From Apiotrichum sp. Y4204 (Eukaryota > Basidiomycota > Tremellomycetes > Trichosporonales > Trichosporonaceae), in contig JAMYHL010000007.1 of assembly GCA_025531455.1 (NCBI GenBank), positions 744,001 to 808,000 on the forward strand: 64,000 bases of DNA, given 5' to 3'. Of the stretch, positions 1 through 64,000 are shown piece by piece (position 1 is the stretch's first letter; each line of letters opens with the position of its first letter). The notes below the pieces were generated by a model, which saw only the letters and a list, made by a program, of their open reading frames with translations, was not told the DNA's origin and did no database searches. The position numbers were made by a program, and so were the translations under genes.

Positions 1-2749
1 GCCGTGTCAACGTCGGCTACAACGCTGCCATGTCGCCGCAGATGACTGGTATGAGCTACGCAAGCAACATGGGCATGGGCATGCCGTCTGTCCCGCCCCC
101 GCCACACCAGCATCAGCACCAGCACCGCTCCACGTCGCAGCCGGTATACAACCCCCAGCAGCACGTACATTACCCGTACTCGCCGCAGCCGCTGCACATC
201 AATCCGCAGACATCTCGCGGTATGCCCTACACGGGCCCGGGTGTACAACAGTGGTCCATGCCTGGCGCTCCCCCCCACGGTGGACCTCACGGACACGGTC
301 ACCCCGGCCCTCACGGGCCTCCCCCGCACGGGCAGGGCCCCATGCAGATGACTCCGACCGGCATGTCCGGCATGAGCCAGATGGCGAACGGGCACGGACC
401 TGGAGGTTTCGGTGCGCGCGGGATGGGATCACCAATGACGCACGGCCAGCCCATGGCCCAGCCGATGATGGGTATGTCCCCGATCGGCTTTGGCCAAAGC
501 CACATGCACGTAAGCATGGGCACTGCGCCAATGGGCAGCATGCCTCTTGGTCCAGGAGACATGGGGATGGGCCAGTTTGGTCAGGGCCCACACCCGGGTC
601 TGTCGGTCCACTCTGGCGAGCAGGGCATGCTCGGCAAGGCGAATCAGATCTGGATCACTGGCGAGTTCTTCGGCGTGCAGCGCGCGCGCGACATGCTCCT
701 CACCGTTGCTGTGCAGAAGAGCAAGCTCGTCATCTCGCGCGACACGGCGATTCTCCCGCGCAAGCTCGACTGGCTGCTTACCGAGCGAATCGACGACATT
801 CGCAACATCATGTGCGACAACGGCACGTACATTCAGGTGCCAAGCGTCGGATCCCAGGCAAGCCTGATCACCGTCTTTGGCGACCATCGCGTCAATATCG
901 AGCGGACAATCAGGAGCGTCATGGCGCTTGCGTGCCAGTTCTACGTCGCGAGCTTCTGGCTGCTGCCTGTGTCGTTTGACGTTCTCATGCCCCAGGCGAC
1001 CCTCAACCCGCCACAGATGCAGCCGGTGCTCAAGCGCATCGCGCACGCTACGGGAGCTGAAGTTGTGTTCAAGTCCAACTGCTTTGAGATGCACGGTCTC
1101 GAGAAGGAGGTGCGCGATGCGGTGGTCAAGGTGCTGGAGTTGGATGTCATCAAGTCGTTCCACCACGAGATTCGCTTCCAGATCGAGCTCGCCAACGAGC
1201 ACCGCGAGTTTATCTCCGGCAAGAAGAACGGCAAGATCAACAAGATCATGAAGGTGTGCAATGTGCGGATCAAGTTTGAGACGTTCAACGACTACAACTT
1301 CCTCATGGACATTTCCGGGCAGGACATGGCGGCGCTCCAGGGCCTAAGCATGCTGCAGGAGGAGCTGCCCGCTGAGGTGTCCTTCCATGTACCGGAGGGT
1401 TACCACAAGCGTATCATCGGAGTCGGCGGCAAAAACATTCAGCGCATCATGAAGATGTACGGCGTGTACGTAAAGTTCTCCAACGCGGAAGAGTTTGCCC
1501 AGCTGGGTGGATACCTCGACAATGAGGACAATGTCGTCGCACGGACGCCGGCCAAGAACGCCATTGCGCTCGAGTCGCTCAAGACCGCCGTCATGGAGCT
1601 CGTGTCGCCAAAGGACAAGGACTACACCATCGACTCGGTGAACATTCCGCGGAGGTACCACCGCACCCTGCTGGGCGAGAAGAGCATCTTTATCCATGAC
1701 ATTGAGCGCAAGACAAACTGTACTGTGCGGTTCCCGAACAAGGAGACTGCGTCGGACACGGTCACTATCTTTGGGCCCGAGAGCCAGGTGCACATTGCCG
1801 TGGCGATGCTGCTCGACCACGTTCCCTTCGAGGCCGACCTGCACGTCCCACCCAACCCGGAGCTCACACGCCTGGTATCGTCCACCGAGTTTGTGCTCTT
1901 CACGGAGCGCATGAAGCGCGACCACCAGATTGCCATTTCGCCATCGCCACGCTTTGGTCAGGGCGACGAGGCCATTTTCAAGTTCCGTTGCCAGCGGAGC
2001 AGCATTGACTTTTTGTCCACCGTCCACGACGCGCTCGTCGAGTTCCTGGGCGAGCACAACATTCAGGTGTACCCGTCCAACGCGCAGAAGCGTGTCGACT
2101 CGTTCGCCGATGCCTTCTCCCACTTTGACTCGAAGCTGCTCTCGACGACAAAGGCCGAGGGAGAGGGTGGACCGTCGCGCCCCGTCCGCCCGCCAACGAA
2201 CGTAAAGGCGCTCTTTGACGGGTCTGGCCCGAGTCCGGCAACATACGACTCGCCACTGAGCTTCACTGGCGGTCCCCTCGGATTCAACATGCCCGACTAC
2301 TGGCAGACGAACATGCCTGCTCAGCAGCAGGGCAGCAGCGACCTTTCAAAGCGGGGTTCAGACTCTACGCTCGAGGAGAAGGTCCGCAGCCAGCAGTCCT
2401 CGACGGTCCACCACTCGGGTCATGTGCCGGGACACGCGCACGCGCTCTCCCACTCGCACGCGCACCCGTCCCGCGCCGTCGGCACCCGCACGCAGAGCCT
2501 CGACATCAGCCAGCTCAACTTTGCGCGCGCACTCGGTGGGCCGCAGTCGAGCTTCGCGCCGCTGCCACCCAGCCCGACAACTGCGTCCGGTGGCGTCGCG
2601 CCAAACACCGCCACGGGCACGTACTTTGGCCAGTCGAGCCAGAGTGGACGCTACCCGTCCTCTGTCGACGGCGTCACCCAGGGTGAGTTGAGAATCACCG
2701 ACATGCGCTAATGACAGGCCTCGCCAATGTCCAGGTATCGCACTCTTAA
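1..2749 (+). CDS. KH-domain RNA-binding protein, 5'-truncated by the window edge
   Basis: The reading frame is open from base 3 of the window, so the ATG at 30 is probably internal and the true start lies upstream. Counting from that ATG, residues 1-195 are rich in Met, Gly, Pro, His and Gln. KH-type units follow: one degenerate unit around 200-310, then units around 380 (SGKKNGKINKI), 448 (RIIGVGGKN, the only classic GxxG loop) and 533 (LLGEKSIFI). A low-complexity His/Ser/Pro tail ends the protein. The series of partly degenerate KH units recalls Bicaudal-C/vigilin-type proteins, so an mRNA-binding role in the cytoplasm is likely; no specific orthologue is claimed. The open frame would stop at 2711, but GTGAGT at 2683 and CTAATGACAG ending at 2717 define a 35-nt intron. 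Removing it adds GLANVQVSHS and a stop at 2747-2749. Confidence 0.85.
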
Positions 2750-4263
2750 AAATACGACGACGCTTGAGCCGCATCTCGAACACTATATACTCCCATCATC
2801 CACTACGGTCATACCTCGCACCAGATCCCCCTAGCCTGCTTGATGCCCTTCTTCCACCCCTATCTACCCGCTGCCACCCTGCATCCATCCCCCAATGACA
2901 GACAGAATAAACACGCATCCACCTTACCCAGTCCACATCCAACCACCACCATCTAGCCATTCCACCACAGTCCTACGTCCATAGCCGTGTCGGTCGCGTT
3001 CGCGATGCATGTCGTGTCGTTTCGGAGAAGTGGGCATAAGAGCGGGCAGCAAGTTGAGCGAGTCAGTGTACTTGTTTGTGGGTGCAGGACGCGTAGAGGA
3101 AAAGTACGGAAATGTTGAGTAGAAGTGAAGGAGCAAAAAACGGTGCATCATTGGGTCTCTGTCGACACTCTACCGTAGACTAACTGTCTTGGTTCAAAGC
3201 GAGACGGGCACCGCGGGCAAGGCCGGCGCGTCTGGCACGGTGCACGCGCACCATCCGGGTGGGCCACTGCCACTGTGTCTCCTTGAGACGGTGTCCATCC
3301 ACCTGCGCTACATCGCCGGTCACAGCACGGAACATACAAAACGTCCACGATAGAAAGTTCCACCATAGGGCGATATCTTTAAACCATTGTAGAAAATCAG
3401 CTAAAAGACCAATCTAATGCATATGCTTGCCTGAACCTCTTAATATTGGAAGGGTCACTACCATAGCTGCGCATGGCAGCTACGACTGCTCAACTGCATG
3501 TACAGTTGCAGCTGGTCTTTTGCAGGAAGACAGCTTCACCTCGGAACAACATTTTTGCCTTACCCATGACGATTGACAATGGCTAACGACCTACTGTACC
3601 GCAGCCTGGGCACCCGCTCTAGACTGCTTTAGATGCTTTCTTCACCCCGCTTCAACCACCAGGCTGGAAGCTCTTTGGAACGTGCCCCACAGTATCGAGT
3701 TGAAAGGCAGAGGTCCAGAGCATTTTGGCCCGCAACTCGCCGCATGTTGCCAACCGAACTGGGTACTGTAGCAATGTGGCATGTGGCCACTCACTGCTTA
3801 ATTGTTGACATGGCAGTGTGATCATACTCTGCTCATCCGCCCGTTGTTCAGCTTATGCTTCTAGTGCAACGAGCTGCGAGGATGGGAGTCAGTGCGATTA
3901 ATACCTCGATGCAGAGCATGCCAATCAGGATACTGCTGGACTTGTGTTTATTTTTATGGTCACCCACCACTAAACCATCGTGGGGCCCCAGGTGTCGGAT
4001 GTGGGGCGCCACATTGGTCCCGGATTGGCAGTGCCACACTCATTCTTTAACAACTCAACTCACTCTTCTACCATATCTCGAGCGCTCTTTTGCGTTTTTC
4101 TACCCCACCTTTCGTTCCCTGCATGCCCAAGAACGCAGATTAGATAGCTGCGACGCTACACAGTGCGATATGCGGAATACCCGGGTGACATGTCGTACAA
4201 TACTGCCTACAGACCGACCCAAACCTGCCTCGCCTCGAACTCGTCTTTTCCCTCCTTCTCGTA
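2750..4263. other. intergenic, between convergent gene ends
   Basis: This stretch separates the 3' ends of the KH-protein gene and the amine oxidase gene. Only short open frames without recognisable motifs or a plausible exon chain occur on either strand. AT-rich patches near 3370-3450 may belong to 3' untranslated regions. I see no RNA gene or repeat here. Confidence 0.6.
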
Positions 4264-6467
4264 TTACATCCGCGAACCGGGAGTCTTGCAGCAGCTGTCC
4301 TGGGTAACGGTGCCGCGCGAGCCGCCCTGGAACAGCTTGGACTGGTTGAATGCCTGGGTCGACATGGGCACATCGAGTGCAGGCCTGCGAAAGGTCAGCA
4401 TCAATCACAAGGGGATTGGAGGCTCAAAAGAACCCTTGGGGACACTCAAGATTTTTGAAAGAAGTCGTTAGGCTTGAGAGAAATGCTGTGTACCTCTGCA
4501 GGCATGTTTGGAAAGTCCTCAACGCGCGGGTTGTGCGTGAGGCCAAAGGTGTGCCAGACGACGACGTCCTTGTTCTCGACGGGCGCCTTGCGGTGGAGCC
4601 ACTCGCGGAGACCTTCTGCGTTGCCGTACGACTGGTTGGTGTACTTTCCGCCGGCGTAGAGCTCTCCGTCCTTGTACTCTGTGACGTAGAGGTGGTGCTC
4701 GCCAAACTCTGCGCGCGCGTAGGCGACCGAGTCGGGGTGGGCGAGCATGAGCTGCGAGGGCATGGGTGCGAGTTTGTAGGAGACGGGGCGGCCCGAGACG
4801 GGGTTGATGACGCTCGGGTTGGTCATCTTGAAGACGCGGTTCTTCTCGGGCGCGGCGTCGGCAAAGCCAGAGGTGGTGATGGGTGTCTTCTCGACAATGT
4901 AGCCGACACCGTACTTGTTGTTGGATGGCGGGTTGGCGGCGTTGAAGGGCATCATGACCGAGTCCTCCTGGACGATCGTGTTGTTGTGGCCGTCGATCAT
5001 GGGGTCGATACGGACACAGAACAGGTGCTGGTGGTTGGTGCCGAGGACACCGGGGGAGACAATGGTGCCGTAGGGCGAGGACTCTCCAGGGAGGATGGCA
5101 GCAGTCGAGAGGATACCGGTAGCGCGGGTCTCGAGGTGGACGGCGGCGGCCTGGTCAAACTTCCACGCGAAAATGTACTCGTAGTTTGCGACGGTGATGA
5201 TGGTCTGGATGATAAGGACGCGCGAGCGCTGGACGGTGGGGTTGTTGGTGCGGTAGTTTGTGTGCTTGGTGAGGAGCCCGTCGTCCTGCTCGTGGATACA
5301 CACAACACCCTCGGCCTTGGTGTTATCACCGTGGACGTTGAGGTGGTCAAAGTCGAGGTAGAGAATCTCGCCGAGGCAGTCGCATCCGAGCTTGAGCTCG
5401 TTGGCGCAGAGACCGGCACCAATGTCTCCGAGGTCGAACGCCTGCTTGCGGTGGAAGGGCGCACGGGGGTCTCCGTAGGGGACGGTCATGTCCGACACCG
5501 AGAGACGGTAAAACACCTTGCGGCCGTCGTAGCGGACGTCCGAGAGGACAGGGCCCTCACGGTAGTTGAAGCCAATGTGGAACGACCACTTTTGCCAGCG
5601 GATAACGCGGCCCTCGAGGGAGAACGACGCGCCCTCGGGCTGGATGACACGGTAGGGCTTGAGGTCGTCGCGCATCTTCACGCCCTGGGCCTGGAGGAGA
5701 CCCTGGTCGTACTCGTTCTGCTCGTACAGGTGCCACGGGAAGGGGCCGTCGAGGTCGAGCACCGTGCGGTCGCCGGTGCCGAAAATAGGAGTGTAGTCGA
5801 TGCGGACGAGCTCGAAAGTGTCAGAGTCCATCACGGGGACAAGCGGGAGCGGGGCCGAGTAGTGGCACGAGTCGGGGTTGTCGGTAAAGTTGAGGTAGAC
5901 CATGAACGGGGTGAGGCGCTTCTCGGGGTTGCGCGAGTCGGAGCCGTAGATCCAGCCGTCGGCGATGACCTTTGCGTTCTTCGGGAGCTGGAGCTTCTCG
6001 AGCACAGCGAGGAACTCGTCGTTCTTCAGGAGAGCCTCCTCGGCGGCAAGCATCTCGGCCATGTCGGGGGCAATGTGGAGGTTCTTGGGGATCGGGAAGC
6101 TCTTCTCGACCTCGGCCTCCTTGCCGTCGAGGTTGACAAAGACCTCATACCAGGTCGCGCCGGCCTTGGTCTTGACGCCGACGGAGCACTCGGCGAGGCG
6201 GTGGAGCGGGGGCAGGGCGTCGCGGGCAGCAGCATTAGGAGCAGCGTTCCAGCGGTCGAGCCAGGGAGCAAGCTCGGCCTTGGGAGGCTCAACGAGCTGG
6301 ATAGCCTTGAACCAGAGGCGGGCGTCGGGCTTGCCCTCGAGGAGGTGCTTCTTGATCGCCTGGACCGAGGCCGTAATCTCCGGTCCGCTCAGCGGGTTGA
6401 GCGGGTGGTACGGGTACGAAGTGGCGAGCGAGAGCTTGGCCGCGTTGGTGAGCAGGTCGGTGGCCAT
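4264..6467 (-). CDS. peroxisomal copper amine oxidase (primary-amine oxidase)
   Basis: The enzyme oxidises primary amines to aldehydes with release of ammonia and hydrogen peroxide, using copper and a self-made topaquinone. Exon 1 (6467 to 4450) encodes 673 residues. The cofactor motif N-Y-E-Y is at 428-431, with Tyr429 the expected topaquinone precursor. Copper ligands are His479 and His481 (HQH) and His645 (GLTHNPR). Downstream, 4384-4264 encodes 39 further residues beginning PALDVPMSTQAFNQ and ending G-S-R-M, a plausible type 1 peroxisomal targeting signal. Family alignment (FF-x3-PALDV) requires joining Ser673 directly to this exon, giving 712 residues. The 65-nt intron (4449-4385) has a good branch site (CTGAC) and CAG acceptor, but its donor reads TTGAGT instead of GTGAGT. 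If unspliced, the protein stops right after Ser673 and loses the targeting signal. Enzyme identity is firm; the 3' structure is the odd point. Confidence 0.9.
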
Positions 6468-7171
6468 GGTGGTGATTTGGGGTGGGTGGAGCTGGGGTTG
6501 CTGTCACGGGGACGCTGGGTCTTAAGTACATGTCGACGCTGGTGCTCTATCATCGGTGTAAGCTCTATCTGCCTGCTGCGCCCCGTTCTGTTTGCGCTCT
6601 GTGTGCGCTTTGCGCTGCGCGATGCCCACTACGGAAATCACATGCAACTCCATACCCATACGGTGTCTACCACTACAGCGAAATCTAGCCGCCGGCAAAG
6701 GATCTCGCTGGGGGCGTTGGTATATGCGTGTGTAGAGTATCCGCTGATAGAGGCACGCCGCACGATGGGCCAGTTTAAGCGTCGGATGTGGGCGACCAAG
6801 CAGCTGGCTGCATTTTCCGCAGGGTGATAGGCCGGCTGAGATTGCCATCGTGTGAGTTTGGCTAAGACATGAGAGACAGAGCCAAGAGTCGGTTGATGCC
6901 ATGTGGCCTGCCCTGGACTGTATACAGGGCGAGCTGCGTAGATGCAAGTGCCGCTGCATGCATGATGTCTGTGCTTGATCCGACAAGCTCAAGGTCAGTA
7001 GTCAGTGCCTGCTCCACGCGGTTCCTGCTCCCAGCAAGCCAGTAAGCAGCAGCGATTAGTCGCCGCGACGCCGCAGCTCGGCTACTATCCACCTTGAGTT
7101 CGCTTCCGGTTCTCCCGCCCCGGCCCGGAAGGTCAGATGAGATAAGTGGGAGAATGGCCGCAACGGAGCCC
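6468..7171. other. upstream region of the amine oxidase gene
   Basis: This holds the presumed promoter of the divergently placed amine oxidase and ends at the transposon target duplication. No conserved open frame, tRNA or repeat is visible. Confidence 0.5.
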
Positions 7172-7180
7172 GTCTCGTGA
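7172..7180. repeat. left 9-bp target-site duplication (GTCTCGTGA)
   Basis: GTCTCGTGA lies directly against the left terminal inverted repeat. The identical 9 bases follow the right terminal repeat at 13071-13079. A 9-bp duplication is the usual size for Mutator-like elements. Confidence 0.95.
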
Positions 7181-7231
7181 GAGAGAATTTAGAGCGACCG
7201 GCCAAAAAGCTGCAAAATCGACCGTCCCATG
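7181..7231 (+). repeat. left terminal inverted repeat of the MULE
   Basis: 51 bp beginning GAGAGAATTTAGAGCGACCG, identical to the reverse complement of 13020-13070. The match stops exactly at the target duplication on the outside and at base 7232 on the inside. Confidence 0.96.
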
Positions 7232-7467
7232 TGCCGACCGCATTTTAGCCATGTGGTCTCAGACATCTTGATACAAATGCACCCGAGATGTCTTGAACTG
7301 TGATACCGTAGATCCCGCGCACGACGCGTGAACGCGGCTGACGAGATGCGCACAACAAACAGCTCGTCGATCGTCAATCTTACTCATAACATCGTCTCAT
7401 AACACCGTGACTTTGACAGCACCGACAACAACCAACGACTAGCAACTAACTACCAGCAACTAGCAGG

Positions 7468-10267
7468 ATGTCTCTCCCAACCGCGATGGCCACCCAGATG
7501 TCGATCGAGATCGCGATTGACTCCCAGGTATCGATCGTAACGGCGACCGAATATCAGACTGCGACAACTCAACTCAACATGTCTCAGACGTCTGAAGATG
7601 ATATACAGACATCTGAAGACAACTCTGAAGACGATTCTTTCGATGAAGATATACCCATGCTCAATGAATGGGATGCCGAGATTATCCAACAATTGATTGA
7701 TCCTGTGGCCCCCTGGCCTTTGCCGGATCCCAACCACATCTTAAGCCACCCCGCACCCATTCTCCCCGATACCGATACCCAAGAACAGATGGAAAGCCAG
7801 CTCCAACTGTTTGCAGCCAAGTACGGCTTCGCTACCAAGCGAAGACGATCCGATGACCGCAGGGCTAGAGTCATGGTGACAATTACCTGCCATAAGAGTG
7901 GCACTTACCGCAACAAGACCCAAGAACCATCTCGCAGACGGAGGAGCTCTTCGAGGCTCACAGACTGTCCTTTTCGTGTGAAACTATTCTCCAATCCTTC
8001 CAGGACACGTTGGAGCCTCAAAGACACTGTTACGTCCTGTTACGAGCACAATCATCCACCTGTGGATGTCAGTTGTCTTCAGCAATACTCCAAGATGTCT
8101 CAAGACGACTTAGACAAGATCCGCTCCCTGCTTGAAAGCGGTCTTGCACCCAAGAGAGTCCGTCGGGTGTTGCAGGATCAAGGTATGAACGCCCGTAGGA
8201 TCCCCTCTCTGCCTGTGAGTGTATCACAAACTGCCCTAGTTGACCAGAACAGCAACTAAGGTTTATCAAATGGCGCGCACGCCGAGAACGACACATTGGT
8301 CCTACAAACGCCGAAGCCCTACTGCGGCTGTTGACAACTCGAGGTTGTCTTCATCGTTCAAGTAAGGATGAGTCTTCGCAACGCCTCCGCACCATCGTTG
8401 TTACGACAAAATCCGCTCGCACACTGCTTCACCGTTACCCTACCGTTTTGCAGGTGGATGCGACGTACAAGACCAACAAGCTGGACCTGCCCCTTTTACA
8501 TTTCGTTGGCGTGACAGCCACCAACCAGACGTTCACCGCGGGCTTCGCTTTCCTTCAAGATGAACAAGAGCATACGATTCTGCTGGCTGTACAGGATTTC
8601 GCCCGGTTAGTCGTCTCAGATGTCTTAGAGATGTCTGAACTGTCCCTCTCCCCAGCTAACACGGAAGTTTGATGGGGCCTTTCCCTTTGCAAGCAGTTGT
8701 CACAGACCGCGACGACAGCATCAGGAATGCCACCAAGGCAGTTTGGCCTGAGGCGTACCAACTGCTTTGCACTTGGCATATCCTCGAGAATCTTCGCAAA
8801 AAGGTGACTCCTCCTTTCAGAGAGCTATACGGCCGGCAGAAGACGATTGATGATCAGCCCGTGTGGCAGGTCGAGGTCGCCAAGTTCGAATCTGAATGGC
8901 AGCGGCTGGTCATCGACGCAACCACAGAGACATCTTTGACAGATGGCCTGAGATGTCTGAGATCGTCTTACTCCGAACTACACTATCGCGGGCTTCTTGA
9001 AGACGCTCTGATCGAAGCAGAGAATATCGTTGCCACATGCCGGAGTCACATTTGTCGAGTGTACACGGACAGAATCCGCCATCTGGGACAGCGCACCAAC
9101 TCGCGACTGGAGGGGATGCACTCTGTTCTCAAGAACAGCATTGGTTCCCGGGCGGCGCGACGCAAGGCCAGCCTAGTGGATGCCGCTTCTGGTGTCCTCC
9201 AGCACATGGAGGAGCAATGGGACAATGTAATGGAGCGACAGGCAAAGCAGGCCAATTCAACCTTCACTCACCACTCGATCTTTCAGCCATTGCTGCATGC
9301 CGTCTCTGACTACGCCCTTGAGAGGATGCAGCCCCAGCTCGGCCGTGCGCTCAACGCGGCCGATGGAGCCGAGCTGCCGCCGTGTACCAACATGTTCACC
9401 ACGGCAATGGGTCTACCGTGCGCCCACCATCTCAAGACAGTGCTCGACAACGAGACATGTGTAAGACTCACAGACATCTTCGGCCATTGGTGGCTCAACA
9501 CCAGGGAGGAAATGGAACAGTACCGCGACTTGCTCAACGACCAGCTTGCGGACGAGACATTAGAACATCCCGCGGAGTTCGACTTTGAGAGGCTACGGGC
9601 CGAAAGCAAGTTCGTTCTTGATCCTGTCCGTGTGGGGAGGAGAAAGGCGGCGGCTGCCGAGGCGTCGGCCAGGGCAAGACGTCTGGGCGAGACGTCTGAG
9701 GAACCAGAGACCCTTGACACAGGTCGTATCCCCACCCAAACAGAGTGCGCCGCGGGTATGCGACACCCCCAATGGCCGTTGTGCGATTCATGCGGAGCAC
9801 GTCATTCGCCGAGCCATGTGTGCGCGGACAGAAGGATGGAGAACTTTACCTTATCTCAGCCATCCACCCAGATGTCTCACACTCAGATGTCTCAGATGTC
9901 TGGGGTGACTACGACACAAACATCCCAGACACCTTCGGCCAGACCGTCAGATGAGCAGCTGAAGACGCCTGTAGTCAGGTGCTTCTTCTGCTCCAATCCG
10001 CACCGCCGCAAGGGGTGCAAGGCCCTGGCGGAATGGCGGAAGGGACGCATTCTCGAGCTGAAGCGTCTTGAAGTCTTGGAGCAGCAGCGCAACTGGCGTG
10101 GTGGAAGCCAAGAGCGGTCTTCGGATGAAGACGAGTCTGAGACCGACGATAGCGACAACGAGGACTTGTCAACGAGTACCTCAACTATAGACCTGGACCG
10201 GTTCAGGGTTGAAAGCTCGCCATCCAGCCATCTCAGACATCTTGAGATGTCTGGCCCTGTCTGCTAG
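7468..10267 (+). CDS. MULE transposase (FAR1-like N-terminus, DDE core, SWIM-like zinc finger)
   Basis: Exons 7468-8214, 8253-8605 and 8668-10267 join in phase to 899 residues; the introns are 38 and 62 nt. Residues ~110-210 form a FAR1/WRKY-GCM1-like zinc-binding DNA-binding region (TITCHKSG, TDCPFRVKL, YEHNHPP). The MULE catalytic core supplies Asp ~317 (LQVDATYKTNK), Asp ~380 (AVVTDRDD, followed by LCTWHILENL) and Glu ~514 (TNSRLEGMH). A SWIM-like motif (MGLPCAHHL) is near 605-620, and a C-terminal zinc-knuckle-like motif (CFFCSNPHRRKGC) is near 804. The enzyme should cut and paste the element through its terminal repeats. ATG 7468 is the first in-frame start after the left end and itself lies in a near-copy of the octamer. 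Several octamers are read as MSQ or QTSE peptides, so the motif shapes the protein sequence. Confidence 0.93.
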
Positions 10268-10339
10268 ACGTCTGAGCGACGCCCCATCCCCATGGCAGGT
10301 GCGCCCTGTCATCCCGTCATCAATCTCGTCATCAGGTGC

Positions 10340-10630
10340 GAGCGTGGAACGGCCTGGCGGGCAGCGTATATATATCAGCCTCCGGACGTCTCTCTTCTTG
10401 TCTTCCCTCCATCACTCACTTTTGCCGTTTTCACCACTGCCGCCACCTTTCTCGTCTTCCCTCGTCTTCTCCCGCGGCCTTCCCTTGTTCGCTCTCGTTC
10501 TCTCTCGTTCTCTCTCGTTCTCTCTCCTTCTCTCTCCTTTCGTCTTTTATCACGTTTGTTCTCGATACGTTTTCTTTTTCGTCTCGCCACTCGCACTCTC
10601 GCCTCCTACGTCGATATTGGTTCTCTCGTG
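10340..10630 (+). promoter_or_regulatory. putative promoter and leader of the MULE accessory gene
   Basis: A TATA-like run (GTATATATATC) lies near 10368. It is followed by a long pyrimidine-rich leader containing about five tandem copies of a 10-bp unit close to TCTCTCGTTC (10491-10540), ending at the ATG at 10631. Pyrimidine-rich leaders are common in highly expressed fungal genes; the assignment is inference. Confidence 0.5.
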
Positions 10631-12817
10631 ATGGCACGCGACAGCCGCGGTCGCTTCATTAAGCAGTCGGCGTTGAAGAAGTCGCAGGAGAAGGATCAGG
10701 ATGGCGCCAAGGAGCCCAAGTGAGTCGCCCCGAGATGTCTTGATCTGGCAGCGTCAGTTTTGCCATGCAATTCACTAACGCCGTTTAGCAAGGGTCTTCC
10801 CACGCAGACGTCTGAGATATCTCTGGACGAGACTGTGGCTCTCGCAGCCGGGATGTAAGTGATGATCACATCACCCACCACTGACAGTACAGTGACGGCC
10901 CCACCCCCACCGAGCCCGTGGCTGAGCCGACAGCCGCTGCTGGCAAACGCGCCGAGCGCCACTACTCGTCGGCTCCCACCACCCGTCCCTCGTCGCCTCC
11001 ACCCCCCCCTCCTCCGAAGGCTCCGCAGTTCTGGGACCCTTCCCTTGTCGGGCAGATGTCTTCAGGCCCCTCGAAGACGTCCTCCGACCTTCCACAGGAG
11101 GAGGATGACGAGACCAACTGTAAGTCCGCATGAGTGAGAGAGAGTGAGCCTGCCCTAACGTCAGCAGCCCAGATGACGGCGCCGGCCCCGCCTCTTCCCC
11201 CGAACTGGAAGGAGGTGTTCCGCGATGGCACCGGCACAGAGTGGGAGGCCCCAGTTGGCTTCCAGGCGTCTCAGAAGTCTCGGGCGTCGCCGCCACCAGT
11301 AGGGCTGTCACAGGGGTCCTCTGTCCCAACCCTCCCCACCCTCCCCACCTTTGCGCCAGCCAGTGGTGCGACCGCCGCAGTCGTTGCGGCTTCGGCAACC
11401 GTGCCCTCCCCAGAAGCCGTCGACCACCAGCTAGGCCCGGCGCCTGGTTCACAGACATCTAGACGTGGTGAGATGTCTGCCGAGACATCTGCAGAGACGT
11501 CTAGCGAGACGTCTGAGGCGGCTCCTTCTCTTGCCCCCCCCTCTGCACCCTCAACCCCGCGAGTCCTCCATGCTGTCACCACTCGCCCTCGCCGTCGCAC
11601 TCGAGCGACTGCCACCCCCCCCCCTCCCCCCCCGCCGCAAGACCAAGAGGACTCCCCTCTGTCCTCCCCGGCTTCCGAATCATGGGAACCGGACTCGGAC
11701 GAGGAATCGTCGTCAAGCTCGGCCGCGCCGTCCCCTGAGCCGTCCCCTGAGCCCAAGGGCGAGTCTGAGCATGAGGCTGAGGCCGAGGGTGATGCCGACC
11801 CTCAGTTCGACACCAACACCGTCGAGGTGTTCACTCCAGACTGGAGTCACGACGACGGTTTGGTCTACTCCGACAAGAGCTGTCAGCTTCCGGCCGCACT
11901 GCTTCCTGCATGGAAGGCACGAATCGCCAAGCTGGTCGAGGCCAAACCCAAGACCCTCAGTACAGTAAGTGATCGTCTGAGATGTCTTGAATGTCTTGAG
12001 ACATCTTCCCACAAGATGTCTCAGACATCTTCCACGGGGAACTACTCTTACACCACAGCTTCTCCAACGTCTTGGTACAGTCGTCAACTCGTTTGCTGGG
12101 AACAAGATGACTCTGCGTACGGGATCTGAGCGCTGCTGCTTCTGTCGCAGGGATGGAGTGCCATGCTACTCCACGGGCTACAGCTGTGCGTATTGCAACA
12201 TTACCAAAGCCAACTGCCCCATCTCGAAGAGCAAGGAGGTCAAGGTCGAGCAGGAGGACGTCAAGGTCAAGGTCGAGAAGAGCACCAAGGACGACAATGG
12301 TGAGGCCGCGGTGATCCACTCGGTCGTCAACTCCGCGACTCTAGCCAGCGCGAAGAACATCCACCACACCGTCAGTGGTGTGATCGTCAAGCTTACCAAG
12401 TTCGCGAAAGACCATGTGTCCGGCATCCAAGCCGAGCTGCTCGAGGCACACATCAGCCATCTGTCTACGGCTGTGAATGATGCTGCCAACATTGTCCGTC
12501 AGCTCGAAGACAAGACCAAGACCAAGACAACTGAGATGTCTGAGCCGATGGAGACAGCCGGGTCCGAGACGCCTGAGCAGGACCCAGTGTGGCCGCCACC
12601 TATGTCGTCACCGCCGCCGGGTATGCCTAAGGGATCCGACCCTTTCGGCAAGCTGATAAAAGGTCTCTACGAACAATTCCCCGATGAGCTCTCACCTGGT
12701 TCGGACCCGTTCGCTGCTCAGGCTCAGGCCGGCCCTGGTCCTTCGACTAAGGCGGCTAAGAAGAAGCGCAAGGCGACCGAGGTAACCGTGATAGAGGCGA
12801 AGAAGAAGAAGAAGTGA
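10631..12817 (+). CDS. MULE accessory protein with a Zn2Cys6-like cluster
   Basis: Five exons (10631-10719, 10789-10854, 10893-11119, 11165-11964, 12059-12817) join in phase to 646 residues. Residues 1-400 are Pro/Ser/Thr/Glu-rich and probably disordered. Around 420-450 lies C-x2-C-x6-C-x6-C-x2-C-x6-C (CCFCRRDGVPC, then SCAYCNITKANC), matching the spacing of fungal Zn(II)2Cys6 DNA-binding clusters. A helical segment follows (about 485-540), and the C-terminus is lysine-rich, ending EAKKKKK, a likely nuclear signal. The acceptor at 11164 is followed directly by CAG, so a NAGNAG choice adds or removes one residue. The last intron (11965-12058) holds four octamers. A role as DNA-binding partner of the transposase, or reader of the octamer, is inference. 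I recognise no characterised relative. Confidence 0.8.
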
Positions 12818-13019
12818 TGTAGATCTTGATATTTGGAGAGTTATGATATATCATGTGGACGAGATGTCTTTCAGGTTCAGTGTGGATGTCTCAAGATGTC
12901 TCAAGAGGTCTCAATAACGTAAAAAAAGTCCGCAAGTCATACATGACGTGTAGTAAAGATGTCCAAGATGCCTGAGGTGTCTTAAAGGTGTAACTTCAGG
13001 GAGGAGCACGTGGAAAACC

Positions 13020-13070
13020 CATGGGACGGTCGATTTTGCAGCTTTTTGGCCGGTCGCTCTAAATTCTCTC
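13020..13070 (-). repeat. right terminal inverted repeat of the MULE
   Basis: Perfect 51-bp inverted copy of 7181-7231, ending in CTAAATTCTCTC immediately before the right target duplication. Confidence 0.96.
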
Positions 13071-13079
13071 GTCTCGTGA
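13071..13079. repeat. right 9-bp target-site duplication (GTCTCGTGA)
   Basis: Identical to 7172-7180. The empty site before insertion would have held a single copy. Confidence 0.95.
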
Positions 13080-13704
13080 GCCGTCCAAGCGGGGCCTGGC
13101 TCTCTCTCAGGTTCTCACCTGCAAGCGGCGCCAACCGTTGTCGATGGCGGAGTTCTTAAGCAACTCCGACTCTGACACACTATCAGGCGTCGCGAGGCGT
13201 AGATTGGCATCTGGAAGCGACAGACGATTACAGACGACCCTGGAGAGCCCATTCTTTGCCTGCGGCTCAACCAAGCACTGCCTCGGCAAACGGCAGAAAA
13301 TGTTGCTCTTGAGCGGGGACCCGCGGGTTGGGTTGACCTGGGGCGCCTGCTGGTTGCTCTGATATGCGCGCCATGTGGGGTAGTGTTACGAATAGCATAC
13401 AGTACAGAATGGGTAAGGCAGACATTTGCAGTGCGGTTATCGGCGGCGGATGCGGGTATCAGCTGTGTAAGTCGTCTGCGGGGTGGAGTGCGGGGCCAGC
13501 AGACGCTGTGCATATGAATCTTCCTGGAACAGTCTTCCTGGAACGATCGGGAGTACGATCCGGAAAACGGGATATCTGGCACGGTTCTCCAAGGTTCTCG
13601 CCGCGTTACTCATGATAGTGGGCTGGCCGATAATAGCCCCCTCGCGTAGCCGATAATAGTTTGCTCATGGCCCGGTACCTCTCCGTGGGCAATGAATCTG
13701 CGGC
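13080..13704. other. intergenic, 3' of the transcription-factor gene
   Basis: Short open frames only, none with a recognisable motif. Two near-identical stretches with CCGATAATAG occur at about 13628 and 13650. No RNA gene is visible. Confidence 0.5.
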
Positions 13705-15936
13705 TCAGCCGATAAGCACCGAGCGGCCAATCTCAACCGCGACCTCCCGCCAGTTGCACGCCTGCAAGTCATATCCCTCGTCGATGCGCCGCCACATCTC
13801 CTCGACAATCATGCGTGTGCTCTCAATCTCGTGACAGCACTGATACGCGAATGTCTTGATAATTCCCCGCGCGACGTTGCGCTTGTCCGCGTCGACAATC
13901 ACCGAGCACCCGATGAGCAGCGACCAGTTGAGGAACTCGACCTTGTCGCCTACCTCGATACACAGCTCGAGGATCGCAGCCGCGCTGCTCTGCACGTCCG
14001 AGTCGTCCCGTGGGCGCTTCTGCATGTCGCGCAGCACAACAATCTGCACGGCGTGCCACAGCGTCATGCTCCCCATCATCGTCCGCGGCGCGAGGTACCG
14101 TGCTGGAGCCTCCGCGCGCCACGTGGCGAGCTCAATCTGGACGTCGGCGAGTCGCCGGCTCAGCTCCATCCGCTCCATCGCTGCAGGGCTGTGCAGCGAC
14201 ACTGCCGGATCCAGATCGTTCAGCGGTCGGTAGTGTGCCTCAAAGCGGCGCCACTCAGAGTAGAGCGTGAGCACGGTGGCCGTAATGCGCAGCAGCAGCC
14301 GGTCGAAACCGACGAGCGACTCGACGGATTCCCACTGGGTGTCAGTAAGCGCGCCAGAAGAAATGGAGCCAGAAGTCGGAGGAGGTAGAAAAGGCTGGAG
14401 CAGAGTGAAGGGCCCCAGTGTGCAAGTATTATGCACACCGGTACCTCCATCACCGATGCAGCAGCAATCCTGAGGTCCCGCAACGCACATCTTTCCAGCA
14501 TTTCGCCTCCACACCCAAACCCACCTCGCGGTCCGTCTGGCCGGTCGTACCCAACGCCTCCCACCAGGGCGAGTCGTTGTCGAGAATTGTTGGTGGGTCG
14601 CCGGTGGTGAAGCACGAGAAGATGTCGTGCATGACGCCGTGTTCGATGAGGTATCTGCGTGCAGAGAGCGGGGGCGTGAGTTCGCTCCCTGGACGGCCTG
14701 CCAGGGCGGTACGCCAATCCATCCCGAACAGCACGTTTCCAGCACCGCCGCGGTGCGCGATTGCCGCCTTGGCGTAACGCAAAGGTTCGCGCCAGGAAAC
14801 AGACGCGCCGAGAATGTCGTTGTCGACGATCATGAGCGACGCAGCAAGGAAGGCATCGTGCGCCAGCTCGCCTGGTACGCGGCGTGCCTGCCGCAGGAGA
14901 CCGAGGGACGTCTGCCGGTACTGTTTGCTCAGTTGGAGCGTGTGCTCTGCCTCGGGAAGGCGGCTTGTTGCCTCGAGATACGCTAGGTGTGTTGCGCCGA
15001 TCGCGAGCATGCTGTATTTCAGCGCCGAGGTCGAGAGTGGTGCGTCGCCTGTCGGAAAGAGGAACATTGGCGCAATGTGCTCCACCCAGGGGTTGGACTG
15101 CTGTCAGCGGGATGAAAGCATGGCGCAGCTGAAGCATCGCCCTGCGATGCTCGGTCGCGCACCGGCCATTCTGCACAACTCACGTCCTCGTCAATGACCA
15201 TGATTGATAGCGAATACGTCAGACAGTGGTGGAACTGTGGTTAGCCTTGCCTCAGGGCCGCACGCACACATCGGAGGTCCTCGGGGAGGGGGAACGCGAG
15301 GGAGAGGAATTCTGGCGGGTCCACGGGATTGTTAAAGAAGGAGCCCATTTTGGTCTTGCGGAACAGCGCGTGTACCATCTCTATCGGCGGGAGAGAGTCG
15401 ATGATCCGGCGGTGGTCGGCCGGCTGCACCTGCATCGGGAGGGAGGGCGGGGACATGGACGTGCCCTGCTGCGGTTCGCCAAACGTTGCGATCGCGTTCG
15501 CAGCAACGTTGCTCGGCCGATTGTGCCTGCTCCCCAGCGCGGCGTCCACTGCCGCCGCATCAAACGCCTTCTTGACGGGATACACGCACTCGGCGCCATA
15601 GTTTACGCAGCGCTTGCATTCAGGCCGTTCTGCGGTTAGTAGAGCTTAAGCGGCGCACGCACCGAGTTCGCACTTGATCCGACGCGCGCGGCATACGAGG
15701 CAGCCGTTGCGCGAGCGTGTGCGTTTGACCTGAGACTGTGATTGGGACTGAGCTTGGGATTGTGATTGTGATTGTGAATGGGATTGAGAGCGCGACTGTC
15801 CGCCAGAATACCCCCCACTCGTGCCCGAGCCGGACGCGGATCCCGATCCCGAAGCGACTGGCGCCGAGCTCGAGGCGACGGCGTTCGTGCGCTCGCTGAC
15901 GGAGAGACGGCGCTTGACAGGGGGCGAGGAGGACAT
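13705..15936 (-). CDS. Zn2Cys6 fungal transcription factor (Fungal_trans_2-like)
   Basis: Exons run 15936-15663, 15629-15268, 15234-15184, 15097-14525 and 14394-13705, giving about 649 residues. The N-terminus has a Ser-Gln repeat followed by a binuclear zinc cluster, C-x2-C-x6-C-x6-C-x2-C-x6-C. The cluster is split by a 33-nt intron: CLVCRARRIKCEL lies before it and RPECKRCVNYGAEC after it. The rest resembles the fungal-specific transcription factor domain (FHHCLTYSLSIMVIDED, then SNPWVEHIAPMF). A second 33-nt intron is at 15235-15267. The donor of the last intron could also be GTGCGT near 14492, still in phase, which would add 11 residues. Expected role: nuclear, sequence-specific regulator. 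Its targets are not evident from the neighbours. Confidence 0.87.
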
Positions 15937-17862
15937 GGTGCGCGAGCAAGGGCGAGGTCGATGGGAAACAAGACGGGACGCAGAGCGGGGCGCAGCGCGA
16001 GACTCGGGGCCGTCGGCCAGTATTATTATTAGTTACGATGGGATGTGAGGGAGAGAGAAAAGAAATGTCGATGCGTGTTGTGGACGGATATACGCCCGCA
16101 GACGAGCATCCTTGGTTGCTGTTGCGGCAGTGGACAAAGAGGTGGACAATGGGGGAATCTTAACCGAGACGGCTGGGCGCTTGGCGAGATTAGCGAACAG
16201 ACCAGCGGGCGGGGCCTGTGTGGGGTCAGCGGCAAAGTGTCAAGTGCCGCGCCAGGCGGGGAGATGTGGGGGAGAATTTGTGCGTGCATCGTGGATCATG
16301 GAGGGGAGAGGATGTGAGAGTATATGAGACCATGCATGCATGTATGCATGTGAGAGAGGATGAGACATCAGACAGAGGATGACTTGAGACACGCTGGGTG
16401 GCAAACAACCAGCCATAAGACATAAACATCGAAAAAAACTCTACAGGAGGACGCGATTTCCGCCTCTACATCCAGCCACCACCGTCGCATCTCTCAAATC
16501 CGCATCGCATCACGTCGCGTCAAGAGCAGGCGGGCATGCGAGCATTCTTTCATGCATGCACACACCCTTCTACACGTTAAACACGTTTTTACATTGTCGT
16601 ATGCATTCCACGCTGCAGGACCATGGTACCGTGGCCCGTGGCCAGGACTAGCAACAGGCTTGTAGCCGAACAAACACCGCAGAGACGCCGAATGCCGCTG
16701 CCGAAAAGCGAAAGAAAGTGATGAAGACGCGACACTTTGTTGTCAACGTGAAAAATTTATAAAGATTGGGAGCCTTGCTTGTTGTTTTCGTTAGCATGGA
16801 GGATGTTAGAGATGAGTCTGTCGATAGCTGGGCGATTGCACGGCCTCTGGTGTCTGTTGGTGCGCATATTCCGCTGAGACGAGAGATATCGCCAGGTGGC
16901 CAAATAACAGCACGGCTCGCGCGACTCTCCACACCGGGGCCGACACGTCCCCTACCCTAGTCCTAAGATCCTAGACCACAGATAACCACGAGCGCTCGCG
17001 TCGCTCGCCTCGTTAACGAGCGATTGTCAGTCTTCGCGAGAGATATCGACAACGCGCACGACCCTTCATACCCCATCCACATGCAGGGCTGACAAGGTGG
17101 GGCTCAACGCGGGGATTTCCACCAAACGCCCCTTTGGTTGTGACGATGCACGATATACCCCACTCACTCTGCCAGCCCCTTTGGAGCCATGGACGACATG
17201 GCTTCAGAATACGTCCAGATGATGTTCAACGGCAGATTCCAATGATATGTTCGGCAATTGTAAGACAGACGCTTGAAAACCTGTGACCATCGGACGCCAG
17301 CAGGCCAGCAGGTTGTGCCATGTTATGTCTGGGGTCAAGCGCCAGAAACAAAACTAACGCGTGACTGCCCAGACGTCGCCCTCTGTCTCACTGTAGCGGA
17401 GCTCGTGTTCGGTTCTATCTCTCACGCCTCACATTTTTTCTAATTTTTTTCTCTGATCTGTCTGGATATTATAACTTTTCTGACTTACTTTCCCGATTCC
17501 GGACTCTACTGACTTCTGGGACTTATCTGCGTAGCGCCGGCTCTAATCAGCCATCTGCTTTCACGGGGTGACGTCGGGAACTGCCACGAGACCTTCAAAC
17601 AAAGAGCGGAATAAGGGTGATTTAATAGACGATATTATACGACATGTCAGCTCGCTATCAGTCGGTCTGCGCCCTGCTTTGGAGCGGCTGTTGTGAAAAG
17701 CAGAAACGAGCACACAGGAAGAAAACTAACAGGTTTGCTGTTCTTCAGTCTTTCTCGAGAACAACACCAGTCAGGACAAGAAGACACAAAACCGACAACC
17801 TGGGTTAGCCACTGACCAGAATCCTCGCTTACTTCAGAGACAAAGATTTCACAAATTTCATC
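15937..17862. other. long intergenic region upstream of the transcription factor
   Basis: No convincing gene is present. Features seen: CATG-rich alternating runs near 16331-16352 and 16550-16560, a pyrimidine-rich AT patch at 17430-17460, and several short frames without motifs. It probably holds the transcription-factor promoter and leader, and the upstream flank of the tRNA gene. Confidence 0.5.
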
Positions 17863-17964
17863 GGGCGTGTGGCGCAGTGGTAGCGCGTCTCTTTTGCAAA
17901 GACTTGACCTATCAGGCGAGTCCAACAATAGTGAAGATCCTGGGTTCAATCCCCAGCGCGTCCA
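17863..17964 (+). tRNA. tRNA-Ala (anticodon UGC) with a 30-nt intron
   Basis: The acceptor stem GGGCGTG pairs with CGCGTCC (one G-U and one U-G pair), with discriminator A at 17964. The D arm is GCGC/GCGC, the anticodon loop reads TTTGCA, and the T arm is CTGGG-TTCAATC-CCCAG. The mature parts are 17863-17898 and 17929-17964. The intron 17899-17928 follows position 37, the canonical eukaryotic site. The anticodon stem has one U-U mismatch (29-41). The fit to the conserved fungal tRNA-Ala(UGC) layout, including the variable loop, is close. Confidence 0.85.
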
Positions 17965-18166
17965 GAACATTTTTGCCTGTTTTTTTTTTACCTCCACCTC
18001 TTGCGCCGCTGGCGCGGAGCGAGCCGACCGAACCGAGATCGCGAGATTGCTAGATCAAGGCCGACGCGCCGCCGTGGTCATGGATGATGAGATGAACTTG
18101 GACTTGCTCCCAACTGGCAACCCGCAATTCACCCCGACTCCCTCACCCCACCTCCCTCTATACACG

Positions 18167-19106
18167 ATGACCGCCCCCGCGTTTCTCAGCACCCACGTCG
18201 GCGCCCTCACCCGCGCACCGGGCACGGCGAGCCGACCACACATTACGCTGACGTGGGCGCAGAGCCTCGACGCCAAGATTGCGGGGCCGGGCGGCGCGCG
18301 CGTCACGCTCAGCGGGGACGAGAGCATGCTCATGACTCACTGGTAGGTGATGAGATTGGTGGTGGGGGTGGGACTGACGCAGCAGGCTGCGGACGATGCA
18401 CGATGCGATTCTCGTCGGAGTGCAGACTGTCGTGATGGACGACCCGCGGCTGAAGAGTATGGTTGAATGTCCAGATTTTGTATGTAGCTCACGGCAGTCC
18501 AGCTGGTTCCGCAGGACGACCCGGCGCTCCTCCCGCCCCAACCGCTGATTCTCGATCCTGCGCTCCGCATGTCGCCCGCGGCGCGCATGCTCGCCGAGTG
18601 GCGGAATAACCGGGAAAATAACGACAGGGCGCGCGGAGCGAAGATTGTGCGGCAGCCGTGGATCCTGTGCGGGACGGATGCGGACGCAGACAAGGCCGCA
18701 GCACTCGAGGAGGCTGGCGCGCGGGTCGTGCGTGTCGAGCTCGTTGATGGTGAGTGGTGCTGGTGGCTTTGGCTGACTCCAGGCCGGATCGCGCCCTCCG
18801 CCCTCCCCCGCATCTTGAAAGATCTCGGGCTGCGCTCCGTCATGATCGAGGGCGGGTCGCGCGTGCTCTCGTCGTTCCTGCATTCGCCGGCGCGCGAGGA
18901 CGGGACACCGCTGGTCGACAGCGTTGTGGTTACTGTTGCGCCCATGTTCATCGGGGAGGGGATCAGTGTCGTGCCTCCTGTGGGTCTGCTGCGTAGATAT
19001 CATGCTGACTCTTTAGGGAGAAGACATCGGCCTCCCGCCGCTCCGCTACATTCATACCGAGACCATGGGCAAGGACGCCGTCATGGTGTGTGCCCTGCAA
19101 CAGTGA
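18167..19106 (+). CDS. RIB7: 2,5-diamino-6-ribosylamino-pyrimidinone 5'-phosphate reductase (riboflavin synthesis)
   Basis: The enzyme performs the NADPH-dependent reduction of the ribosyl side chain in the fungal riboflavin pathway. Five exons (18167-18342, 18386-18456, 18498-18749, 18783-18979, 19017-19106) join to 261 residues, close to yeast Rib7 (244). RibD_C-type motifs are PHITLTWAQSLDAKIAG near the N-terminus, AILVGVQTVVMDDPRLK, LILDPALR, and near the end VMIEGGSRVLSSFL and GKDAVMVCALQ. Introns are 33-43 nt. An in-frame ATG at 18080 would add 29 residues; 18167 is preferred because the conserved core then begins about 24 residues in, as in known homologues. The gene lies 200 bp downstream of the tRNA-Ala gene. 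Confidence 0.92.
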
Positions 19107-19202
19107 TTCGTACCTACAGACAACCCATGCATAGTCTAACTGCCATAATCCCTAACGGGCTTTTACAAGCTACTCCAGACAACCAAGGTGACTACGCCCG
19201 GC

Positions 19203-21533
19203 TTACTGGGCCACATGCCAGTCGAGCTTCTCCGCCCACTCCGGCTTCTTGAGGGTGAGGAGCACCTCCTCGACGTCCTTGGCGCCGTTGCCCGAGAGAA
19301 CAATCACCACGTTCCGGTCCTTGGGCAGCGACTTTGCAAGCTGGAAGCCGCCCCAGAGCGCGTGCGACGACTCGAGAGCCGGGATGATGCCCTCCGTCTG
19401 CGTCAACCAGCGGAACGCCGTCAGGCACTCGACATCATCGGCGGCAATGTACTCGGCACGGCCAATGTGCTTGAGGTACGAGTGCTCGGGGCCGACAGAG
19501 TTGTAGTCGAGGCCGGCGGAAATCGAATGTGTCGGGGTGAGCTGACCGACGGCGTCCTGAATAATGAGGGATGCAGCACCGTGGACGACACCGGGGACAC
19601 CCTTGCAGAGAGTGGCCGAGTGGAGGGTCGTGGTCAGACCGTTTCCGGCCGCCTCGACACCAACAAGACGGACCTCCTTGTCGCCGACAAAGTCGTAGAA
19701 CGCGCCAATGGCGTTGGAGCCACCACCAACACATGCCACAACGGCATCCGGGAGCTGGCCAAACTTCTCCACACTCTGCTGCTTGATCTCGCGGCCGATG
19801 ATGCGCTGGAAGTCACGGACAATGGTGGGGAAGGGGTGGGGGCCGATGGCGGAGCCAATGAGGTAGTGGGTGTCGTCCAAACGGGTGATCCACTCGCGCA
19901 TGGCCTCGTTGACGGCATCCTTGAGGGTGGCAGTACCAGCGTGGACAGGAATAACCGTGGCACCCAGCATCTTCATGCGGAAGACGTTCATCTCCTGCCT
20001 ACGCACGTCCTCGGCGCCCATGTAGACGACGCACTCCATGCCAAACTTGGCACAGACGGTCGCGGTGGCGACACCGTGCTGGCCAGCACCAGTCTCGGCG
20101 ATAATGCGCTTCTTGCCGAGACGCTTGGCGAGCAGGATCTGGCCGATACAGTTGTTGAGCTTGTGGGATCCGGTGTGGTTCAGGTCCTCACGCTTGAGCC
20201 AAATCTTGGCTCCGCCCATCTTCTCCGTCATGCGGTCCGCAAGGTACAAGCTCGAGGGGCGACCAATGTACTCGAACATGTCCTCGTACTCCTTCCAGAA
20301 CGCGGGGTCGGCGGAAGCCTTGACGTACGCGTCCTCGAGCTCATCAAGACAGGTGACAAGCGACTCGGGCACAAACGCACCGCCAAAGGGACCAAACTTG
20401 CTGGGCATACGTTCGCCCGCCTTGACCTCGCTGTCGCCCTTGTCGGCTCCGAGAGAAGGGGGGATAGGCATGGCAGGCTCGACCTGAGGCTTGCCCTTGC
20501 GGCCAAGAGGCGGGGCGTTCTGACCCTTGAGAGAGATGGAGAGGCAGAAGTCCTCGACGGCCTTGGCGCGGTTGTCGTCGGTGGCATCAGTGGCGACCTG
20601 GATAATCTTGGAGCCAATGACACCGGCGTCGGCACCAGCGTCCGCGACAACGTTGAAGTGGTCGCGGTTGCTGATACCGAAACCGACAGCAAGGGGGATG
20701 GGAGTTGTGCTGCGAACGCGGGCAAGGATGTCGGGGAGAGCAGTGTTCATACCAGACGAGGAAGCGCCGGTCGTGCCCATCTTGACATCAGCACGTGTGC
20801 CGACGAGCGTTCACTCACCTTGGAAACAACGTAGATGAACGAATCCGCGAGGCTAGTAAGGTACTTGATACGCTTGGGAGTGGTGGAAGGGGCGATGAGG
20901 GGAATGTACGACATGCCAGTCGTGGCGCAAATGTCGCGGAAATTGGCGGCCTCCTCGGGGGGAAGGTCGACGATAATGAAGCCGTTCGCGCCGGCAGCGC
21001 TGGCGTCCTCGACAGCCTTGGTCTCTCCGTACGCGAGCAGCGAGTTGTAGTAGCCTGGAGTCAGTGGGTCGTAGTCGTTAAACACCTACCCATGAAGACG
21101 ACCGGCGCCTTAAGGCCCTTGGCACGCGCCTCCTTGACGTACTCGAGACAGCGGGTGTAGTTGACACCGTTTTCGATGGCAATCGTGTTGGCACGCTGGA
21201 TGACATGCCCGTCCGCAATGGGATCGGAGAAGGGAACGCCGAGCTCGATAATGTCCGCGCCGCCAGCCTCCATGGCAAGCATGAGCGGCACGGTCGAGTC
21301 CGCGGTCGGGTACCCGGCCGTCATAAAGGTGACGAACCCGCTGGTGGTCAGTATAAAGTAACAGAATTGAACAGGCCCCTGTGCGCTGTGCCTTCCCCCC
21401 TACGCGCCCATGTCGTCGACTCACGCGAGGTCCTATTTCGTCAGCCACCAGCCGCTAAAGCAACACAATCTCAAGCCCAAATACCCACCTGCTCCTTCTT
21501 CTCGGCAAACACGCGCTTGATAGCCTCGGCCAT
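19203..21533 (-). CDS. TRP5: bifunctional tryptophan synthase (alpha-beta fusion)
   Basis: It converts indole-3-glycerol phosphate plus serine to tryptophan. Exons are 21533-21489, 21432-21425 (8 nt), 21340-21090, 21054-20819 and 20780-19203, joined to 705 residues (yeast Trp5 has 707). The alpha domain (1-~245) shows VTFMTAGYP and [16 protein letters not shown], with its catalytic Glu and Asp. The beta domain shows [12 protein letters not shown] and HTGSHKLNN, with the PLP lysine at about 387. The 8-nt exon (GACCTCGC) is needed because no direct join between the first exon and the GFVTF exon is in phase. It supplies D-L and part of A to give KKEQ-DLA-GFVTF, in line with the family. Both flanking introns have AG acceptors and GTGGGT or GTGAGT donors. 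Confidence 0.95.
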
Positions 21534-22119
21534 GATGTGCTAAGAGGTGATGTGGAAAGAGTGGCGATGGGGGGAATGCTATATACCAGTGGTGGTCTTT
21601 TGTTCTATGACTCGATAACCAAAAGAGAGAGAGATAAGAGCGATGCGATGCTGGGAATCCGATGGAGAGTCCGCGGTGATGCCGTCTGTCTCGATTTAAA
21701 AGAAAAGATAACAGTTACGAAGAGGTCGAATGATCTCTTTTTGAAGAAGAGGATGGAGCGATGATGATGATGGTGAAAGGAGAAGTCGACTCGATCTCCT
21801 TTATTCCAGAGGTCGGACCAGCGGTGACTGTACCGGAAATATCCCCACCCAGCAGCAGGGCGCGCACTTTTCAGGGCTTTTTAACCGGCTCCTCTCCACA
21901 ATAGCTTGCCGCTCCGCAGTTCTCTCTTTTGTGGGCCGGCGGCCAAAGCCACGCGAGAATGATGCACGAGTAAGACAGGGTGGAGATAGTGGGGTTACGT
22001 AACCTCCCAAAAAGTTGATTCCAAAGTTCACTTCGAGGCCTCAAGTGTGTCGAGACCTCCATGACGAAAGCTGCGAGATTCTTCATATTGGTCTTCATCC
22101 TCACCACCAATCTCTCACA
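21534..22119. other. divergent promoter region between TRP5 and the RSA3-like gene
   Basis: 586 bp between two divergently transcribed genes. No open frame of note. A purine-rich AT patch lies at 21610-21780. Confidence 0.5.
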
Positions 22120-22956
22120 ATGGCAGCAGACGCCCCCCGCCCCGCGGCGCGCCGGCCGCGCAAGCGCAGGAGGAGGGCCGCATCGTACGCGACGAGCTCG
22201 GACGACGATTCCAGCGACGACAGCGAGAGCGGGAGCGAAGATGAGAAAACGGACAAGGCGGAGAAGATGGACGTGGACGGGAACGAGAGCGACGCGTCGA
22301 GCTCATCATCCTCCTCATCAAGCTCCTCCTCCTCATCATCTTCCTCCTCTTCCTCTGACTCCTCTGATTCCGATTCTGATTCCGACTCGGACAGCGAGCA
22401 GACAACAAAGGACCAGCCGGAACCCAAGCCCCGGCGCCCGCGCGGACCGACCCTCTCCCCCTCGCCGCCGCCGCGCGAGATCCCGAGTTTCCTCCCTGCC
22501 CCGCCGGCCGAGGAGGACGAGCGGCGCGCGCGCTTTAAGCGCATCTACATGGACAAGCTGGTCGAGGGCTTCGGGAACGATCTGGAGGCGATGCGTGCGG
22601 TGAGTGATCAAGGGATGGATGAATTGCTTCGGGCATGGGACTCGCCTTGGGTAATTTGTTGGAGGTGATCACCCGTCGCGGTGATCTGCGGCACTGTCGT
22701 CTGGGGCTGGATGTTCCGATTTACGTCTGCATCCGGCCTGAGACCCGCGCGCAGCATAGCTCCATCCTTCCTCCCCTGTTGTCCTCCACTGAACCCCACT
22801 GACCCCCAGGCGGACCCGACGCTCGGCCCCGACCGGCTGCAGCTTCTGATCGACTCGCTCGCAGCCGGCGTCGACGTGTTCGCGACAACGGCCGGCGTGG
22901 ACGAGGTGGGCGTGATTCTCAACGACGCGGGCGACTCGGGCGACTCTGTACACTAG
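22120..22956 (+). CDS. RSA3: Rsa3-type ribosome assembly protein
   Basis: Two exons (22120-22599, 22810-22956) encode 208 residues. The N-terminus is basic (RRPRKRRRRAA). It is followed by an acidic stretch and a run of about 20 serines passing into a Ser-Asp repeat, typical of nucleolar proteins. The conserved C-terminal Rsa3-like region reads RFKRIYMDKLVEGFGNDLEAMR, split by the intron from DPTLGPDRLQLLIDSLAAG and DVFA. In yeast Rsa3 acts in the nucleolus with the helicase Dbp6 in early 60S assembly. The 210-nt intron is long for this region; donor GTGAGT and acceptor CCCCCAG are good and in phase. Confidence 0.8.
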
Positions 22957-23226
22957 TATTCACCTTTTCTGTGGCTGCATATATGCATTTCGTGATATCA
23001 TGACGATCATCGCGAGGCAAGAGAAATCTCATGAGCGAAGTCTATAACTATGGACCGGAAACGGAGACTATGGACAATATGGACAGTTTAAACAGTATGC
23101 ACAGGGAAAAAGTGGAAAACAGAAACAACAGTGTGGGACTTGCAAGATGCGGTGCGGATGCTGGGAATGCAAGATCAAGATGTGGGTTTGTGGGATCGTT
23201 CAGTGATCAGTGTGTTTTTGTGGTGC

Positions 23227-26200
23227 TCAGACCTTGGGGAGTGGGCGCTCGGCGGGACCACCAGCCTGGGCGATTAGCACAGACTCAACAAAACGCTTCT
23301 CGACTCACAGGAGCAGGGGGCTGCTGCGGGGCCATGGCGAAGGGCATACCGCCAAACGGCTGGGGCATCGGGACGTTGGGAAGGGGACGGGGCATGCCAA
23401 TCATGGGGGCGGGCATGGGGTTGAAGTTTGACCAGGCGGGCGGGGCCTGCGGCTGCTGAGGCTTCTTCTCCTTTCCACCTCCGCCGCCGCCTCCTCCACC
23501 ACCGCCGCCCTCCTTCTTCTCTCCGGGCTTGTTCGGCGGTTTGGTTGGGTACGGCATGATGGCGAGCATGTCGCCCTGACTCTGGCGGCCCTTCATGAGG
23601 AGTAGTTCCGCGAGCTCGACGTACAGCGCGCGACGGCACTCGCGCAGGTCGCCGACCTCCTTGAGGAGCGTGCGCACCTCGCCCGAGAGGTTCTTCGAGA
23701 AGTCCTCGAGGCTGCGGTCAGCTAAAGTCTATACGCTTCCACTCACTAATGCTGCAGGTTGAACGCGACCTGCTCCTTGGCGGAGTTCTTGGCCTCTGCC
23801 TGCGTCTCCTTGTGGTACGTGGAGATCTGGCTGAGGAGGTCGGTGTTGGCCTCGCGGAGGTTCTTGGCCATGTCGTCGTTACCCTTCTTGAACGCGTTCT
23901 TCGTCTCCTCGAGCTGCTCCTTGGCGAACGTCTTGCCGTCCCCGCAATCCTTAAGCAGCTTGTCAAGCGCCTCCTTGACCTTGAGATCGCGCTCAGCGTT
24001 GGTCTTGCGACGTTCGGCCTTGGTCTTCTCGCCGTTGTCGAACAGCTCCTTGAACGCCTTCTGATCTTTGGCGAGAGCGTCGATTGCCGCCTTGATGTCC
24101 TTGAGCGCAGCAAGCAACGCCTCGTGCTCGGGGTTCGCCGGCTTCGCCGCTGCCTTGGCCTCGGCGCCCTTGCTCTTGTCGTCGGCCTTTGCAGCTGAAG
24201 AGGTTAGCAACGATCCCAAGACCTGTAACTCACCATCCTTGCCTGGATTCGCAACGGTCGCCTTATCTCCGTCCTTCTTCTCCTCCTTCTTCCCCTCCTT
24301 CTTCTCATCCTTCTTCTCCTCCTTCTTCTCCTCCTTCTCCTTGCCCTTGGCTTCAGCCTTGGATCCCGATCCAGAGGCAGCAGCACCAGCAGCACCAGCC
24401 TCAGCTTTCTTCTCCTCCGCCTTCTTTTCCTCCTTCTTCTCTTCAGTCTTCTTCTCTGCTGGCTTCTCGGCAGCCTTCGGGTCCGCTGTTTTGGCACCAG
24501 CACCAGTAGCGGCCGCAGGGTCCTTGGCCGGGGCGGCATCAGCCTTCGCGTCGGCCTTCTTCTCCTCGGCCTTCTTCTCCTCCTTCTTTTCGCCCGCCTT
24601 GGTCTCAGCCTTCTTCTCCTCCGCCTTGGCCAGAGCTGGAGCAGCCAGACCGGGACGCGGATCGTTGGGGCAGCAATGGTCGCAGTGTGGCTGGACCACC
24701 GGCGCCGCTGCAGGCGTAGGGGGACCAGCAGGCTTGTCAGCCGGCTTATCGGCCTTTGCGCCAGCAGCGGCAAGCTTATCGGCCTTCGCATCAGCCGCAG
24801 CGGGCTTGTCCGCCGCCCTGCCCTTGTCGGCAGCGGAAGAGCCGCCCTCGGCCTTGTTCTCCACGTTGCTGAGCTCCTCAATCGCAGGGACGGGCTTGCG
24901 ACCGCTCTTGCCCGCCGTCGAGGGCGAGGACGCCAGCGCCATGTCTTTGTTGCCGCCGGCAGGCGTTGCTGGAGTTGCCTTGCCGGTCTTGTCGCCGTCG
25001 GCAGGAGGGTCGGGATTGGCAATCTTGATGGCGCCGGCGGAGGGGAAGGACGCCTCCTTGACGGAGTTCCTCGATGAGGGGCGTTCGGGAGGGGCGTCGG
25101 CCTTGGTATCGGTCTTGGCCTTGGACTTGGACTTGTCGTCGCCGGCGAGGGGAACGGCAGCGGCGGCCGGCGTGCCTGCCACTGTCGGAGGTTTTCCAGT
25201 ACCGCTAGTCTTGTCGTCCTTCTTGCCGGGTGGCGCGTCCGTCTTCGCGTCCGCCTTTGCATCCGCCTTGTCTTTGCCGCCCGATGGCCCGGCTTCAGCA
25301 GCCGGCTTGGGCTTTGGCATGGAACCGGTCTTGACGAGCACCTGCTGGCCATTCGGGAGGGTCATCATCTCGTAGATGGGGATCTCGTCCTCCTTCATGG
25401 GGATGACAGGGACAGGAGCGGTGGCGGCCTTGTCGTCCTTCTTCTCGATCATTTTCTCATCCTTCTTCTCGTCCTTCTTCTCATCGGTGCTGACGTTTGC
25501 GAGGGTGGCCCCTTCGTCCTTCTTCTTCTCCTTCTCCTTGTCGCTCTTCTTCTTGCGCTCGGGTGACTTGCCCCCGTCGTCCACCTTTGTCTCCTCAGTG
25601 AACGACACGGTCTTGCCGGACTTGCCTGAATCGTCGTCCTTGATCTCTGCGGCGCCTGCGGCCGCGGCATCGGGAACAGCGGGAAGCGGGGGCTTTGACG
25701 AAACGGGCGTGGCGCCGGCGCTAGAGCCAGAAGCGACAGGCAGACTTGCTGCCGACGCGGGTGTACCCTGGGCCGTGCCGTCCGTGGCCTTGCCCTTGCC
25801 GTCCGTGGCCTTGCCCTTGCCGTCCGTGGCCTTGCCCTTGCCGTCCGTGGCCTTGCTCTTGTCCTCGGTCGGAACGTTGTTGACCGATGTGACAGCAGTA
25901 TCCTTCCCACTCGCAGCCTCGTCACCCGTGCCACTGCCCTTGAGAATTGAGCCCACGCTGCCAGCCAGGTTCTTGAGCGCCTGGCCGAGATGCAGGTCGT
26001 CAGGCTTGGGCGAGTTGTGCGCCGTATTGGTGCTGTACAGCGGCTTGGAAGAGGCAGGGGATGTGCCGGCGCTCGTATCCGCGAGGAGCTCGTTCTTGCC
26101 GAGCTCGGGGGAGTTGCGGCGTGACGGGTGGCTGCTGTTTGTGCTCCAGACCTTGGCAGGCTTGGGTTCGGTCGGGATGTTGCCGAGCGTCGTGACCGGC

Positions 26201-29200
26201 GGAGACAGGGTGCCTGCGACGAAGGGCGGAGAGGGAGTGTGGCTGTGCACCAAGCTGGGCATGGGCTGCGGTGTGCCGTGAACCGAGGGAGGGGAGGTCT
26301 GCAGATTGGCAGGCGCAACGGGACTCGGGCGGGCACTGCCATGCGCGGGGTCAGCGACGACCTGAGGCGTGCCATGGGCCGAGACCGGCGCCTTGGGCGA
26401 CGGCGTGACGGAGTGAGCCACTGCGCCGAGCGGTGTGACGTGACCAGCGACAGGCGTTCCGTGCCCAGCAACGGGCGTTCCAGCTGGGGGCGGGGTGACC
26501 TGCGCGGACAACACAGCCGGTGTGCCCGCGGGTGTCGTGTGAGAAGAGACGGGGCTCGGGGCGGCGGTCGCCGCGTGATGGGACGAGTGGTGCGAGGAAT
26601 GATGCGAGTGGCGGCTGGGCGAGCCCGACTTGCTAAGAGGCACATTGTTGTGGTCGTGGTAGCTGACTTCGCTGGGGGCGAGGACGCTGCCGTGCTTTGA
26701 CAGAATCTCCGTGACGCGGTCTTGAAGGTCGTCGAGCTGCTTGTTGTTCGCGTCGTCCTTCATCTTCTGTACGAGATCGCGGAGGTCGCTCTCGCTCGCG
26801 TGCGAAGTGTACGGCTCGGCGGTGACGCCGTCAACGATCTTGTCGCCCGCCATGATCGTGCCGTCGGCGAGAATCTTGCCAGGGACGGTGGGCTGTTCAT
26901 CATCGCTCGGTTCGGGGGAGGGCGGAAGGGCGCCAGGCTCAGAAACACCACGGATACCCTCAACGATCTCGCCGGTCGCAAGCTGCACGCGGCCGTCGGG
27001 GAGGACACGGCCGTACACGTGCTCGCGGCGGACATTGGCACGGAGCTCGTCAATCTTGCTCAAAATCTCGCGGAGCTCAGAGGACAGCGCGTCCTGCCGC
27101 TCGTTGAAGTGGTCGTTCATCTCGTGCAGGTACCGCGCCATGTCGTTCTGCTGCTCGCCAATGAGGCGGGCGCGCCAGTAGTCGCTTCCCGGCGTGGACG
27201 GTGCGCCAGGTGCATCGTGAACGCTCTGTGCCGTGTGTGCAGGCGAATCATGTGGGGTAGGCTGGTGGTGGTCTGACTCTGACGGGGGCTGGATATTGAT
27301 CTGAATGGGCGCGGGCGTGATCCGGTCCGATCCGTGCGACGAGGGAGCAGGTGAGGTGGCGCGCGACGACGAGGGGTGGGACATGGTCGTGGAGCGAGAC
27401 GAGGGGGTGTACGAGTGGCGAGTCTTGCTGCGCCGGCTGCGCGGCGTGTTGTGACGCGACACATCGCTGGTGAGGTACTCGCCGTCGTCCTCGCGTACAG
27501 GCGACATCGGGTGGGGCATACCCGGCATGTGTGGGTAGTGCCCACCCATACCGCCGACGCCGAGCCCGGGAGGGCCAGGCGGAAGCGGAGGAGGGCCGGC
27601 ATACGTACCTGGACGGAATCCGCCACGGACGTACGAGTTGGTGTACGGGGAGCGGCCAGTGTTGAAGCGAGAACGGTAGCTGGGCGACGGATGACGACCA
27701 GGCGGGCCATGGTAGGGAACGGAGGACGGGATCGGAAGCGGGGCATTGAGGTTGGGAGGACGAGACCCCGGGAGATGCCGCTTGTCGTTAACGGGAGTAG
27801 GCAGCTCGACAGCGGCAGGCGGCGGAAGCCCTATGCCCTTGTGGCTTGGGAACGCGGGGCGACGAGCAAAGTCAGAGGCGCGGTCGTCAATCGGAAGGCT
27901 GGCCTCGGAGGGCGTGTCGGGTATCGGGACAGTCGCCCTGGGGCTTCGCCGGCGCGATTGAGGCGTGCCTTCGGTAGGGACAGTAGGGACGTTGCGCAAC
28001 TCGTGAAGCGTGTCTTCAGAGGAAACATACTCGGGACTCTCATGACCAGGCTGCTGCTCAAGCTGCTGAACAGGCTGTTGGACAGGTTGCTGCCCAGATT
28101 GCTGCTCAGGCTGCTGGACAGACTGCTGCTCAATCTGCTGGACAGGCTGCTGATCGATATGGTGCTCAGAGTCGACGGATTCTTCCAATTCGTCACGGGC
28201 GTAGTAATCGGGGTTCTCATGAATGGGGTCGTACTCGTCGGCGGGGTCAGCGGGGTAGTCGGCCTGGTCGTAGGGCGCTTGTCCCTCGTACTCGTCCGCA
28301 TAGTCGCCTGCACCATGTTCGGATCCAGGTTGCTGCGGGGCGTACTCGGGCTGCTGCTGGGACCGGCGGACGAGCCACTCGGGCATCGAGGGGCGGACGC
28401 GGGGCTGCGCAGGGTCGGGGGTCGCGGGAGGAAGGCCAGAAGTCAAGTCGTAGTCGGGGTGGTCGCGGTCAATACCAGCATTGAGGAGGGACGGGGGCAG
28501 GATCGTGCTCATAGTCGGAGAACCACCAACGACGCTGTTCGGCGGCGGACCCATGCCAACTTCAGAACCGTAGACACTGCTGAAACCGGGGTAGAACGGC
28601 CCCTCGACGTCGGACTCAACGACGTTATCGGGAACACCAATGGCACCACGGGTGCCGCCAGGAACATTAGAAACCAGAGGAAGACGGGAAGGACCAGGAG
28701 AGGGGGCACCGGCACGCGGAGCGCCAGCAGCACGGGGCGTGCCAGGCGCTGCTCGCGGGGAGCGCGCCACGTTGCGCATCGTGTGTACTGGCTCTCTGGT
28801 GCTCGCCATCGTCCGTGGATCCGGCGGTATGTGCTGTGGATCCGGCGGCGTCGGGTACTGGGATTTCATGATGTCGCGCACGCGCATCGGCTCCACCGGG
28901 GAGGTGAGTCCGGAGAGGTCGTCGCCGGAGACGTGGTAGAGAATGCGCCGCAGCATGTCCTCGACATATGGCATGGGGAGCATTTGGGAAGAGCCAAGCG
29001 GCGACTGGCGGTACATCTCCTGGTTGTGTTCCAGCTCCTCAATCTGGGCGCGGAGGTCCTGCTGCTGGCCCAACACCGTGCCGAGAAGGTTGGAGATATC
29101 GTCCAGGCGCTGGTTGAGCGCGTCGGGGACGATGAACGGAACCGGGCCGGGAGGCAGCGTCGGTGTAACGGGGCGTTCGGTCTCGACACTAGATGACGAC

Positions 29201-32200
29201 CCGCAAGAGAGTGCTGGAGATGGTGGGCGCTCGGTCTCCAAGTCACTGATCTCGTCATCGGTGATCTCAATGTCACTGTGGCCGTCCTTGGACGGCACGG
29301 GCGGCGGTAGGGACGAAATGCTCGAGATGGACGATCCGCGGGTCATGGCCATCGGGCTGCGGCGCGGCGTGGGCTGGCGGGCTGCGAGCTCCTTGATCTG
29401 ATCGAGCTTGCCGTCCAGGACATCCAACTTGCCCATAGCCTTCTCGATACGGTCAAGCTTGATAATCTTGCCCTCGATACGCTCGAGACGGTCGACCTTG
29501 TGCTCAATCCGATCCATTTGGGAGGACATGCGCGTCGTCTGACCCTGGCGCACCTGCTCTTGGCCCTGGAGGTAATTTACAAGTCGGGGCATCGAGTAGT
29601 CGCGCCCCTCGGTCGGCTCATGAACAGCCGAGAGAGAGCGGGACGACTTGCTCGAGTCGAATGAGGACGCAGTGGAGCGCGATGAATCCGAGGCGGACCG
29701 AGACGGAGGGGTTGAGCTGGGCCGGCGCGGGGAGATCCATGACTTGTGGGTACTGGATATGGTAGTGCTTGAGCTCGAGGAAGAAGGCGGTGGTGGCGGC
29801 GCGGCCGCGACCTGCGGCACTGGGCGCATCAAGCGCGGCGAAGGGATAGTGTCAAGCGACGGGACCGCTTTGCGATGCTGCTTACGCGGAGTGCTCTGCG
29901 TCGCAACAGTAGACGGTGCCACGACCGAAGAGGCACGCACGGTCGGCGCAGTGCGAGCAGTCGAGACCGATTTCGCAACGGATGGAGCTACCGATGGAGC
30001 CTTGACGGTGGACGCATCCTTGCTACTCGGCGGAGCTGGGGCCGGGTTGCGGAGCGTAACATACGTCCTGTCACCCATGTCGCGAACGTGGATGTCTCCC
30101 CGGGAGGCATAGCTGCCTGCCGAGGACTGACGCTCGAGGCCAGCGAGGAGGGAGAGATCCGTGTCGGGCTCCGAAACTGGAGTGGCCGAGCGCCCTGGCA
30201 TGTCCATGTACGTCGTGGCCATCGATCCCGGATGGGTGTTGGCGGTAGTGTAAACAGACAGCTGTGAGCGAGGAGCTGCGTACGCCGATGCGGTGGCCTC
30301 TGTCGGCGTCGCGTACCTGCCCATTGAGCTCGGTGGCAGCGACGAGAACTCGGTTGGCGACAAGTGTGAGCCAGGTGTGACATACCGCGCGAGCGACGAG
30401 GGGGAGGACGAGTACTCTGAGGAAATTGGAACAGTTGATGGTGGGGTCATGAACTGCACGCTCGAGGCAACAGAGGACGGCATCGGCGAGCCGATGGCGG
30501 TCGGAACGTGGCCATAGTTGGACACTGTCGGTGGCGACGCATACCGGGATGCAGGTGCCGGTACCGAAGGCGGACGAGCCTCTGAAGGGGCATACTTCGT
30601 AGAGGGCGGCACAGACGACACGTCCGAGCCGGGGTGCGTGGACGGCGCGGAGAGTGGCACAGACTGCACATACTTGGTGGACGGGGACGCCGGGGTCCCA
30701 GTCAAGTGGTGAGGCGGAGATTGAGGGTGGTGGTAAAGCCATTTCTCAGACGGGGCAGTGCTCGAGGGAGGATACTCGCTCGGAGGGACGTCGGGATACG
30801 ACGACGGCGGCGCAGAGGGCACACCGGGGTGGGGCGGCAGCGACACGGAGAAGTCAGCCACACTCGAGACGTAGCTGGGCAAGACGCTCGAAACTGTGGA
30901 TGCCACACTCGACGGGGCATAGTGCGACGACTTGGAGAGCGGGATCGGCGGGGCAGACGCGTATCCCGAGCCGCTTGATGAAGTGTACGTTGAGCCCACC
31001 TCACTGCTGCTGCAGGATGGGAGGCTCGAGGGCGTGCTCCGCGTGGAGATCGCGCCAGTGGTCGACAGGCCAACGTCCGAGTAAACACCCACACGCTGTT
31101 TCAAAGGCACCACTACTGTGGTTTTTGAGTCCAAACTTGCTGGGAAAGCGAGCTCCTGCTTTTCTGCAATTTCCCGTGGGAGGCGAGGAGACCCCACTTG
31201 CGCGGTGAAGACCGTGGTGGTCGGAGGCTGAGCAGTGAAAAACGCGGTCGGCGGCGGCTGCTGGGCAGTAAACGCGGTTGTGCTCGGGGGCTGAGCTGTG
31301 ACCGCGGTGGTGCTAGGAGCCTGGGCTGTGACCGCAGCAGTGCTGGGCGCAGGTTGTGCCTGGGTGTACTCGCTCGGGGCGCTGGCAGTTCCGTACATTG
31401 TGGGAGCGAGCGCGGACGCGTACTCGGTCGGGGCGCGGGCAGACGCGTATTCTGTCGGAGCGGCGCTCAGAGAGCGGGCGGTGTGGTACGCGCTCTCTGG
31501 ACGCGATGTCTGACCCGGCATGAGACTGTCAGGCGCCCGAGCAGTGACGTATGTGCTCGGTGCCATCTGGCTCGGCGGAGGCGGCACGGTGGGGTCGCTG
31601 GGCACCGTCGGCGTGGGCACAGTGTCATGGCTGCCCTGCGACTGCTGCTCGGCGGTATGGAAAGAGGCATGTCCAGAAGACGATGGAGACTGGGCAACAG
31701 GAGGGTCGTAGAGGGTATACCGCGGCCGGCCGGGGTCTGAACGCGCCGAGACGCGCGACGCGACCGAGGCTGTTGGGCTGGAACTGCGCAAGTATCCGGA
31801 CGGATCGGATATGGAAGGAACATTGCTGCGGGGGGATCCGGGACCCGTGCCGCGGAGAGCGCCACGAAGGGAAATGACGCTGCGCCCAGGCGTGGACCGG
31901 ACGAGGGTGGATGGCGTGGGCGACAGGGGAGGCGAGCGCGGTGGCGGCGTGGCGGCGCGCGTGGTAGGAAGTGACACGAGAGGCTGGGACTGGTAGGATG
32001 GCGCGGTGACTGCCGAGGGTCCGTGGGTCGATGGCGCGGTGACGGCCGTCAGCGCTGACGGAGAGGAGGTGTACGTCGGCGCAGTTACGGCAGACGGCTG
32101 TGTCGCCTGAGTAAAGACCGTCGGCGCGAAGACTGCGGGGCGGAGGCTGGGCGCGACAGTCGACGAGCCGAGCGTTGAAGGCGCGGTGACGGCTGTTGGG

Positions 32201-35200
32201 TCCAAGCTCGGCGCAGTCACTGCCGTCCGGTCGAGAGACGGCGCAGTAACAGCCGTGTCGGTGACCGTTGGGGCAGTGACGAAAGACGACGACGGGTTAA
32301 TGCCTGGCGCGGTGATCGCTGTGGGCATGCTGGAAGCCGTCACGGCCGTCGCGCCCGAGGCGATCGTAGGCTCGGGCGCGGTCACTGCCGTGGGAACGAT
32401 CGTCGACGGCGCGGTGATCCCCGAGCCTGAGGACGCAGAAAACCCGGGGGCGGTCACCGCCGTTGGCATCGCTGTTGACGGGGCAGTGACCATTGTCGTC
32501 TCGGCGAAATCCCTCGCAGTGACAGCGGACGGCTGGGCCGTGCCCTGAGCAGTGGAGTAGTCGGTGCCACTCGCCGGCGGGAGGTTGTACAGCGTCTGCA
32601 AAGGCGGTTGGGCCGTACTCGAGCCTGAGGAGCCGCCCGAGTTGTGCGCGCTCTCCAACCCCTCACGAGCGGTGCGGAAGCTGCCAGGCATGGACGGGTT
32701 GACTGTTGCGGTGTGCATACTTAGTGCGCTCGAGGGAGTGGCTATACCCCGCACAGTGGGTCCCGAGGCCGAGGTCGAGCCCGTGATCGTCGGCAGCTGC
32801 GGTGGCGCCTGGACTTGCGGACTCGGTGCGCGCACCGGCGTCGCCCTCCGCGTAGAGGGTTTTGGGTAGACGTAGATGTTCGACACGCTGTCGCTGGGAT
32901 ACAGCCCAGGTGTACCGAAAGTGAACGTCGAGGGCACGGGGCTCGCGCGACCAAAGGGGTAGCGCTGGCCGGAGCGGTAGTCTTCGCCAGAGGGCGTCCG
33001 CCACCGCGTTGACTCGTCGAATGTCCCAAAGGACCGCTCGCGAGAGGCTATCGACCTCCCGCTCTCCCGAGACGGCGCTGGGTGGCCCATTGGCTCTGGT
33101 TCCCGAAGGTTGATGTCGCTCGCGGTGCGGCGTATAGAGCGATCGCGCTTGAGGGAGTTGGAGGCCGCGAGGCGGCGCGAGTTGCGGGATGTGAGCGGCG
33201 CGGCGAAGCCTCCGCCCGTGACAACAACCGCATCGTCCATTGTCTGGGTCGGCCTCGAGTGGTCAGAAAGCAGGCTCGCACCGGTCCGGTGGGAGGAGAA
33301 CCGGGCGGAAGCCGAGCCGCTGCCGTTTGACGCCCGCGAGACGGCACTCGGGGGAGGACGCATGTGGCTCGGTGCGATACGCAGGTCCTCGAGCACGTTC
33401 CACAGCGAGCGGACCCAGCGCACACGCTCGCGCGCAGAGTCGCATGCGAAGCGTTCCACACCGTCGTCAAACACCAACTGGAACGGACACAGTATTCCCG
33501 CGAGATCACCCTGCCGCCGGGCGGTAGCGGCTCCAATGTCATCGCCCGAGTTTGGGTCACTGGGGGAGAACATAGACCCGGCCTCTGCGACTGTCAGTTC
33601 ACATCTCATGATCCATCACGCACCCTCGCAAAACGCGAGATCAAAGTTGATAACGGCCTGAGAGTCATCTTCTGTGCGCCAAGTAATGTGTAAGCCCTGG
33701 GAGTATAGCCTGGCGTCGACCAGGATCCAGAAAAAGTCGTCTGGGTCGTCGCTCTCGTGCACGTTAAAGTAATAGAGCGTGCCTGTGCGGAGGGGCTGCC
33801 TATCAGCCAACTGTCCTATCTCGATTTCCCTTACCTCTCCGGAATAATGCGTCTGAACCGGCTCAACCGCCATGCGCTCCGAACGCGTGGTGACCGACTC
33901 GGAAGTGACGACGGGCGACGGTGTATCGGGATTGGACGAGCTGTGATGGCCAAGCGACACCTGTTCCGCGAGGGCCGGAGTCGTCTCGTCGCGGCGCTTG
34001 CGGCGGATACTGACATTCCATGCACGGTCGCGAGTGAGCCCTGGGGCGCCGGCGCCGGGTCCGGATCCTGTTGGACTTGTTACTGGCTCGTCCTGGGCTT
34101 CGGAAGCAGTACGCGCGCGCCAGGATGCGATCACGTTGCGGAAATTTGATACGGGCGTCTTGGGCTTAACTGGCGACGGGACGCGGATGGGGGACCCAAG
34201 GCGGACAGGCGACGTGCTGCGTCCGATTGGGGACGAGACGCGAGGCGGTACCGATGGCGCAGAGGATCCGCTGGTTGATGATGCCGGAACTGGAGGCAGC
34301 GACTTTTCGTCCATGCTCCGGCTCGTCACCCGGTCGAGCTTCTGTGATGGGAGCGAGGCTGATGGCGTGGGCGTCGCGGAGGGCTCGGCGCGCGACTCGA
34401 ACATCTTGATCAGATCCGATGCCCGCGTCACAGCCCCTGGGCGGAGCGGACTGCTTGCCGTGCCCGACGATCCCTTGCTGGGCGTGACGGGCGCCTTGGA
34501 ACTTGACGGGAAGCGCCCGGACATGCGGGCGAGCTCTGATGGGGAGAGCGTCTGGGCAATGGACGTGGGGTGTTCGCTTGAGCGCGCCGGCGAGTTGTAC
34601 GAGCCCCGCGACTCATCACTCTGCATGTACTCCATTGTACCCGACCCACCCGCGGACCCTGCTGGAGTGACCGACGTCCCGGACGCTGCACGGCCCATGT
34701 CTATGCCGAGACCATAGAGCGTATCGCCGAGCTGGGCACGGGTGCGGAGGCGGCTGGCGATGGATCCAGCGGCGTAAACTCCCGAGGCGGAGACAGGCGA
34801 TCCGGTCCCCCGTGCAAAGGTGGGGGAACGGGAGCGTGGTGGGGTGAGGGACAGGGGCGAGATCGGCGTGGGGCTGCTCCGTGTCGGGGAGCGGGGCGGG
34901 GACATGAGCCGCGGCGATGAGGCTGATGGCGGCGCGGAGCCTGTGGCGTCGGAGCCGCGGAGAGAGGGGATGGGAGGCAGGCTGAAGGTCTGATTGGCAA
35001 AGGCGTCGATTGATGCGTAGACGTCGTCGTACACTGCATCGAGGGAGCCACCGGTCGGCTGCTGGGTGAGCGAGGCGTCGCCTCCGCTGTTCTTGTCGCT
35101 GCCGGTCCTACTAGCCATTGTTGGTGTGTGGCGCTGAGGTGATGGAGACGTTGTTGTGATGTAGGGCACGCTCGACTGTGGTGAGAGGAGACGGCCCTGT

Positions 35201-35373
35201 GCTGTTTGTGATTGCGGGCTGCTCTCGTTATCAAGATTACTGGCCGTCAGGCTCGCACTGGCGGGGAGATCTGGGGGATCGGTGTCAACAAGACTCCCGA
35301 GCGCCTCGACGAGCGGCGACGAGCCCTGCGGCGCCCACCGCCGCGGTGTCGGCGACAGTGGGGGCGTGGACAT
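23227..35373 (-). CDS. giant PH-domain, low-complexity scaffold-like protein (about 4,000 residues)
   Basis: Exons 35373-33624, 33590-23747 (with a probable 39-nt intron at 24233-24195), 23711-23309 and 23265-23227 give about 3,998 residues. Around residues 520-650 is a pleckstrin-homology domain (GTLYYFNVHESDDPDDFFWIL, then PFQLVFDDGVERFACDSARER and RWVRSLWNVLEDL), interrupted by a 33-nt intron. Long Pro/Ser/Thr regions follow, with repeated TAVTAPS units. Then come a short coiled coil (MDRIEHKVDRLERIEGKIIK), a Gln-Pro repeat, a sequence duplicated as VLPDGRVQLATGEIVEG and ILADGTIMAGDKIVDG, a KATDGKG repeat, KEKE-type coiled stretches (EKKAEEKKADAK), a C-terminal helical region and a poly-Gly tract. 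The PH domain suggests membrane or cell-cortex binding. I do not recognise an orthologue with known function. A start at the next ATG (35118) is possible. Confidence 0.8.
25781..25857 (-). repeat. 21-bp tandem repeat in the giant gene
   Basis: About 3.7 nearly identical copies of a 21-bp unit encode repeated KATDGKG in the giant PH-domain protein. The copies are nearly identical at DNA level, so the array is probably young or length-variable. Confidence 0.85.
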
Positions 35374-37441
35374 ATAAGGGGGGCGCGGAGGCGCTAGAGT
35401 GCTGTTCGGAGTCGGTGGTGGCCGAGCCGTAGTTTGTTGTTGTTAGGCGGTTGCGGTATAGAGGCTGGGGGTATGATGGAGAAAGCACAAGGAACAACGA
35501 GATGGAATGGGCGACGGTAAGATGCTCGATACTCGATACTCTGTTGACAATGGAAAAACTGCAGCTGCAAGAAAGATAGCCAAAACACGCGGACGTGGGA
35601 CGTGAATGACTTTCTTTGCTTTGTTGCACTGGGATGTCTTGGCTTGAGCTGTCCCGTGCCCGGAGAATGTAGGGGGTGAGGAGGTAAGGGTTGGGGTCGG
35701 GGGTATGCGGCCGGAGCGGGGGGGTCAGTGGTCAGAAGAGTGAGTGAGCGGACGAGAGAGTGAGCGTGCTTGATTTGTTTGTTTGTTCTGGTTTGTGAGA
35801 GCGAGTGTGTGGGAGAGAGAGAGAGTGTGTGTGTGTTCGTTCGTCGTGTTTGTCGTCGCACGGACCATCACCAACGGCTTGCTCGGCAGATTGCCAAAGA
35901 GGGGAGAAAAGAGGAAGAGGGGGAACCACGGGGGCACACTTCCTCTCCCCCCCCCTCCCTCTCACTCCCTCATGCCTCTACACCAACATGCAACAAGGTT
36001 CTCACCCGTGATGTGGCGCGACATGGCATGCGCCCGGTCCACGTTCGTTGGCTCGAGGCTCGAGGCTCTCGACGTTCGACGAGCCAGTACCCAGTGGCCA
36101 GTGACCGTCGCAGACCCCAACGCAGCCCCACTCTCGCTCCAGGAGCCACAAGCAGATATCCCCCGTGTCCTTACTCCTATCCGACCGGCCGCAGGTCTCT
36201 GGCATGGGAGTGACGCAGGGCAGCGCACAGAGCGGCAGCAGGAATGCGAGGCGGCCTCGAGGCCAGTGGGCGTTGGGGGCGTGGCGGGGGCGCTGGCGAG
36301 GTGCGGCAGTCGGCACTGGCAGTGTGGTATCAGCAGCAGGTAACCTCATAGCTCATAGCTCATAGGGGCTCAGCAGGTGTCCATGCACTGCACAGGCCGT
36401 GTCACGGCGCATCCAGCGTGCGTCGAGCGGCGTCGAGGATGAAGAAGCATGCAAAGCAGAGCCTGTGGCGTCGGCGCACGGTGCCACACTGTGGCGCGTG
36501 GGATGGGAGTGGCGCACCTCAAACTTCGAACCTAGCGCATCTCACACGCCTCGCGCAGCTTGCACAGCTCCGCTGCCAACTGCAACACGAGTGATAATCC
36601 AGGATGGGAGGGTGTCTCTTTTGTCCTTGCGCACTGTGCGTCGCTCTGTGTTTCTCTCTTCAGCATCGCCGGTCAACGCACTCGTGCACGAGTGCCCTCG
36701 CCGCCTTGCACGCGTGCCTCGCGCCTCGCGGCGGGCGTCTGGCGCGTCTGGATCAACGATCCCGTCGCAAAGTGATGGGCAATGCAGGCGATGTTCTATG
36801 ACAGATCGCACGATAAGCGATACCGCGTACCGCGTCAGTCTGCCGCATCGGGAGGAAATGGACTCTGGAAAGGTTAGCATTTCGCTGCGCACCGTTATGC
36901 GCTCTCTGCGCGAATATACGCGATATGCTGTATGCTGATGGCCAGGCAAGACACGGCGTGACGTTTATGGGCCCTGGTCCTGGCCCTGGCTCGATGGGGA
37001 ATGTAGCATGCAATGTACAACACACTGGGACGTCTATTTCTGCTCGGCAATGATGGCCTCTGTGGGTCGGAAAAGCGGGGACGAGGGAGTGCAGGAAGCA
37101 AAGAAGGCGACGAGTAGAAAAAGAAAAAAAGAGGGTGTCAGTAGGGATCTCAAAAGGAAAATCACACGCGACACGCCAAGAAAACAGGAAAACCAAAATC
37201 AAAATCACAAAATCTTGCCAGCCACAGCTGGTGACCCTGTAAACATCTGTCACGGCAGGAGCAACACATGCCGAAGCCAAATGTCGGTTTCGGATCGGGT
37301 TTAGGCTTACCGCCCCGCGACGTTCCGCGTCATCCCGCCCCCAGAGATGAGGAGCATCAGGCGACCAGCCAACCAGTGTGGCCTCCATCGACTCGGGCCA
37401 TCCTGCCCCGTATTCTCTCCACATAACCAACCTGGACTCAC
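35374..37441. other. about 2 kb region between the giant gene and the SOF1 coding core
   Basis: No convincing gene. Seen: a GA/GT microsatellite at about 35810-35840 (GAGAGAGAGAGTGTGTGTGT), three tandem copies of AGCTCAT at 36350-36370, and CG-rich unstructured DNA. It holds the promoter of the giant gene at its left end. At its right end it must include the 3' end of SOF1, whose last exon I could not fix. One in-phase candidate is 37236-37205. Confidence 0.5.
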
Positions 37442-39487
37442 TTTTGCGCTCGGCCTTGGGCTTCTCCTTGCCCTTGCGCGAGTGTTTGCGGCGCCGGTCC
37501 TCCTTGACCTTGGCCGCCTCAATCATCTCGCGCTTCAACTTGACCGCATTGTGCACGCTGGCCGGCAGGTGGCGGCGGTCCGCGACCTTGCGCACCTCCT
37601 TGGACGTCGACCACTGCTCGACCAGCTTTTGGCGGTACTCGATCGACTGCTTCTCCTTTGTCGACATGGGTCCCAGCTTTTGCGACGCGCTCGACTTCCA
37701 TATCCGCACATTGCCGTCGTCGGAAGCAGAGAGCACAAAGTCTGCCGTTGGCGTGTACGTGACGTCGAAAACACTGGGTGTGAGAAAAGATCCCGAGTGA
37801 AAAGAGCAAAGGGGCGGCTGGCCCCTTCGGACCATCTGCCAATGACAACAAATGGTGGCGGCAATTGCATCAAGCACGAGGCTTGAGCGTGATGAGCAAT
37901 TCAAGTGAAATGGGCGGCGCTCCAGTACTCACCGCTGCATTCGTTTCGTGTGGTAAACATCACGGCTCTTGCCCGCATCGCGCTTCCAGAGGCGCACCGT
38001 GCGGTCATACGACCCTGAGACAAACTCCTCGCCTGTCGGGCCTGGGAAATAGAGTCAGCAACTGTAAAGTGTGATCCCGCGGAAAGAGGAGGATGAGGCT
38101 TGAGCGATCTACGGGCGCTGGCCTGTCTGTTTGTTTCCAAGAGGACCGCTCATGTCGGTCCCAGGTGGCCGACAACCACCCCTGATCTAACATGACCTGA
38201 CCCATCTTCTTTCCCCGAAGAGGTTCCACATTCCGCGGACTGCGCTTGCGTGCTCGTTCGCATCCCGCATCCTTGTGGACACGGATCTTTCGCGCGGGAT
38301 GGACCTCATGGATTTCGGGTCATGGATCTCATGGCCGGCCCGAAAGGGCCGAAAACCTTGAGCGCAGTGTCCAGAACAGAGGCCCAACCACCGGGCCGTC
38401 GCAGCTCAACATCCTCATGTACTCACTCCAGTCACAGCCCATGACGCCGCCGACGTGGCCCTTGTAAATTTGTGTCGGGGTAGAAAGATTGCGGAGGTCG
38501 AAGGTGTAGAGATTGTGGTCCTCTGACGCGAGGAGAAGGACGGTCGGGAGGGTGGGGCACCACGAGAGCTGGTTCGAGCGCATGTTCATGACGACGCGGC
38601 GCTCGGCCTTGCCTGTGCGGATGTCGTACAGGCACATTGTGCGGTCGTTTCCAACGGACGCGAGCACGCTCGTCTCGCTCTGGTTAAACTTGACTGCCGA
38701 GACAGTCTCGAGCGACGAGCCAAACTGCAGCGTGCTGAGCGGCGCGCTGCGGTTCTCATCCCACACCTGCACGGTGTTCGACGCTGTCGCAAACACATTA
38801 TCCGTGCGGTGATGATCAATGCCGTTAAACCCGTTCTTGGTATTGTACACCATCGCAGGCGCGAGGTTCAAGCCCCGGGCATCGCGCTTATGCTCGTCCA
38901 TGGCCAGATCATCGTCCTCGACGAACCCATCCTCGCCCACTGCACCCGCCGCATCGAGCGTGTCGTCCCGCTCCTCCTCCTCGACCGTCATGCCAGGAGC
39001 AAACGCCTTGCTCCTCCAGATCTTCACCGTGCCGTCGAGCTTGCCGCAGGTGATGATTCCACGCTTGCCGTCGCGCGCGTCCGAAGTCCAACAAACACCG
39101 CCAACCATCCCCTTGTGCGCGTCAATCTTGAGCAGCGACCGCCGCTGCGAGAGCGAGTGCACAATCACCTCACCGTCACCGCCACCAGCTGCAATAACCG
39201 AAACGCGCCGCGGGTCCTTGCCGAGACAGTACACGCCGTCCTGGTGGCCCCCGAGCGAGTCGACAAACGGCTTGGCGAACATCCGGTCCATCTTGGCGGC
39301 CGTCACTGCACGCGTGTACTCGCGCGGCTTGGCGAACGGGTGCATGTGCGGCGCGAGGTTGCGCTGCAGCGGGTGGGGAGCGGTCGACGAGCCGGGGAGG
39401 TGGTCGTCCAGCGACCGCGAGATCATCTTGATCTTCTGCGAGCGTGTGAGTAGGTGGAGGTGGAGGGGCGGAGGGGCTGCGTACCAT
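37442..39487 (-). CDS. SOF1: Sof1/DCAF13, WD40 subunit of the U3 snoRNP (SSU processome)
   Basis: Exons are 39487-39485 (ATG only), 39435-38427, 38041-37933 and 37773-37442. The start KIKMISRSLDDHLPG, the early motif PFAKPREYTRAV, WD40 repeats, WSPTGEEFVSGSYDRTVRLW, VYHTKRMQR (the Sof1 signature, normally IYHTKRMQRV) and a basic C-terminal Sof1 region (YRQKLVEQWS, HLPASVHNAVKLKREM) identify the family. The protein acts in the nucleolus in 18S rRNA processing. The first coding exon contributes only the start codon, followed by a 49-nt intron. Exon 4 ends in phase 1 at a GTGAGT donor after AERK; the short terminal exon is uncertain, so the coordinates give the supported core. Introns of 159 and 385 nt are long for this region. 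Confidence 0.9.
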
Positions 39488-39917
39488 GATGAACGGTCTT
39501 TTTGCGGGGTTCGGGCGCGGCCGTGCAAGGTAGTTTTTGCGTCTGGTTTTTGTCCTGTGTAGAGACTGTCTGTGCTAGGTAAAGGGGTGTCGAAGTTGAT
39601 TCAAAGATGGTTGTCGCCGAGTCTTGAAGTCTTGTCAATGTTCAGCAGACATTGTTCCACCCAAAAAGCGTCAACCGAAAATCCGCACTCTGTCGGCGTT
39701 CGCCACCCAAGAGGTTTTGATAATGTTCTACACGTCATTTATTTCTAAGGCGGAACCAAACAACGTGACTGTTCTTGACTTCTGCACCTGGCAGACCTGG
39801 CGGTTGCTGCCAGTCGTATGGCGAGGCACTCGCACGCACCAGCATCACGATACAATCAATCCATGCAAACTCAACAAGATATATAGGCTTAATGCAATGC
39901 GTACACTACTCCAACAG
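39488..39917. other. intergenic, upstream of SOF1
   Basis: 430 bp holding the SOF1 promoter and the 3' flank of the UIM-protein gene. No further feature seen. Confidence 0.5.
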
Positions 39918-41585
39918 CTAGTCCTCCATCATGAGCCACTCGCGGCTCCCGACCTTGACCTTGCCCTCCGTGTCACTGTCGTCATCCTCCTCCTCCTCGA
40001 CCTTCTTGCGCTTCGGCGGCGGCGGCGGCAATACCTTTGCAGGCGGGCCGATCGTGGTGTGCAGCGAGGCAATGCGTGTGCGCTTCGACATGCCGGTCCG
40101 CTTTGCCCCGGGAAAGTTTGCAAGGACGCTGGAGAGGTCGCTGCGCGCTGAGGCGTTAGTGGCATTCACAAGACTGTCACTCACGGGTCTTCCAGTTGAA
40201 GGGGCTCCCGCGGGAGCCGGGTGTACTCCGCATTGGCTGAAGAGGCTTGCGGGCAAGTGGTGTGGAGGGGTCGGGGCTGGGGGTGGCCGCCTTTGGCGGT
40301 CCCTTGGGGAGCAGCTTGATGGGAGAGGAAGGTTCCGATGCCTTCGCGGAAGACAATGGCTCTGCACTAGACGGCTTTGGGGGCGCAGATGACTTGGGTG
40401 TGGAAGGTTTCGGAGCAGATGATTTGGGGGCAGGGGAGGAAGGAGAGGAATCGGGGACCGCCGCGACTCGATCATCCGAGGACGCATGACGCTTTTCGGA
40501 CGACGTCACAGGCGAGAGTTGACCCGAAGTCTCCGGCACCTTCGACGCCGAACTTGTCTCCTCGACAATAACCAGGTTGCCACCAGCGGCTGACGAGCTC
40601 GCCTCTTCACTGGGCTTTTCGCTCCCTTGGCTCGACTTGGACTTGTCGCTCTTCGCCTGGCTCGACTTTGTCGACTTTGCCTGGCTCGTCTTCGTCTGGC
40701 TAGTCTTTGGTGCCGGCTTCTTCTTCTCCGTCTTCTTCCGTTTCTTCTCCGGTCGCCCAGGGACGTACTCTCCACCGTCCTCAGCCTCCTCCCGCTCCCG
40801 TACCGCCTCTTCAGCCGCCAACCGTGCCTTCTCCGCCTCGCGTTTCCGCCTTCGCTCAGCCTTGGCCTCCTGTTCCTTCCGTTTTGCCTCCATTTCCTTC
40901 TCCTTGTTATCCCGCACGCGCGCCGATCTTCGCCCGGGATCTGCGTCGAGAGATTCCGTGAGGTCAATAACGGGGCCGGTCCCGCTGGACCGCGACGCGT
41001 CAACAAGCACCTCAGAGGGTGTGTTCTCGCGGTCAGAACGAAGACAATCAATGGGATCTGGTGAGCTCATCCGCGGGCGCGGAATGACCACCTCGCACCG
41101 GGGACGCGCAGCGGGCGGGGTCTCGAGTGTCTGGGGAAATGTCCCGATTTCGGATACACTGGAGCGCGGTGCGTCGCGTCCAGGTGTGGCAAACGTGCCG
41201 ATACGCGACGTGGGTGTCTGGGCTGCTAAGGGCGACATGTCCGCACGGTGCACAGGGCCCGGGGCGGGCCGCGACGCGCCTGACGAGAGATTGAGGGCGC
41301 GCGCGACCTGCGGCGGGGGCGAGGGGGAAAGCACCGCAAGCGCAGTGTAGCCGTAGCTCTGCGCGTGTGATGTATGCGGTGTCGTTGTCATTATGTCTGC
41401 TACTCTGTTAGTGATGAAAGTCCAAGTTGAGACGTACGGCGGGCTGGACGAAGCTCGAAATCGCGTGAGTCATCGGACGGCGCGCTGGAGAGCGAGTATG
41501 GGGGTAGGTGGGCGAGTGCGTCAACCTGCTGGGTTGAGAGCTCGAGGGCGCGTCTGAGCTCTGCCGATTCTCTGCGAAGGGACAT
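39918..41585 (-). CDS. UIM-containing basic, probably nuclear protein of unknown function
   Basis: Exons 41585-41438, 41399-40185 and 40147-39918 join in phase to 530 residues; the introns are 38 and 37 nt. Near the N-terminus, RRESAELRRALELSTQQVD fits the ubiquitin-interacting motif (acidic start, L-x2-A-L-x2-S core). The middle holds a charged helical stretch (KEKEMEAKRKEQEAKAERRR) and Ser/Lys-rich low complexity with SSAPKPS and TSQ/SSQ repeats. The conserved-looking C-terminus includes SPFNWKTPRSDLSSVLANFP and KRTRIASLHTT, then an acidic stretch and REWLMMED. A ubiquitin-linked nuclear role, for example in DNA repair or chromatin, is inference. I do not recognise the family. Confidence 0.75.
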
Positions 41586-42651
41586 GCGTGATGGGAGACG
41601 GGTAAGGGAGGAGATGTGGATTGTTCTAAATGAGGGAGAAAGAGCAGAGTGGCAAAAGAAAGACGCGTCGTGACACAAAGTGGAGGTCTCTGATCTTCCT
41701 CTGAGGATCAGAATGGATGAGCTGAGTGGACTCTGTTGTGTTCGAAGCGGAATCAATTTTTGCGATCAAAATCCACGCGCGATTCTGGCGTGCATACCAT
41801 GCAAAGCCTGCCCCGGTCACGTGATGTATCTGAGACTGCGCAGCTCGCAGACTGCTCAAGCTGCTCGACAGTCTGTTGTCAAAGGCACAGATTCCAGACC
41901 ATCGCGATCTCCTCGTTTGGCCAGATTCACTTGTCAAGCATCTCTTTCGGTATCCTCTTCAAACAACACATAGAAAGGCCCCCTTGAGCCTACCAGGCCC
42001 CGCCAAGGCGTCGTCCCCGCCAAGGCGTCGTCAACACTCTCTGGCACCCAAGAAAGGAAGCGACTGGATGTGGGGTTGCGGGATACGATAAGCTGTTCCT
42101 GGATTCCTGAAGCTCTGTTGCGGCAGGGGCGGTGCCGCGCTCTGAGACACGCCAATGCCATAAAAACAGAATGAACGAATCAACAATGGCCTTTGAAGCC
42201 ACAGCTAATGCTAATACGCGACGGGCGAGACATAAACTATACCTGACACTGCAACGACATCGACCTAATCGCAGAAGTCCAAAAGCCCGAAACACCAGGC
42301 ACAGCACTGCTGTCATGCTGTCACCCAGGAGAAACAGTTGCCCTCTCTGCACCGCTCATAACTCTACAGATTCCCAGTTCCGCAGTGGGCAGCCGGCAGG
42401 AGTCGACAATGCTCTCTGCTGGTATCAGTCCTCACGATCTCGGCGCATTCTTCCCTGTTTACAAGGCACAGCCGTTCAGTCCCGATCCCCTGCTGGTCTG
42501 ACTGTTGCGCTCGTCCGTTGTTGCCCCTATGCCCGTTGCTTCAGAGAGGTTGTGTTCGCGCCTTCGAGATCTTGAGATTCCCGCGATCCACCCCCTCTCC
42601 ATAGCATGAGCGACTTTGATATAAGTAGCACTGGATGTTTCAGCTTACTTG
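41586..42651. other. intergenic between divergent genes
   Basis: About 1.07 kb separating the UIM-protein gene and the first aspartic protease. A TATA-like GATATAAG at about 42618 sits some 35 bp upstream of the protease ATG. No other feature is supported. Confidence 0.5.
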
Positions 42652-44473
42652 ATGGCACCCATCACCCACTGGTCCCCTCATAGCCTCTTTCGAAGGCGTT
42701 GCCGCTCACGACTACTCATGCTTTTCTCTTTGTTGCTGCTGGCGACGGCCGCTCTTGCGGTACCGTCACCAGAGTCCGCCCTCGTCAAGCGCAATGCGCC
42801 CGTCACTGTCCCTATTCGCTCCAAGAACTCGTATCAGGCTGCGGTGAACCTCCCTGTGGCCAACAGGTTTGCGGCAGCGACCGAAGAAAGCGGATCATCG
42901 CAAAAGTGAGTGCGATTGAGGACGCGCACGGAACGGCGGGGCTGACTTGTACAAGACTGAAAGCGGGCTTTGGGCAGCTTCACTACTACGTTACGGTTGA
43001 TATCGGGTAAGCGTTTTGGATGTAGCGGCGTACTCGAAGCTCACATGCCCAGCTCCCCTGCGCAGTCGCGCGACTTTGTACTGGACACGGGGTCCCACGA
43101 TTTGATTGTCTACAGCTCCGCGTGCCCTAAGGATGTGTGCAGGTTTGCGCCAGGAGACAGACCATTTGATCCCCAAGGCTCGGAAACTTTCAAGTGGGAT
43201 AAAGAGGGAGGGAATGTGTCGCACGCGTACGGCGGCGGGCAAAAGAGCTACGGGCGGCCTGGCTCGGACCGCGTCGGTATGGGAGGCGTGTATGTCGACG
43301 ATTTCAAGTTTTCCGTCATTGAGGGCGGAAACATGGGGACCTTCACCACGAATGATCTCTCGGGCACCGGCATTCTTGGCCTGGGCTTTGCCAGTTCTTC
43401 AGAGTACAACCAGAGGTCCATCTCCGACTACCTTTCGGAGAATGGCACAAGCCACGAATTTGGCATCTACCTCGGCCGCATGGAACGCGAGGACTGGGTG
43501 AAAGGGGGCGTCCTCACTGGCGAGCTTGCGCTTGGGTACGTGTTTTGGAAAGTTGGTGGTGATTTCAATTGCTGACACTGTCAAGTGGCGTCGACCAGTC
43601 CAAGATTGACGGCAGCATGAACTATGTTCCCCTTCTTGATGACGGCTCCTTTAAAAAGTGGCTGATCTCCCTTGACGCGGTTTATCACGGCGACGTGGCC
43701 TTGCGGGTCGGCGAAAAGCAGATCCCGATGAAGGACAAGGGGGATGGCGCATACGACCCGTTTGTGTCGCCCAACAACCTTGCCCTGGTGGACACTGGTG
43801 CTCCGTCCCTGTTCATGCCCGAAGACATTGTCAATACCTTCCACAAGGCCATTGCAGGGGCAGAGCAAGACGAACAAGGGAAATGGTATGTCCCCTGCAA
43901 CGCGACCAACCTCAACCTCACGTTCACCATCGGCGGTATCGACTACCCTCTGTACTGGGGCGACTTGGTTTATGCCGTGGAGGGGACCCAGACGGTGTGC
44001 AAGACAATCATCGTCCCCCGCGCCGAGGGCGTCAGCACGTGAGTCCTTACCTCGACGTGTTCAGCACCTGCCGCCCAAGCTGACATACCAGGTACGGCTG
44101 GCTCCTCGGCGTGCCCTTCCTCAACAGCGTCTACTCATCGTACCGGTACTCGCCGAACGAGGCCTTTGGTCTTGGCAAACTCAAGCCCGAGTTCAACAAA
44201 CAGTCTAACATTTTGAACGGTGCCTATGAGGTCAACGCGACCGACACGCCAAGCAAAATAAACATCACGAACACGAATCCCATCACCGACCCGCAGGGGA
44301 ACAACGATAACAACAATAACAACAACAACAACAATAACAACAACAATAACAACAACAATAACAACAACAATAACAACAGCAACAACAACAAGCCCGGCAA
44401 CGGCGCGTCCCAGCGACTCGTGCCAGTCGCAAGCCTACTTGTTACCGCTGTCGGTCTGCTCGTCTTGGTGTGA
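42652..44473 (+). CDS. secreted, GPI-anchored-type aspartic protease (A1/pepsin family)
   Basis: Five exons (42652-42905, 42956-43006, 43053-43535, 43586-44038, 44092-44473) encode 540 residues. A signal peptide (MLFSLLLLATAALAV; an internal ATG at 42718 is an alternative start) is followed by a propeptide. YYVTVDIG-SPAQ leads to the first catalytic motif, LDTGSHDL, with Asp about 113. The second catalytic motif is LVDTGAPSLF, Asp about 332. Further family signs are SGTGILGLGF, ALGGVDQSKI and YGWLLGVPFLNSVYS. The tail has a run of about 25 asparagines, then a hydrophobic C-terminus (VASLLVTAVGLLVLV) suitable for GPI attachment. It should act at the cell surface or in the wall. The gene is tail-to-tail with a second protease gene 236 bp away. 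Confidence 0.93.
44306..44389 (+). repeat. AAC/AAT trinucleotide tract (poly-Asn)
   Basis: Mostly AAC and AAT codons coding an asparagine run between the protease domain and the GPI-type tail. Such tracts are length-variable in fungi and may act as a spacer through the wall. Confidence 0.9.
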
Positions 44474-44709
44474 TTCTCTAGGACTATCATCTAATAGGCC
44501 CATCTTTTTATAACTTCAGCATTTTACAGGTAGCTCTGTGCCTCTCGGCACGGCAGGATATGCAATGCTCGCCTCAGCAGGTCAAACTGATCTCGACGAC
44601 TCTAAATATGGGTTTATGTGCTCAGCAAAAGGTGTGTATGTGATACATGGCAAGCATGCGTACAAAGTGGCCAGTGTGATATATACAGCAGGACTTATGT
44701 CTGGAGAGT

Positions 44710-46005
44710 CTAAACGAGGGCAGCAGCTGCAGCGAGGAGGACCAGCCCCACGCTGGCCGTAACCCTGTTCGCCCCGTTTTGGACATTAAACTCGGGCTTG
44801 AGGGGCGCGAACCCCACCGCGAGGGGCTCGTACTGGAAAGCCGAGTAGACGTTCTTCATAAACGTCGCGCCGAAGACCCACTGTGTCGGTTCCGTCACAT
44901 TTCCCTCCACCGCCTCCTGCTCCCGGGTACCAACCTCGCCACGGCACAAGCGCCCTTTCTTGTCCACTGGCCGACTCAAGTCCTTCCAGTAGACAGGCAC
45001 TTCCACGCCTGCTACAGTTATCGAGAGCCGCATGCGCTCGGCCTCGGCGCACGGAAAGAGGTTGACCCCGTTCTTGTTCACCGTCGCGCCCTTTACCTTT
45101 GCGTAGAACGCTTTTGCCACGTCGGGGGGCACGCGGATCCCCGGCGTGCCCGAGTCGATGAGGGCGACGTGCTTCCCGGCAAGTTTAAGCTTTGTGTCCC
45201 CGATCCGCACACCGCCTAATGCGACCCACCACCCGGGAAGCTTGCTCGGCGGCTGCGCCACAGGCGCATAGCTCACCGGCCGCGCAATCTTGCTCTCGTC
45301 AATCCCACTGCCGTCAGCACCTACCCACACAGACACACGCACTTGAGAGTCAGCCCGCTGTGCATCGTGCGGTCCTCGCCGTCCCGGCGGTCGAGGTACA
45401 CGCCAAAGCGGGGGTTATCCGATTTATTCGCCATCAGCTGCGTGATTGACATTTCGGGGTCGGTCGGGCGCGACCGGCTGAGTCCCGCGATGCCGGATCC
45501 GAAACTCAGCGGCCGGCCGTTATAGTTGCTCGTGTGGACATTGACAAACGAAAGGTTGGTGAGCCGCTGTCCGCCAAACGACACCGTGTCCGCGTCCCAC
45601 GTGCCTGCAAACTCGGACGTGCCCCCGCCATACGACAGCTTCTCGGTGCGCTTCCCGTCCGTAAAAGTCGAGGACTTCCCGCCGTCATATTTCGGAAAAG
45701 ACGTGTTACACATTGATTTGTCGCAGTCGCTCCCGAATACGACGGTGCGCGACGAGCCCGTGTCCAGCAACAGGTGGAGCTTTTGCGGCGGCGTCCTGAT
45801 GTGAGCTTTTGGCATACAGTAGGCCTTACCCGATCTCCCACGGAACATAGTAATACAGCGAGTTTGTGTTTGAGCTCGAGTCCGAATTTGGCTTTGCCAT
45901 CCCCATCTCCATCGTTGAACGGTCACTCGCCAGCGAGATCGTGACCGGGCCGCCTGCGGCCGCGCTGCCCGCCAGTGCTGCCAGCAGCACTAGTGGGACG
46001 AGCAT
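44710..46005 (-). CDS. second secreted aspartic protease (A1 family), convergent with the first
   Basis: Exons 46005-45830, 45795-45343 and 45307-44710 encode 408 residues, with introns of 34 and 35 nt. A clear signal peptide (MLVPLVLLAALAGSAAAG) leads to YYYVPWEIGTPPQ and the first catalytic motif LLDTGSS (Asp about 70). The second catalytic motif reads LIDSGTP (Asp about 261), with Ser in place of the usual Thr, as in some active A1 proteases. NGIDESKI and YKGxF-like SAFQYEPLAVGFAPLKPEFN match the neighbour's FGLGKLKPEFN. The C-terminus is hydrophobic (VGLVLLAAAAALV), consistent with a GPI signal. It is shorter than its neighbour and lacks the Asn tract. The pair probably arose by inverted duplication followed by strong divergence. 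Confidence 0.92.
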
Positions 46006-47216
46006 GTTAAATGAGTGTGAGTGAAAGAGTGTGGGAATGACGAGCCCAAGCCGGGGGACATGGGGAGTGTCAGACTGCACGCAGAGGGTATATGTACTCC
46101 TAATCCCGGCATGGACCTTTGCACCTTTGGGGCTGGCGGGCGGTGCATCTGTTGGTGATGTGACAAACATCTGATGCACCGCCCATGGGATGATGTGAAG
46201 TGGTCAGTCACCTTGCAAAGGTCTGTCTGGGATATCTCTGACGCCAGGGGGGGAATAGTGGAGGTGAGAGCAACGACTCAGAGAGTACCAGACGGTGGGT
46301 CTGGGCCGCGTTTCAGCTTTTCAGATGCACTTCACAATTCACAACAGCACAGCGGTGCGCACACCCAACAACTACACAATCATTATCATTCACACTCCTG
46401 CGAGTACTGGGCTTGGGCCTGGATCTCGCTGCAGGAATCAAGATTCAAGGAGAACATGCGTTGGAGGTATTATGTGGCAGGCCCCCATCACCTTTGGGCA
46501 CCAGTTCAGGATAGACCAAAGGGCTTCAAGCACCGCCACCGGACCAAATATATGTGTATGTCTTGGTGGGTGCAACCATACCCCACAGTCCCAGTCCCCT
46601 TCTCGGGGATCGCTGCCAGAACGACTTCCTCAGTGCCAACCTCTCAACAAACTCAAGAAATGCATACGCAGGAAACTGTCCCTCCAGGGACTCGTCGTCC
46701 ACATCTCGGCAATACGCCTGAATGGGATTACTGAAGCTCAGAGCGCGGGGTATCCTTTTAAGATGTGGCGAAGGGCAGGTAGTGGTGGTTGATGATGGTC
46801 GTCGAGAGCGTGCTGTTGTCGATGTTGAGGGTGGTAGCTGGGGTGTGGGTGGATGTGTTGAGAAAACAGAAGAATCCATCGTCTCGTGGTATTTGTCGTT
46901 ACTGTTTGGAGTTTCTAAGGGGGTTGTTCTGCTTTTTTGCAAGTTTTGTCACAGTTTGGCGTTGTCGTACGGATGAACCTTTTGGTAGAGCTGTAAGTAT
47001 GGATCTGGTGGGGTGGTGATAACCTCACTTGCGACCTTGCGTGGTATCATCTATGGAAGTCACGCCCTGGAGAGTGAGGTACGGCGCTTGGAATATCAGA
47101 GTCATTACCGGCGAGGCGAGCGATGCCAGCGACGACGGCGCAGGCGGCCGCGCGTGATCAACATGAACGTAGGTGGTGTCTCAGTCGGAGTCGGGGGCGG
47201 GGTCCGCGGCTCAGTG
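46006..47216. other. intergenic, upstream of the second protease
   Basis: 1.2 kb with only short frames lacking motifs. It contains the protease promoter at its left end. No RNA gene or repeat is supported. Confidence 0.5.
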
Positions 47217-48023
47217 TCAGCTGTACCGTGTGGGAGACAACGGTATGTCCACAACACGGGCAGTGAGGGGCGGGCTGCGCGGGGCCCAGCGGTGGGGCGA
47301 GAGCGGGGGTGAGGCGTCGTAGCTTGGTCGGGGAGGGAGGGGGACGGGGGAGCGCTGCCCATCAGCTGGTGTCAGACACGCGTGGGGGGGGAAACATACT
47401 TCCGGGTCTCGGATGGCGCTCTGAGGGGACGGGGGACCGCGAGGCTGTCGCGGCTCGGCAAAGCTCACGCTGCGAGTGCGGAGGAGGCTCTGCGCCTCGG
47501 CCTCAGCCTCAATGTCTACATCCAGATCCATGTCCGGACTCCATGTGAGGTCCGCCGCGCGCAGGCGGAGCGGCGATATCGACTCGGAGCTGTACCCCCG
47601 ATACCCCCCTCCGTACGGATCGCGCGAGGGGCCGCCGACGAGCCAGTCGGTCGATGCAATGGCGCGCCGGCGGGCCGCTGCGGCCGCATCGAGCTCGGCG
47701 CCCAGGCGGCGGGATTCTGCGGCTGCCCGCGATTCTGCGAGGTAGTCGCGTAGCCGGAAGACACCCCACGTGAGGAGGACGAGGCCGAATACCACGCCAA
47801 ACACCACGCTTGTGATGATGATCGTGTGGTCCCGCCCGCGAACCGAGTTTGTGGGGGCTGGGGCCGGTACCGCTGGGAGTGATGTAACCGTCTCTGCATC
47901 TCTGGTGGTGCGCGTGAGGGAAAGGAAGGACTCGCCCTCCGTGCGCGGGACGGGCACCGCAGCCAGCGTGCCCGTCACTCTCGTTGTCGGTGGCGGTGCG
48001 GCTGTGGTCCGCGGCACATACAT
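47217..48023 (-). CDS. single-pass membrane protein of unknown function
   Basis: The first in-frame ATG is at 48023; the frame runs to a stop at 47217 (268 residues unspliced). The N-terminal ~65 residues are rich in Thr, Pro and Ser, one hydrophobic segment follows (TIIITSVVFGVVFGLVLLTW), then a charged helix (LAESRAAAESRRLGAELDAAAAARRR) and a Ser/Pro-rich cytosolic tail ending VVDIPLSPTRYS. A GTATGT donor after RDPE and an acceptor GGGCAG would remove a stop-free 45-nt intron in phase, giving 253 residues. No signal peptide is visible, so an upstream exon is possible. The layout recalls fungal wall-stress sensors or small adaptor proteins, but no family is recognised. Confidence 0.65.
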   Translation of the reverse strand: MYVPRTTAAPPPTTRVTGTLAAVPVPRTEGESFLSLTRTTRDAETVTSLPAVPAPAPTNSVRGRDHTIIITSVVFGVVFGLVLLTWGVFRLRDYLAESRAAAESRRLGAELDAAAAARRRAIASTDWLVGGPSRDPYGGGYRGYSSESISPLRLRAADLTWSPDMDLDVDIEAEAEAQSLLRTRSVSFAEPRQPRGPPSPQSAIRDPEVCFPPHACLTPADGQRSPVPLPPRPSYDASPPLSPHRWAPRSPPLTARVVDIPLSPTRYS

Positions 48024-48044
48024 AGTTGACGTGGGTATAGGCAA

Positions 48045-50766
48045 CGCGCTCCGTTCATAAAAGTCAAAAAGAGTAGGGTATCTTATCAGTGTTGGAGTGG
48101 GAGTTGGGAGTGGTGCTCGTCCTTATATCCCATCTCGGAGGGTTAGTCGTCAGTGCACTACAGTACGTATCTCGGAGCAGAGAAAATTCCTTTCTTCGAT
48201 CGTGGACGCGTTTCCTATTCCCCCAGAGATCGTTCCGGCGCCTCTTTCTGGATAGCTTAAGAAGCAGGGCTGTGCACAGCTGGGGGAGAGCGTGGCAGCG
48301 ATACGTGGCTGGAGACTCCCGGCTCAAGAATCAGTAATCAGCCTCGGGGTTCTCGAGCGTCCGGGAACGAGGAGGCGGGTGGACCAGCTCCAGCTGCTCC
48401 GCAGATCGGCGTGCCGGAATACAAGGGGGAGGAACGGTGGAACCTCACTCTAAACCTGCTGGGCGCCACAAACGGCAGAGTGCACGGCTGACCGGTGCGT
48501 ATTCTCCGGACACATGATAGCGGAACGAGTGCCAAGAATATACGCCTGTTGCTGGAAATATGACAAGCATTACAGGCTATACAGGACGTGAATACCAGGT
48601 CTGGCTCCGTCTTGCCTGCTGTCGTGTCTGTTGCCCACCCACATCCGGCTTTCTCGGAAGCTGTAGCCACCAGCGTAACCAGGTTCTCGTATCGATGCTC
48701 GAGGTAAAGCATGATTGATCACACACTCCTGGCATTCAGAATTGCAGATCCGCCACAGACAGACATGCATCCTTTCCGCATTTCGCGGCCTCTCGACCTG
48801 TCGATCACTTCCAACTTCCAGCTCTTTCAGTGATCTGGTGCCGAGTGCCTGCCGCTCCACAACCCAGAGCAGCACGCGCAGAATTCCTCGTGTGGCCCGA
48901 GAATCCGAGAAACCTTGAAACCAGTACGCTTACGCAGTTACGCAACTGTTCGACCAAGCTTAATTTTTGTGGATCCTTGTAAACCTCGTCAACCCTCTTG
49001 CATTCCGACATTCTCGTTCCGGTCTTGGCAGACAGTCACACAACAGGGGCCGGAGCACGCCCGACCAAACCGGGGTTTCGGTCCATCAACACCAGGATGG
49101 AGCGTGTTCCGGCGGGCCAGGTGGCTGGTGGAAAGGGTATGCGGACGGCCGAGTACAGCCGAGGCAGCCCTTTCGGGGCTCATCGCCCAGGCCGGCCCTG
49201 GGGGAGGCAATCAGCACCGGGACGATGACCAGTGCACTTCGCCAAGCCATTACCCCCCTCCCCATCGTTGTGGACGCTCCCCCTGGGAACTGTTGGAACA
49301 TTCTACCTCTCCTCACCAACGCTCGATGGAGGTCACCTGCTAATCCTGTTCATCGGTTTTGTGCGTGGGAGCCCCGGTGTCATTAAGGTTCTGGTTCCAC
49401 CGTTCCGGGTGCCGTGATCGCCTGAGTGTGGAGTGGAGCAGATGCACTCAGAGGAACCGTAACCAGCACTTCTGCGCTCTGCACCTGCTGTCAATGTGAG
49501 TGTCAGATGACCAAGTGATCTGCATGTTCCTTCTCGAACCCCAGCCCAAATTCCAGGTCCACGAATGCAGCACTACTAGTTGCCTGGTCGCCTGGTTGAC
49601 AGAGGGCAGGTCATATGCCTTGCTGTCAATGAGGCGTTTAGCCTCATATCCTCGTTGTGGCTCTCAGCACAAGGTTCCGGCTGGCGCAAGCGCTCTCAGA
49701 TTCATAATTAACCGCCACACTTCTCCCAGAATCCAGGAAGACGGGAGGGCGGGTGATCGTCCTCCGGAGAATCCGGAGCATCATGCAGTTGTTACCACAG
49801 CGACCACCAGCGATTAGATGCACAATTCCACCACGTAATCGCGGTATACTGGATACAGTCACAGGCAAGCCAAGCCCCCTACCGTCTTGCCCGGACGCAG
49901 CTAGCAGTCTGGCCACTCCGACGTTTACGTCCCGACGATCAGCCGCTCGCCGGTGTTCCCGCCGCCGCATTTCGCTCGCGTTCTGTTGCTGTTCCGGTTC
50001 CAGCGATCCCCATTCCTCACAGACTGTCCTGTGATACTGTAGCTGTGATGAGTATGGTAAGTTCCTGTTCATCAGTGAGTGCTCCGAGATTTCCGGAGTG
50101 GCATGCTTGCAGGCAATGGCGATGAGGCTGGGCAGGGGCGACCTGGGCTGTGTACGGCTCAGCGTCGGGAGTGAGCTTACTGGCACGTAAAACGCGCCTG
50201 GAGTGTTCTTGAAGCCTTGATGTCTATAGCGCCAGGAGAACTGCCGAGCTTGTTGAGGCTTGTGGCTCGTCGTCGCGTTCGCAGGTGAAGCCCTTGAGGC
50301 CTTTTGAGATCGTGAGCACCCGAGATCTCGAGAGACTCACGCGACGCGCGACGTGAGCGTGGCGTCACACACGTGGCAGTGCCATCCTCAACTCTCTAGA
50401 GCACCCTCTGTCGCCGACGTTCCACATCCCTGCCCTCGACGACACTCACGAGAGCCACACTCACGAGAGCCACGCATGTCGTAGTGAGTGAGAGCATGCA
50501 TGATGATGAGACTGGCGACCGCCGAGCTTTGACGATAGTATTTAATGCTACGCACACGCGCTCAAGCGCTCAAGCTGCAGTGGTGTGAATTACCGGGCGG
50601 CTCTAATAGGTTTCCGCTGTGCACTTTCCCCGCCCTGAATGACGCTCCTGCCGCGCGGGCGCGACGAGTCATGAAATCATGTTGACGAGTCGAGACAAAG
50701 GTCAAAAGTCGACATTTCACACTCACACTACCTACCCACCCCATCGCCCGAAAACCGCGAGACAAC
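48045..50766. other. gene-poor 2.7 kb region
   Basis: No exon chain, recognisable protein motif, tRNA or terminal repeat could be supported on either strand. Open frames are short, and the longest (about 180 codons, minus strand near 49650-50180) shows no conserved signature. The stretch ends in the upstream region of the TCF25/RQC1 gene. Decayed sequence or an unrecognised non-coding RNA cannot be excluded. Confidence 0.5.
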
Positions 50767-53064
50767 ATGTCGAAGCGGCTGAACAAGCGCCAGATGCGCG
50801 AGATGGAGGAGCTAGAGGCACTGCGCGCAGCGGAGAAGAGCGCGAGTGGGACCCCCGCCGCCGTGTCTGACGATGATGAGGAGGAGGCGGAGGAGGCGCC
50901 CGCGGCGGCCGGCGCTTCGGGAGCGTTCAACCCTTTTGCTGCTGTGAGTTCCTGCGGGTATATTTTCACGCTGACGGAAGCTTGAAGGCGGGGACGAGCC
51001 CGAGGAAGAGGACGAGGAGGAGGAGGACGCGCCGGTGATCGCGAAGAAGAAGAAGAACAAGAAGAAGAAGCCGAAAAAGAAGAGTGCGGCGGCGGGCGTG
51101 GCCGAGGACGAGTCGGCGGCCTCAACGCCGAAGAGTAAGAAAGGAAAAGGGAAGAAGGGGATCGAGGCGCAGGCAGCCGATCTCGACGGCATGGACGAGG
51201 TGGACCGCGCGCTCGCCGAGCTCAGGCTCAAGTACGGCGACGTGCCCGAGCCGGAACCTGAGGCTGGGCCGTCGCAGCCCAGCGAGTCGCGCAGCGTGCT
51301 CGTGTTCCGCAACTTGTTGTCTGTGGATCCGAAAAATCTCGATGCGGATGCCGAGCTGCGGCGTTTCTTCGGCTCCAAGGTGGTGAGTATAGATTCGGAG
51401 GTTCCGTTCTGTGCTGATCCCAGATCGGAGCAGCCAGCACCGCTAGCCGGCGGTCCGCCAAGATGCGGTACACACTGTCGAAACCCAAGCCCACCTACCC
51501 CCCGCCGGTGTCGCTTGCGGGCCTGAGCATGCACGAGATGGCGGAGATTGACGTGTTGGACCTGTACGACCGCCGCGGATGGGAGCACCTCGACAAGGGG
51601 GAGAAGTGGTTCACGTTCAAGCACTCGCCGGCGTGGAGGGAGATTGAGCGCCAGTTTATCGGTGCCGTGCGGAGTCATGGTGAGTGCGGGGCGAGGCCCA
51701 AGTTGGAGACCCCACTGACGCCAGACCCCAACCAGCTTATGGCGCTGCTGCAGGTGTACCCATGGCACGTAGACACCCTGCTACAGATGTCCGAGGTCTA
51801 CCGGTTGCAGAGCGATATCGGAGAAGCAAGCGACTTTGCCGAACGCGCACTGTACGCATTCGACCGCTGTCTCGTGCCAGGCTTCAACGTGACATCCGGC
51901 GCCTGCCGGCTGGACTTTGACTATGTCGAGAACCGCCCCATGTTCACCGCGCTGCACCGCATCATCTCGTATCTCGGTCGGCGCGGGTGCTGGGTGACAG
52001 CCTTCAACTTTGCCAAGCTGCTGTTCGCGCTGGACCCCGAAGGCGACCCGCACGGCGCGGCGTTCTGGCTCGACTTTTTGGCCATCAAAACAGGCAACGG
52101 CGCGTGGCTGCTCTCCATGCTCGACCAGCGCGAGTACAACCGCGCCGCGGCATTCCTCCACGGATATCCCGGTATGGCGTACGCGCGCGCGCTGGCGCTC
52201 CGCGAGGGCGAGGACGGCGAGGAGAAGGGAACAGCGGCTCTTCTCGAGGCGATGAAGGCGTTTCCGGAAGTGATCCTTCTTCTGGCGGACAAGGTCGGTG
52301 CCTCGGTCCCGGACAACGCGCGCGGGAACAAGCTCCTGCAGACCGAGGCGGGATACACCAAGTCGCCGACGATTGCGCTCGACCTGCTAGCTCACATCTA
52401 CGTGGCGCGGAATGAGGCATTGTGGAAGACGCCGTCCAACCTCGCCTGGCTGCAGAAGACGATCGCGACCGCGCTCCCAGACCTGAACGACGCGACGGCC
52501 GTCTCTCTCCGCGCAGACGCACACGCCATCATCCAGACGCCCCGCGACCTCGGCGACGACGGCACGCTCCTCGTCCCCCTCAATATCTGCCGGCACGTGC
52601 TGTGTTCCGAGTCGACATCGTGGCTCGGCTTCCTGCCCCCACACATTGCCAAGCTCCCGTTCCACGCCTACGACCCGCTTCCGCCCCCGACGTCGATGAC
52701 GCAGTACGACGCGCAGTACTTTGACCCGGTTGCGCGTGCCCGTGGTGCCGGCTTCCGTGGCCCAGTGACAGATGGGGACCGCGCGCAAATGTTTGCCGAG
52801 TTCCTCCGCCGCGTCCGCGACATTGTCGGCCGCGACCCCGAGGACTGGGCGCCAAACATGCGCGAGGTGTTCCGTGACTTTGTGGGTGTCAACGCCCAGG
52901 ATCTCCCCGTCGACCGCCGCGCAGAACAGGTCCGCCAGCTCGTGCATGCGTGGGAGGGCATAGTCGCGAATATGGAGGCGGACTTTGGCCGTGGTGGAGG
53001 CATGCCGGACGGACCGCTCGGCGACATGGGAGATGACGCTATGCCGGGCGCGTTCCCCGAGTAG
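50767..53064 (+). CDS. RQC1: Rqc1/TCF25 homologue, ribosome quality control
   Basis: Exons 50767-50943, 50981-51382, 51424-51679 and 51725-53064 join to 724 residues. The start MSKRLNKRQMREMEELEAL, an acidic and then poly-basic stretch (AKKKKNKKKKPKKK), SVLVFRNLLSVDPKNLDADAE, and the long TCF25 domain identify the family. Domain motifs include SHDPNQLMALLQVYPWHVDT, GCWVTAFNFAKLLFALDPE and SAWWL-like STSWLGFLPPH. Yeast Rqc1 works with Ltn1 and Rqc2 on stalled 60S subunits. The last intron (51680-51724, 45 nt) is stop-free and a multiple of three, so a naive frame reads through it. Removing it gives SH-DPNQ, the expected family sequence. Confidence 0.93.
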
Positions 53065-53471
53065 ACTAGAGGATTTAGGTGATCATTGCATGTATTATGA
53101 GACCTGCCATGATGCATATGCTGTATATGTCTCGTGTGACAGGACACAGGCTGAATTGATCTAGTACAGATGGCGTTCTACAGTTTCGAAAAGATAATTT
53201 TTCTTTTTTTACCGTCCACAAGCCTCGTCTGGTACGACTGTGGTGTGCTTGACAGCAGCCTGCAATGTCCGGTCCGAGACTCGAACGCAGGTCCCTCCCA
53301 GTCGATGAGCCCCATAAGTGGACTCCAAGCTTTCGGGCAGCGGAGAGCAAGTCCTTCCTAACGGTAGACCTGAGGACCACTTATCCACGAGCACCACGGG
53401 AAATTCAGCATTCGGTGTCCTTCATGTCGATGCAGATACAGCACATCACAACAATACAACAACATTCATGT
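53065..53471. other. intergenic with a tRNA-like B-box sequence
   Basis: 407 bp between convergent genes. On the minus strand a stretch near 53270-53295 reads like a T arm (GCGTTCGAGTC), but no matching acceptor stem or A box could be built, so no tRNA is called. No other feature is seen. Confidence 0.4.
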
Positions 53472-55303
53472 TCAAAGTCCTCCTAATGCACTTCCATTAA
53501 CCTGTCCGTCCCGTTCCTCCTGCTCCTGCGCCAACCTCGCATTACTCTCGAGCACCTCGAGCCGCCGCCACTCAGCCAAGCTGGACGGATTGACCACCCA
53601 GATACGCGCCTCCTCGCCCCCACCAGCGGGGATACCGTCCGCGACGCCCGCCTCGCGGAGGACCTTGAGCACCGCGCCGCGGTTGTTCGTGAGCACCGTC
53701 GCGTGCCGCCCGATTCCGGCAAGGAGGGTACGCAGCGTGTGCCCCGAGGGGAGGCGTCCGGGCGGCGGGAAGACCGTCCCGGGACGGCGGGGCGAATTCG
53801 ACGCCTTGCCCTTCTTGATCTTTGTCTCTGGCGGCAACTTGGGCTTTGGCGCCTGGTCCTTCTTCCGCGGGCGGATCGCAGGCTCGGGAGGCGTGGGGGG
53901 CGATTCGGCGATCGTGTCCAGCATACTTTGGCACACGTGCGCGAGGAGCGAGTCGAATGGCGTCGCTTCGCCATCGCGTATCGACGGGGCGTTCGGGTCG
54001 TCCTCGAGAATACGGACCTTGATGTCTGTCAGGCACCCCGTCTTGCCCTCCCACCGGCTCTCGTGCCAGAAGTTCCCGCCGTCAAAGAGGGCGCGGGCGC
54101 GGGCACGCTCCGCCTCCCCGCCGATGACGTCCACGAGGGACGGGAGCCGCTCGCGCACTTCGCGAGTCACCCAGAGACGCGGTGTGTCTTGTAGGCGGTC
54201 GAGGAGCTCGGCGATCAGCGGGCGCTGAATCTCGCACCGCAGTTGGTCGCGCAGATCGCGGGCCGCGCCGCGGAGCTGGGCGAGAGACCCGTCGGGTTCG
54301 CGGGCGCGGAAGCGCGCCTCCAGCTCGTCGTCGTCTTTCGGGAGGGGGTAGTGTGTCGAATCGCAGCATAGCGCAATAAGGACGGAGAGGTCCAGGACGA
54401 TATCTTCCGCGGGTACTGGTGGAGGAGTGGGGATATCGGGAGTGGTATCTGGTGTAGAGGTGGAGGTGGAGGCGAACTCAATTTCGATCCCCATGGCGCG
54501 CATCGCGTCAAGGGTCTCGCCGACGCGGGGATCGGAGTGCCCTGTCGGTTCCAGACGAGTAAGCACGTACTTGACTCGAGGGACGGGTAGTCCAGGAAGC
54601 CGCGGGTGCAATGCTGCTGCGTCGACGAGCGCCCGCGCCTGCGCCAACAGAGAGTTCGTCATCCCAACAGCGGGGCTCTCCTCCGTGTCCGTATCTGAGT
54701 CGTAGTCCGAGTTGATGTACGAATCGTGTTCGCGGAACTCAATCAACAGACGAGACTCCTTGATCCTGAGTGTCAGTCAAAGCCCAACTGTCGCTATTCC
54801 ATAAAGCGGAGTATCCCATTTCGCCACTCACGTATTCACTTTGATCCACTCGTCGCCGCCACGCGCCACCACATCCACCTTGGTCCCTCCCGCGCCGCTC
54901 CCACCGCCAGGACCAGGCCGCCTGTCCATGACCTGCCAAATCCCGACGAGCGGCGGCGTCGCGCGCCGGAACGCCTCCCAGACACCCTGCAGCGCGATAA
55001 AGTTGGACGAGAACTCGTGGTCGCTCGACCGTGCCGACGCCGCGAGCTGAGGGTTAGAACTTTCCGAAGAGCACAACCCACCTCATCAAGAATATGGCAC
55101 TCCTTGACGACCTGCGTCAGGAACTTGCTCAGGCCCTGCACGCCCTGCTGCGAGTACTCGTCTGGGTGGTGCCAGTCGATGACGGGGGACACAAAGCGGT
55201 CGCGCCGTGGTGGGGAAGCAAGGTACGCCTCGATCTCGTCGCGCAGCGCGTGGCACGCGGATTTGGCGGCGGCGGCAGGCGTCCCGGCCGTCGTCGCTGT
55301 CAT
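53472..55303 (-). CDS. DUF1308 (UPF0415/C7orf25-like) protein
   Basis: Exons 55303-55082, 55046-54832 and 54765-53472 join to 576 residues. N-terminal DEIEAYLASPPRRDRFVSPV, then the conserved-looking stretch TKVDVVARGGDEWIKVNTIKE, resembling the C7orf25 family pattern (KVDVVA-GG-WVKV). The C-terminal half holds an apparent PIN-like region: an Asp-rich start DIVLDLSVLIALCCDSTHYP and late VLTNNRGAVLKVLREAGV. Family function is poorly known; a nuclease-like fold is inference from the acidic residues. Introns are 35 and 66 nt. The gene diverges from RPS11 across 529 bp. Confidence 0.8.
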
Positions 55304-55832
55304 TTGGGTTTGGGTGTCAGATGGAGTAAAGGAAGAGGGAGAAGAGGTTGATCGGATGGGGTTGTTGGTCCAGTGATGCAGCGAGTCGTTTCTGTGTCGT
55401 GTGCTGAACGCGCAGTTCGAGTCGTGGGTAGTGTGGGGCTCCAGATCGGCCAAGTCAGGGAACAGGGCACACGTGTGGTTAGCACGGACTCAGCATGGCT
55501 GTAACAGAATTTGCCACATCGGCGTTACAGGTGGACAAAATCGGGGATATCTCGACGCTCAACATTCAAAACTGCCCTGCTGGGTGGTCCTGCCAGGAAA
55601 GAGCGTGAGGAATTTTTCACAAATGTTCCCCCCAGTTACCCGAGAGCCAGCCAGCCAACTCTGCCCAGCCAGCCAGCGTGCAGTCACACACCGACCCACA
55701 CTCACCCACCCACACCGCTGCTCGCTGGCCTCGCCGTCGTCGCTCCCTCGGACCTGTTCGTTGCTGCTACCCCCTTGGTCTACGCCTCTTCCTCAACCCT
55801 CAACCAAAAAAAAACCGTCGACGACGCCCATC
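55304..55832. promoter_or_regulatory. divergent promoter region between the DUF1308 gene and RPS11
   Basis: 529 bp. Pyrimidine-rich DNA with CCAGCCAGCCAACT-type short repeats near 55650 and a CAACC/AAAAAA leader just before the RPS11 ATG fit a ribosomal-protein promoter and leader. No individual factor site is claimed. Confidence 0.4.
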
Positions 55833-56909
55833 ATGGAGGACTCCCGTTACTTCCACAAGCAGCACCTCTTCCAGAACGCCAAGGCGAAGGGTGCGTACAC
55901 GAGAAAGCGGAGCCGGCGACGAGGGGGAGAGAAAGAACGGCCGTGAAAGAGAGTCTGGGAGCTGACATAGCGATTTCTTCGAACCCGTAACGATTTGTGC
56001 CCTTCTTGCGATCTCGTCCCCCCGCGTATCGACCCTCTTGATGTTCCGCGCGCGCTCGATGTCGTTTTCCTGGCGTTATTCTCGCGTTTCTGTCGATGGT
56101 GGATCTGGTGGAATCTTGGATCTGGCGACTCTCGTGGATTTGGACGTCTTGTGCGCAAACCTCGTCGACGACCATCTCGCGACTCGCATCCTCTATGGCC
56201 CCATGCTGTTCTCTTGATCCCCGATTGCCTACGCTCCGACAACAGGCGGCAAGAAGATTGCCACCAAGACCAAGCGCTGGTACAAGGACGTCGGCCTCGG
56301 CTTCAAGACCCCCACTGGTGAGTGACCACTGGACATCGAGGAGCGCAGGATCATGGGCGACGCATTGGCATGGCAATACGCGTTGGGATGGCCCGTCATG
56401 GAGGGCTGGGCGCGCGTACGGAGACGAGATGCGATCATCTCGGAAATTCATTTTGTCCTCTGCGTGCTCGTCCAGGCCCTCTTCAGCAGCCTGGCTTCAA
56501 ATCACTTCCAAGCTCGCGTCTAACCACCCCACAGAGGCCATCAACGGCACCTACATCGACAAGAAGTGCCCCTTCACCGGCGATGTCTCCATCCGTGGCC
56601 GCATCCTCTCCGGTGTCGTCCACTCGACCAAGATGACCAACACCATCATCATCCGTCGTGACTACCTCCACTTGTGAGTCAAGAGGGCAACCGACTGGAG
56701 GACATGCTTCTAACTCCCACAGCATCCCCAAGTACCGCCGTTACGAGAAGCGCCACAACAACCTTGCCGCCCACCTTTCGCCCGCTTTCCGTGTTGAGAA
56801 CGGTGACCAGGTCACCGTTGGACAGTGCCGCCCCCTCTCGAAGACTGTCCGCTTCAACGTTCTCCGTGTCTCGAAGAACAAGGCCGCCAAGGGCTTCAAC
56901 AAGTTCTAA
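55833..56909 (+). CDS. RPS11: 40S ribosomal protein S11 (uS17)
   Basis: Exons 55833-55890, 56246-56317, 56535-56673 and 56723-56909 join to 151 residues. The sequence contains [91 protein letters not shown] and [16 protein letters not shown], matching eukaryotic S11/uS17. The protein binds 18S rRNA in the small subunit. The first two introns (355 and 217 nt) are much longer than typical for this window, as is common in ribosomal-protein genes, where introns may carry regulatory or snoRNA content; no snoRNA boxes were confirmed. Confidence 0.97.
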
Positions 56910-57472
56910 GCTAGGATATGCTAGGACTTGTGGGGAGTGTAGGATTTGATGCATGGCGCATTTCGACAATAGCTACAGGTGTACGCGGGGGATGAAGGCG
57001 TCTGAGAAGGGAGAGCTTGCAAGGGGATACATCGGAGGCAGCGCTGGAGGCAGCGCTGGAGGCTGAACATGTGTACTTGACGACGGGGCTTGCATTGCTG
57101 TTGACGAGACTGTTGCATTGATCGGGATGCTGGACGCGTCTACTGTGGCTGTAGATTCTCTGGGTCACTCGGGCAACTCGGACGACCCATTCTGTAGATC
57201 CTCATTGATGATCCTGACCGTTTGGCTGGAACTGTGAACAAGATTGGGGGAATCGCGGAATCAACTTTTCAGCTCTTCCACGTGATCTGGGCGTGGAAAC
57301 GGTCACGTGATTTTCGATATGCCACTGTCATAGACGCGGTTCATCGACGCGGTTCTCCGCACGGTCTCGTCACAGCCTGTCCACCAGCGAGCAGGCACAG
57401 CCAACAACGTTCATCGAGATCATCATCGGTTCACATCGAGACTCCAACCTCCTACCCATTTATACACCCACG
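56910..57472. other. intergenic between RPS11 and GET4
   Basis: 563 bp. Contains the RPS11 3' flank, with a short direct repeat (GGAGGCAGCGCT twice, about 57025-57058), and the GET4 promoter. No gene seen. Confidence 0.5.
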
Positions 57473-58759
57473 ATGCCGCCCCGCCAAGCACGCAAGCAGA
57501 CGCTGGAGACGCTCCTCCCCCCGATCCTCGCGCTGCTGCAGGAGACCCCGCCAAACGCGTACAGCGCACACCAAAAGGCGCTGACGACCACCGCGCGCCT
57601 CGTGCACGCAGGCAATGGGCCGCTCGCGATCGAGATCCTCTTTGCCGTCGCGCGCGAGATGCTCAAGATTGGCGAGGCTGCGTCGGGGGCCGAGCTCGGC
57701 GCGCGCATGGTCGAGATCATGGACGAGACGGACGTGCCCGTTGACGACAAGTCGAGGGGTGAGTGTGTGGGATGGCTTGCACATGACAGCGAGGGGTGCT
57801 CTGGTGAACGCCCCGCAGTCAAACAGTGCAGACTCTGCTAGCTCAGCAGTCGAATTGCTTTATCTTGTTGGGCTCTGACTAATCTCCAGCATCGGTCACC
57901 CAGCTCCTCGGCCTCACCCCCCCAAGCGGCGCGTGGCGCAAGAAAGTGGCCGACGCCGCGGTCAAGTGGTCGACGCGCGGAGGGTGCCCCACCGGCGACC
58001 CTAATCTTCACCAGTATCTTGGCGAGCTCTACTACAGGGGTACGTGCTGACGACCTGTGTGGCGACCGTGTGGTACTACCCCTTCCCACTCACAGATCAC
58101 TGACATTCAGACGGACTCTTCCTTCCGGCGGAGCAGCACCTCCTCGCCTCGGGCAAGCGGGACTCGGCAACCCTCCTCGCCGACATGCTCTTCGAATGGA
58201 ACGGAAAGGGCACCAACCCTCCCGGGCCGTACGCTGCGCGTGGTGTTCTTCCGTGAGTTGCGTTAGGGACGGCGCCCTAACTCTCAGCTTCCTCTCCCAA
58301 TCGCCGCCGAACATCCTCGCCGCGCATGCCTTCCTCGTCCGCTTCCTCTCCCTCCTTCAAACTCCATCTGCCCCGTCTTCCTCTATATTCCTCGGCGCAA
58401 CGCCCGGCCCGAAGCCCGATGACGCCGACATCCAGCTCACGACGGACCCGACGCTCAACTTCCTCCAGCTCGCCCTTGCCACCGTCCAGCGCGCCCCTGC
58501 GCCGGGAACCTCGGCTGTCCAGGCACGCGGCACTGACGGTGGGGTTGCTCGCGACTGGCAGATGCTCCTTGCGCGTTACCGCCGCCTTGCTGGTTCCGAC
58601 GGCGTGCTGGCCACCAAGGAGGTCGCGGACGCGCTCGACCACATCTCGGCCGCCGTCTTCCTCATTCCCCAGCGTGGCGGAAATGACCTCCTCCAGAACC
58701 TCATGGGATCCCTCTTTGGTGGCGGAGGCGGCGGCATGCCGGCCCTTGGTGCCCGCTGA
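57473..58759 (+). CDS. GET4: Get4, subunit of the tail-anchored protein insertion complex
   Basis: Exons 57473-57758, 57890-58039, 58111-58252 and 58288-58759 join to 349 residues. The alpha-helical repeat protein has the Get4 features ALTTTARLVHAGNGPLAIEI, LHQYLGELYYRDGLFLPAEQH and the later TLNFLQLALATVQR. Its C-terminus is glycine-rich (NLMGSLFGGGGGGMPALG). Get4 with Get5 hands tail-anchored membrane proteins from Sgt2 to Get3 in the cytosol. The start was chosen as the first ATG of the frame. Introns of 131, 71 and 35 nt all have good acceptors. Confidence 0.92.
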
Positions 58760-59136
58760 TGGAAGCGCTGTGTGATGTCAGCGGGGAGGGCGTGTTGTGG
58801 TTGTTATGCATTTACATTGGGATATCGAAACTGACGTCGATGTGCAGCCTCTGACAATCCATGACGGACAGACTCACTGCATTTCATCAATTTCACCCCC
58901 GTGTCATCGAGCACTGAGAGCAACGAACCCGCTCATGGTCCCCCGTCGCAGCCTATCTCGCGTCCGCCTCCATTATACTTACATGCTTACAGCTTCCCGC
59001 CCATCAACCGCCGCCATTCCTAGCTCGCGAACTCTCCAGGCTCGCACGCGGAAGTGACATCCCCCCTCGGTCTCCTCTTCGGCCTCTCCTTTACATTGGA
59101 CTTCGAAAAAGCTAGCAGCCATCGCTGGCTGTAGAC
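58760..59136. other. intergenic between GET4 and tRNA-Ala(AGC)
   Basis: 377 bp holding the 3' flanks of GET4 and of the minus-strand tRNA gene. No other feature seen. Confidence 0.5.
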
Positions 59137-59228
59137 TGGACGAGTTAGGAATCGAACCAAAGACCTTGTCAAGATAAGATGTTCTTGTTCTTGCTAATGA
59201 CACGCTCTACCAACTGAGCTACACGCCC
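59137..59228 (-). tRNA. tRNA-Ala (anticodon AGC) with a 19-nt intron
   Basis: Read on the minus strand: acceptor GGGCGTG with CTCGTCC (one U-U mismatch), discriminator A, D arm GCTC/GAGC, anticodon stem TGTCA/TGACA (perfect), loop TTAGCA, and T arm TTTGG-TTCGATT-CCTAA. The intron lies at 59173-59191, after position 37. Confidence 0.9.
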
Positions 59229-60884
59229 GCCTGCGTACGTAATGCGGGCGTGCCTGGCTGGTGGGGGAGGTGTCGTGTCTCCGCCTCGATGCGTGAAGTG
59301 GGTGATGAGGTAGTTCGCTACCTGGAGGTGTTGGCGTTGGTGTTCATCACTGGTGCAGCTGGGTCAGCGGCGATCGGAACTACCTTGCCGCAATACTTTG
59401 ATATCTCAGGCGCGGACGGCTGGGTGCTACAGTCCCGACGATATTTTTCTGGTGATGAGTTAGTGAACATTAGGAAGAACGGATAACTTGCATGTATCGC
59501 AATTAGGGCGAACGAAAACTATGACGACGAGATGTCGAACTGTACCACAGGTGAAGGGCGAGATACTGACGAAGAATCTCTTGCCCTCCCACACAGTGTG
59601 ACTTCTCGACGTCTTTTTTGACTTTAATTCCAGCCTGCTCTTGGACTGTTTTCACCAACAGCAGGCCATGATATTTTTCTAATACGCGGCCAGGCGACGT
59701 CACCAACGTACGCGTCTCCCACGAAGGCAGGCCTAAACCTGGCAATGAGCCAGGAAGCGTCGGCTAATACCGTCTGTCAGACCAACCATCCTCCGCAGAA
59801 TGACGTTGGACGATCTCCTCATCCCCAGTTCGTTTCGCTGCCAGACGGACGTTGTGTCGAGTTTTGGCAGCCAAAATTGTCCTGGCCGTCCACCAGCATA
59901 TCCTTCCCATAGTTCCTAAACAGCACGGCCCCGACATTCTGGGTGGTGCTTGCCGTGCATTATTCACCTTAGGGCACTGCGCTGGGTATTTCAGTGTACT
60001 TCCTAGCACGCGCCAGCAGAGAGGTAATTCTACGAAGAGCTTCGACTGGTGGACTTCTCCGCCGTTAACGGTGCAAGACGCCATATTCTGCAACTTACAG
60101 ATTACCACCTCGCGCGGCAGTTGCGGACAGGCAACATGGCCCGAGCGGCAGACGTTGACCCCAAACTTTTTCCCTTCCCCAAGCAAACATCTCGAAGATC
60201 ATTCCTCCGGCACCCAAGCCCAGCCCCAGCAGGCAAAAGCCCACCCGGCGCAGTATCCAGGGACATAATTAAACATCCTCATTTCTCGGGAATGCACCGC
60301 GTCAATGAAAGCGGGCCCGGAATCAGCCCGGACCGAGCGGGACGCAGCGAGCGAGCACCGCCCGGCCCGACCGGAGGCGGAATAATAAGCATGACGTACT
60401 GTATAGCGGTGTGTTGGTAGTTAGGGGTTTAATTGGCCCAAACTATAAATTTATGCATGTCAGCCACAGGACAAAAAGAGTGGGGCCTGCCGCGGGGCAG
60501 TGGAGGGGGCTCACAAAAGCCACATATCGGGATTCAGGACCCACTTTCCGGGTGGAAAGCCCGTCGTCTGGTCGTCATCGTCGCTTTGTCGAATCGTACA
60601 CCGTCGGCTGGATCCCTTCTTCAGCTTGAACATTCTACGCACATCTACACTCCCTATTCTGCAATTTCACTGCGCAGATCATAGCTGTGGCTCAAGAGGT
60701 CGGTGCGCTCAGTACTGAGCTCAGAAGTGCCACCAGCCGGCCTTTTCGGGGTTACTTTTATCTCATGTACCATGCGGTCACCGCACAATGGCGTCATGCT
60801 GCCAGGCCAAGTAGTCACTAGCTGATATCAAAACAAACCAAGGGGGCACCATCAACAACAGTCCTTCTCAACATCCTCATCGCC
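59229..60884. other. 1.66 kb intergenic region
   Basis: No convincing gene. Short frames only, on both strands, without motifs or exon chains. The right end holds the upstream region of the GNAT-ankyrin gene. Confidence 0.5.
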
Positions 60885-62102
60885 ATGGACGTCGCCGAGC
60901 GCGCGCTACGGAACCACATTGCCTTTCCGCGGACGTACGCCTCACGTATCCCCGGCGCGGTGTTCAAGGAGGGGCGCTACGCGACGCTTGCCACCCCTGG
61001 CTCCGGGTGCCATGTCGACATCTTCGCGCCGCCCCTCCCTCCCGGCGCCGATGCCGCGGCGGCACGCACCGAGATCGGCGAACTGCTGGACCTCGCACTT
61101 GGGCTCGCACCGGGCCAGTCTATTGGATGCCGCGCGACGAGGGACGCGGAGGAGCAGCGCTGGGTCGCCGCTGCCGCCCTCGGGAGGGGGATGCAGTGGG
61201 GGTGGAAGTCGCGTTGGATGGTCCGTGCTTTGGACCCTGAGGAAGAATGGACGCCTCCCGAAGAAATTACCATTCGCGAGCTCGACGACATACCCGTCAA
61301 AATGGAACCGGAGATCCCGTACGCCGACGACCAGTGGCGCAAGATGCTCGCACACGCGTTGGGAGAGGGACCAGACGGCGGGATCGTGGTCCTTGGCGCG
61401 TTTAACAGCGAGGAAGCGCTCATAGGGAGCGTGACAGTCAACATCTCGGGGCAGGAGAGCGGGATGTGGTCTCTCGGCGTGAGCAGCGCGTATCGCGGGA
61501 AAGGCATCGGCCTTGCTCTGTCCCGCGCCGCGATCACTGCCGCGGCCAAGCGGGGCGCAACGGAAATGACCCTGAACGCGACGGACGAGGGTGCACGCGC
61601 ATACCTTGCCTGCGGGTTTCGAGATGCCGGCACGGGCCAGACGTGGTGGTTTACCCCCAAGCACGCGCCGACTCCGGCCGAGGAGCAGGTCGCGCTGGTC
61701 GAAGCGATCGTGGAAGACAAAGCCGACCTTCCCCACTCTGATGGCGCTGTACTCCCGTGCGGACTCACGCCGCTCCGACTCGCGGCACGTACGCGCTCCT
61801 TAATCGCGGCGCGGGCGCTGGCAGACCGGGGGGAGATGGACCTCATGAGCGCTTGGGAACTAGGATGGAAGGACCGGGCGGAGCAGTGTGCGCGTTCCTC
61901 CGCCGTCAACGAACTCGACCACGAACACGATGCGGCACCGCTGCACGTCGCTGTCATGCAGGACGATGAGGAGCTCGTGCGCCTTCTCCTCTTCGCGGGC
62001 GCGAGCAAGGAGGTCGAAGATGGCAAGTATGAGTCCACGCCGCTGGGATGGGCGAGGGTTTTGGGTAAGCCGAAGCTAGAGAAGCTCCTCGCGGAGGAGT
62101 AG
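60885..62102 (+). CDS. GNAT acetyltransferase fused to ankyrin-like repeats
   Basis: A single uninterrupted frame of 405 residues. Residues ~1-120 form an uncharacterised N-terminal region. From ~127 (ITIRELDDI) to ~255 there is a GNAT fold, with the acetyl-CoA-binding signature WSLGVSSAYRGKGIGLALSR (R-x-x-G-x-G/A type) followed by EMTLNATDEGARAYLACGFR. Residues ~290-405 hold ankyrin-like repeats (GLTPLRLAARTRSLIAARAL and APLHVAVMQDDEELVRLLLF). The substrate is unknown. Every other protein gene of comparable size here has introns. A bacterial origin is possible but not shown. Confidence 0.88.
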   Translation: MDVAERALRNHIAFPRTYASRIPGAVFKEGRYATLATPGSGCHVDIFAPPLPPGADAAAARTEIGELLDLALGLAPGQSIGCRATRDAEEQRWVAAAALGRGMQWGWKSRWMVRALDPEEEWTPPEEITIRELDDIPVKMEPEIPYADDQWRKMLAHALGEGPDGGIVVLGAFNSEEALIGSVTVNISGQESGMWSLGVSSAYRGKGIGLALSRAAITAAAKRGATEMTLNATDEGARAYLACGFRDAGTGQTWWFTPKHAPTPAEEQVALVEAIVEDKADLPHSDGAVLPCGLTPLRLAARTRSLIAARALADRGEMDLMSAWELGWKDRAEQCARSSAVNELDHEHDAAPLHVAVMQDDEELVRLLLFAGASKEVEDGKYESTPLGWARVLGKPKLEKLLAEE

Positions 62103-62318
62103 GTTGTATTCCGGGGTACCTTATGTACATTGCGATTCGGGCGCGGCAGTCTAACATTGTTTCTAACATCAGTCCTCGATCGTTCCCGATCAATGTTTGG
62201 GACTCCTTCCAGCTTCATCACTGTCTTGAGCCCCTCCATCCTCAAACCCTCGATCCCTCGCTCCCCGATAAAAACAAAAACGATCTCGCCAAGGCGCTGC
62301 CTTGGAAGTTACGCGCTC
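62103..62318. other. short spacer before the tRNA-Gln gene
   Basis: 216 bp without a recognisable feature. Confidence 0.4.
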
Positions 62319-62409
62319 AGGTCCCACTGGGAATCGAACCCAGATTACAAGAACGACGACCGTTGAAGGGCATCAGAATCTTATGTACTAACCGTTATAC
62401 GATGGAACC
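62319..62409 (-). tRNA. tRNA-Gln (anticodon CUG) with a 19-nt intron
   Basis: Minus strand: acceptor GGTTCCA/TGGGACC, discriminator U, D arm GTAT with GTAC, anticodon stem TAAGA/TCTTG, loop TTCTGA, T arm CTGGG-TTCGATT-CCCAG. The 19-nt intron follows position 37. Confidence 0.9.
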
Positions 62410-62715
62410 GATGGTGACGCGAAAATGGACCCCGTTGACGATCGGACGCGTGGAGCTCGTTTACGGCAACGGAGACGCGTTTCCTGCGTCTGCAGAAATG
62501 TGCCCCGTCTTCCGAGTACAGCGCCGTGATCGTCTGTCAAATTGATGGCCAAATGTCGTCAAGTCGGAGTTTCACAGGGTTCGCTGACTTCGAGCTAGCC
62601 CCTCAGGTCAGCAGCTCGATGTCCCTCGCTCCCTCCTCTCTCTCTGTTTTCCTGTTTCCTCTTGCTCGGCCCTTCGCTGACGCCGCGGACGCGCCGAGGA
62701 ATCCTGCTTCCAGCG
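62410..62715. other. spacer between tRNA-Gln and tRNA-Pro
   Basis: 306 bp, no gene seen. Both tRNA genes read outward or away from it. Confidence 0.4.
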
Positions 62716-62819
62716 GCTCTTGTGGTGTAGTGGCTATCATACTCTCTTAGGGTTGGCGACGGCGTGCCGTGTCATCTTAAGGTTGGGAGTGGTCCTCGAT
62801 TCAAATCCGGGCAAGGGCC
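62716..62819 (+). tRNA. tRNA-Pro (anticodon AGG) with a 31-nt intron
   Basis: Acceptor GCTCTTG/CAAGGGC with discriminator C, D arm GTGTAGTGGCTATCAT, anticodon stem CTCTC/GGGAG, loop TTAGGG, intron 62753-62783. The T arm CTCGA-TTCAAAT-CCGGG has an A53-C61 mismatch where G53-C61 is nearly universal. A run of five T follows at 62820-62824, a polymerase III terminator. The mismatch could reduce activity, so a partly decayed gene is possible. Confidence 0.78.
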
Positions 62820-62824
62820 TTTTT
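62820..62824 (+). terminator. RNA polymerase III T-run after tRNA-Pro
   Basis: TTTTT immediately after the discriminator base of tRNA-Pro. Confidence 0.8.
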
Positions 62825-63333
62825 GAAGGTTACCGGGCCTCGGGGACGTGGAGAAAGTATTTGGGGGTGCTGCGGGCGATAGCAGATGACGCTTGGACTG
62901 GTCTGGGACGTAGAGGAGCGACTTTGCGCTCACTGTTGCCCGATTTTCACTTTCCACAAGCTCGCCTGAGCTTCTTACGCGATATGCAGGAGCCCACGAT
63001 CAATTCAGACTACTCCACCTTCTCAGCAATAATTTTCACTGAATCATTTTGAAGAACGGCTAACGCTGCACCGAACGCGACGGGGCTCGAGCGACGTTTC
63101 CGGTCTTTGAGGTCGTCGCGTCGGGGAAATTTTGATGTGAATGACGGACAACAAGTAATGAGGGGTAGACATCAGGTAACCTCCTTGACGCCTTGCATGC
63201 GTAGCAGCCTCTGGAATCAATGGAGACGCGGTCTCCGAGCGACAAAAGCCCACGAAGGTTGAAAGACAAGATAAAACGGGAACCCCCAGGATTGCCGGTT
63301 TAGCAGCGCAACTTCGTTTGTAAAATAACAAAT
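62825..63333. other. spacer between tRNA-Pro and tRNA-Asp
   Basis: About 510 bp. Open frames are short and without motifs. Confidence 0.4.
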
Positions 63334-63422
63334 TTCCCGATCGTATAACGGCTAGTATGCTCGCTTGTCATTACGTAATACGTCTGACGCGGGAGATCGG
63401 AGTTCGATTCTCCGTCGGGAAG
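63334..63422 (+). tRNA. tRNA-Asp (anticodon GUC) with a 17-nt intron
   Basis: Acceptor TTCCCGA/TCGGGAA with discriminator G, D arm GTAT/GTAT, anticodon stem CTCGC/GCGGG, loop TTGTCA, intron 63371-63387, T arm CGGAG-TTCGATT-CTCCG (perfect). Long T-runs follow from 63435. Confidence 0.92.
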
Positions 63423-64000
63423 TTTACTTTTGCTTTTTTGGCCTTTTTCTTTTTTTTTTTTCTTTTTTTTTTCTTCTTGTCTAGAATCTCTTGTTTATCT
63501 TCTTTGCCGGTTATTTTCTTCTAAAGAACCTTATGCCCTCTTGTCGCACATGCTCATGTCGCCTTATATATCGTTGTGTCTGAGAAGCAGGCTCTGATGC
63601 CAATTGTTTTGCACTAGGGTGTGTTCTGCGTATGGTGGGATCAGCCTGGTGACTGGGATTGTGTGGGCAAGACCGCGGTCGCGGAAGCCAGCCGTGGGGA
63701 GGCAACTCCCACGCCTGTGGCGGTAATTCTGCACTTTCACAGGTCTAGAGAAAGCGACCAAGTAGAGAGGTACAGTTATGTTTGGAGCACGTCTCCTGTA
63801 AATGGAAAGTGGGTACCGCAGAACGGGGCTCAAGACCGCGAGCTCTCGTGGCAGCTAGGATGCGAGAAAGATTCCCAGATTCCTCCGCGTATCCCCAACC
63901 ACTGAGTGGCGTTTGCTCAGACGTGGCATAAATAGTGTAGACGTGGACTTCCAGCGTGTCCTTCGTGAGCACAGCAGCAAGTGGTCAGCTGCTACGCCAG
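63423..64000. other. distal end of the window, no gene recognised
   Basis: Begins with a T-rich tract (63430-63475), including the polymerase III stop for tRNA-Asp. The rest has short frames only. A sequence near 63820-63850 vaguely recalls a T arm but gives no fold. Confidence 0.4.

Follow-up and report, generated by a model that had tools for sequence, protein, structure and literature searches.

What would lead a transposon to carry one palindromic octamer, AGAYRTCT, along almost its whole length, through exons, introns and flanks alike? The question is raised by a MULE, here called element A, in the window that we analysed, a 64,000-nucleotide stretch of the genome of Apiotrichum sp. Y4204. 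An earlier note, made from the sequence alone, had counted 34 exact octamers in the element, and exactly 34 were confirmed, with start positions running from 7261 to 12894.

Element A and the placement of its octamers

Element A spans 5,890 bp on the forward strand (7181..13070) and is judged complete on the basis of terminal inverted repeats (TIRs) of about 51 bp, a 9-bp target-site duplication, and an empty homeologous locus on contig C106, which has a single copy of the duplicated target where A is absent. The left TIR (7181..7231, forward strand) and the right TIR (13020..13070, reverse strand) are flanked by the two copies of the duplication, GTCTCGTGA, at 7172..7180 and 13071..13079; target-site duplications of MULEs range from about 8 to 11 bp. 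The TIRs and duplication, with a PF10551 domain above its cut-off, bear out the assignment to the MULE superfamily.

Gene 1 encodes the transposase in three forward-strand exons. Exon 1 (7468..8211, an open frame with its 3' edge set by inference) contains a FAR1-like DNA-binding stretch whose match to PF03101 (E 8.1e-6, 26.9 bits) lies slightly below the curated cut-off of 28.1; exon 2 (8262..8606) has approximate edges, placed by eye from the frame common to a sister element, B; and exon 3 (8669..10267, supported by homology with B) carries the end of the MULE transposase domain (PF10551, E 5.2e-8, 33.7 bits, cut-off 27.6, profile positions 66-99 of 99), followed by a cysteine/histidine-rich tail that appears, by eye, to be zinc-knuckle-like. 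Gene 2, also on the forward strand, has five exons under our splice model (10631-10719, 10789-10854, 10893-11119, 11168-11964 and 12059-12817), and its span of 10631..12817 would encode 645 aa.

Octamers are found in nearly every compartment of this structure. Two lie upstream of gene 1 (7261 and 7286; 7261..7293), three in exon 1 (7586, 7607 and 8093; 7586..8100), all of them common to B, two in an inferred gene 1 intron (8618 and 8629; 8618..8636), and ten in exon 3 (8928, 8951, 9472, 9677, 9690, 9870, 9885, 9894, 10235 and 10245; 8928..10252), of which those at 8928, 8951, 9472, 9677, 9885 and 10235 are common to A and B. The octamer at 10266 overlaps the gene 1 stop codon and that at 10733 lies in gene 2 intron 1 (10266..10740); both are common to B. 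Gene 2 exons hold a group of eight (10806, 10815, 11054, 11453, 11471, 11483, 11495 and 11507; 10806..11514), with 10806, 10815 and 11483 common to B, and intron 4 holds four (11980, 11999, 12014 and 12023; 11980..12030), with 11980 and 12023 common to B. The remaining three are at 12534, in the last gene 2 exon, and at 12862 and 12894 in the 3' flank (12534..12901).

Exonic sites thus account for 22 of 34 octamers in A and for 30 of 40 in B, where exon edges are approximate, and in A the density per bp is higher outside exons (12 in 1,264 bp) than within them (22 in 4,626 bp). The longest octamer-free stretch in A is about 525 bp. Whichever of seven cluster thresholds is applied, the largest gap in A is below that of random placement (P up to 0.0038); for B the tendency is weak (P 0.026 to 0.19 over the thresholds), and gap regularity among unclustered sites is not significant in either element (P 0.135 and 0.347); strict positional regularity of octamer clusters is suggestive only.

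Density of the octamer and its relation to coding sequence

The earlier note had reported no exact copy in the other 58 kb of the window; there is one, at 208. It had also held that equal density across the genome would count against its proposal, and the octamer is not dense genome-wide, since AGAYRTCT occurs at 2,122 places in 48.9 Mb and the reversed pattern at 2,059. At the genome rate 0.256 copies would be expected in 5,890 bp, as against the 34 observed (Poisson P about 2e-59). The dyad is specific: the YR centre is present in 34 of 36 occurrences of AGA-N2-TCT in A and in 40 of 43 in B, and the sole occurrence in 50.8 kb of window background has a non-YR centre. Orientation, scored as TG:CA, is 17:9 in A (P 0.17) and 18:16 in B (P 0.86), and the presence of both orientations fits recognition of double-stranded DNA rather than RNA; an RNA-level motif is disfavored by this balance in both elements.

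Codon-usage-preserving shuffles, 2,000 for each coding segment tested, agree with the suggestion that the octamer is kept up despite the code. Transposase exon 3 of A has 10 octamers (shuffles: mean 1.8, maximum 6), gene 2 of A has 9 (mean 1.05, maximum 5) and gene 2 of B has 14 (mean 3.1, maximum 8), each exceeding every shuffle, whereas the 3 in transposase exon 1 of A (mean 0.65, maximum 4) are not significant alone. With that exception, the shuffles and the Poisson comparison reject chance and codon bias as the origin of the octamers.

A two-member family with gene 2, and the retention and gain of sites

Elements A and B form a two-member family. B contains 40 octamers in 5,719 bp and is 61% identical to A in aligned DNA (65% in gene 1 exon 3). 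A 533-bp non-autonomous element on contig C16, both ends of which carry the left-TIR sequence of A, has 4 octamers, near one end only, so that the octamer is not lacking from other copies, as the earlier note had wished to see checked. The 210 bp or so next to the right end contain 2 octamers in A, 3 in B and 4 in the 533-bp element; two lone TIR copies elsewhere in the genome have no adjoining array. None of the six other MULE loci has more than one octamer or a gene 2, and no different motif is comparably enriched there. The nearest of these, C131 and C19 (the latter represented by 6,600 arbitrarily chosen bases, as no TIRs were found), are 37-38% identical and have zero octamers. A whole-genome search (E up to 1) finds gene 2 in A and B alone, the homologue in B being 684 aa long and 37% identical; in this genome the array therefore co-occurs exclusively with gene 2, a comparison of two loci with six, there being just two gene 2 elements.

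The sharing of positions between A and B is partial. Sixteen of the 34 octamers in A occupy the same alignment columns as octamers in B, compared with 16 of 438 neighboring control 8-mers; against a broader control, in which 94 of 1,337 YR-centered 8-mers are retained (whole alignment, octamers included), the binomial P is 2e-10. To this extent the positional conservation raised in the earlier note was found, but 18 octamers are private to A and 24 to B. Synonymous divergence is near saturation (pS 0.70 for exon 3 of gene 1, 0.67 for gene 2), so recent common descent alone is insufficient to explain the shared sites, and the private ones indicate that new sites arise and are then kept. That the octamer is both retained and regained points to selection on motif density, and to this extent the array is selectively maintained.

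Gene 2, related systems, and the role of the array

Gene 2 contains the stretch C-x2-C-x6-C-x6-C-x2-C-x6-C (12134..12217, forward strand), which is the canonical spacing of Zn2Cys6 (Gal4-type) proteins; it is present in both A and B with all six cysteines unchanged. Fungal regulators of this type often bind inverted trinucleotides, commonly CGG, and AGA-N2-TCT is likewise an inverted trinucleotide, although its half-site is AGA, the cluster sits in the protein's C-terminal half, and gene 2 falls below the PF00172 (Zn_clus) cut-off (B: E 0.11, 13 bits against 21; A: no match). The open reading frame spanning the last exon of A gene 2 has a sole Pfam match, to PF07267 (13.3 bits, cut-off 25); for exon 5, a PDB profile search gave a single non-significant match (E 0.41), and the AlphaFold model is poor (mean pLDDT 46, below 41 in the cysteine region), with no Zn2Cys6 fold visible. 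Searches of viral and prokaryote collections returned no relatives. Purifying selection acts on gene 2, though gene 2 diverges more quickly than the transposase (pN 0.375 versus 0.241 between A and B).

The earlier note knew of no such array in a MULE, but one has been described. The Arabidopsis MULEs VANDAL21 and VANDAL6 are subject to sequence-specific anti-silencing by VANC21 and VANC6 (PMC5735166; and the accessible part of PMC10398659), and VANC21 recognizes a short, family-specific motif, YAGTATTAY, whose density is unique to its family, with motif gain and loss between VANDAL relatives and VANC evolving faster than VANA (PMC5735166). The likeness to A and B is considerable: each is a MULE with a transposase and an extra gene, a short motif is at a density found in one family only, sites have been gained and lost, and gene 2 outpaces the transposase in divergence. 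The differences are that VANDALs are plant elements and octamer elements fungal; that VANC has DUF1985/DUF287 whereas gene 2 of A has no Pfam family at E up to 10; that VANDALs are classed as non-TIR in the available text of PMC6446971 whereas A has TIRs; and that VANDAL21 and VANDAL6 differ in motif whereas A and B have one in common. VANC21 sites are chiefly non-coding and often within tandem repeats (PMC5735166), while those in A are exonic in 22 of 34 cases and in many cases dispersed; compared with VANDALs, the spread through exons is still unusual. Another fungal MULE, Mutyl of Yarrowia lipolytica, resembles A in that its transposase is accompanied by a second open reading frame, mutB, whose product is reported to have a DNA-binding role; the available text of PMC6446971 gives C2H2 for Mutyl and does not mention a dense internal motif, a distinction drawn from description. 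Our literature search, mostly outside subscription journals, found the Arabidopsis VANDALs as the sole case of sequence-specific anti-silencing by MULEs and nothing recognizable as a description of AGAYRTCT in a transposon or of anti-silencing by a fungal MULE; for the octamer as a word, searched as AGATGTCT only, it gave one unrelated plasmid paper.

That the octamers are a binding array is well supported, and the best reading of it is one of the roles listed in the earlier note, an array bound by a protein that the element encodes; that gene 2 supplies the binder, that binding is dimeric and that the outcome is anti-silencing we infer. We see about an even chance that a dimeric element-encoded protein, likeliest the gene 2 product, binds AGAYRTCT throughout the element and works against host silencing. 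The six-cysteine cluster would read both AGA half-sites of AGA-YR-TCT, and since octamer-free stretches never exceed about 525 bp, the gene 2 protein could coat the whole element; outside its relatives, no other locus found in the genome would offer it such an array. Like VANC, the protein may bind its motif and remove silent marks, and a coated element might stay accessible by opposing CpG methylation by Dnmt5, heterochromatin or RNAi-coupled silencing. Judged by sequence matches, silencing-type genes are present in the host: an open stretch of 713 residues matches PDB chain 7r76_A, which we take to be Cryptococcus Dnmt5, at E 2e-296, and there are Piwi (Argonaute) and RdRP matches. The YR centre would tolerate CpG and all of its deamination products (CG, TG, CA, TA), so that a site would survive the very methylation that coating opposes. 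CpG observed/expected ratios of 0.91 and 0.88 in the elements (background 1.06) are near normal and so leave no strong footprint of past methylation; this, the sub-threshold Zn_clus score, the poor structural model, the restriction of gene 2 to two elements set against six loci, the identity of the motif in A and B and the one-ended octamers of the 533-bp element all count against the proposal. With rather less confidence, short of even, we suggest that a fungal MULE may have independently evolved VANC-like anti-silencing, with a Zn2Cys6-type protein coating the element and coding sequence written around its sites.

Several other explanations bear on the same observations. In En/Spm and Ac, whose short repeats are subterminal, TnpA and the Ac transposase respectively bind many copies of a short word near the element ends; by this precedent the transposase of A, through its FAR1-like stretch or cysteine-rich tail, could bind the octamers for synapsis or for titration or regulation of transposition. 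Octamers near the right end in all three elements fit such a role, as does their presence in a 533-bp element too short for gene 2. We nevertheless consider it unlikely, as the words of En/Spm and Ac are confined to ends whereas in A and B the majority of sites are deep inside, in exons and introns, the 533-bp element has them at one end only, and C131 and C19 have none. Quite doubtful also is a host DNA-binding protein (an activator, insulator or chromatin opener) exploited by the element along its full length; it would make binding by gene 2 unnecessary, and a palindromic octamer resembles many factor sites, but across the genome the octamer is hardly more frequent than the reversed control, and same-genome MULEs outside the family make no use of the octamer. 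Octamer pairs argue in the same direction through their concentration in three loci (A, B and the C16 element), not their totals: elsewhere, pairs no more than 30 bp apart occur singly, on ten contigs, while one pair pattern, at 28 forward and 34 reverse, is barely above its reversed control (26 and 29) and the other gives 19 and 19 against 5 and 2, both patterns omitting pairs of two AGATATCT.

Zn2Cys6 proteins are mostly transcription factors, and the gene 2 protein might be an ordinary self-activator or repressor with no effect on silencing. This is improbable, for promoter sites would be enough and the exonic and intronic sites, with gaps of no more than about 525 bp, superfluous; in VANDALs, moreover, hypomethylation extends to copies with no detectable transcriptional activation (PMC5735166). 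Most improbable of all is a neutral mutational or copying process, such as tandem duplication, gene conversion or satellite-like drift. Local runs spaced 9, 12 and 15 bp, among them one in B of five octamers at 15-bp intervals, do resemble tandem duplication, and flanks of dispersed octamers in A show a slight excess of identity over random sites (0.336 versus 0.309, P 0.007). Those in B do not do so significantly (0.316 versus 0.308, P 0.14), however, and with flanks so little shared, copying is disfavored as the chief source of octamers, the earlier note's mention of a copying process and of gene-conversion seeds notwithstanding; the identical word is found in A and B, and it has been retained at near-saturated divergence.

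Whether other kingdoms have conserved the host machinery that VANC uses is a question raised by the authors of the VANC work (PMC5735166). If anti-silencing by a gene 2 protein is correct, the presence in a fungal host of a Dnmt5 relative and RNAi-type genes, together with one well-defined palindromic word, would allow a direct test of multiple origins for such systems. Coding DNA shaped element-wide by a DNA-binding requirement would also have a clear example here, and a compact pair of protein and motif would become available for targeting chromatin state.

Octamer arrays in two related MULEs and a short element

The MULE at 7181-13070 of the window (element A, 5,890 bp, bounded by TIRs of about 51 bp) carries the octamer AGAYRTCT at 34 start positions from 7261 to 12894, the number given in the earlier note, against 0.256 predicted by the genome rate (Poisson P about 2e-59). 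A pattern search of the whole window finds 35 in total; the note, which saw no exact copy in the remaining 58 kb, missed one outside the element at 208-215, and a frequency of one in 58 kb is consistent with the genome rate. The genome-wide density check proposed there has been run and reveals no excess: the octamer is near the control level, since it occurs at 2,122 places in the 48.9 Mb genome and its reversed control pattern at 2,059.

The AGA-N2-TCT dyad is specific in element A, where it is found 36 times compared with 3.7 expected from the element's own trinucleotides, and the next-best dyad by score has a count of 12. A YR centre is present in 34 of the 36 (TG 17, CA 9, CG 7, TA 1), and likewise in 40 of 43 such dyads (TG 18, CA 16, CG 4, TA 2) in element B, a sister element on contig C158. 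Gaps of two bases between AGA and TCT in element A are far commoner than gaps of 0, 1 and 3 (counts 1, 1 and 2); those ranking next are gap 4 (ten in A, one in B) and gap 11 (nine and eight). The top 8-mer reaches a z score of 28.9 in A and 40.3 in B, compared with no more than 11.4 in six other MULE loci and 9.5 in three background stretches.

Element A is flanked on both sides by the target-site duplication GTCTCGTGA. A locus on contig C106 lacks the element and contains these nine bases, GTCTCGTGA, once; to either side it matches the flanking DNA of the window (2001-7190 and 13061-18500) at about 92% identity for thousands of bases. The genome therefore has two diverged copies of the region, only one of which carries the insertion, and the assembly looks like that of a hybrid or heterozygous diploid.

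A whole-genome search with the transposase returned eight matches, namely the window, element B and six others, with B 65% identical to A and the others 28-38%. The transposase gene of A (gene 1), whose exon edges are approximate, as are those from which the B exon count is taken, matches the Pfam MULE transposase domain (E 5.2e-8) and has a FAR1-like stretch (E 8.1e-6) that at 26.9 bits is slightly under the cut-off of 28.1. Element B, on the reverse strand of segment L043, has 40 octamers in the 5,719 bp visible, its left end being absent where it extends into the contig end; the six other loci have 0, 0, 1, 0, 0 and 1 in the 2.8 to 6.6 kb examined of each. Octamer pairs no more than 30 bp apart form arrays, genome-wide, only in A, B and a 533-bp element on contig C16 (L044 1799-2331); elsewhere, ten contigs carry a single isolated pair apiece. 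Pair totals were in clear excess in one genome search (19 and 19, reversed control 5 and 2) and hardly so in the other (28 and 34, control 26 and 29). The 533-bp element has the same TIRs as A, the duplication CTGTTAAGC, and four octamers within 41 bp, at one end only. The family thus described comprises two elements with a second, accessory gene (gene 2) and one short element, all within this one genome.

Repeated GTAAAA/TTTTAC words, some of them inverted, abound in the DNA around the short element (L044 1740-2670). Two further lone TIR copies (C94 and C16:59141) have no adjoining octamer array. By eye, the surroundings of the lone copies at L045 5139-5181 and L048 5317-5363 (C16, C94) are alike in opposite orientation, and these are perhaps a remnant common to both subgenomes.

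Conservation and origin of the octamers

Aligned with MAFFT, A and B are 61% identical over 5,381 aligned columns and have 16 octamers in the same columns, with 18 found only in A and 24 only in B. Judged by the same criterion, 16 of 438 control YR-centred 8-mers within 45 bp of an octamer are conserved when taken from A, and 19 of 540 when taken from B; for the full length of the alignment, counting the octamers themselves, the figure is 94 of 1,337. Because synonymous sites have diverged almost to saturation (pS 0.70 and 0.67), octamer retention points to selection, which would maintain the high octamer density along the whole element.

Opposite the 24 sites found only in B, the A 8-mer is one mismatch off in nine cases and gapped in eight. 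Taking one octamer per cluster (16 in A, 22 in B), the flanks of dispersed octamers have an identity of 0.336 compared with 0.309 at random in A (P 0.007) and 0.316 compared with 0.308 in B (P 0.14). They are so little more alike than random that most octamers look to have arisen by point change and then been kept by selection. Local runs spaced 9, 12 and 15 bp suggest that tandem duplication also contributed. Cluster spacing is significantly regular in A and weakly so in B, and that of unclustered octamers is not significantly regular. Within gene 2 of B, tandem 15-bp units at positions 3360-3427 of the element (reverse strand of L043) hold one octamer each and encode a repeated AETSV peptide, and gene 2 of A has octamers with 12-bp spacing. 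Eighteen of the 22 exonic octamers are in the frame reading T/M-S.

Gene 2 and the predicted silencing machinery of the host

Gene 2 of A (10631-12817; five exons and 645 aa in our own splice model) has no Pfam match, and a whole-genome search with the B protein at E up to 1 matches A and B only, the two proteins being 37% identical. A conserved stretch contains six cysteines, invariant between A and B, spaced x2, x6, x6, x2, x6, as in Gal4. We do not claim Zn_clus membership, because that Pfam family scores 13 bits on gene 2 of B, below the cut-off of 21, and does not match gene 2 of A. A model of exon 5, poor as a whole (mean pLDDT 46), has a helical hairpin following the cysteine stretch at about residues 91-160 (block pLDDT 57-79).

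The genome yields three DNA_methylase, eight Piwi and thirteen RdRP matches, counted exon-wise and not as genes; near-equal pairs on two contigs occur among several of them. At the one methyltransferase locus read (L054, contig C128), an open stretch of 713 residues, which ends at the edge of the sequence examined, matches chain 7r76_A (2,348 residues) with E 2e-296; the record is named DNA repair protein Rad8, and we take the chain to be Cryptococcus neoformans Dnmt5. The locus passes the Pfam DNA_methylase cut-off at 29.3 bits and matches NCBIfam dcm weakly (15.6 bits, cut-off 100.65). CpG maintenance methylation and RNAi are therefore predicted, and the host is probably a Tremellomycete with both. 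CpG observed/expected is only mildly lower in A (0.91) and B (0.88) than in background (1.06).

A candidate binding array

The combination of a sharply defined, strand-symmetric dyad, kept dense by selection, and an element-specific cysteine-cluster gene fits a candidate binding array for the gene 2 protein, which would bind the octamers of its own element. Promoter control alone does not fit octamers that lie over exons, introns and spacer throughout A and leave no gap longer than about 525 bp. Among tested systems the closest is VANC, encoded by Arabidopsis VANDAL MULEs, which binds dense YAGTATTAY motifs in VANDAL21; the density of these motifs is thought important for VANC localisation, and methylation is lost across entire elements (PMC5735166). 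We infer both the identity of the binding protein and the outcome of binding: by analogy with VANC, gene 2 may oppose silencing, and the octamers at one end of the 533-bp element would suit either protection in trans or mobilisation.
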